From the NCBI GenBank assembly GCA_018829205.1, contig JAHJUE010000022.1:124001-188000 (forward strand): a stretch of DNA of 64,000 nt, read 5' to 3'. Below the pieces are notes generated by a model. It was not told the origin of the DNA, searched no databases, and saw nothing but the letters and a program-made list of their open reading frames with translations. This stretch comes from Bacteroidota bacterium. Its GTDB lineage: Bacteria; Bacteroidota; Ignavibacteria; Ignavibacteriales; Melioribacteraceae. Positions 1 to 64,000 of the stretch are shown one piece after another. A program made the position numbers and the translations under genes. How positions within the stretch are numbered: the first letter of the stretch is position 1; each line of letters begins with the position of its first letter.

Positions 1-1400
1 TGAACTGGTTTTCCGTAACGCGTTAATCTTTCCATCATCCTAATTGTATCCGCTAAGTCGCGGTTAGTATATTGATAATATAATTGCTGTCCTGTAATTG
101 TAAAATCAACTCCTGCTTCGTAGCACATTTTTATAAATTGGTGCGGCGTGATTAAAGGGAACTTTTTATCGAACTCATCCCAATTAATTATTTGAACATA
201 ATCGGCCTGAAGACAGCAGTTGTTAATTAAGCGGTGTACATTAGGATTTGTATCTTTTGAAGTTTCAGCAATCAACTTTGCGATTTCAACCATTTGATCC
301 GGGACAAGTTTTAATGCGTTCCCGAAATCGTGAGCCTCATTAATGATTTCCCACCCGTACATATCTGTGCCGTAATGCGAAACAACTTCACGCGTATGTT
401 TTTCAACATACTTTAATAAATCCGGATAACTTTTATTAATTAGCCATTCCGGCGAACAGCATTCATCGGCCCAGAATATCGGCCTTCCTTCAACAGTAAC
501 CCCGCGCTTTTTAAGTTCTCTTAGTTGTTCGTCGCGGTCTAGATATGTATACTTTCCTTCTTCTTTTTCAAAGCGGGGTAAATAGTGAGTTATAGTCGCA
601 TAATTAAATACATCGGAAAACAAATCCATAAAAAGACTTTTCTCCATATGAGGATAACCTTTTGTATCGCATCCTATAAAAAAATTATCTCGGTATTTCA
701 TTTGCGAAATATCAAACCATGCTTTATCAAGCTCCAGCATTTCGCCTCCCCACATTGCGTAGTACAATGCTTTTTGCGAAAGTTTTCCTCTCTTTAATTC
801 ATCAGTTTCAATTTTATTGGATTCATAAATAAACTCATCACTTAAATCAAGAAATGTTTTTACTTCTTTATTGGGAAGATAATTCTCTTTTGAAAACTTT
901 TTCAGCCTGTTATTGTTTGCTATAACTCTAGATTTGGCTAGTTCAAAATTCAGGTTTAAAGTTTTTTCATTTCCGATTTTAGGAAGCTCATAAAATTCTC
1001 CGCCGTTATCTGCGGTCATATAAATGTAACCGAATCCTTCAACATTCCATCGTACATTAATTCCAAATTTGTCCTTGCCTTCTGCGTCGGAAATAGTTAC
1101 TCCGTTGTTGTCCACCCAAATATTGGAATGAAAAGCGTCCCAATCATTATCGCTTGCAAAGGCCCAGCTCGGGAAATCCCATTCATGTGGTCCCATACTT
1201 TTTAAAGATTTTATACTTCCTAGATGTGGCCCTTTTCCTGTCTGCACTATATACGGCTTAAAAATTAATTTTCCTTTTTCAGTATTCATCATTGTTTTAT
1301 TTTTGGTTATAATTTCGGGTGCAGAAAACAATTGACTTGTCAATAACGTAGCTCCCAATCCAGCTACGGATGATTTTTTTAAGAATTCTCTTCTTTCCAT
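1..1400 (-). CDS. Tat-exported GH10-like glycosidase, copy 1 (C-terminus beyond window edge)
   Basis: This frame stays open from an ATG at 1398-1400 to the window edge, giving about 466 residues. The two neighbouring paralogues have 553 and 558, so some 90 C-terminal residues are missing here. The start MERREFLKKSS is a twin-arginine (Tat) signal, followed by a shared N-terminal domain containing RWNVEGFGY and TADNGGEFY, then the TIM barrel. WEIINEAHD carries the likely acid/base Glu at about residue 355, as in GH10 xylanases. The nucleophile segment lies beyond the edge. It is the last of three tandem copies in transcription order. GH10-type xylan or related backbone cleavage is a family inference; the exact substrate is unknown. 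Confidence 0.8.
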   Translation of the reverse strand, partial: MERREFLKKSSVAGLGATLLTSQLFSAPEIITKNKTMMNTEKGKLIFKPYIVQTGKGPHLGSIKSLKSMGPHEWDFPSWAFASDNDWDAFHSNIWVDNNGVTISDAEGKDKFGINVRWNVEGFGYIYMTADNGGEFYELPKIGNEKTLNLNFELAKSRVIANNNRLKKFSKENYLPNKEVKTFLDLSDEFIYESNKIETDELKRGKLSQKALYYAMWGGEMLELDKAWFDISQMKYRDNFFIGCDTKGYPHMEKSLFMDLFSDVFNYATITHYLPRFEKEEGKYTYLDRDEQLRELKKRGVTVEGRPIFWADECCSPEWLINKSYPDLLKYVEKHTREVVSHYGTDMYGWEIINEAHDFGNALKLVPDQMVEIAKLIAETSKDTNPNVHRLINNCCLQADYVQIINWDEFDKKFPLITPHQFIKMCYEAGVDFTITGQQLYYQYTNRDLADTIRMMERLTRYGKPV

Positions 1401-1417
1401 TCTTCTACTCTGTTTAG

Positions 1418-3079
1418 TTAGAGTGATTTAAATTTATTTTGAAGATTTATTAATCTTTCATATGCTGCTTTCTTTTCGCCTTTAGGAGATTCCAACAACC
1501 CTCCTCCTTTAATCCATGAATAAGGATCGACGAAATCATACCAATTAACAGCTTCAATCCAAGGTTTGCTGTAGGCTAATGTATATAATCCTTCTAACCA
1601 GTCAGCTTGAAGTTCCTGATCCCAAGGTCTATGCCAAATATATGGTTCTGTTTCAATACCAAGTCTGCCTGAATTTATAGAATCTTTAGTAGGACCCGAA
1701 GAGGCGCCGACTTCGGTTAATTGGACAGGTCTTCCAAACTGTTCATGACGTTCAACCAGCATTATTGTGTCTTGAAGATCACGATACGGGAAATACATTT
1801 GCTGTCCGGTAATTGTAAAATCAACACCGGCATCATTTAATTCCTTCATAAATTTTACGGGAGTTCTTTGCGGATAAGTGGCGTCAAGTTCGCCCCATTT
1901 TTTCAACTGAACATATTCTGCAAAAGGACAACAATTATTTATCAATCTATGAACTTTTGGATTTATTGATTTAGCGACATCACAAGCCAGTTTTGCAACT
2001 TCTACTATTTGTTCAGGTTTAAGTTTTAATTCGTTTGCCCAATCGTGAGCTTCATTCATTACTTCCCATGCGTACATTTCGTCGCCGTAATGAGAAACTA
2101 CTTCTTTTGTATGCGATTCTACATATTTTAATAATTGATCGTAAGATTTATTACGCAGCCAATCAGGCGTTACAGTATTATAAAACCAAAATAAAGGTCT
2201 GCCTTCAACTGTAATGTTTCTTTTTCTAAGTTCTTTGAATAGAGGGGTGCGGAGATTAAATTGTTTTTCGCCTTCGTTTGGTTCAAAATCTTGATACGAT
2301 CCGCTTATTAAATAATGTGTAATTGTTGCATAATTAAATATCTCAGTAAAATTTTCCATAAAAACATCGGGATCCATTTGAAAATAACCGCGGGCATCAC
2401 ATCCTATAAAAAAATCTTTTCTGTATCCTTTTAATTTAATGTCGTACCATGCTTTTTCATTTTCCAATTTCTCACCGGCAGTCATCGCGTAGAATAGTGA
2501 CTGCTGAGCTAGTTTGCCTTTTTTGAACTCGTCATAGGTTTTGGACGAATCATCAAGAAGTTCTTCCGATAAATTTAATAACGATTTTAATTCCCTTCCC
2601 GGCATCCATCCATTAGACGAATGTTTTTTTATTCTTCTTCTGTTTCTATAAACTCTGCTTTTTGCAAGCTCATAATTCAGATTAAGTTCTTTTCTTTCAC
2701 CTTTGCCGGGAAGTGTATAGAATTCACCTCCATTATCGGCGGTTATAAAAATGTATCCGAACCCTTCGACATTCCAACGTACTTCAATTGAAAATTTTTC
2801 CATTCCGTACGCGTCGGAAATTACCACACCTTCTTTACTTGATTTTATATTTGAAAAAAATGCATCCCAATTTTCATCAGAAGCGTAGGCCCAATCGAGT
2901 AAATGCGGGCCTCTTCCGTTCTGAATAAAATAAGGCCTGAAAATTAATTCACCTTTTTCAGTATTAATAGGAACCCGTGAACTCGTTAAAATTTGCGGCG
3001 CGGCATTTAAGCCTTTGACGGTAGCAATTACTCCAGCCCCGGCTATTATAGAACTTTGTAAAAATTTTCTTCTTTCCAT
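1418..3079 (-). CDS. Tat-exported GH10-like glycosidase, copy 2
   Basis: A 553-residue secreted enzyme. MERRKFLQSS at the N-terminus is a Tat signal, implying export in folded form. Residues 35-200 form a domain shared by all three copies that I cannot assign. The TIM barrel follows, with WEVMNEAHDW (acid/base E343), VQLTEVG (nucleophile E456) and a C-terminal NWYDFVDPYSW segment matching the GH10 W..D..SW motif. The usual xylanase strand motifs are divergent, and INNCCPFAEYVQ is a conserved family peculiarity. It lies 17 bases upstream of copy 1 and 11 bases downstream of copy 3, so the three are surely co-transcribed. Endo-xylanase-like activity is inferred from family; a different beta-linked glycan is possible. 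Confidence 0.82.
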   Translation of the reverse strand: MERRKFLQSSIIAGAGVIATVKGLNAAPQILTSSRVPINTEKGELIFRPYFIQNGRGPHLLDWAYASDENWDAFFSNIKSSKEGVVISDAYGMEKFSIEVRWNVEGFGYIFITADNGGEFYTLPGKGERKELNLNYELAKSRVYRNRRRIKKHSSNGWMPGRELKSLLNLSEELLDDSSKTYDEFKKGKLAQQSLFYAMTAGEKLENEKAWYDIKLKGYRKDFFIGCDARGYFQMDPDVFMENFTEIFNYATITHYLISGSYQDFEPNEGEKQFNLRTPLFKELRKRNITVEGRPLFWFYNTVTPDWLRNKSYDQLLKYVESHTKEVVSHYGDEMYAWEVMNEAHDWANELKLKPEQIVEVAKLACDVAKSINPKVHRLINNCCPFAEYVQLKKWGELDATYPQRTPVKFMKELNDAGVDFTITGQQMYFPYRDLQDTIMLVERHEQFGRPVQLTEVGASSGPTKDSINSGRLGIETEPYIWHRPWDQELQADWLEGLYTLAYSKPWIEAVNWYDFVDPYSWIKGGGLLESPKGEKKAAYERLINLQNKFKSL

Positions 3080-3090
3080 AATCTGCCCTT

Positions 3091-4767
3091 TTATTTGTTT
3101 GAATATTTTAGTTTCTCAATTATAGATTTCATTCTGTGATATGAATGTTTCAATTCGCCAGTAGGGGCTTTTAATAATCCGCCGTTCTGCATATATGAAT
3201 GAGGATCGGTGAAATCAAACCAACTTGCCGATTGTACATATTGTTTACTGTAAGCAAGAGTGTACATACCTTCAATCCAATTACCTTGTGTTTCTTCGTT
3301 CCATTGATGATGCCACAAGGCCGGTTCGTTTGGGAAAGGAACAGTTCCGAGTTTAACTGATGTTTCGGTTGGTCCTCCCGGTATGCCAATTTCAGAAATT
3401 TGAAGCGGTTTTTTAAACTGTTCATATCTTTCTATTAATAAAATTGTATCCTGCAAATCTCTATAGGGGAAATACATCTGCTGTTCTAATATATCTATAT
3501 CAATTCCTGCTTCTAAAATATCTTTTGTGAATTGAATAGGTGTTCTTTGTTTATGGATTGCATCGCTCCCTGAATATTTTTTCATTTGTACATACTCAGC
3601 GAAAGGACAGCAGTTATTAATTGTGCGTTTAACATTGGGCGCGGTGTCTTTCGCAACATCTGTTATTAGTCTTGTAAGTTCTGTAATTTGATCTCGATTA
3701 AGCTGAAATTCATTCGCCCAATCATGAAGTTCATTTACCATTTCCCATGCATACATTCTATCGCCGAAATGACTGATTACCTTTCTCGTGTTTTCTTCAG
3801 CATATTTTAATAGATCATCGTATTTCATACCGCGCATCCAATCTGGCATACAACAATCGTGAAACCAGTATAATAGTCTGCCTTGACTTTTAATCCCGTA
3901 TTCAGCCAAAGTATCAACAAGGTGATCCCGAATTGCAAAGTTGTGTTTTCCGCGTTTTGGTTCAAAATCTCTGTTTATTGCGTTGTTGCTTTGAGGTACA
4001 AAGGTAATATTGGCGTAATTAAATAATGGAGTAAACAAGTTCAAAAATATATCTTGATCCATTTGATAAAAAGCCCTTGCATCGCAGCCGAAGAAAAAAA
4101 CATCCCTATTGATTCCTTTGTTGATTAAATAATTTGCGTATTCGAGTTCAAGTTTCTCACTCGCCCATAAAGCGTACATTAAAGACTGCTGAGCAAGTAC
4201 CGCGCACTCTTGAGAGAGTATTATTTTTTTACCAGCATCGTTTAATAATCCTTCTGAAATATCAATAAGCATTTTTACTTCAGTACCGGGACGGTAACCA
4301 TTAGTTAAAAATTTGTTTTGCCTTTTTCTGTTTCTGATGGTTCTGCTTTTAGCGAATTCAAAAATAAGATTAAGTTCTTTTGATTTACCTTTTTCGGGTA
4401 GATTGTAAAATTCTCCGCCGTTATCTGCTGTTATATTTGTGTAACCGAATCCTTCAACGTTCCAACGCGCGTTAATTCCGAATTTTTCTTCTCCGTATGT
4501 ATCCGAAATTTTAATACCGTAATTGTCCAATGATATATTAGAATAAAAAGTATCCCAGTTTTTATCCGTAGCCCAAACTAAATCATAAATATGGGGTCCC
4601 TTTCCTTTCTGCACGAAATAGGACTTAAATATTAAATTACCTTTTGAAGTATCTTTTATTGTACGAGCTTTTGTTAAAACAGTCGGCGCTGAAAATAAGA
4701 CATTAGAGGCAATACTTGCTCCTATCAAACTTATTGATGATTTCTTTAAAAATGTTCTTCTTTCCAT
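3091..4767 (-). CDS. Tat-exported GH10-like glycosidase, copy 3
   Basis: A 558-residue paralogue of the two downstream genes. The signal MERRTFLKKSS has the Tat twin arginine and phenylalanine. Catalytic candidates are E346 in WEMVNELHDW and E459 in LQISEIG; the C-terminal ASWFDFTDPHSY matches the GH10 tail. It differs from copy 2 around the active site (ELHDW for EAHDW, SEIG for TEVG, ILEQQMYF for ITGQQMYF), so the copies may have diverged in substrate. It is first of the three in transcription order and starts 13 bases after the MFS transporter gene, which places enzyme and importer in one unit. Confidence 0.82.
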   Translation of the reverse strand: MERRTFLKKSSISLIGASIASNVLFSAPTVLTKARTIKDTSKGNLIFKSYFVQKGKGPHIYDLVWATDKNWDTFYSNISLDNYGIKISDTYGEEKFGINARWNVEGFGYTNITADNGGEFYNLPEKGKSKELNLIFEFAKSRTIRNRKRQNKFLTNGYRPGTEVKMLIDISEGLLNDAGKKIILSQECAVLAQQSLMYALWASEKLELEYANYLINKGINRDVFFFGCDARAFYQMDQDIFLNLFTPLFNYANITFVPQSNNAINRDFEPKRGKHNFAIRDHLVDTLAEYGIKSQGRLLYWFHDCCMPDWMRGMKYDDLLKYAEENTRKVISHFGDRMYAWEMVNELHDWANEFQLNRDQITELTRLITDVAKDTAPNVKRTINNCCPFAEYVQMKKYSGSDAIHKQRTPIQFTKDILEAGIDIDILEQQMYFPYRDLQDTILLIERYEQFKKPLQISEIGIPGGPTETSVKLGTVPFPNEPALWHHQWNEETQGNWIEGMYTLAYSKQYVQSASWFDFTDPHSYMQNGGLLKAPTGELKHSYHRMKSIIEKLKYSNK

Positions 4768-4780
4768 ATTTTATAGCCTG

Positions 4781-6052
4781 TCAAATATTTTGAAGAATTT
4801 TTCTTGGCTCAACTAAAATAAATTTTAGCCAACCGGCTGCTAATGCTGAAAACACGGCACAAATAATAAATACAGGCTGATAACCTAATTTATTGGCGAT
4901 ATAACCACCGATAATTCCAGCTAAAGTAAAAGGAACAGTAATTAAATTACTGAGAGCCACATAAGTAGGCCTATCTTCTTCGGCGCAAATTTCAGAAATA
5001 ATTGGCAAACGGGATACTTGAAGTATAGCATTCGCCAAAGCCGAGCCCACAAACGCGAAATAATATATATCAACTGAAGGCGCTGTTAGCGCCACAATAC
5101 ATGCAAGAAAGGTAAACACCGCCGCTAATAAAAGATTAAACCTGTGACCAATATGATCAGAAAGAACCCCGAAGAATAAACTTCCGACAATTGTACTTAT
5201 CATCATAATAATAGTAAATATTCCGGCATAGCCGTCGGACAAAGAAAATTTTTCTAAAGCATCAACTGTTATGAACGCGTTTGATATTATCGCAATGATT
5301 ATAAAAGCATCAGCAATTAAGAAATTTCTGTAATTAGTATTCTCCCTTAATATCCTTGGAAGGTTATAAATAAATTCTTGGTATTTAAGAATTCTTTTAG
5401 GATGGTTCGGCTGCTCTTCAATTATTTTTATTAATAATGTGTAGGAAATCATCATGATTAGAAATGCAATGAAGAATAACGAAGGGAAGCTTAAACCGGG
5501 ATCAACATTATTTAAAATAATTTTTGTAACCCAGCCTGCTAATATTCCCAATAATGCACCGAGCATTACACGATAAGCGAATTGTTTCCCCCTAATTCTA
5601 ACCGGAGTAAGTTTTGCAAATAAATCGAACCATACAGGTAGATTAATTCCACCTCCCAAGGCGGCCAGAAAAAAGAATAAAAAAAATATAATTAAACCGG
5701 CAGTTATCGATAAATTATACCATGTAATTAGTAAACTTACAATAGCAAGCATCAACCAAGGCAAGCGTTGCAAGAATGCAGTCTTCATCATCAGTGGCTT
5801 CTTAAACGGCTGATTGGCGGCGTAATTAGCAATAAATATCTGGGGTAAATTAAAACCTATTGCCCATATGACAGGTATAAGCCCTATTTCTATATTGCTT
5901 CCGCCAATTTGTTTTACATAAACAGGCATAATAGTAATCAGGGAAACAAAACCCATTGCAAATGCAAAAACAGCACCGTCAAAAAGATTGATTATAAAAT
6001 TCTTTCTTACGACTGCGCTATACTCACCTTGAAATTTTAGCAGTTTAATCAC
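4781..6052 (-). CDS. MFS sugar-type transporter
   Basis: A 423-residue polytopic inner-membrane protein with about 12 hydrophobic segments. It has major-facilitator features such as GVLSDHIGHRFN in the central loop and a PVRIRGKQFAYR loop. It has no signal peptide beyond the first helix. Its start overlaps the last 8 bases of the GH42 gene, which indicates translational coupling, and it is followed closely by the GH10-like genes. The context suggests uptake of oligosaccharides released by those enzymes. Substrate and coupling ion cannot be read from the sequence. Confidence 0.8.
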   Translation of the reverse strand: MIKLLKFQGEYSAVVRKNFIINLFDGAVFAFAMGFVSLITIMPVYVKQIGGSNIEIGLIPVIWAIGFNLPQIFIANYAANQPFKKPLMMKTAFLQRLPWLMLAIVSLLITWYNLSITAGLIIFFLFFFLAALGGGINLPVWFDLFAKLTPVRIRGKQFAYRVMLGALLGILAGWVTKIILNNVDPGLSFPSLFFIAFLIMMISYTLLIKIIEEQPNHPKRILKYQEFIYNLPRILRENTNYRNFLIADAFIIIAIISNAFITVDALEKFSLSDGYAGIFTIIMMISTIVGSLFFGVLSDHIGHRFNLLLAAVFTFLACIVALTAPSVDIYYFAFVGSALANAILQVSRLPIISEICAEEDRPTYVALSNLITVPFTLAGIIGGYIANKLGYQPVFIICAVFSALAAGWLKFILVEPRKILQNI

Positions 6053-8186
6053 GGTAAACTTTAACCTCGTATGCTGATAAGGAAATTTCAGCTTTTGATA
6101 TTTTACCGTTATTATTAAAACTTATCTTTCCCTTTCCAAATTGTTCGGTTAAATCTTTATCAATTTTTCCATGGATTTCTATTTCAATATCAATAGCTTC
6201 ATTTTCCTTGTTTTGAAGAATTAACATTATTCCATCTGCTTTATCTTTTAATACATCAATTCGAATCCTTCTATTATTTTTCACTTTATGCTTTTCAACA
6301 TTTCCGAAATTATCAACCAAGGATGCAATAAACTTTGAGTTTACAATTGAACTTTCCCTTAAAACTGGAATTCCTATATATGATCCAATTGCAACGGCTT
6401 TTCCTTTTCCAAAATCAGCAACTGTAACGGCCGGAGTTCTGTCATTAAATTTTGCAATAACTTCTGCACCGTTTAACAAAAATCTTTCTTTAATAAATTT
6501 ACCTTTAATTTTTTCACCATTTTCTAGAGGCGAGATTTTCTCTGATAATTCTATTTCGCTACCATCAGCAGAATCCGCAGGGTCAACCGTTCCTTGCTTT
6601 ATTTTAAATACATTATCAAGTCCGTATCCTGGCACAATTTTTTCATGATGACCGTGTTCAATATTCCATCCGGCCGTATAACTTTCGGAAATTATAAGCC
6701 CGCCGTTTTTAACGAAAACTTTAATTGCCTCGGCAATTTCCTTATTAATTACATAGGGGAATGGAATTATAAAAACTTTATAATTTGAAAGAATATCTTT
6801 TTCAAATTCTATCGGGTGAATAAAATCGACATTATAACTATGCTCGTATAATGCTTTATGAAATCCTATTAATGAATCTGTTGCGTTTTTTTCATTTCCT
6901 GTGGAAGCCCACGCAAATATTTGATTTTCAGGATTATATAAAATTGCAATTTCAGCCTTATTGGGTTCGGCATCCAAAATAAAATCAGCGTTATTCTGCA
7001 GAACCTTTCCGACTTCAGCAAATGATTTTAGCCATAATGTTTCTTCACCATTTAAATATGATAATCCCCAAGTTGGTGCTTCTCTTCCAAGTATTTCAGG
7101 TCTGTACTGCCAGAATATAAACCCTTTTTGATTTCCGGCTAAACCGCTGAAAATAAATTTTTTAATATCATTTTCATTTATTGATTTAGGCATATCGAGA
7201 GTGTAGCCTGGAAGCATAAGCATTTCAGCTGAGATAACGGGTTTATCTTTTGCGCATGAACGGAGAATGTCAATCATTGCTGCGTCATCCATTTGTGTGA
7301 AGCCGTGCAAGTCCCCGAAACGGCCAACATTCCACGGATCATTCGCAGTTGATGTAACAGGAAACCCTTGTATAAAAACATGATGACACATTAAAGGATG
7401 TTTCCCTTTGTCAACTTCTTTCGCTACTTCAAATCTTTTCTTTACATTTTCGCCGAGCGTATAAACAAAGAACATTCTCCAATCAATAATATCGTTGAAT
7501 GTATTTCTTGTCTTCGGAAGTTCGGCGTCGTCAAACGATTTGTAATTCCTGTTCCACGCTTCATTAAGTTTTTCTATTTTTCCATTATACTTTACCGATA
7601 ACCATTTTCTGAATTTTACTTTACAATTGTTGCAGTAACAAAGCATATCCCCTATTTTTGAAACATCGTCAGCGTACGCGCGCATTTCAGCCATACTGCT
7701 TGTTAATTCCGGTTCGCTGCCAACGTTCCATATTTCCAAAGCGGGATGATCTTTATATCTTTCAACTGCTGCTTTCAAAAATTCAAAAAAGTATTTCGAA
7801 ACACCGTCGTGATTAAAACAATATCCGAGTCCGCCTATTTGCCTGTGCGGCTGTGTCTGCGGACCGATTCTTTGTCCAGCTAAAGTAACCATCGAAGCGT
7901 CTTCATACTTATTATAAATCCAAGCTGGTGCGACGTCAAAAATTGTGTTAAGCATGACTTTTAAGTTATATTTATGAGCTAAATCCATTAATTCATCTAT
8001 GTCATCAAAATAATAAATACCTTCGGAGGGATTATTCCATCTCCATTGTATCCAGTATTTAACAGTATTAAAACCAAGATCAGCCATATTCTTTAAATCT
8101 TTTTCCCAGTCTTCTTTGTGAGGAGAAGGCGCCCTGTAGTATTGCGAGCCAAAAGGTATATAAGTACTTTTCAATAAGTTTCTCAT
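6045..8186 (-). CDS. GH42-like beta-galactosidase family protein
   Basis: A 713-residue protein without a signal peptide, so probably cytoplasmic. The N-terminal TIM barrel begins with GFNTVKYWIQWRWNNP, typical of GH42. CYCNNCKVKFRKWLSVKY (C183, C185, C188) is the GH42 zinc-cysteine cluster. The candidate acid/base is E158 in EIWNVGSEPEL and the nucleophile E321 in VISAEMLMLPG. A trimerisation/GATase-like domain follows (about 400-630), then a small beta domain. The residue before E158 appears to be Ser instead of the Asn usual in clan GH-A, which is odd for an active GH42 enzyme. It is coupled to the MFS transporter by an 8-base overlap. It probably hydrolyses imported beta-linked oligosaccharides. 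Confidence 0.78.
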   Translation of the reverse strand: MRNLLKSTYIPFGSQYYRAPSPHKEDWEKDLKNMADLGFNTVKYWIQWRWNNPSEGIYYFDDIDELMDLAHKYNLKVMLNTIFDVAPAWIYNKYEDASMVTLAGQRIGPQTQPHRQIGGLGYCFNHDGVSKYFFEFLKAAVERYKDHPALEIWNVGSEPELTSSMAEMRAYADDVSKIGDMLCYCNNCKVKFRKWLSVKYNGKIEKLNEAWNRNYKSFDDAELPKTRNTFNDIIDWRMFFVYTLGENVKKRFEVAKEVDKGKHPLMCHHVFIQGFPVTSTANDPWNVGRFGDLHGFTQMDDAAMIDILRSCAKDKPVISAEMLMLPGYTLDMPKSINENDIKKFIFSGLAGNQKGFIFWQYRPEILGREAPTWGLSYLNGEETLWLKSFAEVGKVLQNNADFILDAEPNKAEIAILYNPENQIFAWASTGNEKNATDSLIGFHKALYEHSYNVDFIHPIEFEKDILSNYKVFIIPFPYVINKEIAEAIKVFVKNGGLIISESYTAGWNIEHGHHEKIVPGYGLDNVFKIKQGTVDPADSADGSEIELSEKISPLENGEKIKGKFIKERFLLNGAEVIAKFNDRTPAVTVADFGKGKAVAIGSYIGIPVLRESSIVNSKFIASLVDNFGNVEKHKVKNNRRIRIDVLKDKADGIMLILQNKENEAIDIEIEIHGKIDKDLTEQFGKGKISFNNNGKISKAEISLSAYEVKVYRD

Positions 8187-8200
8187 TTCAATTCCAATAA

Positions 8201-9130
8201 TTATTTTATAACAAATTGTGAAAGATGATTAAGTCCAAGCTTTAAACCTTTTTTAATCTTTTCTTCACTTCCTTCCCAGATCGGATCTTCATGTTCAATG
8301 GATAAGACATAATCATATCCGTTTTCCTGAAGAGTAGAAATTAATTTACTCCAATTTATTTCACCCAAGCCCGGCATACGGTACCGCCACCATCCTGATT
8401 TCCAAGGAGTCGGGTCTATTTGTTTTCCGAATATTCCATATTCGTTAATACCGTTTGTTAATATTTCGGTGTCTTTAGCGTGCGCGTGAAATATTTTTGG
8501 CGCAAAATCTTTCGCGGCTTTTAGGTAATCAATCCCAAGCCAGTTGAGATGCGATGGATCAAAGTTTAATCCGAAATTATCCGATTGAACTTCGTTAAAC
8601 ATCGCGTTCCAAAGTTCCGGTGAATACGCATAATTACCGGGCAGACCGAATTTTACCCAATGATCCATCGGGCAGTTTTCAATCATAATTTTAACATTTT
8701 TATCTTCTGCGTACTTAACAATTTCTCTAAACACTACTCCGATTTCTTTCATGTTTTCTGTTGGAGTTTTATCAGGTCGGCTTCCGACAAAAGTTCCTAC
8801 AAGTTTTACATCAAGCAGCGAAGCGGTATCAATAACTCTACGAAGATGATTTAAATAACATTTCCTTTTTTCGAGATCGGGATGGAGATTATTATCATAA
8901 TAAGCCATCGCAGAAATTTCCATTCTGTTTTCGATGAACAAATCTTTTACTCTTTTAGCGTCATCTTTTGTAAAATTTGCCGCATCAATTTGTCTTGCCT
9001 GATAATCACGTTCGCTTTCAACTGGCCATGCAGCCAATTCCAAAGTTTGAAATCCAACGCCTGCCGACCAATTAACCAAATCCTGTAAATTAAGTTTTGG
9101 TAAACATGCCGTTATGTAACCAATTTTCAT
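8201..9130 (-). CDS. Sugar phosphate isomerase/epimerase (AP-endonuclease-2-like TIM barrel)
   Basis: A 309-residue cytoplasmic TIM-barrel protein. Metal-site residues are visible in order: KIMIENCP (Glu), NFDPSHLNW (Asp, His), IFHAHAKD (His) and SIEHEDP (Glu), as in xylose-isomerase-like epimerases and inosose dehydratases. It sits 9 bases after the Gfo/Idh oxidoreductase gene. This pairing is common in catabolic clusters where sugars are oxidised at one carbon and then epimerised or dehydrated. The specific sugar is not recognisable. Confidence 0.82.
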   Translation of the reverse strand: MKIGYITACLPKLNLQDLVNWSAGVGFQTLELAAWPVESERDYQARQIDAANFTKDDAKRVKDLFIENRMEISAMAYYDNNLHPDLEKRKCYLNHLRRVIDTASLLDVKLVGTFVGSRPDKTPTENMKEIGVVFREIVKYAEDKNVKIMIENCPMDHWVKFGLPGNYAYSPELWNAMFNEVQSDNFGLNFDPSHLNWLGIDYLKAAKDFAPKIFHAHAKDTEILTNGINEYGIFGKQIDPTPWKSGWWRYRMPGLGEINWSKLISTLQENGYDYVLSIEHEDPIWEGSEEKIKKGLKLGLNHLSQFVIK

Positions 9131-9139
9131 TTTAACCCT

Positions 9140-10300
9140 CTATTTAACTTTAACCCATTCTTTTGATATACTGCTTTTTAATACTGCTTCAATAATTTTA
9201 TTTTCATAATGCCCGTCTGCGAAGGTCGGGAAATCAGTTTTATCTTTCTGTGGGTCTTTGCCTTTTCGTATAAAGTCATAAACATTATTGAATAAATTTT
9301 TCGGTCCGTCCGGATAACCTTCAGGATGCCCTCCAGGGTAATGCGCGTAAGCTCTTGCCTTTGCGTTTAATAACGAAGGGTCCTTTATTAGTATTTCATT
9401 TGCTTTTTCTCTATAGCCGATCCAAAGCTCATTTGGATTTTCCTGATCCCATGCTATTGCTTTTTTGCTTCCGTCAATTTCAAAGCGAAAATTATTTTTT
9501 CTACCCGCGCTTACTTGCGAAACTGTAAACACACCATGTATTCCCCCTTCAAGTTCAAAAAGTACTGTTCCTGCATCTTCGGTTCTAACAGAAACCTCAG
9601 AAATGTTTTTTGAAGGTTTTAACTCTTTGCCTTTAAATGTTGCCGACTTTGCGGCAGGTTTCATCCTTGTTTTATGAATTGTAATTAAGTTGGAAAATAC
9701 CTTTACAATCTTTTGGCCTGTAATAAATTGAATCATATCACACCAATGAGATCCGATATCAGCAACAGCTCTAGACTCGCCGCTTAACTCTGTTTCAAGT
9801 CTCCAATTATAATCAGTGTTGTAATAAAGCCAGTCCTGCAGATAGTGCCCGTGTACGTAATATATTTCTCCGAGTTTTCCAGCTTCGTTTTCATTTTTTA
9901 CATGCTGAATTAAAGGGTAAAATCTGTAATTAAAATTTATCGCGTTAACAACATTATTTATTTTTAGTAAATTCATTAACTGTTGTGACTGCTTCGAGTT
10001 TACCGTAAGAGGCTTTTCCGAAATAATGTGTTTGCCAGCTTTAATAACTGCTTTATTAATTTCGAAATGAAGATGATTTGGTGTGCAGTTATGAACTACA
10101 TGAATATCATTGTCCTCAATTAAATCTTTCCATTCATTATATTTTTTCTCAATATCATATTTTGATGTTATCTCTTTCAAAGATTTATCATCATTTGAAG
10201 ATACACCTACTATCTCAACGCCGCCTATTCTCTGCAGCGCTTCAGCATGAGCGGTGCCCATAAACCCGGAGCCAATTATACCGGCTTTAATTTTTTTCAT
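9140..10300 (-). CDS. Gfo/Idh/MocA family oxidoreductase
   Basis: A 386-residue NAD(P)-dependent sugar dehydrogenase-like protein. The N-terminal Rossmann motif GIIGSGFMGTAHAEAL (about 8-22) binds the nucleotide. SEKPLTVN contains the family catalytic Lys (K96), and VADIGSHWCDMI carries the Asp/His pair of the C-terminal alpha/beta domain. It has no Tat or Sec signal, so it acts in the cytoplasm. It is flanked by the epimerase and the DUF6259-like gene with gaps of 3-9 bases, so it is co-transcribed. It likely oxidises or reduces a sugar or sugar acid released by the locus; the substrate is not predictable. Confidence 0.87.
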   Translation of the reverse strand: MKKIKAGIIGSGFMGTAHAEALQRIGGVEIVGVSSNDDKSLKEITSKYDIEKKYNEWKDLIEDNDIHVVHNCTPNHLHFEINKAVIKAGKHIISEKPLTVNSKQSQQLMNLLKINNVVNAINFNYRFYPLIQHVKNENEAGKLGEIYYVHGHYLQDWLYYNTDYNWRLETELSGESRAVADIGSHWCDMIQFITGQKIVKVFSNLITIHKTRMKPAAKSATFKGKELKPSKNISEVSVRTEDAGTVLFELEGGIHGVFTVSQVSAGRKNNFRFEIDGSKKAIAWDQENPNELWIGYREKANEILIKDPSLLNAKARAYAHYPGGHPEGYPDGPKNLFNNVYDFIRKGKDPQKDKTDFPTFADGHYENKIIEAVLKSSISKEWVKVK

Positions 10301-10303
10301 TTC

Positions 10304-11968
10304 TTAACCTTCTTTATTTAGTTCTTTTGCTCGCTCTATCATTTTGTGAACTTCCGGTAAATCTATTTTTTGATTGTAATCGTATAGGCAAAGAGTAGGT
10401 ATAACTCCTAGTTTTGCGTATGATTCTTCCTGAAGTTTAAACATAGGATGCGATGGATGTTTAGTTAATAAATGCCCGGTAAATTTTGTGTATTTATTGA
10501 ATAAATAAACCGAAACCGGGTGAACTTTTCTCCATTCTAACTGTCCTTCCATTCCGTGTACTTCTGCAATACTGTCAATACCGTGAATCTGTGCGACTGG
10601 TAAAGCCTCTAAAACTTGTTCATGCAGTCCTTCTCCAGCAAACAAAACATTTGGAAAATTTTTATGAAGTTTCTTTACATGATTTCTCATTCCCGTTAAA
10701 AAGTTAGGCCCACTGCTAACATTAAATGCAAGTAATGTTTGATCTAAAAACACAGCGTCCAATTTAAATTCATCTATTAAATCGCCGAGCATTTTCGACA
10801 TGTAATCGCCCCATTCTTCAAAACCGGGATTAACGTATGCAAAGAAAGGTTCGGTAAGCCAATCGCCGTCAATATCCATAGCCCATCCCTGAGGACGCTC
10901 AAATACATCAATCACTTGATACTTTTTAAACTCATCATAAATTTTATGACCATAAGTTAAAGCGAGCACATTTGTATGAATCATAACTTTATAACCGAGC
11001 GTATGAGCTTCATCAACAAGTTTTTTAAATTCTTCTCTTCCGCCGCATTGTTCACTTGGGTTGTAATCGGGCGCATGAGAGTCAATTCCGTTTTCGGCAA
11101 ACCCAGCGAGATAGACTAAAGTGTTTTCAGGATTATGGAACTTTTTGAATTCGTAAAGCCTTTCTGTCATTTGTTTAAATGTATGGGATGGCTGTAGGCT
11201 CTTTCTCGCTCCCCAAGGTTCAAGCACAAAATTAATCTTATTCATCCATTCAGGGAAACTCGGATTATCTTTATAAGAATTTAAATGAAAATTTTCTTCA
11301 AGCCATTCACGATGATAATCAACAGAATTTTCCCAGCTTCCTTCGACAAATTCCAGGTACCATTCAGAATGAAAATTGTTAGAAGTCAACGGTGCAGGCG
11401 CTTCCGCACCGTAACTTAATGCAAATCCGTTAGTCTCTTTTGTAACTCTTAATAATTTTAAATCGGGAGAAACATCTTTACCGTCAAGAATTAAACATCC
11501 GTTCTCAGTTTCTCCTAATACAAATTGAGCGTTCCACCAGAACGGATATTTATAAGAAAGTGTTGAACCGGCAGGCATATTTTTGTCTAGCGATTGCCCT
11601 CCAAGAGCAGGGACAAGGATTTTTTGCAAATCAAGACCGCTTAATTTCCATTCAATGAGCCAAATTGGTTCCGGTGTTTCTGCGTCAATAGAATACTTTA
11701 AACCGTTTTCAGTCTTAGCTATTGTACAAATTATTTTATAATCTTCTGTTGGATCGAAAACCTGAAATTTTATTCTATCTTCAGAAATTTCAATTGAACC
11801 AACATTAGTTAATAAAATAGGATCTGATAATGATTTTGGTGTTCTAATTAAAAATGATTGAGTACCATTTTCACATAGTATTTTATCAGTCGAGTTAATA
11901 AAAAGGCTCTCCACATTAAGCGGAGAGTCTTTAAATTTTATTTCCATTTTGTTAGAAGTTATTTTCAT
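10304..11968 (-). CDS. DUF6259-like TIM-barrel glycosidase
   Basis: A 554-residue protein with no signal peptide. The N-terminal third (1-230) is beta-rich, then a TIM barrel begins around WMNKINFVLEPWG. Acidic residues at strand ends are D409 in DAVFLDQT and E446 in LFAGEGLHE, which are candidate catalytic residues. The layout resembles DUF6259 proteins, relatives of retaining alpha-glycosidases such as GH31/GH36/GH101. I recognise the general family, not the activity. It is embedded in the glycosidase operon between the cupin-like gene and the oxidoreductase, which supports a role in degrading an imported oligosaccharide. Confidence 0.6.
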   Translation of the reverse strand: MKITSNKMEIKFKDSPLNVESLFINSTDKILCENGTQSFLIRTPKSLSDPILLTNVGSIEISEDRIKFQVFDPTEDYKIICTIAKTENGLKYSIDAETPEPIWLIEWKLSGLDLQKILVPALGGQSLDKNMPAGSTLSYKYPFWWNAQFVLGETENGCLILDGKDVSPDLKLLRVTKETNGFALSYGAEAPAPLTSNNFHSEWYLEFVEGSWENSVDYHREWLEENFHLNSYKDNPSFPEWMNKINFVLEPWGARKSLQPSHTFKQMTERLYEFKKFHNPENTLVYLAGFAENGIDSHAPDYNPSEQCGGREEFKKLVDEAHTLGYKVMIHTNVLALTYGHKIYDEFKKYQVIDVFERPQGWAMDIDGDWLTEPFFAYVNPGFEEWGDYMSKMLGDLIDEFKLDAVFLDQTLLAFNVSSGPNFLTGMRNHVKKLHKNFPNVLFAGEGLHEQVLEALPVAQIHGIDSIAEVHGMEGQLEWRKVHPVSVYLFNKYTKFTGHLLTKHPSHPMFKLQEESYAKLGVIPTLCLYDYNQKIDLPEVHKMIERAKELNKEG

Positions 11969-11985
11969 TAATTTATTTTCAGGAT

Positions 11986-12462
11986 TTATGGGAAATTAAT
12001 TTTAATCTTTTTTATTTCTTTTTTTTCTACGTCTTCAAGGGGTGTTCCCTTCCGAAAAATTACAAAATAGGAGGATTCCATTTTATCTATAGGCAGACAA
12101 GCACCATGCCATACAGCTTCGTTAATAATTACAGCCTCTCCTATATCAACTTTAAATGCCTCCGCTTGATCTTCCCATTCACCGTCTAATAATAAAGGAA
12201 GAATAAACGGTGCGTCAATCGGAATTAATATTTCCGGAGTATTTAAATGCCGTTCCATCATCGTAATTTCATTAGTGGTCTGTTTGTATACTGTACAAAT
12301 ACCGATTTCTGCTGTACCGAGAATATTATAATCTGCGATATTAGACCAGAATTTATAATCTTTTGAAAAAGAAGTTGGTTCTGTTTTCTGAGAAACGGCA
12401 ATTTTCCCGAATTTTTTAAAGTTGTCTTCTGTAATATTTTTTGCTTTGATATTCATATGCAT
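11986..12462 (-). CDS. Ureidoglycolate lyase-like cupin protein
   Basis: A 158-residue protein resembling the AllA/ureidoglycolate lyase fold: an opening FKKFGKIAV, a central MERHLNTPEILIPIDAPFILPLL, and the sheet segment GEAVIINEAVWHGACLPI with the cupin-type His. In a sugar operon a purine-degradation role is doubtful. Related proteins occur in sugar-acid clusters, where a lyase or mutarotase-like role is conceivable. Two ATGs two codons apart (12462 and 12456) are possible starts, and neither has a strong ribosome-binding site. It begins 2 bases after the upstream glycosidase gene ends. Confidence 0.6.
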   Translation of the reverse strand: MHMNIKAKNITEDNFKKFGKIAVSQKTEPTSFSKDYKFWSNIADYNILGTAEIGICTVYKQTTNEITMMERHLNTPEILIPIDAPFILPLLLDGEWEDQAEAFKVDIGEAVIINEAVWHGACLPIDKMESSYFVIFRKGTPLEDVEKKEIKKIKINFP

Positions 12463-12464
12463 TT

Positions 12465-13913
12465 TTATTTTTTAATTTCAAAAACGGCAATTTTCCCGCC
12501 TTTAAGTTCAATGCCATTCAATACAACATTGCCTGAATTTTTTGTGATTTGAGAATATTCCTTACCTTCTCCTAATTCGTTATAAATTGTTGCACTGCCA
12601 TTCAAATCAAAAGGAATGGTTACATTAATTTTTTCAACTCTTGTATCTACTACTTCTCCGGTTTTATCATCGCTACGTTTTTCCTGTTGATGAGTTTGCA
12701 GCCATGCAAAAAGTAATACATCTCCGTTTTCTCTTTGTAGCGAAACAAATCTGCTATCCGAAGCATCTTTTGTTTCAACATGAACCTTTTCCGCAATATT
12801 AATTACAGGATCTTTAAGCAAATTATTTACAAATATTAAGGCGTGATTAGCTGGTTTAGGTGTATGATCGGCCCATGCGATTCCTAAATGTTTGTTGTTA
12901 TAAATATCTCCGATTACTTCATCAGAAGGCGGGAGGTCTTTAATTTCATACCAGGCCAGCGCGTCTATTTGATGGGTCGCTCTTACAAGAGCTACTCTTT
13001 TTACAAGGTCAACGGCCTGATATTCAGGCGTGTGTTCATAATTAAAATAATTTGTGTAAGAATCCGAAACTTTAGCGCCTTGTCTAAAAGTACTATAACC
13101 GACTTCCGCCATCCAAATAGGCTGACCGTTGCCGTATTCATGAACTACATTATAAACATCGTTTACATAATTTGTAATTTCCTCAACAGGATTATGGTGC
13201 CAGGTTTCAAAATAATTGTGACAATTTACTATATCTATATAAGGGCTAACGCCATGATCTTTAAATAAGGATTTTATCCAATCAGGTCTGTAAGCAATCC
13301 CACCTAATACTACTTTTGCTTCAGGATCGGCTTTTTTAACAGCATCAGCACCTATTTTAGTAAAACGTCCAAACTCAGCTACATCCTGCGTACTCCAATA
13401 AATTGATATATCAGGTTCGTTCCATAACTCCCAGGTTTTAATCCATTTTTTATATCTTGATGTAAGATCAAACATGAACTGTCCGAACTCTTCAAAATCT
13501 TTCGGCGGTTTATTCCAATAATAAAAGGAGTCAGCCGGCTCGGTCGATTGCCATGCGGGTGTATAACAAATATAAGGAACCATTGTAATACCGTAATCTT
13601 CCACGCCTGTTTTTACAAAATCATCCCAGAAAAGCCAATCGTATTTGTTATTTTCGACTTCAATTGCGTCCCAACCGAAAGAGATTCTTAAGAATTTTAT
13701 ACCAGATCTTTTTAATAGTTCAAAGTCTTTGATATAAATTTCACGAGTAGTTGTTTCTTCAGGCCAGTCTTCACACAAACCTAGAGGCATTGTATAAAAT
13801 CCATTATGTTTCGTATTTACAAGCTCATCGTAAATTAAATTTTCGGTCTGTGAAAAACTTCTCGTGCTTAACAACAGAAATGAAATTATTATAAGTAAAT
13901 ATTTTGATTTCAT
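12465..13913 (-). CDS. Secreted clan GH-A glycosidase (GH39/GH5-like)
   Basis: A 482-residue protein with a Sec signal peptide ending near SFSQ (residue 22). The TIM barrel contains WELWNEPDISIYW, giving acid/base E166, and PIWMAEVGYST, giving nucleophile E270. That spacing is normal for clan GH-A families such as GH39 beta-xylosidases and GH5. A C-terminal beta domain (about 380-482) resembles the beta sandwich of GH39. Unlike the three GH10-like enzymes it uses Sec rather than Tat export. It is likely a periplasmic exo- or endo-acting glycosidase on the same polysaccharide. Confidence 0.7.
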   Translation of the reverse strand: MKSKYLLIIISFLLLSTRSFSQTENLIYDELVNTKHNGFYTMPLGLCEDWPEETTTREIYIKDFELLKRSGIKFLRISFGWDAIEVENNKYDWLFWDDFVKTGVEDYGITMVPYICYTPAWQSTEPADSFYYWNKPPKDFEEFGQFMFDLTSRYKKWIKTWELWNEPDISIYWSTQDVAEFGRFTKIGADAVKKADPEAKVVLGGIAYRPDWIKSLFKDHGVSPYIDIVNCHNYFETWHHNPVEEITNYVNDVYNVVHEYGNGQPIWMAEVGYSTFRQGAKVSDSYTNYFNYEHTPEYQAVDLVKRVALVRATHQIDALAWYEIKDLPPSDEVIGDIYNNKHLGIAWADHTPKPANHALIFVNNLLKDPVINIAEKVHVETKDASDSRFVSLQRENGDVLLFAWLQTHQQEKRSDDKTGEVVDTRVEKINVTIPFDLNGSATIYNELGEGKEYSQITKNSGNVVLNGIELKGGKIAVFEIKK

Positions 13914-13942
13914 TTAATTACTCCTTTTATTTTTAATATATT

Positions 13943-14935
13943 TTAAATATTTGATACTTCTTCAAACCAAAAGTCTTTCTGCCATTCAAACTTTTCTAAG
14001 TACTTTAACTGATCATCGCTTAAGTACTTTCCGTCGCTTACAGAAGTATTAATTTCCGCTTGAGTAATACTTCTAATGCCTGGAATAACCGAACTTACCG
14101 TATTATTACTCAAACAAAATTTTAATGCCAATTCTGCCATCGAATAGTTTTTATGGTATTTTTCTTTATAAGATTTAATCTCATTCACTTTTTTTACAAC
14201 TGCTTTTAAATTATTTCCTCTGAAATAATGACGTCTTACGTCTCCTTCTGGGAAAGTTGTTTCTAAAGTATATTTCCCTGTTAAAGCACCTTCATCAAAA
14301 GGAACGCGCACAATTACGCCAACATTGTGAGCATGACAAACAGGAAGAATATTCCAATTTGGATATTGTTCAAAAATATTATAAATAAGCTGAACTGAAT
14401 CTATTCTACCCTTTTCAATAGCGCCTATAACTGTATCAGGTTTTGTATCGGGGACGGAAACACCAATAGCTCTAATTTTGCCTTCATCTTTTAATTTATT
14501 CATAGCTTCAAACCATGAATCTTCAATATTAAATTTTGCTGCCCAGGTATGAAACTGATATATATCAACATAATCTCGATTTAATCTAATCAAAGACTTT
14601 TCAAGCTCTTCAACAATATATTTAGCCGGAAATGCTGAATTAATATCTGCATTGTTTTTAGGAGGCCATTCAAATCCTTTTACCGGTGGAATTTTTGTAG
14701 CTACGTATATTTCTTCTTTTCTTTCTTTTAAAACTTTACCAATTAATTTCTCACTATGCCCGTCTCCGTAACCTTGTGCCGTATCAATAAAATTAACACC
14801 GAGATCAATCGCTTTATTAAGCGCCTTTAGAGATTCAGAATCATCATTCAATCCCCAACCCCCACCAATTGCCCAGGCTCCAAATCCTATTTCAGATATA
14901 TTCCACCCTAAATTTCCAAATTTTCTGTATTTCAT
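13943..14935 (-). CDS. Aldo/keto reductase
   Basis: A 330-residue cytoplasmic AKR with the full catalytic tetrad visible: D51 and Y56 in NFIDTAQGYGDG, K82 in VATKIPP and H129 in IYQFHTW. The C-terminal SVIPGIRSITQ matches the NADPH-binding loop. It belongs to the voltage-channel-beta/YajO-like group that reduces sugar aldehydes, or acts as a sugar dehydrogenase. It lies 34 bases downstream of rbsD in the same direction. The substrate is not known. Confidence 0.87.
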   Translation of the reverse strand: MKYRKFGNLGWNISEIGFGAWAIGGGWGLNDDSESLKALNKAIDLGVNFIDTAQGYGDGHSEKLIGKVLKERKEEIYVATKIPPVKGFEWPPKNNADINSAFPAKYIVEELEKSLIRLNRDYVDIYQFHTWAAKFNIEDSWFEAMNKLKDEGKIRAIGVSVPDTKPDTVIGAIEKGRIDSVQLIYNIFEQYPNWNILPVCHAHNVGVIVRVPFDEGALTGKYTLETTFPEGDVRRHYFRGNNLKAVVKKVNEIKSYKEKYHKNYSMAELALKFCLSNNTVSSVIPGIRSITQAEINTSVSDGKYLSDDQLKYLEKFEWQKDFWFEEVSNI

Positions 14936-14969
14936 AATTTTATTTTTGTTTTTAAAAAATGATATATTA

Positions 14970-15371
14970 TTAAAAAGTTACACCTGATATTAAAATAATA
15001 TTGGCGTATGGAGTTGATTCGCCGGTTCTAACAAAAGTGATTTCAGAATCTTCTTTTGTAATATTTTTAAATCGTTCATGCTTTACTTTTGTAATTTTCA
15101 CATTAGGAATTAGCGATTTAATTTCATTAAATAATCCATTACCGCTTTTAACAAGCTCTTCGGCAACAATGACCTGTTCAACCTGCAACTCGCCTAACAC
15201 CACCTTAAGAGTATCAATAAATCTCGGAATATTTTTGGTAAGTGCCAGATCAACCACTTCAGCTTTTTTAGGTATTGGTAAGCCGCAGTCGCAAATAACT
15301 AATTTGTTCGTATGTCCCATTTCCGCAATTATGCGTGACAGAGGGGCATTGAGTACACCGTTTTTTTTCAT
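14970..15371 (-). CDS. rbsD: D-ribose pyranase RbsD
   Basis: A 133-residue protein that interconverts beta-pyran and furan forms of D-ribose before phosphorylation. The family signature is clear: MKKNGVLNAPLSRIIAEMGH with catalytic H20, VICDCGLPIP, and the C-terminal RTGESTPYANIILISGV. It has the normal length. It sits 26 bases downstream of ribokinase, the usual rbsD/rbsK pairing, but no RbsABC transporter is adjacent. Ribose or a similar pentose is therefore probably generated inside the cell or enters through another importer in this locus. Confidence 0.93.
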   Translation of the reverse strand: MKKNGVLNAPLSRIIAEMGHTNKLVICDCGLPIPKKAEVVDLALTKNIPRFIDTLKVVLGELQVEQVIVAEELVKSGNGLFNEIKSLIPNVKITKVKHERFKNITKEDSEITFVRTGESTPYANIILISGVTF

Positions 15372-15397
15372 CAGTATTCTCCTCTGTTATGAAAATT

Positions 15398-16315
15398 TCA
15401 TTGTATAATTTGTTTAACTTCTTGTTTTGTTGGCATTGAACTTTGCGCTCCTCTTCTTGTAACTGATATTGATGCCGAATAATTCGCAAAGTTTATTGAT
15501 TCTTCAATTGTTTTGTTTTTAGATAATGAATATGCCAGCGCGCCGTTAAATGTATCTCCGGCACCAGTTGTGTCTATAGCTACAACCGCATTACCAATAA
15601 ATAGATCAAACCTGTTTTTATTTATTAGAATTGATCCTTTTTCGGCAAGCGTAACAATTACATTTTTGACTCCTTTATCTAACAAAACGTAAGCGGCGGT
15701 TTTAATATCGTTTTCGTTTTTAATTTTTACACCCGATAATATTTCAAGTTCTGTTTCGTTGGGCGTCAAATAATCAATAAGAGGAAATAAGCTATCGGGA
15801 AGTTCTTTTGCAGGTGCAGGATTTAAAATAAACAATGTGTTATTTTCACTTGCTAGATTTGCAATGGACATTACTGTTTCCGTTGGAATTTCCAATTGAG
15901 TAAGCACAATTTTAACATCTTTAAATAGGACGTTTGAATTCTTCAAATCCTCGCATGTAAGCTTCATGTTTGTGCCAGATACTACAACAATCTCATTCTC
16001 GCCTTTCCCGTCTACCGTAATTAATGCCATCCCAGTATGTGATTCTTTGGATTTCATTAAGTAACTTAGATCAATATTATTACTGTGAAGCGAATCATAT
16101 AAAGAATTTGCGAAATCGTCGTTCCCCATTTTACCCATGAAATAAGTTTTGCCTCCAAGTTTACTGCATGCAACTGCCTGGTTAGCACCTTTACCTCCCG
16201 GAAACATTTGAAAATCATTTCCAAAAACAGTCTCGCCGGGTTTAGGGAAACTATTTGTAAACACTACTAAATCCATATTGGCACTGCCGACTACTAATAC
16301 GCCTTCTTTGTTCAT
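15398..16315 (-). CDS. rbsK: Ribokinase
   Basis: A 305-residue PfkB-family kinase. MFPGGKGANQAVACSKLGG is the first PfkB signature with the ribose-binding glycines. DTTGAGDTFNGALA is the second, with catalytic base D254 and the anion hole. It phosphorylates D-ribose (or deoxyribose) at O5. Gene order is GH106-like enzyme, rbsK, rbsD, aldo/keto reductase, all spaced by 9-34 bases. The presence of a pentose kinase suggests the polysaccharide or glycoside processed by the locus yields a pentose. Confidence 0.92.
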   Translation of the reverse strand: MNKEGVLVVGSANMDLVVFTNSFPKPGETVFGNDFQMFPGGKGANQAVACSKLGGKTYFMGKMGNDDFANSLYDSLHSNNIDLSYLMKSKESHTGMALITVDGKGENEIVVVSGTNMKLTCEDLKNSNVLFKDVKIVLTQLEIPTETVMSIANLASENNTLFILNPAPAKELPDSLFPLIDYLTPNETELEILSGVKIKNENDIKTAAYVLLDKGVKNVIVTLAEKGSILINKNRFDLFIGNAVVAIDTTGAGDTFNGALAYSLSKNKTIEESINFANYSASISVTRRGAQSSMPTKQEVKQIIQ

Positions 16316-16324
16316 ATTATTTTC

Positions 16325-19300
16325 TTATAATTTTATCTCATAGTTATTTGCATGACTAATAACAGGTTCACTTAACAAACCTGAATTTTTCTTAACACCT
16401 TCAAGCATATTTATAAGTGTATTTGTTACCTTTAGCTTAATATTATTTTTGCCGGTTCTAACTGAATCAGTTATATATAATTTGTAAGGATGCCATGGCA
16501 GTATCTTCGGTTTTTCACCGTTTATACTAATTTCCAAAACATCTTCACCGCATTCGGCAGATAAAAGTAATTCGCCTTTTAGATATTTTTCCGAAAGCTC
16601 AAACGAAGTTTTATAATTAATTGTACCAGAATAGAAAGGGAAACCTTGTTTTGTCCAATCACCTATTTTAAGTTTTGCTTTTTTGAAAGTGATTTTATGT
16701 TTTTTATTTTCTTCAGCAACGGCAAAATCACCGACAAGTTTTATTAAATCGAGAAGCCCGTCTGTTCTTCGGACAACAGTTAACTTGACCACGATTAAAT
16801 TTTCACCTTTAATAAGAAATTCTTCAACATCTATTTCTTTTATTTCTGCGTCAATCTTACTTCTTCTTCCTTTGCTCTTAACTTCTTTGCCATTGATATA
16901 CAATTCATAATTTGAACCGCTGAATCCGTCAATCAAAATTCTAATATTATCAGGAACAAAATCGCACTTAAATGGAATCCTATACCATAAATCAACCGGG
17001 AAATTTTCCTCATCTCTTTCTTGCGGAAGCTGCATTTCCCATGCTCCCATTGTAACATCAAGCCATTCATTATCGTTATAATCGTGCTTTATAATTTCAT
17101 TTTTAACCGCGCTGCCGTTATCAACGAACATTTTCCATTTATCAATGCATAAAACATTATCGTCTTCAAGTATATATTCGTATTCCCTGCCAAGTTTAAT
17201 AGCAGCCATTTGTTTTAAAGACGGCGATTCAATTTTTTTATTTTTTCCGTTTTTCGAAATTATTGCAAAAGGATTTACATTATTTTCAAAAGAATGTCCT
17301 TTAACAACTCCGTTATCAAAAGATGAGATTATTAAATTGGAACTTGTTATTTGTAATTCATCAAGTTCATCTTTTAGTACAATAATTTTTGATTCTGTAG
17401 CTTCGAATTCCAATTCAATAAAAAGTCTACCGTCTTTAACCCAATATGGATAAATAGGTTTTATATCACCTGTGTTAGGATCCCACAATTCCGGTTTTGC
17501 GAGTTTTTCAAACGATATTTTTACTTTACCTTGCGGTTTCTGAAGCGTATTAATAATAAAATAAACATCATGCTCGTCTTTTACCCGGTGAAGATAAAAA
17601 ACTTGTTCATTGTTTATCGTAACATCCGGAAGTACGCATTCATTTAATAATTTTTTTATTTCTTTTTCTTTTCTTTGTATGCTTAGCCCGTTGGTTTCAA
17701 TAACATAAACATCGCCTTTAGCCTTTTTATGATTTATTTTAAATTTCACCTTGCTATTAATATTATTTAATAACTCTTCCGGGTTTTTACCGAATACCTG
17801 TTTAATATTTTTGGTTTGATTATTTTTATCGTCAAGCAAACCTATTGGAATAATCGCGTCAGCAATTACTTTGCCGCCGCATGCAATAAACTCTTTAATT
17901 TTATTGAAGGCATTTGCCTGCAAATGAGTTATAGGAGGTAGAATTAAAACTGAAAATTCTTCATCACGTATTTTAATTTTACCGTTAACAATCTCCGATT
18001 CACTTAATATATCTTCATCTGTATAATCAAAATCGTAATGTAGCCTGAGCAGTAAGTCTGTCAAGTAATTAAATTCGTTTTGCATTAGATTAAATATATC
18101 TGTTGGTCCGCTCGGGAGATAGTTTGTCCACGCTGTATTGATCGGATAAAGCATTAATACTTTAGCTATGTGTTTACCTCCTGAAAGTATATGCCCAAGT
18201 CTGGCCATGTATCCGGTAAACTTATCATAATACTTCCACCAAGTGTGATGATAGAATTGAGAAGGCGGCCAATCTCTTTTTCTTTCACCTTCTATAGTAT
18301 AATGATAACCGTGATTGTTAAAAATGGTAACACCTAAAACATATTCCCAATTGGCGATCCATTTCATTCTTTCGAGACTGCAGTCCCAGTAAGTGCCTCC
18401 CATTGATTCGCACAACAATCGAGTACTTCCGTAATGATGCGCTGCCGAACTTGCAATCTTAATAGCTACATGCTGGTCAGGCGCTTTTTCACTTCCTATA
18501 ATTGGATAAAGATGATCAACGCCTGTTATATGAAAATGTTTTAAATGTTTGAATATATTTCCTTCACATCTTGCGTGCATCCAAATCCATTCTTCGCCCA
18601 ACAAATGCCCTGTAAATAAAACATTATTTTCTTCGCACCATTCTCTAATTTGTTGATAGTATGATTCTGAGTATTGTTCCGTTAATGTCTTCCAGAAATC
18701 ATAACGGATTTTTGCTGTATCTTTACCCATATTCAAAAAAAGAGCAGGGAGATAAGGCTTTAAATCATATCCTCTTCTTTCTCTGAATATTTTAAACATT
18801 TTTGACGTCCAAGGAATTATTTGATTCTGCATCCCTACTCTAAAATAATGCATTGCAGGCTCGTCGGTATAAAAGCCCGGAACAGTGGTTCCGAAATCTT
18901 TACCGACTGCTTTTTTATATTTTTCATGTGTCTCGTTTAAAAATTCTCTAGTTGATTCTGGATTAAGCGCATCGATATAATAGTCAATTTCTTTTTCCAG
19001 GAAATATAATAATCTCCAATCACCTTCCGGCGCTTCCCAAGGAATTACAGCATCGAAAGATAAATTAGGAGTAAGGTCGATTAGATTTTTAATGCCGTTT
19101 TTAAATTCTTCTTCCGAACATGCGTATGCGACTATAGGCTTTGAATTGCCCGTGTTCACGTATCTGTCGTCAGTTGCTTCAAGATATGTAAATAACGGAC
19201 CCGGCACAGGAAGGGCAACCATTTCAATATATTTTTGTCTAAGTTTTTTATTTTCTTTTGAAACTTTTCTATAAGCCGTTCCGCTGGGCCAATTCATTTC

Positions 19301-19588
19301 ATCGTAAATCCAAACATCAATCCCAATTTCTTTTGCTTTTTCCACGGCAAACTTTGTTCTTTCAAACCATGTTTCCGATAAATAGCCGATTGATTCACCG
19401 AAACGTCCATGTATAAATAAACCCGGAATACCTTTTGCGTGGTATTCTTTCATTTGCCATTCCATTTCTTGCTCATTCATTTCACCGTTCCAAAACCAAA
19501 AGGGTAAAATGCCCAGTTCTTTCGGCGGAATTTTAAAATTTTCTTTTGTTAAATTTTCGCCGTCAACAAGTTTCCTGGAAAATGCCAT
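16325..19588 (-). CDS. GH106-like (alpha-L-rhamnosidase-type) glycosidase
   Basis: A large 1087-residue protein lacking a signal peptide. The N-terminal barrel opens with LPFWFWNGEMNEQEM and continues with GLFIHGRFGESIGYLSETWF and VWIYDEMNWPSGTAYRKV. These are hallmarks of the GH106/alpha-rhamnosidase-like superfamily that ends in a GH2-type sugar-binding beta sandwich. Here the C-terminal 250 residues (WYRIPFKCDF, YELYINGKEV, GENLIVVKLTV) form that jelly roll. It probably acts in the cytoplasm on imported oligosaccharides, perhaps removing rhamnose or another deoxy or pentosyl residue. It precedes rbsK by 9 bases. Family assignment is fairly sure, substrate is not. Confidence 0.68.
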   Translation of the reverse strand: MAFSRKLVDGENLTKENFKIPPKELGILPFWFWNGEMNEQEMEWQMKEYHAKGIPGLFIHGRFGESIGYLSETWFERTKFAVEKAKEIGIDVWIYDEMNWPSGTAYRKVSKENKKLRQKYIEMVALPVPGPLFTYLEATDDRYVNTGNSKPIVAYACSEEEFKNGIKNLIDLTPNLSFDAVIPWEAPEGDWRLLYFLEKEIDYYIDALNPESTREFLNETHEKYKKAVGKDFGTTVPGFYTDEPAMHYFRVGMQNQIIPWTSKMFKIFRERRGYDLKPYLPALFLNMGKDTAKIRYDFWKTLTEQYSESYYQQIREWCEENNVLFTGHLLGEEWIWMHARCEGNIFKHLKHFHITGVDHLYPIIGSEKAPDQHVAIKIASSAAHHYGSTRLLCESMGGTYWDCSLERMKWIANWEYVLGVTIFNNHGYHYTIEGERKRDWPPSQFYHHTWWKYYDKFTGYMARLGHILSGGKHIAKVLMLYPINTAWTNYLPSGPTDIFNLMQNEFNYLTDLLLRLHYDFDYTDEDILSESEIVNGKIKIRDEEFSVLILPPITHLQANAFNKIKEFIACGGKVIADAIIPIGLLDDKNNQTKNIKQVFGKNPEELLNNINSKVKFKINHKKAKGDVYVIETNGLSIQRKEKEIKKLLNECVLPDVTINNEQVFYLHRVKDEHDVYFIINTLQKPQGKVKISFEKLAKPELWDPNTGDIKPIYPYWVKDGRLFIELEFEATESKIIVLKDELDELQITSSNLIISSFDNGVVKGHSFENNVNPFAIISKNGKNKKIESPSLKQMAAIKLGREYEYILEDDNVLCIDKWKMFVDNGSAVKNEIIKHDYNDNEWLDVTMGAWEMQLPQERDEENFPVDLWYRIPFKCDFVPDNIRILIDGFSGSNYELYINGKEVKSKGRRSKIDAEIKEIDVEEFLIKGENLIVVKLTVVRRTDGLLDLIKLVGDFAVAEENKKHKITFKKAKLKIGDWTKQGFPFYSGTINYKTSFELSEKYLKGELLLSAECGEDVLEISINGEKPKILPWHPYKLYITDSVRTGKNNIKLKVTNTLINMLEGVKKNSGLLSEPVISHANNYEIKL

Positions 19589-19648
19589 TTATAAACTCCT
19601 GTATAAATTTTATTCAATATTAATTATTCTTAGTAATTCTTATATTCC

Positions 19649-20650
19649 TCAAAATGCCATAATTATTGAAAACCGATGGGGTGATTCCAGAAAATCATAC
19701 TGTACATATGCATAATCAAATTTAATATCTATTGGACCCTCTTTGTATTTGGCGCCGAATCCAATGCTAAAATTCCCTTCGTCATAATTTATTTTATATC
19801 CTGTTCGAAAAGTAATGAAGTTAAAAGCAGTATATTCCAACCCTGTATTTAATCTTTCTGCGTAATCGTTAGAATGAATTGCATCTAAATTTAGAGACAG
19901 TTTATGATCTTCCGGGTTTCCTCCAAGGATTAAATCTCGTCCGCCCATAAGGTCAATTGAAAAACCGATTCTATAAATAATTGGTATCTCATAACTCTGC
20001 TGTTCTTCTTCTTTTGTATTTAACCATCTAGCTTGACTAGAAAAATTTTGAGCGCTCATTGCAATACGGATACCTTTCCATCCTGTTTCATAATAACTCC
20101 CCACATCAAATGCCCAAAGATTTGTTGAGTATTTATATAATTCTTCGCGTAAATATTTTACTTGCATACCAATTGACAATTTATCGGTAAATCTTTTTGC
20201 GTAAGTAAAACCAACGGCAAGATCACCTCCGCCAAAAGTTGTTCCAATTCTAGTATCTACACCGCCGGTAGGGCTTGTAACATAAGCTTCCGGTATCTCG
20301 CCGTAATCGAGTGATACATAACTAAAACCTAATGCCCCATATTCATGAAGATTAATTCCTATTGCACCGCTCATTACATTTAAATCAGCAATCCAATTCG
20401 TGTAAGTAAATCCAGCTTCAATATCATTAATGCCTGTAATGGCCGCAGGATTCCAAAAAGTTGCATTGATATCATTTATATTAGCTATGCATGCTTCGCC
20501 AAGACCTACTTGTCTGGCTCCAATTCCAATTTTCAGAAATTGAAGGGCCGTTCTGCCTGCTTTGTTAAACTGCGCATTAACATTGATTGCACCGGCGAAG
20601 AGTATTATTAGCAAAGTACTTATTAATTTTCTCAATTTTTTATTCTCCAA
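19649..20650 (-). CDS. PorV/PorQ family outer-membrane protein
   Basis: A 333-residue beta-barrel protein with a Sec signal ending near NVNA. The conserved opening AGRTALQFLKIGIGARQVGLGEA followed by NPAAI is the PorV/UPF0164 signature, and the C-terminus ends in an aromatic residue (SIIMAF). In Bacteroidota, PorV is the FadL-like component that shuttles substrates of type IX secretion. Family members outside core T9SS loci often sit next to one specific secreted protein. Here that neighbour is the T9SS-type protein starting 28 bases upstream. A dedicated shuttle for that protein is an inference. Confidence 0.8.
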   Translation of the reverse strand: MENKKLRKLISTLLIILFAGAINVNAQFNKAGRTALQFLKIGIGARQVGLGEACIANINDINATFWNPAAITGINDIEAGFTYTNWIADLNVMSGAIGINLHEYGALGFSYVSLDYGEIPEAYVTSPTGGVDTRIGTTFGGGDLAVGFTYAKRFTDKLSIGMQVKYLREELYKYSTNLWAFDVGSYYETGWKGIRIAMSAQNFSSQARWLNTKEEEQQSYEIPIIYRIGFSIDLMGGRDLILGGNPEDHKLSLNLDAIHSNDYAERLNTGLEYTAFNFITFRTGYKINYDEGNFSIGFGAKYKEGPIDIKFDYAYVQYDFLESPHRFSIIMAF

Positions 20651-20677
20651 CTATTATTCATAGTAATTGAAAACTAT

Positions 20678-22870
20678 TTAACGGATCAGCATAAACTTGC
20701 CTGAGGTTTTATCTCCGTTCGTTTCTTCAGTATTAGATTGCACTACATATATATATAAACCCGGAGCTACCAGTAATCCGGCGTCTGTTCTTTGATCCCA
20801 AGATGCGCTGCCAAATAAATTGCCGTTAGAATCCGGGCCGTGATCAATTGTTTTTACAACATCACCGTAAAGTGTAAAAATTTTAATTGTAGCTTTTTCA
20901 GGCAAGTTTCTGAATTCTATTTTTCGTGGAGTGGGTTCTCCAAAACTATGATTAGGATCACCTTCGATATATGGATTCGGAGCAACAAACACATCCCATT
21001 TTTCCTTTACGGATACAGGCCCGGGTCTGGCTCCGGTTAAAGTTGTTCTGTTATAATCAGAGCTTGCTAATTCTGGAAGATTCTCAACAATTGTTCCGTT
21101 AGCTGAAGTCCAAGTATTAGGGTGTAAATTATAAGCTTGAACAAAATAGTAGTATTCAAATCCAAACTGTAAATCTTCATCAAAATATTCATATAATTCT
21201 TTTTCGGAATTCCAATAAGTATTTAGCTCAGCGCGCGGGATATCAACCACTAATTCCCAAACTCCTCTTTTATCTTGACCTCTATAAATTCTATATCCGC
21301 TTAAATCAATAGTACCATCATAAAATACTGAGCCCGATGCGTCAATAATTTTCGCGTTCTCTGATCTCTTATCCCACTGTACCGAAATCACGGCTTTTTC
21401 CGAACCAAAAGATGCATTAGCTGCACGGCATTCGGGGGCGGGAGGATTTTCCGGAACATCTGCTGCAATATCAACTCCGTTTACTTTAGCTCCAAATCCC
21501 CATTGAATAGCATTTCTTGCAGCTTGAGCGTTTCTTCTAATTTCAGCAATTGTACTATCCGGGTATAAATTGTTAGGATCACCCTTAACGACTTCATTAA
21601 TATCCATCATACCGGCAACTTCAGCTACAATAAGTCTAACAGAATCTCCTGGAGCGATAGTGTAAGGACCGAAAGAGCTTGTATACCAGCAATATAAATT
21701 CCCATTGTTAGCAGGAGTATAATCATGTTTGATAAATTGATAAAGTTCCTGTAAGCTGAATGCATTGCTGCCGAAAGATTCAAAATCAACAGTCTTGCCA
21801 TTAAACTTATCCATCTCATCACTATAAATATTAAAGTGAGTTGGATCTGCCTCAAACGGATCTCTTCCGCTGCCGGAAGGAGGTGTACTGTAAAGGAATG
21901 TAAATCCAAATGCTGCTGGATCCTGCAATTCGACCTCATATTCGGGTCTAACTCTTAATATTTCCTGCCAATTACTTTTTACTCCGTGTTGATCCCAAGG
22001 CTTTGGTGTTCTTCCACCGTTAAAATCCCTGCTATAATAAAGAAGTCCCTTACCGTCGGAACCTTGATTTTCAACCGCATAATAATCTGTATAACCTCCG
22101 CCCGGATGCCATCCAAACGAACCCGCGGGTGCCGTTGAGGATAAAAAATCGGAATCATAGTGAAAATTAATTACGCCTTTTGTTGAAACCTGTATACCGC
22201 TGTGAAAGACAAACCAAACTTCATTTAAAGTCTGCTGATGATTTTTAATTTGATTTGTTTGTTCAATTACAAAATCGCCTGTGTTTACAAATGTGTAATC
22301 ATAAATTATAAAGTCATCATAACCAGGGAAACTCCATGACATTGATCTTTGTTTTACTGTAATTCCCGTTGAAGTTTGATACGATATATAATTCATTTCT
22401 TCGGGCAGTAAAGGATTAAAATCCTGAGTTTCAACAAAATTTCTGGTTTTCTGAAATGGAGGGATATTTTGTAAAACTCCTAAATTACCGGTTGCAAGAG
22501 AAGAATGATATAAAACATAATCCTTATTTTCCGGATTAAAGGCCGGAGGGGTTGGAACTGATGCGTCTTTAAGCATAATCCAAGGACCGGTTCTGAAATT
22601 ATGAAAATTGGCGTCTGTAATAAATCCGTTTGCCATTTCTTCATCGGTCGGGAAACTGAAGCCGGAAAATCCGGGATAAAAACCTATACCCGTAACTTGC
22701 AAATAATCCCAGGCACCCGGATCGCCGATGAATCCATAATTATAAATTGTTTCCCATAACTTGCCACGTGTATGTGTAGCAGATATCTCTTGGGCATTAA
22801 TCAGTATATTACCGCTAAATACGAATACTGATACTAAAATAAAGAATAAATATTTTTTATAGTTTTTCAT
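20678..22870 (-). CDS. Large secreted protein with T9SS type A sorting domain
   Basis: A 730-residue protein with an N-terminal signal (ends near NAQE) and a C-terminal FlgD-like/T9SS sorting domain: IKIFTLYGDVVKTI, then SASWDQRTDAGLLVAPGLYIYVV and a final GKFMLIR. The middle contains beta-rich segments and fibronectin-like stretches (VISVQWDKRSENAKI, FEYYYFVQAYNLHP). No catalytic domain is recognised. It lies between the TonB-dependent receptor and the PorV-like gene. A cell-surface glycan-binding partner of the receptor, functionally replacing SusD, is a reasonable but unproven idea. Confidence 0.72.
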   Translation of the reverse strand: MKNYKKYLFFILVSVFVFSGNILINAQEISATHTRGKLWETIYNYGFIGDPGAWDYLQVTGIGFYPGFSGFSFPTDEEMANGFITDANFHNFRTGPWIMLKDASVPTPPAFNPENKDYVLYHSSLATGNLGVLQNIPPFQKTRNFVETQDFNPLLPEEMNYISYQTSTGITVKQRSMSWSFPGYDDFIIYDYTFVNTGDFVIEQTNQIKNHQQTLNEVWFVFHSGIQVSTKGVINFHYDSDFLSSTAPAGSFGWHPGGGYTDYYAVENQGSDGKGLLYYSRDFNGGRTPKPWDQHGVKSNWQEILRVRPEYEVELQDPAAFGFTFLYSTPPSGSGRDPFEADPTHFNIYSDEMDKFNGKTVDFESFGSNAFSLQELYQFIKHDYTPANNGNLYCWYTSSFGPYTIAPGDSVRLIVAEVAGMMDINEVVKGDPNNLYPDSTIAEIRRNAQAARNAIQWGFGAKVNGVDIAADVPENPPAPECRAANASFGSEKAVISVQWDKRSENAKIIDASGSVFYDGTIDLSGYRIYRGQDKRGVWELVVDIPRAELNTYWNSEKELYEYFDEDLQFGFEYYYFVQAYNLHPNTWTSANGTIVENLPELASSDYNRTTLTGARPGPVSVKEKWDVFVAPNPYIEGDPNHSFGEPTPRKIEFRNLPEKATIKIFTLYGDVVKTIDHGPDSNGNLFGSASWDQRTDAGLLVAPGLYIYVVQSNTEETNGDKTSGKFMLIR

Positions 22871-22889
22871 TTCTCTCTTCCTATAAAAA

Positions 22890-25784
22890 TCATAAAGTAA
22901 CTGCCATTCCGAAAATTATTTGTCTTGGTAAATTTCTGTATTGTATTACATCAGGGAAAGGTGCCCCGTTATTTTTTTGGTCCGGGAATTTGGTAAATCC
23001 AGAATTAATAAAATCAATTCTGTCTTCAGGAGACGCAGATTTCACGGCATCTATATTGGCCCAAGTATTATTGAAAAGGTTATGAACTTCTATAAAAAAT
23101 GCCGGTTTAATAAATCCGAAATCAAAATCTTTTCTTATTCTTAAATCAGCATTTTTATCGGCGCTTCTTTCGAACTGAGTGCCGGCTTCTGAAAACACAT
23201 GGCTTGAAATTCTATTATGTGCGTAATATACCTGATAGTCGAAACCGACCTGCAGGTTTGAAAGAATTCCGCCTAAAATTTCAGAATCTTGGGGGATAAA
23301 TAATGTAAGACCGAATTTTAATCTTGGCGCGTCATATACAATGTAATCGCCAATGTTTTGAGGTTCGCCAATAATTACACCTGATTCCGGAGCCGAAATA
23401 ATATCAGGATCGCCGGATCTGCCTTCGATACCGGTACTCCATGAATAATTAAGATATCCGCCCCAATAATCCGTCAATGGCTTTCTTAGCGATATTTCTA
23501 TTCCTTTTGCATCACCGTAATCACCGTTACCCGTAGTAATATATCGTCCGCCGGATTTTGTAATAACCGTTATTGGTCTAACAGTGTTAGTAATATCTTT
23601 ATAATAAACTGTAACATCTGTTACTATTCCGCCAATGTTATGCTCAACGCCTAATTCATAAGCTACAGTTTTACGCGGCTTAAGATCTCTGTTGCCTAAA
23701 TTATACGGCGTAGGAAAAAGTAAATCGGCATTAGCTATATAAGTATTTAGTATTCCTGTTACCTGTTGATCATCTGCATCCCCGCCTGTACCTTCACCGT
23801 AGTTTCCATATGCAGCTCTTTGGAAAAAGTGTCCGTATGAAAAATGAAGAACCGTATTTTCCGAGATAGGATGAGAAATACCAAGCCTCGGCGATAATTG
23901 TCCGAAAGTTGTTGTAGGCGTTGTTTCAGCTGTAGGTTCTCTTCCTTCTTTTAGTGCATCATAAATATCGAAAGGATCATATATATCCGTATATTTTTTA
24001 TCATTCGGATTATAAAAATCGAATCGTAATCCTAAATTTATAATCATACCTTCGAATTCAAGTTTACTTTGGGCGTATAAATTTCCTTCATATGGATGGT
24101 AAACACTATTTTCGGTAGCATTAAACCCTTTGGCTTCCTGAAACCTGTCTAAAGTATAATATGTAAAATCCCAGCCGCCTTTGAAATGCCAAAATTTATT
24201 TATCTGACTTACAACATCACCCGATAAAGTTAAATCTGTATTTTTATCAACACCCCTGTAGTAATAACCTGTTGTATGCAATCCGTATAAATTAGCAAAA
24301 CCGCCGGGGATAGGATTTCCGAATTTATCTTTCGCTCTCAGTCTATCATTTAAAGGAACCCCGGAATCCCATCCATCATCATCACCGGGGAACGTCCAAT
24401 TCCGCTGATATCTATATACACGATTTAATCTTACTTGATAAAAAGTATTTTTATTTATTACATGCGTTAATTCAATAGTCTGTCCGTCTATTCTGCTTTC
24501 GGGATATCCACTATAATCATAAAACGCATATTTGTTTTCCAATCCATGAGCAGAAACCCATTGAGAATTCATATATTCTAAACCAATGTTTGTATTTGCC
24601 GTTCCATAAAAACTTGAGAAAAGAAGTTTGTAATTTTCATTAATTCTGTAAGTAAGTTTGAAGGTACCGTCAAACCATGTTCCTTTATCTCTAACACTGT
24701 TTCCCGTTACAGGGGGGATTTGTCTGTATTTAGCTGTTACGAAATAATATAAATCGTTTATAGGAGTTGGTCCGCCCAAAGCAAATTCGGTAAGATACCC
24801 ATCTTCATTAGTATAATCATTTAATGGTTTGTGTGTATTTATATAATCATCATATGCTTGTTGTGGCGTCCAGCTTGTGCTGGGATCATTCCCAAACACT
24901 CCGTTCTGATCTACCCACATATTAGGATTATCAATCCACCATTGGAGATGCCTAGCATTAGCATTTTCCCAATATCGCGGACTTGAATAATCATAAAACG
25001 CAGTACCCCAATGATATTTTCCCGGGGGTGTCCATCTTAATTCAGAATAAAAATTGAACTTATCACTACCTTCCTTAGTTACTATGTTAAATACGCCGGA
25101 TCTCGCTTCTCCGTATTCCGCGTTAAAGCCGCCGGTAATAATTTCAAGTTCTTGTATAGATGATAAATTTATATTTGTGTAAGGATTAAAATCCAATGGA
25201 TTTCTAGCTCTAATACCGTCAATTAAAAAAGAAACCTGATCTAAACTCCCTCTTCTAACAACTAATTCGCCGCCCGCATCCGTATCAATGCCGGGTAAAG
25301 TAGTCAGGATTTCCATCAATTGTGTTGCCGGACGGGTTGATATTTCCTTAGCATCCACATAATGACGCGTTGAAGTTTGGTCCTTTTCAACCGGAGGACG
25401 TGAGGCGGTAATTATAATATCTTCCCCAATATCCAAAACTGTTGAAGGGAGTTCAAAATTTACTACTGTTGTGTGATTCAAACTCACTTCAACATTCTCA
25501 GTAACAACTGAAGAATATCCAATCATAGAAGCTCTGACAACATATTCACCGGGAGGAATATTTAGAACAAAATAATCTCCTTCAGTATCCGTAGCGGCTC
25601 CAATTTGTAAACTTAATATTACAACATTTACTCCGGGCATTGGAGTTTTGGTATCGGCGTCAACAACCTTTCCAACAATTTTTCCGCCAGATGCGTTTAA
25701 TAAACTGTTGTTAAAAAGTAGACCAAAAATTACAATATTAAGGAGAGTCAGAATTCTTACATTTATTCTTATTCTGCTCATCAT
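22890..25784 (-). CDS. TonB-dependent receptor with N-terminal carboxypeptidase-like regulatory domain
   Basis: A 964-residue outer-membrane receptor. After a signal peptide (to about residue 32) come a CarboxypepD_reg-like domain (GKIVGKVVDADTKTPMPGVN to about 110), a plug domain (residues 130-240, with LMEILTTLPGIDTDAGGELV and GFNAEYGEARSGVFNIVTK) and a large beta barrel ending in QIIFGMAVTL. This arrangement is OAR/CirA-like and SusC-related. No susD gene follows; instead a T9SS-type protein and a PorV-like gene follow. Start supported by AGAGGAC 4-10 bases upstream. It likely imports large oligosaccharides across the outer membrane. Confidence 0.88.
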   Translation of the reverse strand: MMSRIRINVRILTLLNIVIFGLLFNNSLLNASGGKIVGKVVDADTKTPMPGVNVVILSLQIGAATDTEGDYFVLNIPPGEYVVRASMIGYSSVVTENVEVSLNHTTVVNFELPSTVLDIGEDIIITASRPPVEKDQTSTRHYVDAKEISTRPATQLMEILTTLPGIDTDAGGELVVRRGSLDQVSFLIDGIRARNPLDFNPYTNINLSSIQELEIITGGFNAEYGEARSGVFNIVTKEGSDKFNFYSELRWTPPGKYHWGTAFYDYSSPRYWENANARHLQWWIDNPNMWVDQNGVFGNDPSTSWTPQQAYDDYINTHKPLNDYTNEDGYLTEFALGGPTPINDLYYFVTAKYRQIPPVTGNSVRDKGTWFDGTFKLTYRINENYKLLFSSFYGTANTNIGLEYMNSQWVSAHGLENKYAFYDYSGYPESRIDGQTIELTHVINKNTFYQVRLNRVYRYQRNWTFPGDDDGWDSGVPLNDRLRAKDKFGNPIPGGFANLYGLHTTGYYYRGVDKNTDLTLSGDVVSQINKFWHFKGGWDFTYYTLDRFQEAKGFNATENSVYHPYEGNLYAQSKLEFEGMIINLGLRFDFYNPNDKKYTDIYDPFDIYDALKEGREPTAETTPTTTFGQLSPRLGISHPISENTVLHFSYGHFFQRAAYGNYGEGTGGDADDQQVTGILNTYIANADLLFPTPYNLGNRDLKPRKTVAYELGVEHNIGGIVTDVTVYYKDITNTVRPITVITKSGGRYITTGNGDYGDAKGIEISLRKPLTDYWGGYLNYSWSTGIEGRSGDPDIISAPESGVIIGEPQNIGDYIVYDAPRLKFGLTLFIPQDSEILGGILSNLQVGFDYQVYYAHNRISSHVFSEAGTQFERSADKNADLRIRKDFDFGFIKPAFFIEVHNLFNNTWANIDAVKSASPEDRIDFINSGFTKFPDQKNNGAPFPDVIQYRNLPRQIIFGMAVTL

Positions 25785-25826
25785 ATTTGTCCTCTGTTTT
25801 TATTACTAAACTACACTGTTAAAAAA

Positions 25827-26780
25827 TTATTCAATTACAACTACAGCTTTAATAAATCCTTTTGGTTTTTCTTTTGCCGCGTTAAATGCATCGTTTATTT
25901 GTTCCAATGGATATATATGAGTAATTAAAGGATTCATATTTATCATTTTCTTATTTAGTAAATCCATTCCAATTTTAGATCCGGTAAGTATAGTTCTTAA
26001 GTCTCTGAAATGAGCGTTAATAATATCAAATGCCATCCAATTCCAAAATCCTAAATCTCGAATAACTCTTTGACCGGGATGATATCCAAATATTACCAAT
26101 TTTCCTTCCATTCTGCATAATTGAGGCGCTAAATCTAAAGTGGCCTGATTACCTCCGACTTCAAAACATATGTCCGCACCTTCGCCGTTAGTTAATTTCT
26201 TTACGGCTTCAACAGGATCTTCATTTTTAGAATTAATAATTCTCGTAGCTCCAAGTTCTTTTGCCAGATTTAGAATTTCATCCCTTACATCAACTGCAAT
26301 TATTTCAGATGCGCCTGATAATTTTATCTGTTGAAGTAAAATTAGGCCCATAAATCCGGTACCTACTAAAACAACTTTATCCCCGAGTCTTATGTTTGCT
26401 TTTATAACTCCATTAGTCGTACACGCAATAGGTTCTGCCATTGCCTCCGCGAATGATATTTCATCATCAATTGGGAAAACTCTATCTTCTTTTACTGCTA
26501 TTTCCTCTGCATATCCTTTCCCATCCACCCAAAGCGCAACTCTATCCCCCAAATTAAATTTTGAGACATTTTTACCTTTGTTAACGACTATTCCTGATAC
26601 TTCATGTCCAATAAATCTTGGGTATTTTAAGCCTTCAATTTTATGATCCCATTGATGAATTTCAGAATGACAAACGCCGCATGCTTTTACTTTAATTAAT
26701 AATTCGGTCTCATTAATTTTTGGACTTGGCATATCCTCAATTACAAAATTATGTGCATCTTTTAAAATTGCCGCTTTCAT
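25827..26780 (-). CDS. Zinc-dependent medium-chain alcohol dehydrogenase
   Basis: A 317-residue MDR-superfamily dehydrogenase. Catalytic zinc ligands are C37 (KACGVCHSEIH) and H59-E60 (FIGHEVSGIV). The nucleotide-binding GxGxxG is in VVLVGTGFMGLILLQQ. The four-cysteine structural-zinc lobe is missing and the protein is 25-35 residues shorter than typical ADHs, so it is a compact form. It starts just downstream of a terminator, suggesting it is the first gene of the second half of the locus. Likely substrates are polyols or sugar aldehydes (sorbitol-dehydrogenase-like). Confidence 0.85.
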   Translation of the reverse strand: MKAAILKDAHNFVIEDMPSPKINETELLIKVKACGVCHSEIHQWDHKIEGLKYPRFIGHEVSGIVVNKGKNVSKFNLGDRVALWVDGKGYAEEIAVKEDRVFPIDDEISFAEAMAEPIACTTNGVIKANIRLGDKVVLVGTGFMGLILLQQIKLSGASEIIAVDVRDEILNLAKELGATRIINSKNEDPVEAVKKLTNGEGADICFEVGGNQATLDLAPQLCRMEGKLVIFGYHPGQRVIRDLGFWNWMAFDIINAHFRDLRTILTGSKIGMDLLNKKMINMNPLITHIYPLEQINDAFNAAKEKPKGFIKAVVVIE

Positions 26781-26811
26781 ATTTTCCCGTATAATAATTT
26801 TTGAAAATGAA

Positions 26812-26841
26812 CGGCGGCAAACCTATTAAGATTTACCGCCG
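26812..26841 (-). terminator. Rho-independent terminator between CBM9-like gene and dehydrogenase gene
   Basis: On the minus strand a 10-bp stem CGGCGGTAAA / TTTGCCGCCG with one G-U wobble closes a 10-base loop just after the stop of the CBM9-like gene. The downstream sequence is T-rich though interrupted (TTCATTTTCAAAAATT). It divides the ABC-transporter half of the locus from the dehydrogenase/TonB-receptor half; partial read-through is possible. Confidence 0.75.
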
Positions 26842-26848
26842 CTTATAA

Positions 26849-28792
26849 TTATTTTAGTAGAACCATTTTTCTTGTAATTACATTTTGACCATTAGTTAAT
26901 TCGTAAAAGTAAATTCCGCTTGAGTTTTTATCTGCGTTCCATTGCATAGAATAAGTTCCCGCAGCATAATCTTTGTTATTTACTAATGTTTCAACTATCT
27001 GGCCAAGAACATTATAAATTCTTAAAGAAACCTTTCCGGATTCTGAAAGATTGAATTTTATTGTTGTAGTAGGATTAAAAGGATTCGGATAATTTTGTTC
27101 TAAGCTAAAATCAGTTGGTAAAGTAGAAAGTGTTTGTTCATCATTTATACTTGTTACTCCAGAACCAAATGTTAAAACAGCCCATCTTGAAGCTGAAGCC
27201 AAGTTAAAGTATCCCGGATCGTTTTCCGCCGGAATAGCCCAAGGATCGTTAGGAACATTTGGCTGCCAGGTCCAATATTGATAAGCATCTTCAAATTGAG
27301 CAAACGCTGCTGTAGATCCGTTTGATCCGCCTACATTAAAACCAAGTTTGGCACCGTATGCAATTCCGGGGTTATAAATAGCCATTTCAACATCCCATAC
27401 TCCCGTATTTTCATCTAAATGAACTGCCCATCTAGCAAATTGAGAAGGATCTAAAACTAGCATGGAGTCGCCGATACAGCCTCTATATTTTTCATCAATA
27501 TAAGTGGTATCACCTCCGTTTAATGTAACTTGATCTCCGAGTACCCAAAAATGGTATGGTCCCTGTGGAGCTGCGTAACTATTACCGTCGTACCAACCAT
27601 TCATTTCTACACCTAATCTATTGGATAATGAAATAAATAGTTGATCCCCGGCCCATTTACCGTTAAAGAATAATCCTGTTGAATCATTTACAAATTCATC
27701 AATGTGCATGAATACATATAATGTATCTTGCGCGTATAATAACTTTCCTGATAATTCATCAAATTCGGGTTCAGCTAAGTCTTCTCTATAATACTTATTA
27801 GCCCAAATTTCATAACCGGTTGAAGTTATTACATTTACTTCACCGGCGTTACCCCAAACTGACTCGTCCATTTTTCCGTCAATTATTATTGCGGCAGGAT
27901 CAACAGGGGGAACAGTTACATCTTTTCTTGCAATGTCATCCTGACCAGGCAGAAAATTTAACAATGCCCATTCGGATGAAGAAGCTAAATTATAATAACC
28001 CGGGTCATTTTCTGCAGGAATAGCCCAAGGATCATTTGGTACGTTAGGCAGCCATGTCCAATATTGATATGCATCTTCAAATTGCGCGAAAGCGTGAGTT
28101 GAACCGTTAGATCCACCGACGTTAAATGAAATTCTTGATTGTGGGGCAACATGCGGATTATAGATAGCGATTTCCACATCCCACACACCTGTTGTTTCAT
28201 CTAAATGCACAGCCCATCTTGAAAAGCTTGAAGGATCCAAAACAAGTGAAGAATCATCTGCACACGCTCTGTATTTTTCATCAATATATGTAGTATCTCC
28301 GCCGTTTAATGTTACTTGATCGCCTAATATCCATAAATGATACGGCCCTTCGGGTGCAGCGTAACTATTTCCATCGTACCAACCGTTCATGTCGGCACCT
28401 AATCTACTTGATAAAGAAATAAACAACTGATCGCCGGCCCATTTTCCGTTAAAGAAAAGTCCCGTTGAATCATTTACAAATTCGTCAATGTGCATAAATA
28501 CATATAATGTATCCTGCGCATATAACAACTTGCCGTATAATTCATCAAATTCGGGTTCTACTAAATCTTCTCTATAATACTTATTAGCCCAAATTTCATA
28601 ACCGGTTGCGGTTATAACATTTACTGATGCAGCATTTCCCCATACAGATTCATTCATTTGCCCGTCAATAGTAATTTCTGCGGGATCCACCTTGGGTACA
28701 TCAAGGGTTTTTCTAGATAGATCCTGGGCTAAAAGACTGTTTGCTAAAATGAAAAAAAGCAGCAACTGAAAAATTCCTAGAACTTTACTCAT
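26849..28792 (-). CDS. Secreted protein with duplicated CBM9-like domains and T9SS sorting domain
   Basis: A 647-residue protein with a signal peptide ending near LLAQ. Two near-identical domains of about 255 residues follow (26-280 and 288-542). Each runs from DPAEITIDGQMNESVWGNA-type sequence through YEIWANKYYRE, KLLYAQDTLYVFMHIDE, WYDGNSYAAP and GVWDVE.AIYNP, which resembles CBM9/DOMON-like carbohydrate- or heme-binding beta sandwiches. The C-terminus is a classic T9SS type A domain (LEQNYPNPFNPTTTIKF, ITRKMVLLK). It is therefore exported to the cell surface or medium, probably as a glycan-binding protein. Strong ribosome-binding site AAGGAGGT upstream. The next sequence is a terminator, so it ends the first operon half. 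Confidence 0.82.
   Translation of the reverse strand: MSKVLGIFQLLLFFILANSLLAQDLSRKTLDVPKVDPAEITIDGQMNESVWGNAASVNVITATGYEIWANKYYREDLVEPEFDELYGKLLYAQDTLYVFMHIDEFVNDSTGLFFNGKWAGDQLFISLSSRLGADMNGWYDGNSYAAPEGPYHLWILGDQVTLNGGDTTYIDEKYRACADDSSLVLDPSSFSRWAVHLDETTGVWDVEIAIYNPHVAPQSRISFNVGGSNGSTHAFAQFEDAYQYWTWLPNVPNDPWAIPAENDPGYYNLASSSEWALLNFLPGQDDIARKDVTVPPVDPAAIIIDGKMDESVWGNAGEVNVITSTGYEIWANKYYREDLAEPEFDELSGKLLYAQDTLYVFMHIDEFVNDSTGLFFNGKWAGDQLFISLSNRLGVEMNGWYDGNSYAAPQGPYHFWVLGDQVTLNGGDTTYIDEKYRGCIGDSMLVLDPSQFARWAVHLDENTGVWDVEMAIYNPGIAYGAKLGFNVGGSNGSTAAFAQFEDAYQYWTWQPNVPNDPWAIPAENDPGYFNLASASRWAVLTFGSGVTSINDEQTLSTLPTDFSLEQNYPNPFNPTTTIKFNLSESGKVSLRIYNVLGQIVETLVNNKDYAAGTYSMQWNADKNSSGIYFYELTNGQNVITRKMVLLK
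27167..28717 (-). repeat. Internal tandem duplication, offset 786 bases
   Basis: The two CBM9-like units of the host gene match at nucleotide level with a constant offset of 786 bases (262 codons). For example GCCCAAATTTCATAACCGGT starts at 27801 and again at 28587. Unit 1 spans about 27953-28717 and unit 2 about 27167-27931. The low nucleotide divergence points to a recent duplication or ongoing conversion. Confidence 0.9.
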
Positions 28793-28853
28793 GTTACCTC
28801 CTTATTACTTGTGGTATTTGATTTAATACTGCAACTCCCTGGAATTGAAAAGT

Positions 28854-30155
28854 TTAAAATTTATAATTAATGTTAAGCGACGGATAATATCCTCTGCTGC
28901 TGTAATTACCTGAGAATACATTGTTACCGTTAATAGCAACCGACCTTTCTGTACCTATAATAACAGCGATAGCCGCGTCTATTGTAAATTTTTCATATTT
29001 AAAACCTATACCGGCCGTTAGCCAATGTTCATCAATATTTGGGTTTAAGTAGTTATACGAATTGTCGGAATTTTGAGAAGCTGAATATTTGTAACCAGCT
29101 CTTAAATTAACGCCCGAAGGGTTAAAATATTCTATGCCAATGCCTGCTTCCATTACATTTTTAAAATCCAATATTTGTGTTCTAGGGTTATAACCCGAAA
29201 TACTGTCGGGTTGAAAAGTGTAATTTGACCATTTGGCGTCATTAAATTCATAATTAATGTTTTTACTTGTGCTGCCCCATAAACTATAAATTAAATCAAA
29301 ATTCATCTTCCATTTTTCATTTATGTCATATAATAAACCAAATCCAAATGACCATGGAATTTCAAAATCTGATTTAACTCCAACTATTACCTTCGCAGAA
29401 TCAAGATCAGACAACATGTTTGATTCGGCTTCTCCGTCCAATGAAAAAGAAGTTCCTTGTTTAACTAATAGGCTTACTTTTGTCGAATTATTTATTTTAT
29501 AATTCACTCCAGCATTCATCCCGAATCCAACATCATCCAAATCATATTTAAATTGATAACCAGCAAGGCCAATATTGTTCTTCCAGTCGGGATTGGTTTG
29601 ATAAAATTCCCTTAAATGAGTTAGCGTGAAAACGTTTGCGCTTATACCAACAGAAAAATCTTCCCATTTGTAAGAAGCAGAAATAGTCGCCGCATTCAAG
29701 ATAAATTCCTGGGAAATATTATAAGTTTGCACCGAAGTGTTTGTAGGACTTTTTATATTTATTAAATAAGGCCAGGCAACGTTATAATTAAAAACATTAT
29801 TATAGCCAATGCCAATTATAAAATCGGATCCTAATCGATAGACTCCGCCTAAAGAAAAATTAAATGAATCATCATTATAAGATTTATTCGATGCGCCTGA
29901 AGTAGAGTTAAAATCATATTCTTGCACTTTATCCAGCATGTAAAATTCTATTGAGTTATCAACAAGCTCCGATAGATTAGCCGGATTGGAATAAATTGAT
30001 GAAACTCCATCTAAACCTGAAAAATACAGACCGCCAAGCGATAATGTTTTTGAACTTCTTATTGAATTAAAATTAGTTCCGCCGGCAATAATAAAAGTGG
30101 GAATTAAAAATAATTCCAATACAACAATACTTTTTAAAATATTTTTTATTTTCAT
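28854..30155 (-). CDS. OmpP1/FadL/TodX-like outer-membrane transport protein
   Basis: An outer-membrane beta-barrel protein of about 433 residues from the start chosen here. The frame opens 23 codons earlier, but the ATG at 30153-30155 gives a proper signal peptide (MKIKNILKSIVVLELFLIPT) and has GGGAGAA just upstream. GGTNFNSIRSSKTLSLGGLYFSGLDGVSSIYSNPANL is typical of the OmpP1/FadL N-terminal hatch, and the protein ends with LNINYKF, a normal barrel C-terminus. It follows a lipoprotein and a GWxTD protein in the ABC-transporter operon. A passive pore for the sugar delivered to the ABC importer is a plausible role; FadL relatives otherwise carry hydrophobic substrates. Confidence 0.75.
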   Translation of the reverse strand: MKIKNILKSIVVLELFLIPTFIIAGGTNFNSIRSSKTLSLGGLYFSGLDGVSSIYSNPANLSELVDNSIEFYMLDKVQEYDFNSTSGASNKSYNDDSFNFSLGGVYRLGSDFIIGIGYNNVFNYNVAWPYLINIKSPTNTSVQTYNISQEFILNAATISASYKWEDFSVGISANVFTLTHLREFYQTNPDWKNNIGLAGYQFKYDLDDVGFGMNAGVNYKINNSTKVSLLVKQGTSFSLDGEAESNMLSDLDSAKVIVGVKSDFEIPWSFGFGLLYDINEKWKMNFDLIYSLWGSTSKNINYEFNDAKWSNYTFQPDSISGYNPRTQILDFKNVMEAGIGIEYFNPSGVNLRAGYKYSASQNSDNSYNYLNPNIDEHWLTAGIGFKYEKFTIDAAIAVIIGTERSVAINGNNVFSGNYSSRGYYPSLNINYKF

Positions 30156-30183
30156 TAAATTTCTCCCGCTAAAATTAGCAGTA

Positions 30184-31143
30184 TTATTTTGTACTAAAAG
30201 TCGCGAATGCGTATCCGTCTGCAAATCTTAATCTATTTGAGCCGTCCCAATTTTCATTGGCAATCCATATATAATATGTTTTATTCCTCTCAAGTCCGCT
30301 TTCCGGGAATTCATAAAACACATGCGTACCATCAAAATTATCGCCTAAATTTAAGGGACCCGATATAACATTTTTTTTGCCATATACGGTTGAACCGTTA
30401 ACTTCGGTAGTTGAATATACTTCCCAAACTGTCTGTGTAGGTGTAAACTGCCCCCCTTCGGTTATTCCAATGGCGGATATTTTTGAATCAGTTACACCTG
30501 TTTGTTTAATAGTCCAATCAATTATTGGGAAATTACTTAAGTCTTCCGTTATAGAAATATCGGCTAATCTTCCAAAGGTGCTTATACCTGAAATATTTAC
30601 AAAAACATCCAAAGGAAGCGTAGAATTAACAAAATATTTTTGAGGGATTTTAATAGTATCGTTAGTTTCAACAATTGCAGAAGAAGTCGAATCTACTACA
30701 AATTTCCCATTAGAATTTTTGAGCTGACTCCATGCGTCTTCTTTCATTACCCAAAAAGTATAGGTATTGTCTTCGCTTAGAGTACTTATTTTTGTGCCTC
30801 CATATTGCACGGTTAAATCCTGAGCTCCTTGAGGTGTTTGCCCAAAATTAACTGGATATTGTATTCCATTGTCGGCTGCATATATTAGCCAAACCAATGA
30901 AGAATCCAATGCAGCCTCGCTTCCATAATTGACTCCAAAAACGGCGACATAACCTCCAACCCATGTAACGGCGGGAAGAAATGACGCTTGTTCAATATTT
31001 ATATCTGACATATTAGGCGACCCAACGTATGGAATTAAAGGATTATCTTCATTGCTGCATGATGATAACGCACCAACAATTATTACGCAGCACAAAAAAA
31101 TGTTTATTACAGTAATACTTAATGACTTCATTATTTTTGTCAT
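30184..31143 (-). CDS. Lipoprotein of unknown function
   Basis: A 319-residue lipoprotein with a hydrophobic signal and lipobox ALSSC (C29). The mature part has beta-sandwich repeats with similar segments, such as AVTWVGGYVAVFGVNYG near the start and RNKTYYIWIANENWDGSNRL near the end, suggestive of fibronectin or IPT-like domains. A second in-frame ATG four codons in (31131) is an alternative start. It lies between the GWxTD and OmpP1-like genes with gaps of 12 and 28 bases. No function recognised; surface anchoring or glycan binding is likely from context. Confidence 0.65.
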   Translation of the reverse strand: MTKIMKSLSITVINIFLCCVIIVGALSSCSNEDNPLIPYVGSPNMSDINIEQASFLPAVTWVGGYVAVFGVNYGSEAALDSSLVWLIYAADNGIQYPVNFGQTPQGAQDLTVQYGGTKISTLSEDNTYTFWVMKEDAWSQLKNSNGKFVVDSTSSAIVETNDTIKIPQKYFVNSTLPLDVFVNISGISTFGRLADISITEDLSNFPIIDWTIKQTGVTDSKISAIGITEGGQFTPTQTVWEVYSTTEVNGSTVYGKKNVISGPLNLGDNFDGTHVFYEFPESGLERNKTYYIWIANENWDGSNRLRFADGYAFATFSTK

Positions 31144-31155
31144 ATTATTATCTCT

Positions 31156-32469
31156 TTATTTTGCTTTTACCAGATTATCTTTCCAAAACGTGTTGCTTAC
31201 TTCGCTTTCTTTATTTGAATGGATTAATGTGAATCTACCATCACCGCGTAAGTCTCCGAATATGAATTCATATTGTCTTTGAGACTCATATCTCCAAACC
31301 GTATAAGGATTAATATTATCCTCATAAAAGAAATTTAAAATTTCATCAGGAATTCCGTAGGTTATCAGTACCCTTCCTCTATCCGATTTCCATCCTTCAA
31401 AACCGCCCCATGAAAAATTTTCATTTGCATATAAGTATTTATTGTAAAGATCAACAAGATATTCGTTTTTGTTTGGGTCATTATCCGTATCTGATTTTTT
31501 CAGAAATTCAATAATATATTTTACTCTGCTATTTTTATTTAGCGAATTATAATTTACGAGTTCCGTTTTGGAGGCAATATATGGGAATATGTTTGTTATT
31601 GATTCAATGATTTCATTGATTTCAAATTGTGAATTATTATTCTTATTAAACTGAATTACTTCAAATTCCCGGCTAAACTTTAACAACTCTTTTTGGTCAT
31701 CTACCGAGAGCAATAATGTTTCCAAACCGTAGACGCCTTCAGGAATTGAAGCAACATTTAAGGCATTACCAATTATTGTTTTTTCATTTCTTATACTTTG
31801 ATTTTTGGAAGGGAAAGATTTTACAATTTCGCCAGAACTATTTTTAATATTATAAATAATTTCGCATTCTTGAATAGACTGAGAATTATTATAAATTTCA
31901 TAATATAAATACAGCAATGGATTAAGTATCCCGAATTGCCTGGCGGCATTACCTGTTAATTCAAGTTTATTGTTTTTTGATTCTCTCCCATTAAAAAACT
32001 TAATACTGCTCGCGCTAATCTCTTTATCGAAATTATTCTCTATTTGTATACTGCTGTTGCAAATTCCTTCTTTAGAGCTATTAACATCAATTAATAAAAG
32101 TTCGTAATTATAACTTCCCTTTTTAACTATTTCTGTCCATGAATCATTAATAATCAATGAATTAAACACCGAATTTTCATTTTCGCTTACGTCTGATTCT
32201 GTAATCCAGTTTCTTTTTAAATTCATATCTTCGTTAAATATTTTCAGAACCGCTTCATATTCAATTATATTATTCTTTTTAACTAGCTGATCGGAGTACA
32301 GCATAATTGAAAATTCTATCCTATCTTCTTGTTCATTTTCTTTAAATATAGAAACGTCAACATAGAATTTTATTTCTCCATTACTCACCGCCGGTTTATC
32401 ATCGGACGCAGTTATTGTTACGCACAGCATTAATATCAAGAACAATATGTAGGTAAATGAAAATTTCAT
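31156..32469 (-). CDS. GWxTD domain-containing secreted protein
   Basis: A 437-residue protein with a Sec signal (ends near TITASD). Residues 375-435 hold the GWxTD domain: GGFEGWKSDRGRVLITYGIPDEI then VWRYESQRQYEFIFGDLRGDGRFTLIHS. Here the motif reads GWKSD rather than GWxTD. The domain is found in Bacteroidota, Chlorobi and related phyla without an established function. The gene starts one base after the permease gene stops, so it is tightly coupled to the ABC importer, an unusual location that hints at a periplasmic or outer-membrane accessory of uptake. Confidence 0.75.
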   Translation of the reverse strand: MKFSFTYILFLILMLCVTITASDDKPAVSNGEIKFYVDVSIFKENEQEDRIEFSIMLYSDQLVKKNNIIEYEAVLKIFNEDMNLKRNWITESDVSENENSVFNSLIINDSWTEIVKKGSYNYELLLIDVNSSKEGICNSSIQIENNFDKEISASSIKFFNGRESKNNKLELTGNAARQFGILNPLLYLYYEIYNNSQSIQECEIIYNIKNSSGEIVKSFPSKNQSIRNEKTIIGNALNVASIPEGVYGLETLLLSVDDQKELLKFSREFEVIQFNKNNNSQFEINEIIESITNIFPYIASKTELVNYNSLNKNSRVKYIIEFLKKSDTDNDPNKNEYLVDLYNKYLYANENFSWGGFEGWKSDRGRVLITYGIPDEILNFFYEDNINPYTVWRYESQRQYEFIFGDLRGDGRFTLIHSNKESEVSNTFWKDNLVKAK

Positions 32470-33324
32470 TTAATCTTTAAGCCCGCTTAATGTTATTCCT
32501 TTTATAAAATATTTTTGAGAAATAAAGAAAACTATTAAAATCGGTAGAATAGCCGTTACAGATCCGGCCATTAAAAGATCCCATTGTGTAAGATATCTAT
32601 CTCTAAAAACTGCTAGTCCAAGCTGTACGGTTCTCATTTCTTCAGTATTTACAACAATTAAGGCCCATATAAAATCGTTGAATACCCCCATAAAAGTAAA
32701 TATAGCCAAGGTAGCGAGGGCAGGTTTAGCGTTGGGAATAATAATTTTCCATAAAACCTGTAATTTATTTGCACCGTCTATAACCGCGGCTTCTTCCAAT
32801 TCTTTCGGAATAGTCATGAAAAATTGTCTTAATAGAAATGTTCCGAAAGCTGAGGCAAGTCCTGGTACAATTAACGCTTGATATGTATCTATCCAGCCGA
32901 ACCAATGTAAAACCATAAATCCGGGAATCATTGTAACGTTAAATGGAATCATCATTGTAGCAAGGAATAAATAAAACAGCGGGTCTCTTCCTTTAAACTT
33001 TAATCTGGCAAAAGCATAAGCTGCCATTGAACAAGTAATAAGCTGTCCTATAGTTACAGAGACCGCGACAAAAATACTATTTAAATAATATCTGCCGAAC
33101 GGGGCTGCATCAAACACTTTTGAATAATTATCAAAATGAAATTCTTCGGGTAAAAATTTAGGCGGATATTGAAAAATATCCCCCATATCCTTAAATGATG
33201 TTAAAACCATCCACAAAAAAGGAGCAAACGTTAAAAACGCCAATAAATAAACGCCTAAATGAGTAACAACCGAAGTTGATATTTTAGCGAGACTTTTCTT
33301 TTGTTTATTCTTTTTCATTTTCAT
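32470..33324 (-). CDS. Carbohydrate ABC transporter permease (MalG-like)
   Basis: A 284-residue inner-membrane protein with six hydrophobic segments. The EAA loop EEAAVIDGANKLQVLWKIIIPNAKPAL is canonical for CUT1-family sugar permeases, and the C-terminus FFISQKYFIKGITLSGLKD is the MalG-type tail. It is adjacent to the MalF-like partner (1-base gap) and the binding protein gene. No ATPase gene is found in the cluster, so a shared MsmK/MsmX-type ATPase encoded elsewhere must energise it. Confidence 0.92.
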   Translation of the reverse strand: MKMKKNKQKKSLAKISTSVVTHLGVYLLAFLTFAPFLWMVLTSFKDMGDIFQYPPKFLPEEFHFDNYSKVFDAAPFGRYYLNSIFVAVSVTIGQLITCSMAAYAFARLKFKGRDPLFYLFLATMMIPFNVTMIPGFMVLHWFGWIDTYQALIVPGLASAFGTFLLRQFFMTIPKELEEAAVIDGANKLQVLWKIIIPNAKPALATLAIFTFMGVFNDFIWALIVVNTEEMRTVQLGLAVFRDRYLTQWDLLMAGSVTAILPILIVFFISQKYFIKGITLSGLKD

Positions 33325-33325
33325 A

Positions 33326-34264
33326 TCAAAATTTTACCTTCATAAATTTGAATTGAATCATAGTGAATACGAAAAGAATTGCGAATAAAACATATGATAT
33401 CGCCGATGCATAACCCATTTCAAAAAACTTAAAGGCATGTTCATATACATAAAATACTAGAACCTTGGTTGAGCCTAATGGTCCGCCCGAAGTTAGAACA
33501 TATACAATATCGAAGACTTGCAACGAGGCTATCATCGACATTATTAAAATAAACATAGTTGTAGGGGTTAATAAAGGAATCGTAATATTCCAAAATTTTG
33601 ACAATCTGCCTGCGCCGTCAATTTCCGCCGCTTCATAATAATGTTCAGGGATAGCTTGTAAACCTGCGGCAAATAATACCATATTAATTCCAAAGGTTTT
33701 CCATACACCCATAATTATAACCGCAATCATCGCCGCGTCCGGGTCATTAAGCCAATTAATAGACTCAATGCCAACCCAGCTTAATGCATAATTTATAATT
33801 CCAAAATTCGGGTCATAAAGCCATCTCCAAATTACTGCGGCTGCGACCGGGGAAATTACAACAGGGGCAAAAAACATTGTTCTTAATATTTTTTTCCCTG
33901 CTATTTGTTTATTTAACAAATAAGCTACAAAAAGCGAAAGCGCCATATTTATTGGAACAGTACCTAACGTATAATAAAGTGTGTTTTTTAATACCTGCCA
34001 AAATTCAGGATCAGAAAATAATCTTATATAATTATCGAGCCCTACAAATGTGCTTTCACTGCTGAACATATTCCATTTCTGAAAACTCAGATAAAACGAA
34101 AAGAAAACAGGAAAGAGAATAAAAATGACAAAAAGAATTAACGAAGGCGACAAAAATGCAAACGCCGGAAGAATATCGCTTTTTCCCTTTCTCTGTTTCT
34201 TTTCGACTCCACCACCAGAGGAGTAACTGCTAATAAAATAATTTTTAAATTTATTTAAACTCAT
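33326..34264 (-). CDS. Carbohydrate ABC transporter permease (MalF/UgpA-like)
   Basis: A 312-residue permease with six predicted membrane helices after a cytoplasmic N-terminus of about 30 residues. The EAA loop YYEAAEIDGAGRLSKFWNITIPLLTPT is clear, and AFLSPSLILFVIFILFPVF is the first helix typical of MalF/UgpA partners. It forms the heterodimeric channel with the downstream MalG-like permease. Located 7 bases downstream of the binding-protein gene. Confidence 0.92.
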   Translation of the reverse strand: MSLNKFKNYFISSYSSGGGVEKKQRKGKSDILPAFAFLSPSLILFVIFILFPVFFSFYLSFQKWNMFSSESTFVGLDNYIRLFSDPEFWQVLKNTLYYTLGTVPINMALSLFVAYLLNKQIAGKKILRTMFFAPVVISPVAAAVIWRWLYDPNFGIINYALSWVGIESINWLNDPDAAMIAVIIMGVWKTFGINMVLFAAGLQAIPEHYYEAAEIDGAGRLSKFWNITIPLLTPTTMFILIMSMIASLQVFDIVYVLTSGGPLGSTKVLVFYVYEHAFKFFEMGYASAISYVLFAILFVFTMIQFKFMKVKF

Positions 34265-34271
34265 TATCAGT

Positions 34272-35606
34272 TTATCTCTGTGATTTTGGTTTTAATAAAA
34301 GATTTGATTTAACTGCCGCCTCGTCTAATGCTTTTTTAGGATCTTTGTTACCTAGCATCGATTCTTCCAACGCTTGAGCAATATGTCTGGCTATTTGTAA
34401 CCCGCCGAAATCAATGGGCCTTTGTGCCTGCGCATAATCCATTTGTTCAAAAAATACCTTAAAGTGGGGGTGCTCTTCCAAATATTTTTTATATTTTGGA
34501 ATTTCAACTACATCTTTTCTGATAGGCAAATATTTTGAAAGAATTGACCACTCAGCTTGTGCTTCAGGTGAGATCATCCATTTTAAAAATTTCCAAGCTG
34601 CATCAGGGTTTTTGCTTTGCTTAAATATTGCTAAATATTCTCCACCGACAACGGTAGCTCTTTTTTCGGGACCGGAAGGCAGGAACGCAAATCCATAATC
34701 AAAATCTTTAACAATTTCTTCATAACGGGGCAAATTCCAGGGTCCGTCCATTGCCATAGCTAGTCTTTGCGAAGCAAATGCAATATCATAATCATTTGTA
34801 AACATATTAAGTTTTTGAGACTGATACAGTTCTTTCCACAAAGTTAAAGCTTTAACGCCCGGTTCTTCATTAAAAGTAACTTTGGATTGATCTTCTGCAA
34901 TTACATAACCTCCGGCTTGCCAAATATATGGAAGAAATTGCCAGACCATCCAATTTCCAAGTGGGCCGGCCGCCGGATAATTAGGAATAAAAAAACCAAT
35001 ACGTTCAAAGTTGCCGTCATTATTTTTGTCTAATGTTAATTTAGCCGAGTATTCTTTCAATTCTTCCCAAGTTTGCGGAGGTCTTTCAGGATCCAAGCCA
35101 GCTTCCCTGAACATATCTTTATTATATATAAGCGCAAGATCTGTCGCTTCCATCGGCAGACTGTATAAGACACCTTTCCATGATGAATACTGAAGAAGAG
35201 CCGGGTATATTTTATGAAGTTCTTCATCCGATATACCATCAGCGCCTTTAATAAAATGATTCATTTCGTAAATGGCGTCGGCATCAACTAAATCTTCCAT
35301 ATAATCAGCGTGCAGCCATGAGATATCCGGGGCGGTTCCGCTTTGAACTGCAGTAATTAATTTTTGAATTAAGGCATCACCCGTTGGAATATATTGGGCC
35401 GTTAATTTAATGTTGGGATGCGCGGCCTCAAATTTTGAGATAAGTTCATTAAGAGCCGGAATTGTAGAAGCGACAAAACTATGCCAGAAAACAATCTCGG
35501 TTTTACCGGACAGCTCTTTATTTTTATCTTTTGAACAGCTTATTAAGGTGAAGAAAGTGACGGCAGCGACAATTAAAATAAATACTTTTTTCAATTCATA
35601 CCTCAA
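34272..35606 (-). CDS. Sugar ABC transporter substrate-binding lipoprotein
   Basis: A 444-residue CUT1-type binding protein. Lipobox FTLISC places the acylated Cys at residue 24. EIVFWHSFVASTIPALNELI, DISWLHADYMEDLVDA, YSLPMEATDLALIYNKDMF and NPDAAWKFLKWMISPEAQ are standard family landmarks (SBP_bac_1). It captures an oligosaccharide in the periplasm for the two permeases. It starts 41 bases after the repressor gene; that gap contains a repressor-like operator and a TATACT -10 box sits just upstream, so it seems independently regulated. Confidence 0.92.
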   Translation of the reverse strand: MRYELKKVFILIVAAVTFFTLISCSKDKNKELSGKTEIVFWHSFVASTIPALNELISKFEAAHPNIKLTAQYIPTGDALIQKLITAVQSGTAPDISWLHADYMEDLVDADAIYEMNHFIKGADGISDEELHKIYPALLQYSSWKGVLYSLPMEATDLALIYNKDMFREAGLDPERPPQTWEELKEYSAKLTLDKNNDGNFERIGFFIPNYPAAGPLGNWMVWQFLPYIWQAGGYVIAEDQSKVTFNEEPGVKALTLWKELYQSQKLNMFTNDYDIAFASQRLAMAMDGPWNLPRYEEIVKDFDYGFAFLPSGPEKRATVVGGEYLAIFKQSKNPDAAWKFLKWMISPEAQAEWSILSKYLPIRKDVVEIPKYKKYLEEHPHFKVFFEQMDYAQAQRPIDFGGLQIARHIAQALEESMLGNKDPKKALDEAAVKSNLLLKPKSQR

Positions 35607-35619
35607 ATATGTTAAAAAC

Positions 35620-35635
35620 GCACAAACGATTGCGC
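35620..35635. promoter_or_regulatory. Candidate LacI-type operator in front of the ABC transporter gene
   Basis: GCACAAACGATTGCGC is a near-palindrome centred on CG, in the 41-base gap between the repressor stop and the binding-protein start. On the minus strand a TATACT -10-like box (35641-35646) ends 5 bases before it, so a bound repressor would cover the transcription start. It matches the site in front of the repressor gene at 12 of 16 positions. Confidence 0.62.
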
Positions 35636-35647
35636 ATTTAAGTATAA

Positions 35648-36682
35648 TTAAATAACTGCTAAAACTCTTTTATCTGATACCGATTCTCTAATTATTAATT
35701 TGGGTTTTAATACAATTTTGGATTTTTCTAAATCGGATTTATTGCTGTTAATATCAGCAAGAAGTAATTTTACCGCCATTTCACCCATTATTTCTTTTGG
35801 CTGCCTTATTGCAGTTAATGGTGATTTTAAGAATGGCGCGAATTCCGAGTCGTCAAATGCTACAATTGATATATCTTCCGATATTTTTAGATTCTCTTCG
35901 TAAATTGCTTTTAATGCCCCGACAGTTATTAAATCACTGGTTGTGAAAATTGCCGAAGGACGTGTTTCAAGGTTTAATAAAAATTTAGTTTCAATATATC
36001 CGTTTTCAATTCTGTAGTCTTTACCAACTATATAATTAGAATTGACAATAATATTATGATCTTCTAAAGCTTTTTTATATCCTCTTAACCTTTCATTTGT
36101 AGTGTATGTATTTTTGAGCCCTAGTATTATAGCAATATCTCTATGGCCTAATGATATTAGGTGTTCTGTGGCAGTATATGAGCCCATATAATTATCGACA
36201 AGAACCGAATTTGTATTCAAAGACTCAAAACATCTGTCAAGCAATACCATTGGGTAATTCTCTTTTAAAAGTTCTTCAATGTGGGCTGATTCGATTCCAA
36301 CAGGCATAATAATGAATCCGTCAACACCTTTACTTAACAACAGCTCAATTTGCTCTTTTTCGGAATCGATACTTTCATCAGTATTGCATACAATTAAACT
36401 ATAACCGCTGCTATGCGCGTAATTCTGGATTATTCTTGTTACAAAAGCAAAAAACGGATTAGAAATATCAGGAACTACTAATCCGATTGAATGAGATTTT
36501 TTTAGTCTTAATCCCCTTGCCAAAGCATTTGGTCTATAATTTAATTCATTAGCGGCAGAAAGAATAAGATCTTTTGTCTTATCACTTATTCTATACTTTC
36601 TTGTATGACCATTAACAACTCGAGAGACAGTCGATATAGAAAGTCCTGTATATTCTGCAATATCAGCTAATTTACTTGTCAT
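35648..36682 (-). CDS. LacI-family transcriptional regulator
   Basis: A repressor of about 344 residues. The frame is open 19 codons further upstream, but the ATG at 36680-36682 is preferred. It begins directly before the helix-turn-helix (KLADIAEYTGLSISTVSRVVNGH), and the longer start at 36739 would lie upstream of the predicted transcription start. After the HTH comes the hinge (NALARGLRLKKSHSIGLVVPDISNPFF) and a periplasmic-binding-like effector domain containing DGFIIMP and STAIRQP-like (LTAIRQPKEIMG) segments. It is the first gene of the sugar locus and precedes the ABC importer. It probably releases DNA on binding a sugar from the locus and also regulates itself. Confidence 0.9.
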   Translation of the reverse strand: MTSKLADIAEYTGLSISTVSRVVNGHTRKYRISDKTKDLILSAANELNYRPNALARGLRLKKSHSIGLVVPDISNPFFAFVTRIIQNYAHSSGYSLIVCNTDESIDSEKEQIELLLSKGVDGFIIMPVGIESAHIEELLKENYPMVLLDRCFESLNTNSVLVDNYMGSYTATEHLISLGHRDIAIILGLKNTYTTNERLRGYKKALEDHNIIVNSNYIVGKDYRIENGYIETKFLLNLETRPSAIFTTSDLITVGALKAIYEENLKISEDISIVAFDDSEFAPFLKSPLTAIRQPKEIMGEMAVKLLLADINSNKSDLEKSKIVLKPKLIIRESVSDKRVLAVI

Positions 36683-36693
36683 AAAATTAATTT

Positions 36694-36709
36694 GCGCAAA
36701 GGTTTGCAC
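36694..36709. promoter_or_regulatory. Candidate LacI-type operator in front of the repressor gene
   Basis: GCGCAAAGGTTTGCAC is a near-palindrome lying one base downstream of the -10 box of the repressor promoter and 12 bases before its start codon. Occupancy would block transcription, the usual autoregulation layout. It shares 12 of 16 bases with the site in front of the ABC transporter gene. Confidence 0.65.
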
Positions 36710-36710
36710 T

Positions 36711-36739
36711 AATATAATATTTAAAGCTTTCCTTGTCAA
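36711..36739 (-). promoter_or_regulatory. Sigma-70-like promoter of the LacI-family gene
   Basis: On the minus strand TTGACA (36734-36739) and TATATT (36711-36716) are separated by exactly 17 bases. The predicted start of transcription near 36704 falls inside the candidate operator and upstream of the ATG at 36682. This is the best promoter match I see in the window. Confidence 0.65.
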
Positions 36740-37038
36740 TATAAAATTACAATTCAGAAAATATTTCCCGGATTATTGAGAATTTTGATTTTTAGTACAT
36801 GTACTGATCCGGTATTACAGTAAGGAGGTCTGATTGCCCTGCCCGTTGAAGGTCAATGACAATTTAAGTCCGCTAATGGAACGCAGATTTTTATGATTTA
36901 TTAAGATCGATTAAGATTATCATAAATAATCATAACGATCTGCGATCTATTTTTTTTCTTATATTTTTCAAAAAGACGATACAGTAAGTTATGTCCGGAT
37001 TTTTAGTTTTTATATTAAAACAGTCAGTTAAATTTATT
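36740..37038. other. Intergenic region between LacI gene and DUF2279 gene
   Basis: No convincing gene. It holds a perfect 12-base palindrome AGTACATGTACT (36794-36805), an isolated ribosome-binding-like AAGGAGGT (36822-36829) with only a 20-codon TTG frame behind it, and a long imperfect palindrome listed separately. Confidence 0.6.
36882..36944. repeat. Long imperfect palindrome (REP-like)
   Basis: The outer arms CGCAGAT (36882) and ATCTGCG (36938) and inner arms ATGATTTAT / ATAAATAATCAT fold the 63 bases into one interrupted hairpin, with ATTAAGAT repeated twice in the middle. A degenerate copy of its outer arm occurs on the opposite strand at 40843-40864. It is not followed by a T-run in the direction of the neighbouring gene, so a terminator role is unlikely. 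Confidence 0.55.
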
Positions 37039-37959
37039 TTAGTAATACAGCCAATGCCACCTTAATTCGCTCATTGAATTGAACTCAACAGCCGGGAAAG
37101 GCAGTTTGATAAAGGTTAATGCATGTAGGATAAATTGTAAAAACTTTGAGTCTGTTTTTATTTTGGTCCAATCAATATCTAAAGACAAAAAGTACTGACG
37201 GTACCGCTTTGTTTCCGGTATATCAACACCATTATAATTTTTAATATTTTCGAATTCTCCATACATTCCATTAGCCCCATACCCTGCCGCAATATTTAGC
37301 CATGAAGGAAGTATTTTATTGCCCACAAACTTGTTCACCGGCATTGATAACCAGTAAGTATGCCCGTTATAATCTTTCACCAACCGGTCTAATGCTGATT
37401 TACCGAGATACGAATTAGCCTTTTTAGAGTAGACGGATTCGGAATAACTGAACTTGTACTTTACAATTTGCTCATTAAATAAAACTTCTTGACCAAAGAC
37501 AAGAGCCGAACCAATAGTATTTGCGGCAATATCACTCCAAGAAAATCCGTATCCCTCATGAATTCCATCCATTATTTCTATCGGAGTTTGAAGAATTATT
37601 CCCAGGGTGGCGCCCAGGTAGAGAGCTTCACTTCTTGTATAGCCGGAGTTCAATAAGTAATTAAATCCGATGTAGCTGTAAACATAAGCGCCGAACGAAT
37701 GGCCGAACTTATCAACTTGTAAGAAACCTCTGCTGTCGTTATAAAAATGAAAAGGAACAACTTCCTTGTCCTTATACCATGTCCTACTTAGAAGGAACAA
37801 TGACCCTGCAGAAAAAGCTGCGGTATAACCTATTGCCTCGTAAATATTTTTTTTGTTTGCTTGAAGCGAATCGGAATTAAAAGAAATCTCTTGAGAATTT
37901 ACAACTGAAGTGACAAATAATAGATTTGTTAAAAATACCGCGGTAAATATTTTTTGCAT
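37039..37959 (-). CDS. DUF2279 family periplasmic/outer-membrane protein
   Basis: A 306-residue protein with a Sec signal ending near VNSQ. The conserved block RGFLQVDKFGHSFGAYVYSY and the later ETMDGIHEGYGFSWSD-like segment (EIMDGIHEGYGFSWSDIAANTIGS) are those of DUF2279, a family common in Bacteroidota with no known function, with hydrophobic segments that may insert in a membrane. It is not clearly part of the sugar locus: a 300-base gap with its own structures separates it from the repressor gene, though all are on the same strand. Confidence 0.72.
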   Translation of the reverse strand: MQKIFTAVFLTNLLFVTSVVNSQEISFNSDSLQANKKNIYEAIGYTAAFSAGSLFLLSRTWYKDKEVVPFHFYNDSRGFLQVDKFGHSFGAYVYSYIGFNYLLNSGYTRSEALYLGATLGIILQTPIEIMDGIHEGYGFSWSDIAANTIGSALVFGQEVLFNEQIVKYKFSYSESVYSKKANSYLGKSALDRLVKDYNGHTYWLSMPVNKFVGNKILPSWLNIAAGYGANGMYGEFENIKNYNGVDIPETKRYRQYFLSLDIDWTKIKTDSKFLQFILHALTFIKLPFPAVEFNSMSELRWHWLYY

Positions 37960-38011
37960 AAAAACAATCTCGTTTTTCTTATTAAAGAGATTACATAGTT
38001 ATTTTTATAAA

Positions 38012-38047
38012 ATCATTTTATTTGCAAGTATTTTTGTATATGTAATT
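38012..38047 (-). pseudogene. Remnant of a T9SS sorting-domain coding end
   Basis: These 36 bases match 39623-39658, the end of the nearby T9SS protein gene, at 35 of 36 positions. On the minus strand they still read TKILANKMIL followed by a stop, but no open frame leads into them. This is best explained as a leftover or stray copy of the C-terminal coding end of the neighbouring gene. Confidence 0.6.
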
Positions 38048-38117
38048 CCAAGGCAGTCTAGAACCTTGAAACTTGCCGGAGCATTTTACTTATTAAAAAG
38101 TAATGCAGTTTTTACGA

Positions 38118-39419
38118 CTAGTTAATATTTACATTATTCTTATTCGATAAAACATCAAACCAGTTTAATTTTCTCGTTAAATACATAAATAAAGCAAGAA
38201 TTATAAACAAAGCAATAACTCCAAATAGTAGAGCATAATCTTGCAATTGTAATATGATATACATTAAACCATAAAATAAAATCAGCTGCGTCGATATTAT
38301 CAAACTTATTTTGAAACTTGAATAAATGCTTTTTATGTAAAATCCGATAAGAATAATTATCAAAATACTAGAAATTAAATAAGAATATTTGAAAATAATG
38401 TATTCGGAAATTGATAATAAAAGTGAATAATATATAACTAAGGACAGGCCAACTAGAAGATATTGTATTGGATGAATTATTTTTTTGCTAAAAATTTCTA
38501 TCATAAAAAAGCTAATAAAGGTTAAAATAATAATTATTACGCCGTATTTTGAAGTTCTCATGGTTTTTTGATACTCATCTACTGGCATCAGCAGCTTAGC
38601 TCCAAAGGTACTTTTAAATATTTCGTAATTTTGATTTGACCAAATTTGCGGATATTCTCTGTTAAAATTATTTATTTCCCAATTTGCTGAAAAACCTTTT
38701 TCTGTAACTTCTCTCTCGGCCGGTAAATAAGAACCAATAAAACTTGGATTTTCCCATTTCGAAAACATTTTAACGTTAGTCATTTTCCCTAATGGAATAA
38801 ATTCAATCGAAGAACTTCCTCTTAAATTTATTTCAGCATAAAAGGATAATTGTTCATCATCGCTAAAATTTAATATTGAAGAAAAACCATTGTTAAAAAC
38901 CCCAATATTTTTTAAACCGGGCACAACTGACAAATTTGAATCATTTATTTTGAGTCTAACATTTTCTTCAATCCCTCTCAAATCTGAAATATTAAAAGAA
39001 ATATAATTTTCAATCGACGAGAGAATGCCGGTATTTTCTTTTAGATCTATAATCCTTGGGAAATTACCTTTTATTTTAATTTTTGATTTATAAAGAACAA
39101 CTTCATAAATTCCTCTATAACGAATTTCAGGAAGGAGTTCACATTCAATTTCTAAATTTTCAGGTAAATAATGCGTATAATTTTTGGTTGTTATTTTTTC
39201 ACCATCTTTATTAATACTAAAGAAAGTCTTTTCAACAGTTAAAATTGGACCGGCGACAGTTTGTTCTCCTGCCCAGCTTTTATAAATTTCTTGAACTGCC
39301 TCATTACGATAACCCTGTCTTTCAATGATTAATGATTGTATCATGTTTAAAGGGACAAATAAGACTACTACTATTCCCAAAATCAGTAATATTCTAATTG
39401 TAATTGAATCTTTTTTCAT
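38118..39419 (-). CDS. creD: CreD-family inner-membrane protein
   Basis: A 433-residue protein with one N-terminal membrane helix (residues 10-30), a periplasmic domain of about 270 residues and a cluster of five to six helices at the C-terminus. IERQGYRNEAVQEIYKSWAGEQTVAGPILTV is the CreD signature, and LLMPVDEYQKTMRTSKYGVIIIILTFISFF is the conserved junction to the C-terminal helices. CreD in enterobacteria responds to the CreBC system and affects envelope integrity and colicin tolerance; its molecular activity is unknown. No CreBC genes are nearby. Confidence 0.85.
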   Translation of the reverse strand: MKKDSITIRILLILGIVVVLFVPLNMIQSLIIERQGYRNEAVQEIYKSWAGEQTVAGPILTVEKTFFSINKDGEKITTKNYTHYLPENLEIECELLPEIRYRGIYEVVLYKSKIKIKGNFPRIIDLKENTGILSSIENYISFNISDLRGIEENVRLKINDSNLSVVPGLKNIGVFNNGFSSILNFSDDEQLSFYAEINLRGSSSIEFIPLGKMTNVKMFSKWENPSFIGSYLPAEREVTEKGFSANWEINNFNREYPQIWSNQNYEIFKSTFGAKLLMPVDEYQKTMRTSKYGVIIIILTFISFFMIEIFSKKIIHPIQYLLVGLSLVIYYSLLLSISEYIIFKYSYLISSILIIILIGFYIKSIYSSFKISLIISTQLILFYGLMYIILQLQDYALLFGVIALFIILALFMYLTRKLNWFDVLSNKNNVNIN

Positions 39420-39609
39420 TTTTCACCTTTTTGTTGACCGCTTAACTGACGTTATGTTACAACTCAACAGATAAATTAGTTCGCAGTTGAACTGTATAAT
39501 TAATAATAATTTTTTTTACATCCAGGTTAGTCAAGACAGTTATTTTATTCTCTTATTACCTGCCCGGTGACTTTTATCGGGACAATTTACTTATTAAAGA
39601 TGTTATGCT

Positions 39610-40449
39610 TCATTTTTCTAATATCATTTTATTTGCAAGTATTTTTGTATCTGTAATTAATCTATAATAATAAACTCCGCTGCTATAATTCTCTCCGTTA
39701 AATTCTAATTGATGTATACCAGAATTCCGATAACTATTAAACAAAGTTTCTACTTTTCTGCCAATCGCATCGTATAATTCAATTTTTACATTTCCGGGAA
39801 ATAAAAGTGTATATCTAATTATTGTTGATGGGTTAAATGGATTAGGATAATTCTGATAAAGTTGGATGTCATTTGATATAATATTTTCGTATTCGTTTAT
39901 ATCTGTAATTCCGGTATAGATGGAATCATTTATGACACAATTAAGAATTTTATAACTTGTTCTAAAAACCTCACTAACTTGATAAAGCACAATTCCGTAT
40001 TTATCCGAAATTGAATAATAAATATCAGTCAAAGAGTAGAACCTATAATTTCGAACTGTTGTTGAGGTCCCAAATATTTCTAAAGTGTCAATAGATTCTA
40101 AATAATTGCTGAAATTATCAATATTTCCCGGTTCTTCACCAACATTGGATTTTAGGTCAAACAAATTGATTTCTTCATGTTCTTCGTCGGCTCTCATATA
40201 AATAAAATTAGAATCCGCTCTTAAATAATCAAACAAACCAAGTAAAGCGCTGTTCTCCATTTTATAATATTTTTTGCCGTCACTAAAAGTTGTGTCAATA
40301 TTTATTGAAAAAAACAAAGAATCATTTGTAATCTGTTCATTTTCATATTTTTGATAACGCCAGCTATTCCCTACCTTTAAGGGGAAATAATCTTGCGATA
40401 AAGTCGTTGAGTAACAGATAATTATCAAAACAATTATTCTTGAAATCAT
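39610..40449 (-). CDS. Small secreted protein with T9SS sorting domain
   Basis: A 279-residue protein with a Sec signal (ends near LSQD). The first 190 residues are beta-rich (YFPLKVGNSWRYQKYEN, FEIFGTST-like segments) and resemble the DUF-type domain of secreted Ignavibacteria proteins that begin with a PLKVGNxWxY motif. The C-terminal 85 residues are a T9SS type A domain (YQNYPNPFNPSTIIRYTL, SGVYYYRLITDTKIL). No function is recognisable. Its extreme 3' end has a near-identical stray copy at 38012-38047. Confidence 0.75.
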   Translation of the reverse strand: MISRIIVLIIICYSTTLSQDYFPLKVGNSWRYQKYENEQITNDSLFFSINIDTTFSDGKKYYKMENSALLGLFDYLRADSNFIYMRADEEHEEINLFDLKSNVGEEPGNIDNFSNYLESIDTLEIFGTSTTVRNYRFYSLTDIYYSISDKYGIVLYQVSEVFRTSYKILNCVINDSIYTGITDINEYENIISNDIQLYQNYPNPFNPSTIIRYTLLFPGNVKIELYDAIGRKVETLFNSYRNSGIHQLEFNGENYSSGVYYYRLITDTKILANKMILEK

Positions 40450-40599
40450 TATTCTCTCATTATTTGAAGTATAACCAAGTTACAAATAACCTGCCTATTC
40501 TTAACTTTTATTTATTTCAAATTGACTTATTAAAAAATAATATACCTACTCAAGCTTATACTATCAATATCTTTATTATAATACATCGTATCCAATATT

Positions 40600-40635
40600 A
40601 AAAAGCTTTACCAGTAAATTGCGGTACCGCTTTTT
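40600..40635 (-). terminator. Hairpin terminator after the small membrane ORF
   Basis: Reading the minus strand, AAAAAGC pairs with GCTTTTT around an inner TACC/GGTA stem and a 10-base loop, then AATATT. It overlaps the stop codon of the small ORF at 40634. The placement directly behind an ORF supports both calls. Confidence 0.5.
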
Positions 40636-40795
40636 AAACCGTGACAAATAATTCTTCCTCTTCAATATCTTTTTCAATGCTTCTTATCCGCGCCCGGAGA
40701 AGAATATTTATAAAACCTAACAACCCGCCTATTATCCATATGTAAATTTGTTTTTCCGGCAATTTTTATTCTTCTTTTATTTCTAATGCAAACAT
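40634..40795 (-). pseudogene. Small single-helix membrane ORF with in-frame TAA at codon 10
   Basis: On the minus strand an ATG at 40793-40795 reads MFALEIKEE, then TAA at 40766-40768, and the same frame continues as LPEKQIYIWIIGGLLGFIN, then LLRARIRSIEKDIEEEELF to a stop at 40634. The second part looks like a genuine membrane helix followed by a charged amphipathic tail. Either translation starts at the TTG at 40760-40762, giving 42 residues, or this is a small gene broken by a nonsense change. A hairpin terminator follows at once. No family recognised. Confidence 0.35.
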
Positions 40796-40842
40796 AAACA
40801 CGTTTAACTCTTTATTGGATGTATTTTTTCTTACACCTTTTT

Positions 40843-40864
40843 AGATCGTTAAAATCTGCGCTCC
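40843..40864 (-). repeat. Degenerate half-copy of the 36.9 kb palindrome
   Basis: On the minus strand GGAGCGCAGATTTTAACGAT, starting at 40864, matches GGAACGCAGATTTTTATGAT at the left arm of the 36882-36944 palindrome in all but a few positions. The right arm is not present, so this is a decayed or partial copy. Confidence 0.4.
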
Positions 40865-41060
40865 GGTCAATCCAAATACAACGCGATATATATTCTTATA
40901 AATCAATATTCTCTTTCCTACAATTCTATTTATTCAATTCAATTCAGAAAAAACTCAGTTAAAACCCAGATTGGAAATTAATACCGCCGTTCAAACGTGC
41001 TAAAATATTTCCAGAATACTATAATGTGTATATAACTTTTCTATAAGTTTTGCATAAGCA

Positions 41061-41200
41061 AAGTATAATCTTTATATAACCCAAGTATAATCCTCATATA
41101 ACCAAGGTATAATCTTTATATAATCTTTATATAATCTTTATATAATCCAAGTATAATCCTCATATAGTCATACCATAAGAAAAGTATAACCCTTAAATAG
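41061..41200. repeat. AT-rich tandem array, unit about 22 bases with nested 11-base units
   Basis: The unit is close to AAGTATAATCYTYATATAAY and recurs at about 41071, 41094, 41115 and 41149, with a degenerate copy at 41183. Inside it the 11-base TTTATATAATC is repeated three times in a row (about 41115-41147). The copies diverge more toward the right end. No palindromic repeat with unique spacers, so not CRISPR. Confidence 0.75.
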
Positions 41201-41399
41201 GATGAATCCGCTATGAATCCAAGATGAATGGTATATAAATATAATGTCGGGATAAACTAACGTGTATTTGTAAAGAGACAACTTAACGGCGACTTATAAT
41301 TTTAGTCAAAACAAAGCGGCAAATACATAATCAAGGTTAGTTTTATGATCAATCCAGAATTGTGCATATAGTTTGTATTGGTAGATTCATAAAAACAAA

Positions 41400-41439
41400 A
41401 AACCTTGAGAACAGCTTTTAATAGCTATAATAGAGGTTT
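41400..41439 (-). terminator. 40-base two-tier hairpin element, copy A
   Basis: The outer arms AAACCT/AGGTTT and inner arms AGCT/AGCT form a two-tier hairpin; on the minus strand it is followed by TTTTTTGTTTTT. It is identical at 34 of 40 positions to the terminator behind the tRNA-Ser pair at 48553-48592. The nearest upstream minus-strand gene is the hybrid kinase, which ends 310 bases away. Confidence 0.55.
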
Positions 41440-41749
41440 AATTTTTACAAGCCGGGAGTCAGGGAGTCTATTTATAGTTGAAAATGCTTTGATTTTTACA
41501 TCAATTTAATCTTTCTTAATAATTGAATACCATAATGTGACCAACTTGATATTAAACTGGCAGACCATACCTAGTCAACATTAAATCATTTGTAATTTGA
41601 ACTAAAAATAGAATTAAAAGAATTTAATACAATTCTGCTCTGACGTTAAAATAAATAAAGAAGCAATAAGAACCAGGATTCCCATCAATTTTCACAATAA
41701 ATTAAAAATCTAAAAGTAGTAATTCAAACATTTTTTTAATAAAATAAAT

Positions 41750-43669
41750 TTATTGCATGGCTTTGTCTATAAGTTCTTTCAACTGCCCCATATTAAACGG
41801 TTTTTCAAGAACATATTTTACACCATGCTGTTTCTTTTTTTCTTCATTAATTTCTGCACTCCAGCCGGAGAGAACTGCTAGATTAATTTTGCCAGGATAA
41901 TTTTCATTTATAATATCGCACAGCTGCCAACCGCTCATACCGGGCATCCCAATATCTGTAAATACAAGATCATATTGGTTTTTCTCCAATAGTTCAAGAG
42001 CGTTTAAACCGCTCTCAGCAAGGTCGCCTTTATGTCCCAGAACTTCCAGTATCTGCAAGGCTGCTTCTCTTATTGTTGGATCATCGTCCACCCATAATAT
42101 TTTTGTGATACCTTTATAAGTTGGAACTTTTTGTTTTTCTATCTTTTCCTCATCTTCAAAAAATACAGGGAGCAATATTTCAATTGTTGTTCCTTTATCA
42201 GGTGCTGTTTCCTTTACATAGATTTCACCTTTATGTTCTTTAATTATGCTATAAGCGCCGCTTAATCCCATACCTCTTCCGGTTTCATATCCCTTTGTCG
42301 AAAAGAAAGGCTGGAATATTCTGAGTTTTGTATCCTCATCCATTCCTGTGCCGGTATCACTTATTCTAACAAATACATCTTCATTTAATTCTCCGGTTTC
42401 GATTTTAATTTTGCCGCCTTTAGGCATTGCCTCAACAGAATTTTTAATTAGGTTATACAAAACTGATTTTAATTCAGAAGCATTCCCATTAATATCTTCA
42501 ACATTTTTCAAATCAGTTTCTAAAGAAATAACTATTCCGTTCTTTTCAGCAGAGTCTTTCCATAAAGGTCTTGACTGAATAATAACTTCATTTATAAGCA
42601 AATTTATATTTACCGAGTTAAGCTGATTCTCAATTTGTTTTTTACCGCTAAACCGCTGCAGCAGTTTAATTCTATTTGCAGCATCACTTGCAGAAGTGTT
42701 TGCCGTTTCAAGGTAGCTTCTTACACTTTCCGGAAGATCGGTATTTAGCAATGCTAGCTCAATGTAGCTAGTTATAGACTGAAGAGAGTTATTAAAATCA
42801 TGAGCTACCGCTGAGGACATTTCGCCAATAGCGCTTAAACGTTGACTTTCAATTATGGCTTTTTCCGCTTTCTTGCTCTCGGTGATGTCTTCATCTGCCC
42901 CGCGATATCCTGTTAAATTCCCGGAATCATCAAAAACTGGGCTGCCACTTGTTGACATATACACCAATTGGCCGTTTTTGTGTATATTAATATTTTCAAA
43001 ATTGCTGAGAATGCCGTTCTTCGAGAATATCTCAAAGGCAGTTTTCTTTAATTCTTCCCTATTTTCAGGGGTAAAAAAGTCATAAAAATATTTTTTGCCA
43101 ACAACTTCATCGGGCGTATAACCCAGCAACGATTCTATTACCGGGCTTGAATATGTGTAAAGGCCATTGGTGTCAACTTCCCAGATCCATTCCTGGGCTG
43201 ATTCAGTAACCTGCCTGAAACGATTCTCATTTTCTTTTAGTTTACGTACGGCTAATATGTGGGCAGCTTTTACCTTTGCATCAGCAAGAGCATTTTTTAT
43301 AGAGAATGGTAGTCTTTCCGGCCTATCTTTCAAAACATAATCAACAGCACCCTTTTTCAGCAAATCAATAGCTGTTTCTTCACCAATAGATCCTGAAACG
43401 CAGATAAAAGGAACTTCGGGACATATTGTTTTACAAATTTCCAGTGAACCGAACGCGTCAAAGCCGGGCAGTTTAAAATCGGAAAGAATAATATCAAATT
43501 TGTTTTCTTGCAATGCTGATGTAAATTCTGCCTCATTTTCCACATGAGTTAAATCAAGATTGAAAGCGGAATCAGATAATATTTCAGTTAATAATTCCAC
43601 ATCATGTATTGAGTCCTCCAAAATCAGTATCTTTAGCGCTGTTTTTTCTAAAGGAAGTTCTTTTTCCAT
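41750..43669 (-). CDS. Hybrid sensor histidine kinase (REC-PAS-HisKA-HATPase-REC)
   Basis: A cytoplasmic kinase of 639 residues from the start chosen here. The ATG at 43667-43669 has AGGGGAT 9-10 bases upstream and begins just after the response-regulator stop; the frame also has an ATG nine codons earlier that would overlap that gene by 23 bases. Domains: receiver (D64 in DIILSDFKLPG), PAS (about 145-265), HisKA with H290 in AVAHDFNNSLQ, HATPase (N410, DTGTGMDED, GRGMGLSGAYSI), and a C-terminal receiver (D572 in LVFTDIGMPGMSG). No membrane segment. It probably takes phosphate from or gives it to the adjacent response regulator and large kinase. Confidence 0.88.
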   Translation of the reverse strand: MEKELPLEKTALKILILEDSIHDVELLTEILSDSAFNLDLTHVENEAEFTSALQENKFDIILSDFKLPGFDAFGSLEICKTICPEVPFICVSGSIGEETAIDLLKKGAVDYVLKDRPERLPFSIKNALADAKVKAAHILAVRKLKENENRFRQVTESAQEWIWEVDTNGLYTYSSPVIESLLGYTPDEVVGKKYFYDFFTPENREELKKTAFEIFSKNGILSNFENINIHKNGQLVYMSTSGSPVFDDSGNLTGYRGADEDITESKKAEKAIIESQRLSAIGEMSSAVAHDFNNSLQSITSYIELALLNTDLPESVRSYLETANTSASDAANRIKLLQRFSGKKQIENQLNSVNINLLINEVIIQSRPLWKDSAEKNGIVISLETDLKNVEDINGNASELKSVLYNLIKNSVEAMPKGGKIKIETGELNEDVFVRISDTGTGMDEDTKLRIFQPFFSTKGYETGRGMGLSGAYSIIKEHKGEIYVKETAPDKGTTIEILLPVFFEDEEKIEKQKVPTYKGITKILWVDDDPTIREAALQILEVLGHKGDLAESGLNALELLEKNQYDLVFTDIGMPGMSGWQLCDIINENYPGKINLAVLSGWSAEINEEKKKQHGVKYVLEKPFNMGQLKELIDKAMQ

Positions 43670-43673
43670 AAAA

Positions 43674-44114
43674 TTAATCCCCTGGTGGAATTTCATTTAA
43701 CAATGCCCAGAAAATACCTATTTGTTTTACCGCCTCAATAAAATCGTTGAAGTTAACCGGTTTTACTACATATGCGTTTACTCCCAGTTCGTAGCATTTT
43801 TTAAGGTCCGGTTCTTCGCGCGAAGAGGTCAGCATGACCACCGGAATGGTCTTTAACTTATCATCTTTCCGGATGGCCTCCAGCACTTCAATACCATCCA
43901 TCCGGGGCATTTTGATATCGAGCAGTAAAACTGCCGGATTGCCTTTTTTCCGGTTCTTAAATTTATCTTCATATCGCAGGTATTCCATAGCCTCGACGCC
44001 ATCGCCCACAGCAATCACATGGTTTGCAAGGTTATATTCTAATAAGGCTTCCAAGGTAAGTTCCACATCGTTAGGATTGTCCTCGACCAGTAAAATTGTT
44101 TTTAAATCGACCAT
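43674..44114 (-). CDS. Single-domain response regulator (Rcp1-like)
   Basis: A 146-residue receiver-only protein. The acidic pocket is E11-D12 (LLVEDNPNDVELTLEAL), the phosphoacceptor D66 (VLLLDIKMPRMDG) and the conserved Lys is in AYVVKPVNF. This form resembles the Rcp1-type regulators that pair with phytochrome-like or multi-PAS kinases. It lies one base after the stop of the six-PAS kinase and 4 bases before the hybrid kinase start, so it likely relays phosphate between them. No DNA-binding output is present. Confidence 0.92.
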   Translation of the reverse strand: MVDLKTILLVEDNPNDVELTLEALLEYNLANHVIAVGDGVEAMEYLRYEDKFKNRKKGNPAVLLLDIKMPRMDGIEVLEAIRKDDKLKTIPVVMLTSSREEPDLKKCYELGVNAYVVKPVNFNDFIEAVKQIGIFWALLNEIPPGD

Positions 44115-44115
44115 T

Positions 44116-47100
44116 TTAATTCCTCTCTATTTTTGGTAAGCTAAAATAAAATTTAGCGCCTTTCCCCGGTTCAGCTTCAGCCCAGACACGCCCCAAATGC
44201 TTATGAATAATGCGCTGTACATTTGCAAGCCCTATTCCGGTACCTTCAAATTCGGCCTGTGAATGAAGCCTTTGAAAAACACCAAATAATTTATGTACAT
44301 ATTTCATATCAAAGCCTACACCATTATCGCGAACACAAAATACAATATCTTTTGCTTCTTCCTTGTAAGCTACCGAAATTTGGGCAGTTTGTTGATAACG
44401 TGTGTATTTAATGGCATTGTCCAGAAGGTTGGCCCAGACTAGTTTTAACAAATTATAGTCGCCCAGAACCGCAGGTAACTCCTTAATATCCAACGTAATT
44501 TTTCTTCCTTTGCTGACGGTCTTCAATTCTTCCAATACCTCCTTTAAAAGTGCATCCATGTCCAGCAATGTTTTCCTTACCTCTTTCCTTCCTGTCCTTG
44601 AGTATTGCAGCAATTCGTCAATTAAAATACCCATTTGGCTGGATGCCCCTGAAATAGTTTTCAGATAATGATGTGCTTTTACAGGCAGTTCATCTTTGAA
44701 CTGAGCATTTAACAAATCAACATATCCGTTGATGTGGCGAAGCGGCGCCCTTAAGTCATGAGAAACAGAATAAGAGAATGCCTCAAGTTCTTTGTTTGAT
44801 GCTTCAAGCTGTTCGGTGCGCTGCTCAACTTTCAACTCAAGTTCGGCATTAAGTTTTTGGATTTCTGTTTCCGCCTGCTTCATTTCATCAATATCGGTAC
44901 AGGTACCAAACCATTTCAGGATTTCACCTTGTTCATTCAATTGCGGAACACCACGAACCAGCCACCAGCGGTATTCGCCATCGAAACGGCGCAGACGTGC
45001 TTCTATTGAATAAATTCCTTTGTTATTAACCGCATTCTGCCAGGCATCCCTGGCGCGTTGCTGGTCGTCTGGATGGAAAGGTTTGTCCCAGCCGTGGCCA
45101 TAGCTTTCTTCGAGGTTCATCCCGGTGTAAGCCACCCATTGCTGGTTGAAATAAATGTTCCAGCCATCTGCTCGAGTTGCCCAAACAATTTGCGGCATCG
45201 ATTCAGCTAAATCGCGGAATTCTTGTTCGCTCTTCCGTAACGCAACCTCCGCACGCCTTCGCTCGGTAATGTCTCTGCTGACGGTTGCCCAGCCTATGGG
45301 AGTGCCGCTGTCGTCCTGGACACTGAATAGATAATAGTACATCCAAATCGCCTCGCCTGTCTGGAAATGGCGTAGTCGGATTTCCACGTCACCGTGCCCA
45401 TCGCGCAGAACGCGAGGGAAAAAATCATCGGCGATAAACTGCTGGTCCTCCGAGAAGTAGTAATCCTGCACCTTGACACGGCAGGCGGCTTCCATGTCAG
45501 GGAGCCCGACCATTCGCTGGCCCGCGGGGTTCACATATAGCGGATTCATTTCCAGGTCGCACATTCCGATGAATTCGCTGCTGCTTTCGGCCAGCATAAA
45601 AAACTTCTGCCGTTCAATCTCAAGTTTTTTACGCTCGGTGATATTAAAAATTATTCCGAGGTTATAGATAAACTGACCATTTAAATCATAAAATGGAGAT
45701 AAGGTAAGTTGCGCCCAGTATGTTTGACCATCTTTATTTAAAAACCTTTTCTCGGTTCTGTAAACATCAATTTCTCCAATCATCATTTTTTTAACATGGG
45801 GAATATCTTTAGCTTTGTCATCAGGATGAGTAATGTCGACGAAAGTAAGTTGTTGAAGTTCTTGCTCCGGATATCCAACCATTTGGCAGAATGTTCGGTT
45901 AGCCATAAGGAACTTAAAATCTTTACCGACCATCACCATGCCTATGGCACCGTCTTCGTATAATTTTCTAAAGCGGTATTCGCTTTCTTTTAACTTTTCA
46001 TCTGCCTGTTTTCGTTCCGTTATGTCACGAATAATTCCAATAAAACCTATTATTGAATCATCCCCGCTTTTTATCGAAGTCCCCAAGGTCTCACCTGGAA
46101 ATATCGAACCATCTTTCTTGCGATATTTTACTTCGTAAGGTAAAGCTTGTTCAGTAGCAGTTAAATTAAACCTTGTCTTGCCTTGGTGCTCATATTCTTC
46201 CAGGCTTTCATAAAGGTAAGATGTTTTCTTTCCCATCAGATCTTCGAAGCTAAATCCAAATATTGAAGTAAAAGCAAGATTAACACCAATTATTTCACGG
46301 TCAACATTGGTGTAAACAATGGCATCCGGAATACAGTTGAAGATTGCTTCAAACAAGGCTTTTTGTCGAGACAATTCAACTTCATTATCTTTTCTTTTGG
46401 TAATATCCTGAGTAAAACCAATAGCTCGAGTTACTTTACCATTTTGATCAAATGTTAAATCAGCTTTTTCCCTAACCCATTTAATTTTACCATCCGCTAA
46501 AATTCTATGCTCAATGTCATATGGTTTTCCTTCTACGGCAGCCAACCACTGCTTATTCACATAATCTATGTCATTAGGATATACCAATTTCAAAAATAAT
46601 TCATAATTCATTTGTGTACCGATTTCTACGCCGAATATTCTGTAATTTTCATCGGTCCATTTTATTTTATTTTCTAATAAATCAATCTCCCATGTGCCTA
46701 TATTTCCAATTTCCTGCGCCTTACTAAGTAGGTATTGTTTTTCTTTTATTTCTTTTTGAGCATGTTTTAGGCTGCTTATATCAATAGAAGCACCTTCAAA
46801 ATAATCTCTATCTGGATAAGCTTTTATAGATATTGCTATATTTAGAGTTATTCCTTTTTTATTTACTAGTTCAACTTCAAAATTGTCTACTTTGCCTTCT
46901 ATTTTAATTAATTCCAACAGCTTATTACGCTGATTAGGATTTGAATACAAATCTAAGCCACGAACTTTCCCGATCATTTCTTCCGGAGTATATCCAAGCA
47001 TAGCAGCGCCTATGGAGTTTATTTCAATCAACATACCATCCGATATCCTAGATCTGAATAACCCTACGAGTGCACTATCAAAGAAGTTTCTAAAGTGCTG

Positions 47101-47700
47101 TTCACTTTCTTTTAGCTCATTGATTATATTTCTAGTTTTTTCCTGATCAATTAAAATTTTGCCTACTAAAAGAGATGCTATTGGATAAACAACAATAAAT
47201 GTAAAAGAGATAGTTTTCAAAGTCTCTAGCATGATTTTATACGGAAGTGTAACAAAAATGATCAGCACAACCACATGCACAAATAAACCAAATAAATATA
47301 ATTCTGAATTTGTAGTTAAAATTTTACGTGATTGTTTCTTTTTGTTATGAAAATAAAAACCTACTAAATACACAGAGATAATAACAAGCAGGCCAGTGAA
47401 TATACCATCGCCACCAAAACTTATTCTATAAACAATTCCCATTAGGGCAGCAATTCCACCAGAAATTGGGCCGAAGAATAAAGTACAAAGACTTATTAAA
47501 ATTGATCTCCCGTCAAATATAACTCCTTCAGAATATACAAACGGATGCATCATACCAACTATAACCGTAAGACCAAAAAGTACACCCTGGCTAATTTTCC
47601 CGATTAATTTATTTCTATCAAATCTGTTATCAATAAAGCCAGATAATAATGAAAGGGATATCAAGACTGTAAGATTATATAACAGTTGAACTAATATCAT
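44116..47700 (-). CDS. Membrane histidine kinase with LytS-type 5TM sensor and six PAS domains
   Basis: A 1194-residue kinase. Residues 1-190 contain a hydrophobic 5TM/LytS-YhcK-type sensor (GMMHPFVYSEGVIFDGRSILISL, FGPISGGIAALMGIVYRISFGGDG). Six PAS domains follow (about 200-320, 325-445, 450-575, 580-700, 705-825, 830-955), several ending in DITERK or similar. A coiled coil leads to HisKA with H981 in SVSHDLRAPLRHINGY and HATPase (LLDNAIKY, DNGVGFD, GTGIGLANV). The C-terminal kinase is of the phytochrome-like HisKA/HATPase kind that pairs with Rcp1-type regulators. The segment encoding PAS 5 is unusually G+C-rich. It is first in a three-gene signalling cluster. Confidence 0.88.
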   Translation of the reverse strand: MILVQLLYNLTVLISLSLLSGFIDNRFDRNKLIGKISQGVLFGLTVIVGMMHPFVYSEGVIFDGRSILISLCTLFFGPISGGIAALMGIVYRISFGGDGIFTGLLVIISVYLVGFYFHNKKKQSRKILTTNSELYLFGLFVHVVVLIIFVTLPYKIMLETLKTISFTFIVVYPIASLLVGKILIDQEKTRNIINELKESEQHFRNFFDSALVGLFRSRISDGMLIEINSIGAAMLGYTPEEMIGKVRGLDLYSNPNQRNKLLELIKIEGKVDNFEVELVNKKGITLNIAISIKAYPDRDYFEGASIDISSLKHAQKEIKEKQYLLSKAQEIGNIGTWEIDLLENKIKWTDENYRIFGVEIGTQMNYELFLKLVYPNDIDYVNKQWLAAVEGKPYDIEHRILADGKIKWVREKADLTFDQNGKVTRAIGFTQDITKRKDNEVELSRQKALFEAIFNCIPDAIVYTNVDREIIGVNLAFTSIFGFSFEDLMGKKTSYLYESLEEYEHQGKTRFNLTATEQALPYEVKYRKKDGSIFPGETLGTSIKSGDDSIIGFIGIIRDITERKQADEKLKESEYRFRKLYEDGAIGMVMVGKDFKFLMANRTFCQMVGYPEQELQQLTFVDITHPDDKAKDIPHVKKMMIGEIDVYRTEKRFLNKDGQTYWAQLTLSPFYDLNGQFIYNLGIIFNITERKKLEIERQKFFMLAESSSEFIGMCDLEMNPLYVNPAGQRMVGLPDMEAACRVKVQDYYFSEDQQFIADDFFPRVLRDGHGDVEIRLRHFQTGEAIWMYYYLFSVQDDSGTPIGWATVSRDITERRRAEVALRKSEQEFRDLAESMPQIVWATRADGWNIYFNQQWVAYTGMNLEESYGHGWDKPFHPDDQQRARDAWQNAVNNKGIYSIEARLRRFDGEYRWWLVRGVPQLNEQGEILKWFGTCTDIDEMKQAETEIQKLNAELELKVEQRTEQLEASNKELEAFSYSVSHDLRAPLRHINGYVDLLNAQFKDELPVKAHHYLKTISGASSQMGILIDELLQYSRTGRKEVRKTLLDMDALLKEVLEELKTVSKGRKITLDIKELPAVLGDYNLLKLVWANLLDNAIKYTRYQQTAQISVAYKEEAKDIVFCVRDNGVGFDMKYVHKLFGVFQRLHSQAEFEGTGIGLANVQRIIHKHLGRVWAEAEPGKGAKFYFSLPKIERN

Positions 47701-48079
47701 TAAATAATTCCCAATTGTTTATTGGTGGATAATCTGTTTCTTTATATTTCCAAAAGCGATAAATACAATATCAATATTCCTAAACAAAGCCTTGTAATAA
47801 AAACAAAGGGAAATACTGAATATATATTGAACTAATTTCTACTTTTTTAATACCATTTCAAATTGATCCAATGTTTCTCCTTTCAGATACCAAAGAGAAT
47901 ATTATTATCGAATGATTACTACTTTTGTTAAAACCTCACTTCAATAACACTTTAAGACATACATGTCGACTTATCAACTTGATAAAGTTAATTAATTCAT
48001 TAATAATTTCCAATTTCTAAGCAATGCAAATTAATTAATTGAAATAGAGCTTTAAATCAAGTAACCAACAGAGGTAAAA
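47701..48079. other. Divergent intergenic region
   Basis: This region separates the minus-strand kinase gene from a plus-strand small ORF and should hold promoters for both. No gene is evident. The only structure I see is a short inverted repeat GACATACATGTC at 47956-47967. Confidence 0.5.
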
Positions 48080-48238
48080 ATGACTGAAGAACAGTCCTTT
48101 AACGACGAACTTCTCCTTGAAGCTGAGGCGAAAGAAAACAAGCTTACACTTGCTCACTATGATTTAATTATTGGCGAAATATCTAATCTTAAAAGTAAGA
48201 AGAGTTACAAAGGCATTAACTTTCAAAATCTCGCATGA
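48080..48238 (+). CDS. Small ORF of unknown function, first part of a pair
   Basis: A 52-residue frame with a good ribosome-binding site (AGAGGT, 4 bases before the ATG). It encodes MTEEQSFNDELLLEAEAKEN, then LTLAHYDLIIGEISNLKSKK, an acidic and helical sequence with no family I recognise. It ends in TGA at 48236-48238, immediately followed in the same frame by the ATG of the next ORF. The two may be separate coupled genes or one gene split by a nonsense codon. Confidence 0.5.
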   Translation: MTEEQSFNDELLLEAEAKENKLTLAHYDLIIGEISNLKSKKSYKGINFQNLA

Positions 48239-48508
48239 ATGAATATCCGAATCCTTGCTATCCGATATATACAACGCAAGGAACGCGGCGGTTTTATAAA
48301 CAAAGGTAAGAAAGGAAGCTGGGTTATTTACTGGGACTTTAATCAAATCGCAGATAAAAATAACGATGATCTTAAGTATGTACATTATATAAAAAAATCG
48401 ATAGTATTTTATCTCGGACAGACTTTACTTTATGACTCCGAGGTTAAAGAAAGGCTGATAGTTGAATACGTGGAATTAATAATAATATTGTCAACCGATC
48501 CGAAATAA
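48239..48508 (+). CDS. Small basic protein of unknown function, second part of a pair
   Basis: An 89-residue frame directly continuing the preceding one after its TGA. It is basic at the start (MNIRILAIRYIQRKERGGF, KGKKGSWVIYWDF) and ends in a hydrophobic helix-like segment (VKERLIVEYVELIIIL). There is no ribosome-binding site of its own, so translation would depend on reinitiation at the adjacent TGA-ATG. It lies just before the tRNA-Ser genes on the opposite strand, a common place for remnants of integrated elements. No family recognised. Confidence 0.45.
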   Translation: MNIRILAIRYIQRKERGGFINKGKKGSWVIYWDFNQIADKNNDDLKYVHYIKKSIVFYLGQTLLYDSEVKERLIVEYVELIIILSTDPK

Positions 48509-48548
48509 ATAATAACACTTTACGGAAGTTCTTAATATATCAAACCAG

Positions 48549-48592
48549 AAAAAAACCTCGAGGACAGCTTTAATTCGCTATAATCGAGGTTT
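48549..48592 (-). terminator. Terminator of the tRNA-Ser pair (40-base element, copy B)
   Basis: On the minus strand AAACCTCGA pairs perfectly with TCGAGGTTT over 9 bp, with an inner AGC/GCT stem, followed by TTTTTTT. It lies 12 bases after tRNA-Ser(GGA). On the plus strand the hairpin is followed by TTTATTTTAT, so it may work in both directions and also end the small ORF pair. Confidence 0.85.
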
Positions 48593-48602
48593 ATTTTATA
48601 TT

Positions 48603-48690
<88 letters not shown>

Positions 48691-48755
48691 GGAAAGTAGG
48701 TTGTAAATATAGATATTACTTTCGTAAGTAGAAAATAATTTTAAATAATTTATTG

Positions 48756-48843
48756 CGGAAAGAGAGAGATTCGAACTCTCGGAGCGCCAATGACGCTCAA
48801 CGGTTTTCGAGACCGCCCCGTTCAACCACTCCGGCATCTTTCC
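48756..48843 (-). tRNA. tRNA-Ser (anticodon CGA)
   Basis: An 88-base class II tRNA. The acceptor stem is GGAAAGA/TCTTTCC with discriminator G, the anticodon loop CTCGAAA sits between GCGGT and ACCGT, the variable arm is long (GAGCGTCATTGGCGCTC), and the T-arm is GAGAGTTCGAATCTCTC. CCA is not encoded. Reads UCG. It is upstream of the GGA isoacceptor with a 65-base spacer. Confidence 0.95.
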
Positions 48844-48857
48844 ATAATTCCGCACAT

Positions 48858-48865
48858 CAAAGTTA
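48858..48865 (-). promoter_or_regulatory. Candidate -7 element of the tRNA pair
   Basis: TAACTTTG on the minus strand matches the TAnnTTTG -7 motif of Bacteroidota housekeeping promoters and lies 15 bases upstream of the tRNA 5' end. I do not see a matching upstream TTTG box at the normal distance, so this is tentative. Confidence 0.3.
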
Positions 48866-48989
48866 TTGAAATAATTCTAAACTTGCATTTTTTAACAGCT
48901 CGGAATAAAATTTTAATTATTAAAAAACGTGAAAGTAAGTACAAATTTATTATTTTTGCATAACAATTTTTAATAGAGAGAATATTTTC

Positions 48990-49424
48990 ATGAAATTAAA
49001 CATGTTTATACTTGTCATCTACTTTTCAACTTTCATTTTCGGTCAAGGTGAAAAAGCGAATTGGACAAGGGTCGATTTTGTATATTCGAGCCGCATGTAT
49101 ATTGATGTTAACAGCATACAAAATGTTAACGATACCTTGGTTTCCGTTTGGACAATGGAAGAAAATTTTCCCCCTCTTTCGATTGAGTCGGTTAGCGGAA
49201 AAATTTATAAAACAAAAACATTTTATACATTTAACAAAGCATTGTTACGATATAGTTTTTTTGAAATTATATATTATGATGAAAAGGACAATGTACTGAA
49301 TTCATTCAGCTACAGAAGAAATACGGGACACCAGGATTATCAGTATAATTACCCGGTTATAGAAGGTTCGATAGAAGAAGCGATATTGTTAAAGTGTAAT
49401 CAAATTTTGAAGGGAATTGAGTGA
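48990..49424 (+). CDS. Small secreted hypothetical protein
   Basis: A 144-residue protein with a Sec signal (MKLNMFILVIYFSTFIFGQ). The mature part contains WTRVDFVYSSRMYIDVNSIQ and FEIIYYDEKDNVLNS, a compact beta-rich domain reminiscent of the surface-adhesin-E-like proteins (W..V..... .YID..SI). I am not certain of this assignment. Its stop overlaps the GTG start of the SET-domain gene by 4 bases, so the two are translated together. Confidence 0.65.
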   Translation: MKLNMFILVIYFSTFIFGQGEKANWTRVDFVYSSRMYIDVNSIQNVNDTLVSVWTMEENFPPLSIESVSGKIYKTKTFYTFNKALLRYSFFEIIYYDEKDNVLNSFSYRRNTGHQDYQYNYPVIEGSIEEAILLKCNQILKGIE

Positions 49425-49822
49425 AAAAGTTTGACCGGAATTGGGAAGAATCTGTAATAGTAAAAAATTCAAAAATACACGGCAAGGGTATTTTCGCAGG
49501 GAGCGTTATCCCCGAAGATGAACTTGTTATGGTAATTCGAGGCGAAGTGATTTCCGGAAAAGAATGCGAAAGGCGCGAAGAAGAAGATAACAATGTTTAT
49601 ATTTTCTGGAACGGAAGATATTATATTGATACGGTTAACACCGATAAAATAAAATATATTAACCACGACTGCAACCCGAACTGTTATGTAGACGACAGGG
49701 ATAAAGAATCATTAAACCTTATTTCACTTAGAGAAATAATTAAAGGCGAAGAAATTACGATGGATTACGGCTACGAAGAAATTTATGAAAACTGTTCATG
49801 CCATACTTGCACGGCAAAATAA
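49421..49822 (+). CDS. SET-domain protein (possible lysine methyltransferase)
   Basis: A 133-residue protein that is essentially a single SET domain. It shows SKIHGKGIFAG, the SAM-binding INHDCNPNCYV (N81-H82), GEEITMDYGYE with the catalytic-type Y116, and a post-SET CSCHTC zinc motif (C125, C127, C130). The start is GTG at 49421, overlapping the previous stop. SET proteins in bacteria are scattered and usually lack known targets. Small forms of this type occur in several phyla, so horizontal origin is likely but base composition here is not different. Target protein unknown. Confidence 0.85.
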   Translation: MKKFDRNWEESVIVKNSKIHGKGIFAGSVIPEDELVMVIRGEVISGKECERREEEDNNVYIFWNGRYYIDTVNTDKIKYINHDCNPNCYVDDRDKESLNLISLREIIKGEEITMDYGYEEIYENCSCHTCTAK

Positions 49823-49830
49823 ATTTCTAA

Positions 49831-50547
49831 TTAAAATAAATCGTTGATTATTTTCGTTCCGCCCAGCTGATCCATAAATCGTATTATTCTATCTCTTCTA
49901 TTAATGAGTCTGGCGGATGGATTTTTAACCGAATATCTAATTGGACTCGGGAGTACGGCCGCCAATAATGCGGCTTCGCTTTTGTTCAAGCTTTTTGCCG
50001 GTTTTCTATAAAAACTATTTGCGGCGGCTTCTGCGCCGAATGTATCTCTACCGAATTCCGCAATATTTAAATAAACTTCTATTATTCTTTTTTTACTCCA
50101 CAGAATTTCAACAAGCATCGTCAATTCGGCTTCTACGGCTTTTCTTATAATATTTTTATCACCCGATAAAAAAAGATTCTTAACAACCTGCTGCGAAATT
50201 GTGCTGGCTCCCCTTACCCTTCTTCCTCTTTCCATTTCATCAAAAGCTTTTTCAATCTGCTCCAAATCAAATCCATAATGCAGTAGGAATTTTTGGTCTT
50301 CGGAAGCTATAACTGCCAGAATAAGATTTTTCGAAATGTTTTCCAAACCTACCCATTTCTGTTTTTGCGCATTATTATAAAAAGGTTTCTCAAAAGAGAT
50401 TTCGGATTTGGATAACATAAAAGCGGAAATCGGCGGATTGATAAATCTAAAAATTAAAATAATTACGGAAACAAAAACGGTGAATACAACCGCTAATGCA
50501 ATTATAAATTTTATAAAGTTAAGGAATAGCTGTTTGACTTTTTTCAT
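49831..50547 (-). CDS. mtgA: Monofunctional peptidoglycan transglycosylase
   Basis: A 238-residue GT51 enzyme with one N-terminal membrane helix (about 12-35). The catalytic region is clear: VIASEDQKFLLHYGFD (E83), RRVRGASTISQQVVKNLF, KRIIEVYLNIAEFG and EAALLAAVLPSP. It polymerises lipid II glycan strands at the outer face of the inner membrane. It lies 14 bases downstream of the channel gene and appears to be the last gene of the ergothioneine operon. It ends 8 bases from the convergent SET-domain gene. Confidence 0.93.
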   Translation of the reverse strand: MKKVKQLFLNFIKFIIALAVVFTVFVSVIILIFRFINPPISAFMLSKSEISFEKPFYNNAQKQKWVGLENISKNLILAVIASEDQKFLLHYGFDLEQIEKAFDEMERGRRVRGASTISQQVVKNLFLSGDKNIIRKAVEAELTMLVEILWSKKRIIEVYLNIAEFGRDTFGAEAAANSFYRKPAKSLNKSEAALLAAVLPSPIRYSVKNPSARLINRRDRIIRFMDQLGGTKIINDLF

Positions 50548-50561
50548 TAGGACTAATTTAA

Positions 50562-51833
50562 TTAAATTATTGCAGTATCTTCTCTAAATTTTGCTTTTTT
50601 TTCTATTTGTGAGAGGATTTCTTTATACTTGGAAATAACATAGTCAAATGTACTTTTATTTAACGAGTATAAATCACAGTAAGTCAAAGACCGCACAGTA
50701 GCAGTACGCGGTTTATTAGCAAAAATTGCTATCTCGCCGAAAAAGTCTCCGTCCTTTAAAACAGCTAACTGCTTATTCTCTTTATTTAAAACTTCCAGTT
50801 CCCCTTTCACAACAAAATACATTTCTTTACCGGTATCTCCTTCGCTAAAAACACAATCACCGGGAGTAAGAACAACCGGTTTTAAATGCATGGATATTTC
50901 TCTAATAAAATTCGGGTCGGCGTCTTTAAATAAAGGAATTTTTTCAATTACTTCTTTCTTTAAATGAAGAGATACTTCACTTTGAAGACTAACGGGAAGG
51001 CCTTTTAAGAAATCGGATTCATCATAACCCATGCGCTGCCGCCACATATAGGTATAATAATCTCTGATCCGGTGCTGCAGATCGAAAGGAAGTTTTCTAA
51101 ATTGCAGAAGCGCGGTAAGTTTTTCTAAATTTTCAAGATATTGAGTTTTCGCCGGATCCCTTTTAGAAAGAATATTTGCTACATTACCAATTACGTATCC
51201 GTACATACCTACACCGAGTATTTCCGTAAATATGGTGTACAGCATTTGAAGATTATTATTAGGAGTTATGTCGCCGTAGCCTACCGTTGTTAAAGTTGTA
51301 ATACACCAGTATAATGAAGAAATATAGTTAGTCGCGAAATCCGATGTAATATCAATTCCTTTAAGCGCCAGCCATCCGCAGCTTATCCAGTGAGCAAAAT
51401 GAGTTACCCAGAAAATAAAAAATACGATTGACAAAATATTTGCGTACTGGATTCCTTTCTGTTTCCAGGATTTCATAAAATGCTGCACTTTAAAAAGCTT
51501 TACAATACGCAGCAGCTGGAATATGGAATGGTTAAAAATTAAAGCGAGCGGCAGAGCTGCAATAAAATCTATTATAAACCAGGTTTGAAAATACTTTTTC
51601 GGGGTCAGGTTGTCTTCAAACAAGTATATTCTTTTATATGTTTTAAACATATATATGTTTAAAAGAATATCTAATGTAAAAACGATGGTAGTAATTGTAT
51701 GAAAATAATTATAGAATATTTCGCTTTTTAAATTGAACAATATATCTATAGGAATTAATATAGCGGAAATGCTTGCGGTTACCGTAATAAAAATATTCCA
51801 CGCTAAATTTACGGCAGAATTATGGTAAAACAT
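50562..51833 (-). CDS. Cyclic-nucleotide-gated potassium channel (SthK-like)
   Basis: A 423-residue channel of the eukaryote-like CNG/HCN architecture. Helices S1-S4 span residues 10-120, with S4 carrying only a few charges (LLRIVKLFK). S5, pore and S6 follow (135-225) with selectivity filter TVGYGD (183-188), predicting K+ selectivity. The C-linker (HRIRDYYTYMWRQRMGYDE) leads to a cyclic-nucleotide domain with GEIAIFANKPRTATVRS (E367, R376, T377 at the phosphate cassette). The size is as in the bacterial channel SthK. It is co-directional with egtD and mtgA, with gaps of 22 and 14 bases. cAMP gating is inferred from the cassette. Confidence 0.9.
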   Translation of the reverse strand: MFYHNSAVNLAWNIFITVTASISAILIPIDILFNLKSEIFYNYFHTITTIVFTLDILLNIYMFKTYKRIYLFEDNLTPKKYFQTWFIIDFIAALPLALIFNHSIFQLLRIVKLFKVQHFMKSWKQKGIQYANILSIVFFIFWVTHFAHWISCGWLALKGIDITSDFATNYISSLYWCITTLTTVGYGDITPNNNLQMLYTIFTEILGVGMYGYVIGNVANILSKRDPAKTQYLENLEKLTALLQFRKLPFDLQHRIRDYYTYMWRQRMGYDESDFLKGLPVSLQSEVSLHLKKEVIEKIPLFKDADPNFIREISMHLKPVVLTPGDCVFSEGDTGKEMYFVVKGELEVLNKENKQLAVLKDGDFFGEIAIFANKPRTATVRSLTYCDLYSLNKSTFDYVISKYKEILSQIEKKAKFREDTAII

Positions 51834-51855
51834 TTATTTTCCACAATTAATAAGT

Positions 51856-52800
51856 TTACTTAACCGAAAGATAAAGAACGCTGAAGTACTTATTTTTATC
51901 GATCCAAATTTTCGATATTTCGAAATAATCTTCAGCAAGTTCCGCGAAACCGCTAAAGGTATATTTATGAGAATACTCTGTTAAAATAGTTTCGCTCTTT
52001 TTAAAATAAAACTTTCTTTCATTAATTGTAACTGTTTGTTCTACTTCCGAGATTAAATGCATCTCTATTCTTTTTTCGTCCTCGTTATAAAAAGCAAGAT
52101 GACTGAACTTACTAATCTCAAAATCAGCCCCGTATTCTCTATTTAACCTTTCAAGTAAATTCAGGTTAAATTCGGCGGTAACATTTTCTTTATCGTTGTA
52201 GGCGGCTTCAATAATATCTTTATCTTTATGAAGATCGATTCCAATAAGTAATCCCCCTTCGCGTCCGCATGTTTCGGCAATTAATTTTAAGAATGCTTTC
52301 GCCTCATCGTTTTTAAAATTGCCTATAGTAGAGCCGGGGAAATAAGTAATTTTATGTTTAACTTTTTTGTGTATTTCAGGCAGTATATATGGTTTTGTAT
52401 AATCCGCTGAAATAGGAATAATTTCTAAGCCGGGATATTCCTCAATTAATCTTTCGGTTGTTTTAAAAAGATGATCTTCAGAAATATCGATAGGAATATA
52501 GGCGGAGAGATTATTCAAATTATCAAGGAGCAGGCGGGTTTTCATGCTGCTCCCGCTTCCAAATTCAATAAATATCGTGTTTTCCTTAAAAACCGAAACT
52601 ATATCATCAATATTATTTTTCATAATCATTGATTCGGTTCTTGTAGGATAATACTCATCTAATTCGCAAATAAGATCAAAAAGCTTTGAGCCTTTCTCAT
52701 CATAAAATAATTTGCTCGGGAGCATCTTTTGTTTTTGGCTTAATCCGTTTATAATTTCGTCCAATAACTCCAATTGTATTTTATCTAGTTCTAATTCCAT
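51856..52800 (-). CDS. egtD: L-histidine N-alpha-methyltransferase EgtD
   Basis: A 314-residue SAM-dependent enzyme that trimethylates histidine to hercynine, the first step of ergothioneine synthesis. Landmarks are SKLFDLICELDEYYPTRTE, the SAM loop FIEFGSGSSMKTRLLLD, VKHKITYFPGSTIGNF and LLIGIDLHKDKDII, followed by YNDKENVTAEFNLNLLERLN and LISEVEQTVTI. Length is normal for EgtD. It lies 9 bases downstream of egtB. Together these suffice for the hercynine-to-sulfoxide part of the pathway; no separate egtC or egtE gene is in view. Confidence 0.93.
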   Translation of the reverse strand: MELELDKIQLELLDEIINGLSQKQKMLPSKLFYDEKGSKLFDLICELDEYYPTRTESMIMKNNIDDIVSVFKENTIFIEFGSGSSMKTRLLLDNLNNLSAYIPIDISEDHLFKTTERLIEEYPGLEIIPISADYTKPYILPEIHKKVKHKITYFPGSTIGNFKNDEAKAFLKLIAETCGREGGLLIGIDLHKDKDIIEAAYNDKENVTAEFNLNLLERLNREYGADFEISKFSHLAFYNEDEKRIEMHLISEVEQTVTINERKFYFKKSETILTEYSHKYTFSGFAELAEDYFEISKIWIDKNKYFSVLYLSVK

Positions 52801-52809
52801 AACATGCTC

Positions 52810-54123
52810 CTAATTATTTTTAGCCAATCTTATCCCGGAAAACTGCCACCTTGCGTTATGAGGGAAAAAATTTCTATATGTATTTCTTATGTGCGATTTG
52901 GAAGTGGCGCATGAACCGCCCCTAAGAACAATTTGTCCCGACATAAATTTGCCGTTATATTCACCTATTGCTCCCGGGGGAATTTTATAACCAGGATAAG
53001 GAGCATAGTCGCTTCTAGTCCATTCCCATACATCTCCGAACATCTGACCTAATTTCCCGGCATTTTCCGGGTTTAAAGGTACCGGGTGCAGCTTTCCGCT
53101 ATCAACAAAATTTCCTTCAACCAATAGATTTTGAGACGCAATTTCCCATTCGGATTCTGTTGGTAATCTGCATCCGGACCATTGTGAAAATGCTTCAGCC
53201 TCATAAAAGCTGATATGCGTAACTGGTTCAGATAAAATAACTTCTCTGAACCCGCTTAATGTAAAATTGTACCATTTCCCGTCCCTCTTTTCCCAATATA
53301 ACGGTGCTTTCCATTTTTCTGTTTCTACTGCGGCAATCCCATTGGAAAGCCAAAATTCAGGTTTTGAATATCCCCCGTCCTCTATAAATTCTATATACTC
53401 TTTATTTGTTGTCAGTCGCGAAGCAAGCGTAAAATTTGGCACATAGGTTTTGTGAACCGGCTTCTCATTATCATAAAAGAACTTTTTTCCTTTGTATCCT
53501 ATTTCATAAATTCCTTCATTAATATTGATCCAGTTAAGTGCTCCCGGATCATTCGTTTCATATTCATTTCTTTTCTTGAAAACCGGGTAGAGCGGATTTA
53601 TTGACAGCATATGTTTTACATCCGTTAGTATTAATTCCTGATGCTGCTGCTCGTGATTCAAACCGATATCAATTGTAACAGCGACGGCGGCAATTTCTTT
53701 ATCATCCGCCGTCTCCAGGAAACGCTGCATATTTTCATCAACGTATTCTCTGTATTCCATAACTTCTTTAACAGTAGGACGCGACAATAAACCTCTGTGA
53801 GGACGGGAAAATCGCTCCCCTACTTGTATATAATAGGAATTAAACAAATAGTTGAATTGCGGATTAATTGATTTATAGTTTTTGTACACTTCCTTTAGTA
53901 CAAAGGCTTCCCAAAACCAGGTAGTGTGAGCCAGATGCCATTTAACGGGACTAGCGTCAGGCATTGATTGAATTACAAAATCCTCGGTATTTAATGTTTC
54001 GCAGAGTTTTATTGAAAATATGCGCACTTCTTTATAGCGTAAAATCAATTTTTCTCTGGTAAGATTATTATTATATACGATATCCTTTTTTACGGCACTT
54101 TCTGCTGTAGTATTTAAAGACAA
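52810..54123 (-). CDS. egtB: Ergothioneine biosynthesis sulfoxide synthase EgtB
   Basis: A 437-residue non-heme iron enzyme joining a sulfur donor to hercynine. The DinB-like N-terminal domain shows SPVKWHLAHTTWFWEAF and IGLNHEQQHQELILTDVKHML, giving likely iron ligands H66, H157 and H161. The C-terminal FGE-sulfatase domain has FTLASRLTTNKEYIEFI, CRLPTESEWEIA, GDVWEWTRSDYAPYPGY and VLRGGSCATSKSHIRNTYRNFF. The start codon is TTG at 54121-54123 with GAGGTT eight bases ahead. The sulfur donor (cysteine or gamma-glutamylcysteine) cannot be read with certainty. A 99-base gap separates it from the transporter. Confidence 0.93.
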   Translation of the reverse strand: MSLNTTAESAVKKDIVYNNNLTREKLILRYKEVRIFSIKLCETLNTEDFVIQSMPDASPVKWHLAHTTWFWEAFVLKEVYKNYKSINPQFNYLFNSYYIQVGERFSRPHRGLLSRPTVKEVMEYREYVDENMQRFLETADDKEIAAVAVTIDIGLNHEQQHQELILTDVKHMLSINPLYPVFKKRNEYETNDPGALNWININEGIYEIGYKGKKFFYDNEKPVHKTYVPNFTLASRLTTNKEYIEFIEDGGYSKPEFWLSNGIAAVETEKWKAPLYWEKRDGKWYNFTLSGFREVILSEPVTHISFYEAEAFSQWSGCRLPTESEWEIASQNLLVEGNFVDSGKLHPVPLNPENAGKLGQMFGDVWEWTRSDYAPYPGYKIPPGAIGEYNGKFMSGQIVLRGGSCATSKSHIRNTYRNFFPHNARWQFSGIRLAKNN

Positions 54124-54222
54124 ATTTTAACCTCTTTTTTTTATTTAATTAACGGCAGGATGTTCTAAAGTAATAAAGATATTTATAAAATGCCAATTAA
54201 CCGATTAAAGAAAATATGTATG

Positions 54223-55713
54223 TCATTTATCAATTCTTAGCCCCTTTGGTACAATTATTTTTTCGCTTAAATCAAAAAGATACTGAACAATTATTGCCAG
54301 CAACGCTGCCGGAACAGCGCCTTGAAGTATCAATGATATACTATCTAAACGAATGCCTGTAAGAATCGGCTGCCCGAATCCCCCCGCGCCGATTAATGCT
54401 CCTAATGTCGCGGTGCCGACGTTAATAACCGCCGAAGTTTTTATACCGGCTAAAATTGAACGTGAGGCCAAAGGCAGCTCAATTTTCCTCAATATTTCTT
54501 TGCCAGATAATCCAAGCACTACCGCGCTTTCTCTTATTTGAACCGGGATTTCATTTAATCCGGAATATGTATTTCTGACTATAGGCAGCAGACTGTATAA
54601 AAATAAAGCTACTATGGCCGGTTCCGCGCCTATTCCGAAAAAAGGAATCATAAATACTAATATTGCTAACGAAGGGATTGTCTGAATAATTCCCACAACG
54701 CTTAAAATTATATTGCCTGTTTTTTTATTTTTGAAAGCTATTACTCCAAGCGGAACAGCAAATAATATTGCTCCGAAAAGTGAAATCAAAACCAATGTTA
54801 AATGATCTTTTGTGTTCTTCAATAATTCATTTAAAATGGAAACCTGCTGTACATGCAATTCAATATTAAATTCTTTGCTAAGAAACTCGGATGCGGTTTG
54901 AAATTCAGGTTTGCCGTTAACTTTTACATCCGAGTTCATATTTATCATTTCTTCTTCATTAATTCTGTCTTCCAGGCGACGAATTAAACTAATCGTATTC
55001 GGCGATTTTTGTTTTAAGTCTGATCTGTATAAAATTACAGCGTTGTACAAAGGGAAATAATTAAGATCATCCTTCAGAACTTTCAGATTATAATATTTTA
55101 TTTCGGCATCCGTTGAATACAGATCAACTACATCTATTGAACCGTTTTCTAGTCCTCTATAAGCAAGATCATGATCAATGCCTGCAACGTTATCCGGCAG
55201 AAGATTATATTTTTTCTGCAGACCCGGCCATCCGTCATTCCTATTCATAAATTCATTAGTGAAGCCGAATTTCAATCCCTTGTATTCGGCTAAATCCGAT
55301 ATGTTTTTAATTCCTAATTCGTCTGCTAATTTTGTATTCATTCCGATTGCATAGGTATTATTGAAGCCCAAAGGATTAGAAATTTCGACTGAATATTTCT
55401 TCAGCGAATTTTTTAAGGAATTAAAATCTTTAATGCTTTCTCCGTTAAGTAATTCTTGTATAATTGTGCCCGTATATTCCGGATAAAGATCAATATCACC
55501 CTTTAGTAATGCGCTCCAGAGAATTCTTGTTCCGCCAAGTTCTTTTTTATGTTCTATATTTACGTTTGCCGATTTAGCGAATTGAGTTATTATTTCGCCT
55601 AGAATAACGGATTCCGTAAATTTTTTAGAGCCGACATTTATTTGGCTGCTGTATTTTTCAGTACAGCCGGCAGCGGTTAAACATATCAATATGTAAATCC
55701 ATAATATTTTCAT
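54223..55713 (-). CDS. Fused substrate-binding protein/permease of betaine-type ABC importer (EgtU-like candidate)
   Basis: A 496-residue fusion. It starts as a lipoprotein (AAGC lipobox, C17). Residues 25-290 form an OpuAC/ProX-like binding domain (INVGSKKFTESVILGEI, HKKELGGTRILWSALLKGDIDLYPEYTGT). Residues 300-490 form a five-to-six-helix permease with EAA loop ESAVVLGLSGKEILRKIELPLASRS. Known fused forms such as EgtU and OpuABC place the permease first; here the order is reversed. It overlaps its ATPase gene by 4 bases and lies next to egtB/egtD. Possible substrates are ergothioneine, hercynine, or glycine betaine/choline; the egt context favours the first two. Confidence 0.8.
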   Translation of the reverse strand: MKILWIYILICLTAAGCTEKYSSQINVGSKKFTESVILGEIITQFAKSANVNIEHKKELGGTRILWSALLKGDIDLYPEYTGTIIQELLNGESIKDFNSLKNSLKKYSVEISNPLGFNNTYAIGMNTKLADELGIKNISDLAEYKGLKFGFTNEFMNRNDGWPGLQKKYNLLPDNVAGIDHDLAYRGLENGSIDVVDLYSTDAEIKYYNLKVLKDDLNYFPLYNAVILYRSDLKQKSPNTISLIRRLEDRINEEEMINMNSDVKVNGKPEFQTASEFLSKEFNIELHVQQVSILNELLKNTKDHLTLVLISLFGAILFAVPLGVIAFKNKKTGNIILSVVGIIQTIPSLAILVFMIPFFGIGAEPAIVALFLYSLLPIVRNTYSGLNEIPVQIRESAVVLGLSGKEILRKIELPLASRSILAGIKTSAVINVGTATLGALIGAGGFGQPILTGIRLDSISLILQGAVPAALLAIIVQYLFDLSEKIIVPKGLRIDK

Positions 55714-56447
55714 TTAAAATCCAGATAAGTTCTTTGCGCATTGACGAACTTTTTAACAAAATCATTTTTTGGATTTTCGATTAGGTTTTTAGGCGAATCA
55801 TTCTGAACAATACTGCCTTCGGCCATTAAAATTATTTTATCACCGAAATAAACCGCCTCGGCCAAATCATGAGTAACCATTACAACGGTTTTCCCAAGTT
55901 TGTTAAATATTTCTTTTAAATCTTTCTGTAGATCAAATCTAATTAATGGATCAAGTGCGCCAAGAGGTTCGTCGAGAAGTAAAATTTGAGGATCAAGCAT
56001 TAAAGCGCGCATTAAACTAATACGCTGTCTCTGCCCTCCGGATAGCTGAGTTGGATATTTATCCAGCAGTACGTTATCAAGTCCGGTAAGTTCACTTAAT
56101 TGTTTTACACGCGCGTCAATTTCATTCTGCTTCCATTTATAATACTTAGCGGCTAATACAATATTATCATATCCGGAAAGATGCGGAAATAGTCCGCCTT
56201 CCTGAATAACGTAGCCTATATTTTTCCTTATGCCGTTTATATTTTTTTTCGTAACCGGTACGGAATTAATTTCGGTCTTACCGTTACTGGGTTTAATGAG
56301 ACCGGCGATAATTCTTATTAAGGTTGATTTACCGCAGCCGCTTGGACCGATAAGTATGCTTGTCGATTCCGATTCAATTTCAAGAGTAATATTATTTAAT
56401 ACACCTGTGCCGTTATAATGTTTTGATATATTTTCCAGTTTAATCAT
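55710..56447 (-). CDS. ABC transporter ATPase, betaine/ergothioneine type
   Basis: A 245-residue ATPase with Walker A GPSGCGKSTL, Q-loop VIQEGGLF, signature LSGGQRQRISLMRAL, Walker B LLLDEPLGALD and H-loop VMVTHDLAEA, as in ProV/OpuCA/EgtV enzymes. It lacks the C-terminal CBS domains seen in many OpuA/ProV ATPases that sense osmolarity, which fits a transporter not regulated by osmotic strength. The gene is coupled to the fused permease by an ATGA overlap and is 18 bases downstream of the M14 peptidase gene. Confidence 0.9.
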   Translation of the reverse strand: MIKLENISKHYNGTGVLNNITLEIESESTSILIGPSGCGKSTLIRIIAGLIKPSNGKTEINSVPVTKKNINGIRKNIGYVIQEGGLFPHLSGYDNIVLAAKYYKWKQNEIDARVKQLSELTGLDNVLLDKYPTQLSGGQRQRISLMRALMLDPQILLLDEPLGALDPLIRFDLQKDLKEIFNKLGKTVVMVTHDLAEAVYFGDKIILMAEGSIVQNDSPKNLIENPKNDFVKKFVNAQRTYLDFK

Positions 56448-56465
56448 ACGGTTTGAACATACGTT

Positions 56466-58226
56466 TTATTCTACAACTCTTATTACAGGGTAAAAATTAT
56501 GATTAGCGTCATAGTATTTAGTCCGTTCATAAAAGAAATTTAATCTAGCCCAGGGATTATTCGCAAAAGCTGAATCGGAATTTACTTTTTCCAAAAATTC
56601 ATTTCTTAATACCGGATCATTTTCGAACATTTTTTTTGCTATCGGCTCCATCGAATACGTTTCAAAATACTCGGTTCTCTCAAATATTTGGTTGAAGAAA
56701 CCCCAGTATACAAATGAATCCCTGCTTTTCGGCTCAAGCAGGTATAAAATAATTCCAAGCCGTCTTTGAGCCGGATTAATAATAACTGTACCTTCGGGAA
56801 CGGTAATCGAATCGGTGATTACATCATAGGAATATTTAGCTGTAAATCTTCCTTCGTAAGGTTTGGAAGCGAATGATACATCCTTGAATTTATATTTCTC
56901 CACTTTAAATGACGCTGATTTTTCAAGCACATCCATTTCTACCCCATGGATGTTTAGTATTTCGATAATCTGTGTCCATTCTTTGGGAATCAAATAATAT
57001 TTAGGGATAGAAACCGAGTCCTTTATATAGGTTTTATTAAAGTACGGGATTTTTATATCAATTTTTTCATCGGAATATTTCTCAACCTTTGTTCCTGTAA
57101 TTTCACTATAAACAGAATCCTTTCTGAATCCTTTAAATTCCATAAAATCATGTTCATCTAACGCGCCGAAAAGAATTGGGAAATATTTTTTATCAATCGA
57201 ATAGTTTTTAATTACCTCTTCATCGGCTTGTTTATTAATATTTATAATTTCTTCCGGTTCATTATTAGCTAGTTCAAGTATTCCCTCAATTACCGCTTTA
57301 GTAGAATATACTCTTTCTTTATATGGTTTTAACATATGCGTTTCAATTGTAACTTCGGGGCGGTTATGAGCAGAAGCGAATCCGGTCGATAATTTCGGGC
57401 TTGATACGAAATCATAAATTCCGCTTTCAAGATTATCATCAAATGCAACATACGGGCAAATCAAAAAGCCTTTACTTTCCGCCCCGTTAATTATTGCCGG
57501 AATAAATTTGTTTCTTACCCAGTTTCTTGTAACCAAAGGAAGGTTCTGATTTCTATCTACAATGTATGTAACCGTATACTGATAATCGGCGCCGTTGGTT
57601 GTATGAGTATCAATATAGATGTCCGGAATCCATTCATTATATAATTTAAGCATAGCTCTCATTTCTGGAGCGTCGGCTTTCAAATAATCTCTGTTAAGAT
57701 TAAGATTCTGCGACGTTGTTCTCCACCCCATTATCTCCGGACCGTTTTGATTTATTCGTCCATAGGGACTTCTTCTTTCGTGGCCGTCGACATTAAATAC
57801 CGGTACAATTATGAATATCACATTATCCAGCAAATGTTCTTTTTCTTTTGTTACAAGCATTTCTCTAAATAATAACATAACAGCTTCTTTGCCTTCAATT
57901 TCCCCGGCATGAATTCCATTCTGGACAAATATTACGGGTTTGCCGACTTTCTTTGCAAGCTCCGGCGTAAATGCTTTATCCTTGCTTACGATTAAATATT
58001 TCAGTTCTCTGCCTTGCGGCGAAATGCCGAATGTTTTCATTGCAACGGATTCAAAATCATCGGCGAATTGTCGAAAGTATTTTATCGAATTATAATAATC
58101 GGGGCTTCCTTTAAAATCGGTTTTTTCAAAATGCGTAATCCATTTTTCATCAAATTTAATCTGGGAATTAATATCAGCATAAAATAAAACCATACAGACA
58201 AACAGAATCATAGATGTTTTTTTCAT
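56466..58226 (-). CDS. Secreted M14-family zinc carboxypeptidase
   Basis: A 586-residue protein with a Sec signal (ends near DINS). Zinc ligands are H106 and E109 in NGIHAGEIEGKEA and H208 in YIDTHTT. The likely catalytic Glu lies in EVTIETHMLKPY. NVDGHERRSPYGRINQNGP is the substrate-site segment of the M14 family. The C-terminal 180 residues form a beta-rich domain seen in this family in Bacteroidota. It likely trims peptides in the periplasm. It is the first gene of the minus-strand unit that includes the ABC importer and egtB/egtD; a functional link is not obvious. Confidence 0.85.
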   Translation of the reverse strand: MKKTSMILFVCMVLFYADINSQIKFDEKWITHFEKTDFKGSPDYYNSIKYFRQFADDFESVAMKTFGISPQGRELKYLIVSKDKAFTPELAKKVGKPVIFVQNGIHAGEIEGKEAVMLLFREMLVTKEKEHLLDNVIFIIVPVFNVDGHERRSPYGRINQNGPEIMGWRTTSQNLNLNRDYLKADAPEMRAMLKLYNEWIPDIYIDTHTTNGADYQYTVTYIVDRNQNLPLVTRNWVRNKFIPAIINGAESKGFLICPYVAFDDNLESGIYDFVSSPKLSTGFASAHNRPEVTIETHMLKPYKERVYSTKAVIEGILELANNEPEEIININKQADEEVIKNYSIDKKYFPILFGALDEHDFMEFKGFRKDSVYSEITGTKVEKYSDEKIDIKIPYFNKTYIKDSVSIPKYYLIPKEWTQIIEILNIHGVEMDVLEKSASFKVEKYKFKDVSFASKPYEGRFTAKYSYDVITDSITVPEGTVIINPAQRRLGIILYLLEPKSRDSFVYWGFFNQIFERTEYFETYSMEPIAKKMFENDPVLRNEFLEKVNSDSAFANNPWARLNFFYERTKYYDANHNFYPVIRVVE

Positions 58227-58522
58227 TGTTGTGTTATAGTTTGTTTAGAAAAGTTTATTAGTGTGAAATATAAATCAAATATTTATAATGTTCTAATCAT
58301 AGTATAATTTTTGCATGTTGAGTTAAAAAAATATTTACCGGATTTTTTTTATTCTAAAAAAAATACTTAACTAATTTCTATAAATATTTTTAATTGATTA
58401 CGACGCAAATATTTATTCAAAACAATTATTTAAATTCATCTGCACTATAGTAGTGACTAATAGCTATTATTTTTATATTTTAAGAGCCATTACCAAATCA
58501 CATAAACTGGAAAATTTAATTT
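58227..58522. other. Divergent promoter region between M14 peptidase and NhaC-type antiporter
   Basis: About 300 AT-rich bases without a gene. An inverted repeat CACTATAGTAGTG (58443-58455) lies about 70 bases before the antiporter start and could be a regulator site. I see no convincing -35/-10 pair. Confidence 0.45.
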
Positions 58523-60007
58523 ATGGATAATTTCGGGTTTTGGTCACTCCTCCCTCCCATTGCTGCAATATTCCTTGCAATAAAAACCAGACAAGTATTT
58601 GTTTCTTTAACAGCGGGAATATGGTTCGGCTGGATAATAATTTCAAACGGGAATATTATAACAGGAACTTTTAGTACCATACAGGCGATTGTTGACGTAT
58701 TTAAAGACAGCGGCAACACAAGAACCATTTTATTTACCGGATTTATTGGAGGTTTAATCGCATTGATACAAAGTTCCGGCGGAGTAGAAGGATTTGTTAA
58801 AAAAATAAATTTAAGACTTATTAAAATAGAAAAAGAAAAAAGCGGAAGAAGTAAAACCATTGTTCAGCTGTTTGCGGCTCTTTCGGGTATGATGCTGTTT
58901 GTTGAGTCAAGCATTAGTGTGCTTACCGTGGGAACAGTATTCAGACCGATATTTGATAAATTAAAAATCCCCCGGGAAAAACTCGCGTTTATTGCCGATT
59001 CCATTTCGGCTCCTACATGTATATTAATTCCGTTAAACGCCTGGGGCGCTTATATAATGGGATTGCTTGCGGCTCAGCAGTTCAGCAATCCTTTCCAAAC
59101 CTTACTTCATGCATTTCCATTTAACTTTTATCCCATGTTCGCTCTGCTTATAGTTTTTATAATTATTATTTTCAAAAAAGATTTCGGACCGATGAAAGCG
59201 GCCGAAGAACGTGCGGCAAAAGAAGGAAAGGTATTAAGAGACGGAGCCGAGCCTTTATTGTCGGCTGAAATCACTAAACTTGAAACAAAAGAAAATATAA
59301 CTCCTTCGGCGAAAAATATGCTTATACCTCTTGCCGTTATGGTTTTAATGATGCCGGTTATGCTGATTTATACCGGATGGGAGAACGTTGAAAATATATC
59401 GCGACTTCCGTTTCATTTGCAGGTATTCGAAGCAATTGGCCAGGCATCCGGTTCATCTTCGGTGTTATATTCTGTTTTAATAGCGTTGACTGTTTCAATT
59501 GTAATGTTTTCGATTCAGAAAATCTTCACAATAAAAGAATCCGTTGATTTAATTCTAAAAGGAATAAGCGGCTTAATTCCAATGGCTATACTTATGATTT
59601 TAGCATTCGCTATCGGTAATGTATGCCGGGAATTGGGAACGGGCAATTACACGGCGGAAATTACAAAAGCATGGCTCTCGCCTCATTTTGTTCCGTTTAT
59701 AATTTTTATAACCGCCGCGTTTATTTCATTTTCAACGGGAACTTCGTGGGGAACATTCGCGATAATGATTGCAATTGGAATTCCGATTGCGCAGACAATA
59801 GGCGCTGATATAAGTCTTACAATTGCGGCGGTATTGGGAGGCGGTGTATTCGGCGATCATTGTTCTCCTATTTCAGATACTACAATTATCGCGTCTATGG
59901 CCTCTGCAAGCGATCATATTGATCACGTTAAAACACAGCTGCCATACGCTTTAACGGCGGGACTAATTACCGCTGTTTTATATTTGATATTAGGATTTAT
60001 TGTTTAA
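58523..60007 (+). CDS. NhaC-family Na+/H+ antiporter
   Basis: A 494-residue inner-membrane antiporter with about 11-12 hydrophobic segments. Family markers are IKTRQVFVSLTAGIWFGW at the start, SFSTGTSWGTFAIMIAIGIPIA and LGGGVFGDHCSPISDTTI near the C-terminus, the latter forming the substrate pathway. A charged cytoplasmic loop lies around residues 220-260. It is a monocistronic plus-strand gene between two minus-strand units. NhaC relatives exchange Na+ for H+, or malate/lactate (MleN); the exact exchange is not determined. Confidence 0.9.
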   Translation: MDNFGFWSLLPPIAAIFLAIKTRQVFVSLTAGIWFGWIIISNGNIITGTFSTIQAIVDVFKDSGNTRTILFTGFIGGLIALIQSSGGVEGFVKKINLRLIKIEKEKSGRSKTIVQLFAALSGMMLFVESSISVLTVGTVFRPIFDKLKIPREKLAFIADSISAPTCILIPLNAWGAYIMGLLAAQQFSNPFQTLLHAFPFNFYPMFALLIVFIIIIFKKDFGPMKAAEERAAKEGKVLRDGAEPLLSAEITKLETKENITPSAKNMLIPLAVMVLMMPVMLIYTGWENVENISRLPFHLQVFEAIGQASGSSSVLYSVLIALTVSIVMFSIQKIFTIKESVDLILKGISGLIPMAILMILAFAIGNVCRELGTGNYTAEITKAWLSPHFVPFIIFITAAFISFSTGTSWGTFAIMIAIGIPIAQTIGADISLTIAAVLGGGVFGDHCSPISDTTIIASMASASDHIDHVKTQLPYALTAGLITAVLYLILGFIV

Positions 60008-60069
60008 TTGATATGCCTGTTTAAATAGCTTTTCAATTGAAGTCTACTATTAGTTAATATCTTATGATA

Positions 60070-63009
60070 CTATTTTACTAATATCATTTTTTTAACTTCG
60101 GTAAAATCGGCGGTTTTTATTTTATAAAGATATACTCCGCTCGGCATAAACTCGCCGTAATCGCTCTTGCCGTCCCAGTCAACGTTCCATGTACCGGCGC
60201 CGTAACTTTCTTTATGAATTAAACTTCTAATCTTCTGCCCCAATATATTTAATACATCCAATGTAACAACCGAAGGCACGGGGATTTTAAAACTAATTGT
60301 TGTCGTAGGGTTAAACGGATTAGGATAATTCTGTTCAAGAGAAAATTCATTCGGAATAACATCTTCTTCTTTTGTTAAATTTGTATTTTCGGAAACCGTT
60401 AAATCATCTAAATAAATTTCACCTTTGTCCGCTCCGTTTGATGTATGTTTAATTAAAATACTTACAAGAGAAATATTTTGCGAAGGAAATCCCGAGAGAT
60501 TAAATTTCTTAAATTTCCAGCCCGACCAGTTTAATGTATCAACAACCGAATCAAAATATTCCGAATTATCGTTTACAAGTTTTACTAATAATAAATTATT
60601 GCTAAGATCACCGTAAATCCAAATTCCGGCGTTGCCGCCGTTAATAAAAATATTTTGAGGCTTAGATTTATCTAATCTTAGAAGACCTTTTTCTTTAATA
60701 AATTCATAAACAATTTTGCCCGAATGTTTGCCCGAAATTAATTTTTCTCCGCTTTTTTCAAAATAACTTTTATTAACAGATATACCCTCAGAAACATTTA
60801 TTGAATCAATCTTTTTCCAGTTAGAGATATCTTCAAATTCGTCAATAATTCTGCCCCTGAAAGTATTTTCATCTTCGGTTCTAAATATAATTTCTACATT
60901 ATCCAGCAACGGAATATTCAGATCATCCTTAATTTCCTTGCTTAAAAACAAATTATATTCGGCGTTATTCTTTAGAATGGTTTCCGGTTCGAATAAAACT
61001 GTAAAATTTTCTTCATTACTTTCTACTGAGAAATTTATTAATGGAATTTCTTTCCCTGAAGAATGAAAAAAAGAAACATTATTTTTTAGAATATCAATAT
61101 CAACCGGATAGTTAAACATAAGTTTAATTTTTGAATAAGTACTGATTTCTTTTTGATTATCATTCGGATAATTCTTTACAAGCTGCAGCCGGCCTCTATT
61201 ATTAGTAGTAAAGGTATATTCATAATCTTTTTCCAGCGGTATTCCGTAGCTGTTCTCGGCTTTGTCGCTGATTTTAATATTATAACTTGTTCCCGGCGTT
61301 AAAAGATTTTTGGGGATGAATTTCATAACCGTATTATTTTCATTCCATTCAAAATCTCCTTTTACTTCAGGTTCAATTGAAAAAATCCGGCTGCTGTTAT
61401 CAATAAGCATAGAGTGATTAAACTCAATAACAATATCAGTGTTTATATAAACGGTATCGGCCGGACTTCCGGGTATTAAAGAAATAATTTTAGGATGAAT
61501 ATGAGAATCTTTTGTAGTGAACTCAAAAATATAATCCGAGCTTAATTCAAGCCCGTTGTAAGTTTCAGCGTTTTCATCAATAGTTAAAATATATTTTGTA
61601 GATGTCGCATATGCTCTTTCGGGTACAAAACGTAATTTCGTAAAATCGGCGGACCATTCAAAATGTCCTTCTACATCAGGTTCAATTTCAAACGCGTCTT
61701 CGGTTTCATTTTTATCCATCGGTTTGGAGAAACTGATTTCCAAATATTGTGTCGTAGCAACCGAATCGCGAAGCTCAGAAATGTTATTCCCGTTAACATC
61801 AACATGGGTTCGTTTTGTATTAAAAATAAAACGTCCCGGATCCTGAAGAGTCATATTATTTTTACCTTTAGCAGCGGTATCAATATACACTTCATAGGAT
61901 GAAGAAGTATCGAGAGCGTTTTCCGGAATAAATTTTAGAACGTGATCTTCATTGCTCCATTTAAATTTTCCGTCAATATCAGGCGTTATTGAAAACGCTT
62001 CTTCGGTCGATTCCTGATCCATAGGTATGCTGAAAACAATTCTTATCTCAGTTTCGGTATCGGTATTGTTTAAAGTATCGTTTGGTGAGAAATGAAATAC
62101 AGAAGGAGGAATTGAATAATCCTTCTCAAGAAATACATCCGCGAATGTAGTCTGATTGGAGGCTACGGTTACAAATACCGAGTCGGCAGAATATGTGCCT
62201 GCTTCAATTTGTAGTTTGTATTCCCCGGGCAAAAGTGAATCGATATAAAAGAAACCGTTATTATTGAAATCGCCGATATATGTTTTTCCGCCAGGCCTAA
62301 TTGTTATCTTAAAATTATTTATCGGTTTTAATAATTTATCCCCGTCCTCAGTCTTCAGCTGAATCATTTCATTTTTATCTTTTACGAATCCAGCGATAAA
62401 CCCTTTTTTAAAGGGTTTTGTTTCGTAAAAATTTATTATGCCTCTTAAATAACCCCATACCTCATTTTTAAGATAATCATTGTTTATTGAATTGTTAATT
62501 CTGTTAGGCATATTACTTACAGGGTCAACGGAAATAATTCCCGGCGTGTTTAGTCCGAAGAAAAAATCACATAAAAGTTCCTTGTCAAATTCGTCCAAAA
62601 GATATTTATTATCCACTCTATTTGAATTAGCTATACCGTCGAGAATAAGTTTCCCCGCATTCTCAATTTCAAAATTCTCAAATGAATTATGCATAACCAT
62701 GGAATAACTATTGTCGTCAATTCCCGGCAAATCTTTGCTGAAAATAAAATGAATAAAATCGGCTTTACTCTGATTTGCAAATACGGCTAGCTGCGAAAGA
62801 GGAATGCTGTTGCTGCGGTTATCTAACAAAATTACTTCGGCGCCGAAACTAGACAATATTTTTTTATAGAATTCCGCTTTAATAAAATTGTCGATATTAT
62901 TTTCTGCAGAACTGCTGTAGGGATATATTAATATTTTCGTATTCGATAAATCCTGCGCCAAACCGGCAGAATAAAAAAAGAACAGCAATATGAATACTAA
63001 ATTTTTCAT
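60070..63009 (-). CDS. Large secreted protein with four SbsA-type Ig domains and T9SS sorting domain
   Basis: A 979-residue protein with a Sec signal (ends near GLAQ). An N-terminal region (20-230) is followed by a carboxypeptidase-regulatory-like beta domain. Four Ig-like SbsA domains follow (about 300-395, 405-500, 510-610, 620-710), each with a motif like IVFSIPMDQESTEEAFSI then KFIPENALDTSS. A carbohydrate-binding-like jelly roll follows (about 730-880). The C-terminus is a T9SS type A domain (LEQNYPNPFNPTTTISF, EVKKMILVK). It is likely surface-exposed and adhesive. It starts 7 bases after the beta-propeller gene, so the pair is co-transcribed. Confidence 0.8.
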   Translation of the reverse strand: MKNLVFILLFFFYSAGLAQDLSNTKILIYPYSSSAENNIDNFIKAEFYKKILSSFGAEVILLDNRSNSIPLSQLAVFANQSKADFIHFIFSKDLPGIDDNSYSMVMHNSFENFEIENAGKLILDGIANSNRVDNKYLLDEFDKELLCDFFFGLNTPGIISVDPVSNMPNRINNSINNDYLKNEVWGYLRGIINFYETKPFKKGFIAGFVKDKNEMIQLKTEDGDKLLKPINNFKITIRPGGKTYIGDFNNNGFFYIDSLLPGEYKLQIEAGTYSADSVFVTVASNQTTFADVFLEKDYSIPPSVFHFSPNDTLNNTDTETEIRIVFSIPMDQESTEEAFSITPDIDGKFKWSNEDHVLKFIPENALDTSSSYEVYIDTAAKGKNNMTLQDPGRFIFNTKRTHVDVNGNNISELRDSVATTQYLEISFSKPMDKNETEDAFEIEPDVEGHFEWSADFTKLRFVPERAYATSTKYILTIDENAETYNGLELSSDYIFEFTTKDSHIHPKIISLIPGSPADTVYINTDIVIEFNHSMLIDNSSRIFSIEPEVKGDFEWNENNTVMKFIPKNLLTPGTSYNIKISDKAENSYGIPLEKDYEYTFTTNNRGRLQLVKNYPNDNQKEISTYSKIKLMFNYPVDIDILKNNVSFFHSSGKEIPLINFSVESNEENFTVLFEPETILKNNAEYNLFLSKEIKDDLNIPLLDNVEIIFRTEDENTFRGRIIDEFEDISNWKKIDSINVSEGISVNKSYFEKSGEKLISGKHSGKIVYEFIKEKGLLRLDKSKPQNIFINGGNAGIWIYGDLSNNLLLVKLVNDNSEYFDSVVDTLNWSGWKFKKFNLSGFPSQNISLVSILIKHTSNGADKGEIYLDDLTVSENTNLTKEEDVIPNEFSLEQNYPNPFNPTTTISFKIPVPSVVTLDVLNILGQKIRSLIHKESYGAGTWNVDWDGKSDYGEFMPSGVYLYKIKTADFTEVKKMILVK

Positions 63010-63016
63010 TTAATTT

Positions 63017-63832
63017 TTATTTAATCTCAAACTCGGAAATAATTATATCGCCCGATAGATTATTATAGACTATTTTCTTCCCGTCGGGCGACCAATCGGG
63101 ATACATTTCTATATCGTCTTTTGTGTTTGTTAAATTAAATTTTGTTTTCCCGTTTAACGATGATATAAAAATATCAGACGAGATATAACTTATCCCGTCG
63201 TCTTTATCTACCATATATGTTATCCAATTCCCCTTGGGCGACCATCTGGGAGCGTTGGCATAACCAAGTTCAGAAATTATTCTCCCTTCAAGGTCGCATA
63301 CAAACGTACCTTTCCCTAAAAGAGTAAATAGGATTTTATCCTTGTCCGGAGAAAGTGAAACCCAAACATAAGCTCCTTCTCCCATAGGTTTTAAATTTCT
63401 GGTTTTATCTTTTTCGGAAATGACAATACTTGAGCTTCCGCTTTTAACGCTGATATTTAATGATAATTTACTCGTATCGTTTGTTTCTAATCCATTAATT
63501 GTATTATAAACTTTCGGTATCTGAATTCTTCTTTTATTTATATACTCATCAATTTGAAAATGAATTGTAGAATCATCGGTGAAAAAAGGTTCGAAACCCG
63601 AACCGAAATTGTCATTAATTTTAATCAATTCTTTTTGTGAAAGATTATAAAGCCATAGTCCTTTGAAATTACTTTTGGACATAGTAATATAATTTCCATC
63701 GGGACTAAATCTCGGAAAGTAAAGACGCTCCTGTTCGCCGGGAATCAATTTTTCAGTATTGATAACAGTTAGTGATTGGGCGATATTTAATGAAGCAAAT
63801 AAAAATAAACAAGTAAAAATCTTTCTATACAT
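63017..63832 (-). CDS. TolB-like beta-propeller protein (PD40 repeats)
   Basis: A 271-residue protein with a short Sec signal (ends near NIAQS). At least four PD40/WD40-like blades are visible, such as PRFSPDGNYITMSK, WVSLSPDKDKILFT, APRWSPKGNWITYM and YPDWSPDGKKIVYN. These repeats resemble TolB and DPP-IV-type propellers but the protein is too short for a peptidase and lacks a TolB N-terminal domain. It is a periplasmic binding scaffold. Its start codon overlaps the end of the upstream gene by 8 bases. Confidence 0.8.
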   Translation of the reverse strand: MYRKIFTCLFLFASLNIAQSLTVINTEKLIPGEQERLYFPRFSPDGNYITMSKSNFKGLWLYNLSQKELIKINDNFGSGFEPFFTDDSTIHFQIDEYINKRRIQIPKVYNTINGLETNDTSKLSLNISVKSGSSSIVISEKDKTRNLKPMGEGAYVWVSLSPDKDKILFTLLGKGTFVCDLEGRIISELGYANAPRWSPKGNWITYMVDKDDGISYISSDIFISSLNGKTKFNLTNTKDDIEMYPDWSPDGKKIVYNNLSGDIIISEFEIK

Positions 63833-64000
63833 TACTTCCTGAAATAATTTTTAATTTCGCTAGTTTAATAATTCCCTCTGCAGTATTATAAATTATCCTT
63901 TCACCGTCAGCCGACCATGAAGGGAAAATCTCGTTTTCATTTGAGGATTTTGAAAAATTGTATCTCTTTAAACTTCCTTCGACTGAAAAAAACAAGTCAT
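63825..64000 (-). CDS. Beta-propeller protein, C-terminal fragment (runs off window)
   Basis: The minus-strand frame from the window edge reads DLFFSVEGSLKRYNFSKSS, then IFPSWSADGERIIYNTAEG, and ends at TAG (63825-63827). WSADGERIIYN is a PD40 blade, so this is the end of another propeller protein similar to the next gene. The stop overlaps the next start by 8 bases, indicating translational coupling. The N-terminal part lies beyond the window. Confidence 0.75.
   Translation of the reverse strand, partial: DLFFSVEGSLKRYNFSKSSNENEIFPSWSADGERIIYNTAEGIIKLAKLKIISGSNV

Follow-up and report, generated by a model that had tools for sequence, protein, structure and literature searches.

A variable slot upstream of mtgA probably places an SthK-type channel beside ergothioneine genes

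Introduction

Why would a cyclic-nucleotide-gated K+ channel and a cell wall transglycosylase stand in line with the genes of ergothioneine biosynthesis? The question is raised by a DNA stretch of 64,000 nucleotides (the window, meaning the whole stretch analyzed here), for which a preliminary description had proposed that a shared transcript links redox buffering, K+ flux, and wall synthesis in a common stress response. Such a tidy operon can mislead: a channel gene and a wall gene are present in it, and comparison with relatives reveals a variable slot.

Composition of the gene row

The three genes in question lie on the minus strand, exactly where they had been placed, as a row of mtgA (monofunctional biosynthetic peptidoglycan transglycosylase, 238 aa; 49831..50547), the gene of an SthK-type cyclic-nucleotide-gated K+ channel (423 aa; 50562..51833), and egtD (histidine N-alpha-methyltransferase, 314 aa; 51856..52800). 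The list of open reading frames gives gaps of 14 bp between mtgA and the channel gene and of 22 bp between the channel gene and egtD, with egtB (hercynine sulfoxide synthase, TTG start, 437 aa; 52810..54123, minus strand) 9 bp upstream of egtD. Further upstream on the same strand are the genes of an EgtU-related ABC transporter subunit (496 aa; 54223..55713), a ProV-kind ABC transporter ATPase (245 aa; 55710..56447), and an M14 zinc carboxypeptidase (PF00246; 56466..58226). The transporter pair (54223-56447) and M14, which the preliminary description does not mention, belong to the same run as the egt genes. This block is bordered by a divergent gene for a Na+/H+ antiporter-family protein (PF03553; 58523..60007, plus strand) that adjoins the M14 gene in 8 relatives and, at the other end, by a convergent SET-domain gene (PF00856; 49421..49822, plus strand). 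The latter is adjoined by the gene of a surface-adhesin-E-like protein (48990..49424, plus strand) whose match to PF16747 scores 23.5 bits, slightly below the cut-off of 23.7. The positions of the M14, SET, and adhesin-like genes recur in relatives.

Both ergothioneine enzymes pass the curated cut-offs of the known EgtB/EgtD pathway. EgtD scores 381.6 bits on TIGR03438 (cut-off 290.9) and matches EgtD structures (e.g., 4pim with 177.5 bits), while EgtB scores 564.8 bits on TIGR03440 (cut-off 360) and has Cabther EgtB as its closest solved relative (8qf6, 6qki, and 6o6l; 477 bits). No EgtE model match above cut-off is present in the genome (best 67.2 bits versus 400). Selenoneine synthesis was set aside, with EgtB scoring 336.4 on the SenA model (cut-off 420). 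MtgA passes TIGR02070 (243.7 bits; cut-off 182.65) and carries PF00912. Judging from their families, EgtD would trimethylate histidine to hercynine, EgtB would then add sulfur, and MtgA would polymerise glycan strands. A yardstick for a true pair comes from 29 EgtD loci found in the window's order, of which 28 were read (all but G111): EgtB adjoins EgtD in 21 of them; it was not seen beside EgtD in G018, G121, G007, G151, and G054, and adjacency is unscorable at the contig ends of G026 and G029.

Transcription of the row

Terminators between the genes had been named as evidence that would speak against a shared transcript, and a terminator scan of 48900-58400 detected no terminator-like site in the 22-bp or the 14-bp gap. 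The scan gave 7 such sites across this region, equal to the shuffled mean of 7.0, and 2 of the 7 fall on the minus strand within the coding regions of the channel and of mtgA. Promoters of Bacteroidota follow the consensus TTTG, 17-23 nt, TAnnTTTG, which cannot fit into gaps of 22 or 14 bp. We searched for this type of promoter in the 99-bp gap between the transporter gene and egtB, where the best score was equalled or beaten by 178 of 500 mononucleotide shuffles; a sigma-70 scan gave 29 sites versus a shuffled mean of 39.6. Because the gaps measure 9 to 22 bp, co-transcription of egtB, egtD, the channel gene, and mtgA seems likely, and a single transcript is plausible from the sequence.

The SthK-type channel

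The channel had been described as SthK-like, and its domains and best structural match agree with this. Its Ion_trans domain (79.2 bits; cut-off 25) spans residues 11-224 with voltage-sensor-like and pore helices and the K+ filter TTVGYGD at 182-188 (alignment A1), followed by a C-linker and a CNBD (cNMP_binding with 77.6 bits; cut-off 27.5) at residues 321-402 with FGEIAIFANKPRTATV and the phosphate-binding Arg. The best solved relative is SthK, the cAMP-gated K+ channel of Spirochaeta thermophila (e.g., 7rsh; PMC6093708), which aligns over residues 5-418 with 306 bits and is collinear with the window channel to residue 418. Both proteins have the channel helices, the K+ filter, the C-linker, and a CNBD with the R-T phosphate-binding motif in common, but SthK comes from another phylum and another gene context. 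Relatives of the window channel are recorded from several phyla; a contig scan with the channel alone returned none, and with alignment A1, 80 loci were kept of 352 relatives.

The window channel is a new member of an already known family and a Bacteroidota addition to one used for structure work on CNG/HCN gating. The proposal that it is rare holds in the sense of uncommon, with SthK-type channels in 28 of the 164 order genomes (E<=1e-45) and 12 of 328 genomes of a phylum sample (E<=1e-60). By analogy to SthK, the channel probably passes K+ once it binds cAMP or cGMP, the presumed products of the genome's class III cyclases. The genome has 4 such cyclase domains, and at least one is found in 148 of the 164 order genomes.

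A variable slot upstream of mtgA

Across relatives, the slot between the M14 gene and mtgA is empty or holds the channel gene, egt genes, or both. We read 28 mtgA loci out of 57 genomes of the window's family with MtgA, most of them picked by similarity to the window MtgA. Directly upstream of mtgA lies the channel gene in 7 loci, egtD in 3, the M14 gene in 7 (direct neighbours, without channel or egt genes in between), and another gene in 10, while in the one remaining locus a 161-aa gene comes first, followed further upstream by LysE and M14. A channel gene occupies the slot in 10 genomes, none of them from outside the window's family, and EgtD was not found (E<=1e-30) in 6 of these (G015, G027, G031, G011, G145, and G149; completeness 80-100%); several of the relatives' assemblies are incomplete, and EgtD was called there by similarity, not by family cut-off. 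Conversely, egtBD adjoins mtgA with no channel found in 3 genomes (G002, G123, and G124). The expected conservation of gene order is thus seen in part: the order egtD-channel-mtgA recurs in G022 and G029 and egtD-channel in G009, with egtD abutting the channel gene in 4 of the 10 order genomes that have both, but slot contents vary among relatives. Since some genes of the conserved block run divergently or convergently and cannot belong to the transcript, general synteny probably accounts for much of this conservation.

We consider it probable that the row reflects a slot upstream of mtgA whose contents vary, with an ergothioneine module comprising egtB-egtD and the transporter, and with the channel and MtgA as bystanders. 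In the window's family, the M14 gene and mtgA are often paired on one strand, with the convergent SET and adhesin-like genes closing the locus, and modules—a LysE-type gene, the SthK-type channel, the ergothioneine module—would have come and gone between them. Channel and MtgA would then be neighbours by locus history and not parts of the ergothioneine pathway.

The stress response originally envisaged, in which one transcript would join the genes for making ergothioneine, for K+ flux gated by cyclic nucleotides, and for building the wall because they act together, would fit the tight gaps free of detectable terminators and the shared order in G022, G029, and G009. It would also fit co-occurrence in the order, where Fisher tests, which ignore relatedness, give a modest excess of genomes with both channel and EgtD (10 seen versus 5.0 expected among 164, p=0.0096; p=0.14 without four linked genomes) and of those with channel and transporter (5 versus 1.7, p=0.014). 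Yet no association of channel and EgtD is detectable in the phylum sample of 328 genomes (5 of 12, p=0.3), and the slots with channel alone or egt genes alone point the same way. Moreover, no EgtD, EgtB, or MtgA match was found within up to 6 ORFs per side of any of the 20 named channel relatives whose neighbourhoods were read (L077-L096 of the 80 kept loci; some contigs are short). We thus regard this linkage, for which the order offers modest support and the phylum none that is detectable, as very unlikely.

A functional pair of channel and MtgA, serving for example turgor and wall growth independently of ergothioneine, would match the local arrangement: of the 16 order genomes with both genes, 7 have the channel gene immediately before mtgA, and the gap is at most 14 bp in 6 of these 7. 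Of the other 6 channels that keep this adjacency, 5 are 46-59% identical to that of the window (the sixth, from G149, is absent from the identity alignment), which leaves some room for a functional tie. In the other 9 of the 16 genomes, however, the two genes are apart or on different contigs, and the channel was never seen beside mtgA, SET, or M14 in the 12 channel genomes outside the window's family, several of which have short contigs. Nor do channel and MtgA occur together more often than by chance, with 16 genomes seen versus 16.2 expected, and such a pair seems unlikely to us.

Phylogeny of slot members

For the preferred reading of a variable slot, we compared trees with slot location. 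A channel tree of 35 rows needs 3 label changes for slot-located channels versus 8.9 in shuffles, with 0 of 500 as low. Besides the window channel, it comprises 24 of the 28 channels from elsewhere in the order (fragments of G088, G111, G117, and G054 were left out) and 10 named relatives taken from the best 20. Slot channels form a grade, with 0% bootstrap support for one clade (200 trees); the tree fits, but does not show, one arrival with later losses. The EgtD tree of 32 rows, without G007, G018, G121, G151, and G111, similarly gives 3 changes versus a shuffled mean of 7.3 (0 of 500 as low), counting 8 rows as slot including G014 and G009, which are without mtgA. Many of its branches are open, and the egt module may have arrived once or repeatedly.

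The transporter beside egtB

The transporter subunit encoded at 54223..55713 carries a substrate-binding domain (PF04069; residues 24-279) followed by a permease domain (PF00528; residues 319-490), and its best solved match is EgtUC (9o5f; E=1.9e-44). EgtU is known as the ergothioneine importer of Streptococcus pneumoniae (PMC9732360). The separate ATPase gene overlaps it by 4 bp, and its product (PF00005) has TIGR01186 as best model with 233.5 bits, below the cut-off of 326.6. Like EgtU, the window protein thus fuses a betaine-type substrate-binding domain to a permease, but this domain precedes the permease, whereas it follows in EgtU, and the gene adjoins ergothioneine biosynthesis genes. 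Most cage and carboxylate residues are shared: the contacts K242, T296, N339, Y341, R379, Y419, Y443, and E375 of EgtU are kept in the window protein and in 10 of 10 homologs (K242 and position 244 were placed by the shared GSK motif, as HMMER alignments begin at residue 48 or 49). The ergothioneine specificity determinants of EgtU, G244 and the F293/Y337 pair (PMC9732360), are absent from the window protein, which has F32, Y80, and F117 there, and 10 of 10 homologs are alike. Across EgtU positions 243, 244, 293, and 337, I, G, F, and Y are replaced by K, F, Y, and F. These pocket residues led us to reject a close copy of pneumococcal EgtU, and since the specificity residues are missing, the ligand could be another betaine. 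From sequence, the transporter may bind ergothioneine, hercynine, or another betaine, and its most likely role is salvage by uptake of ergothioneine or a related histidine betaine.

F, Y, and F at EgtU positions 244, 293, and 337 correspond to the kind of pocket reported for AfProX, a glycine betaine protein (PMC9732360 section 8), as would befit an ordinary glycine betaine/choline osmoprotectant importer that came to lie beside egtB by chance. Such a coincidence is improbable when set against the phylum sample of 328 genomes, where 39 of 40 transporter genomes also have EgtD versus 12.4 expected (p=1.2e-21; family f30 contributes 12 of the 40, and 14 match via the permease part alone), and where the transporter lies within 10 kb of egtD in 15 of the 39, in several gene orders. 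These patterns suggest that the ABC transporter encoded just upstream of egtB-egtD is a likelier and stronger partner of the ergothioneine genes than the channel or mtgA. Tentatively, and with a little less than even confidence, we propose that many ergothioneine-producing Bacteroidota have an EgtU-related fused ABC importer, exemplified by the one encoded here, that takes up a histidine betaine (ergothioneine or hercynine, its precursor) via a pocket unlike that of pneumococcal EgtU, with a circularly permuted substrate-binding domain in one branch. This raises the question of why ergothioneine producers would also import. In the order, the transporter is found in 10 of 164 genomes, 9 of them with EgtD versus 1.8 expected (p=4.7e-07), and in the tenth, G024, egtB directly follows the transporter at a contig end.

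Gene order and possible co-transcription

The preliminary description of a gene row is right: on the minus strand, egtD (51856-52800), an SthK-type channel gene (50562-51833) and mtgA (49831-50547) follow each other at exactly the proposed coordinates, with gaps of 22 bp between egtD and the channel and 14 bp between the channel and mtgA. EgtD, EgtB and MtgA each score above curated family cut-offs, and the nearest solved relative of EgtB is Cabther EgtB (477 bits). Going upstream from egtD, the row continues with egtB (52810-54123), then with an EgtU-related transporter, encoded as a protein in which substrate-binding and permease domains are fused (54223-55713) plus an ATPase (55710-56447), and then with a gene for an M14 carboxypeptidase (56466-58226). 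On the far side of mtgA, a SET gene (49421-49822) and an adhesin-like gene (48990-49424) converge on the row. Two tRNA-Ser genes (GGA and CGA; 48603-48843) are found beyond this convergent end of the block. The best match of the EgtE model in the window's own genome reaches 67.2 bits against a cut-off of 400, so none attains it, and such weaker matches are not evidence of EgtE because all 14 of 14 control genomes give them.

A scan of positions 48900-58400 found 7 terminator-like sites (shuffled mean 7.0), none of them in the gaps between genes; two on the minus strand sit within the channel and mtgA genes. Gaps free of such sites make co-transcription of egtD, channel and mtgA plausible.

Conservation of the neighborhood in relatives

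We compared the neighborhoods of channel, EgtD and MtgA across Ignavibacteriales, where they are present in 28 (E<=1e-45), 29 (E<=1e-30) and 95 (E<=1e-32) of 164 genomes, respectively; of 58 relatives searched, own genome counted, 13 carry a full-length relative of the channel, and one fragment was found in addition. In the window's family (f1), we find a recurring frame of a divergent gene, the M14 gene, a variable slot, mtgA and the convergent SET and adhesin-like genes, individual pieces of which are absent from many genomes. The divergent gene is an antiporter gene in 8 relatives; ORFs of 163-165 aa, grouped here by position and size, also occupy this place. MtgA is present in 57 genomes of the family, and 28 of their mtgA loci were compared. 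The channel immediately precedes mtgA in 7 (window, G022, G029, G027, G031, G011, G149), egtD does so in 3 (G002, G123, G124) and M14 in 7 (G005, G032, G016, G010, G026, G003, G017); in 1 (G023) the place is taken by a 161-aa gene, followed further upstream by LysE and M14, and in 10 by another gene. Ten genomes carry a slot channel, i.e., the 7 with channel and mtgA adjoining plus G015 and G009, where mtgA lies elsewhere, and G145, where mtgA was not found; EgtD (E<=1e-30) was not found in 6 of these 10 genomes, and those six have a completeness of 80-100%. Ten genomes of the order have both channel and egtD; the two genes adjoin in four (window, G022, G029, G009), and in two of the other six, G054 and G111, a contig end cuts the channel. 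Of 18 genomes with both egtD and mtgA, six have the two side by side or with nothing but the channel in between (window, G022, G029, G002, G123, G124).

Because the conserved frame also contains opposite-strand genes, much of this conservation is probably general synteny and not evidence for a single transcript. Neither slot channels (10 of 35 tree rows; 3 label changes versus 8.9 in shuffles) nor slot EgtD (8 of 32 rows; 3 versus 7.3) form one clade, and both trees are compatible with one arrival followed by losses, without proving it. More distant EgtD-like genes at four loci (L075, L076, L219, L220; 40-42% identical), beside which no EgtB was seen, possibly belong to another pathway.

Across the order, channel and EgtD co-occur in 10 genomes (5.0 expected, p=0.0096), or in 6 without the four linked genomes (p=0.14). 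Channel and MtgA share 16 genomes (16.2 expected), EgtD and MtgA 18 (16.8 expected), and channel and transporter 5 (1.7 expected, p=0.014). Among 328 genomes sampled across the phylum, 12 have the channel, 102 have EgtD and 5 have both (3.7 expected, p=0.3). Twenty named channel relatives (L077-L096), some of them on short contigs, have no EgtD, EgtB or MtgA match within up to 6 ORFs per side; any tie between channel and ergothioneine genes hence looks local to this group. In a search of the accessible literature, none of the 13 best-matching papers mentions a potassium channel, and no report was found that links ergothioneine genes to a K+ channel. The stress unit of redox buffering, K+ flux and wall synthesis proposed for this block is one weak option among several, and the transporter adjoining egtB is the better lead.

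The SthK-type channel

The channel has Ion_trans and cNMP_binding domains, a TTVGYGD filter and an SthK alignment over residues 5-418, and by sequence it is a good new SthK-type member. The stretch FGEIAIFANKPRTATV includes R376 and T377, which we take to contact the cyclic nucleotide in a fold of this kind. PMC6093708 describes what this threonine does in SthK. Four class III cyclase domains are encoded in the genome, and such cyclases are so common in the order (148/164) that they show only that a ligand could be made. The channel relative of G033 (L041:2139-3410) has LTSFGNQD where others have LTTVGYGD, which makes its K+ selectivity doubtful. The channel of G119, from the window's family, is identical to that of L080, deposited as Bacteroidetes bacterium. 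In one Bacteriovoracales genome, a distant channel relative (L094:8926-14176) lies one gene from relatives of the window's transporter and ATPase (400 and 204 bits) at a locus without an EgtB or EgtD match.

An EgtU-related transporter associated with EgtD

The closest solved domains of the fused protein are EgtUC (E=1.9e-44). Nine of the 10 transporter-bearing genomes among the 164 (E<=1e-60) encode EgtD (1.8 expected, p=4.7e-07), and in the tenth, G024, egtB directly follows the transporter at a contig end. Four family genomes (window, G022, G002, G024) have the transporter immediately upstream of egtB; in six genomes of family f3 it is not close to egtBD, found at another place in each genome. 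In two scanned members of that family (G037 and G060; L204:4601-5917, L205:7689-8993), a GAF-SpoIIE phosphatase-like gene follows the transporter. In the phylum sample, 39 of 40 transporter genomes (E<=1e-40) have EgtD, called by similarity (12.4 expected, p=1.2e-21, in tests that ignore relatedness, with 12 of the 40 in family f30); G294 is the sole exception. By match type, EgtD accompanies 25 of 26 full-length transporters and 14 of 14 matches to the permease part alone. The two lie within 10 kb in 15 of the 39 genomes and further apart or on separate contigs in the other 24, and linked orders vary (EgtD-EgtB-ATPase-transporter in G352, ATPase-transporter-EgtB-EgtD in G356, EgtB-EgtD-ATPase-transporter in G424). 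An association kept despite rearrangement is a better argument than the co-occurrence tests.

Of the EgtU contact residues named in PMC9732360, K242, T275, T296, N339, Y341, E375, R379, D381, Y419 and Y443 are kept in the window protein and 10/10 homologs. Unlike EgtU, all of these proteins have G at 274 and F/Y/F at 244/293/337, and position 243 is K, or T in one homolog (242-244 aligned through a shared GSK motif); F244, Y293 and F337 match the residue type reported for AfProX, a glycine betaine protein. The same paper cautions that members of other subclusters of its network cluster 2 appear to lack these determinants and calls for tests of what they bind; some of them, in Helicobacter pylori, import ergothioneine at lower affinity. 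In view of this caution and of the residue differences, we do not class the protein as EgtU proper. It probably works like EgtU, with ergothioneine or hercynine as the likeliest ligand because of the co-occurrence with EgtD. Among the matches listed in a search of the accessible literature, none reported EgtU-type importers in Bacteroidota producers.

Among 14 permease-first homologs, the substrate-binding domain is circularly permuted in 9/9 compared (G234, G352, G424, G356, G332, G278, G226, G389, G311; loci L278, L279, L280, L281, L282, L283, L285, L286, L294), where residues 295-490 of the window protein align within homolog residues 15-244, followed by its residues 133-289 and last by its residues 14-148. 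Circular permutation in glycine-betaine-binding proteins has been reported (PMC2395249), and the only permutation mentioned in PMC9732360 is that of a GFP; a literature search turned up no paper that brings together circular permutation, a substrate-binding domain, glycine betaine and ABC transporters. All 6 domain-first homologs compared are collinear with the window protein, and egtB or egtD lies beside 5 of the 9 permuted ones.
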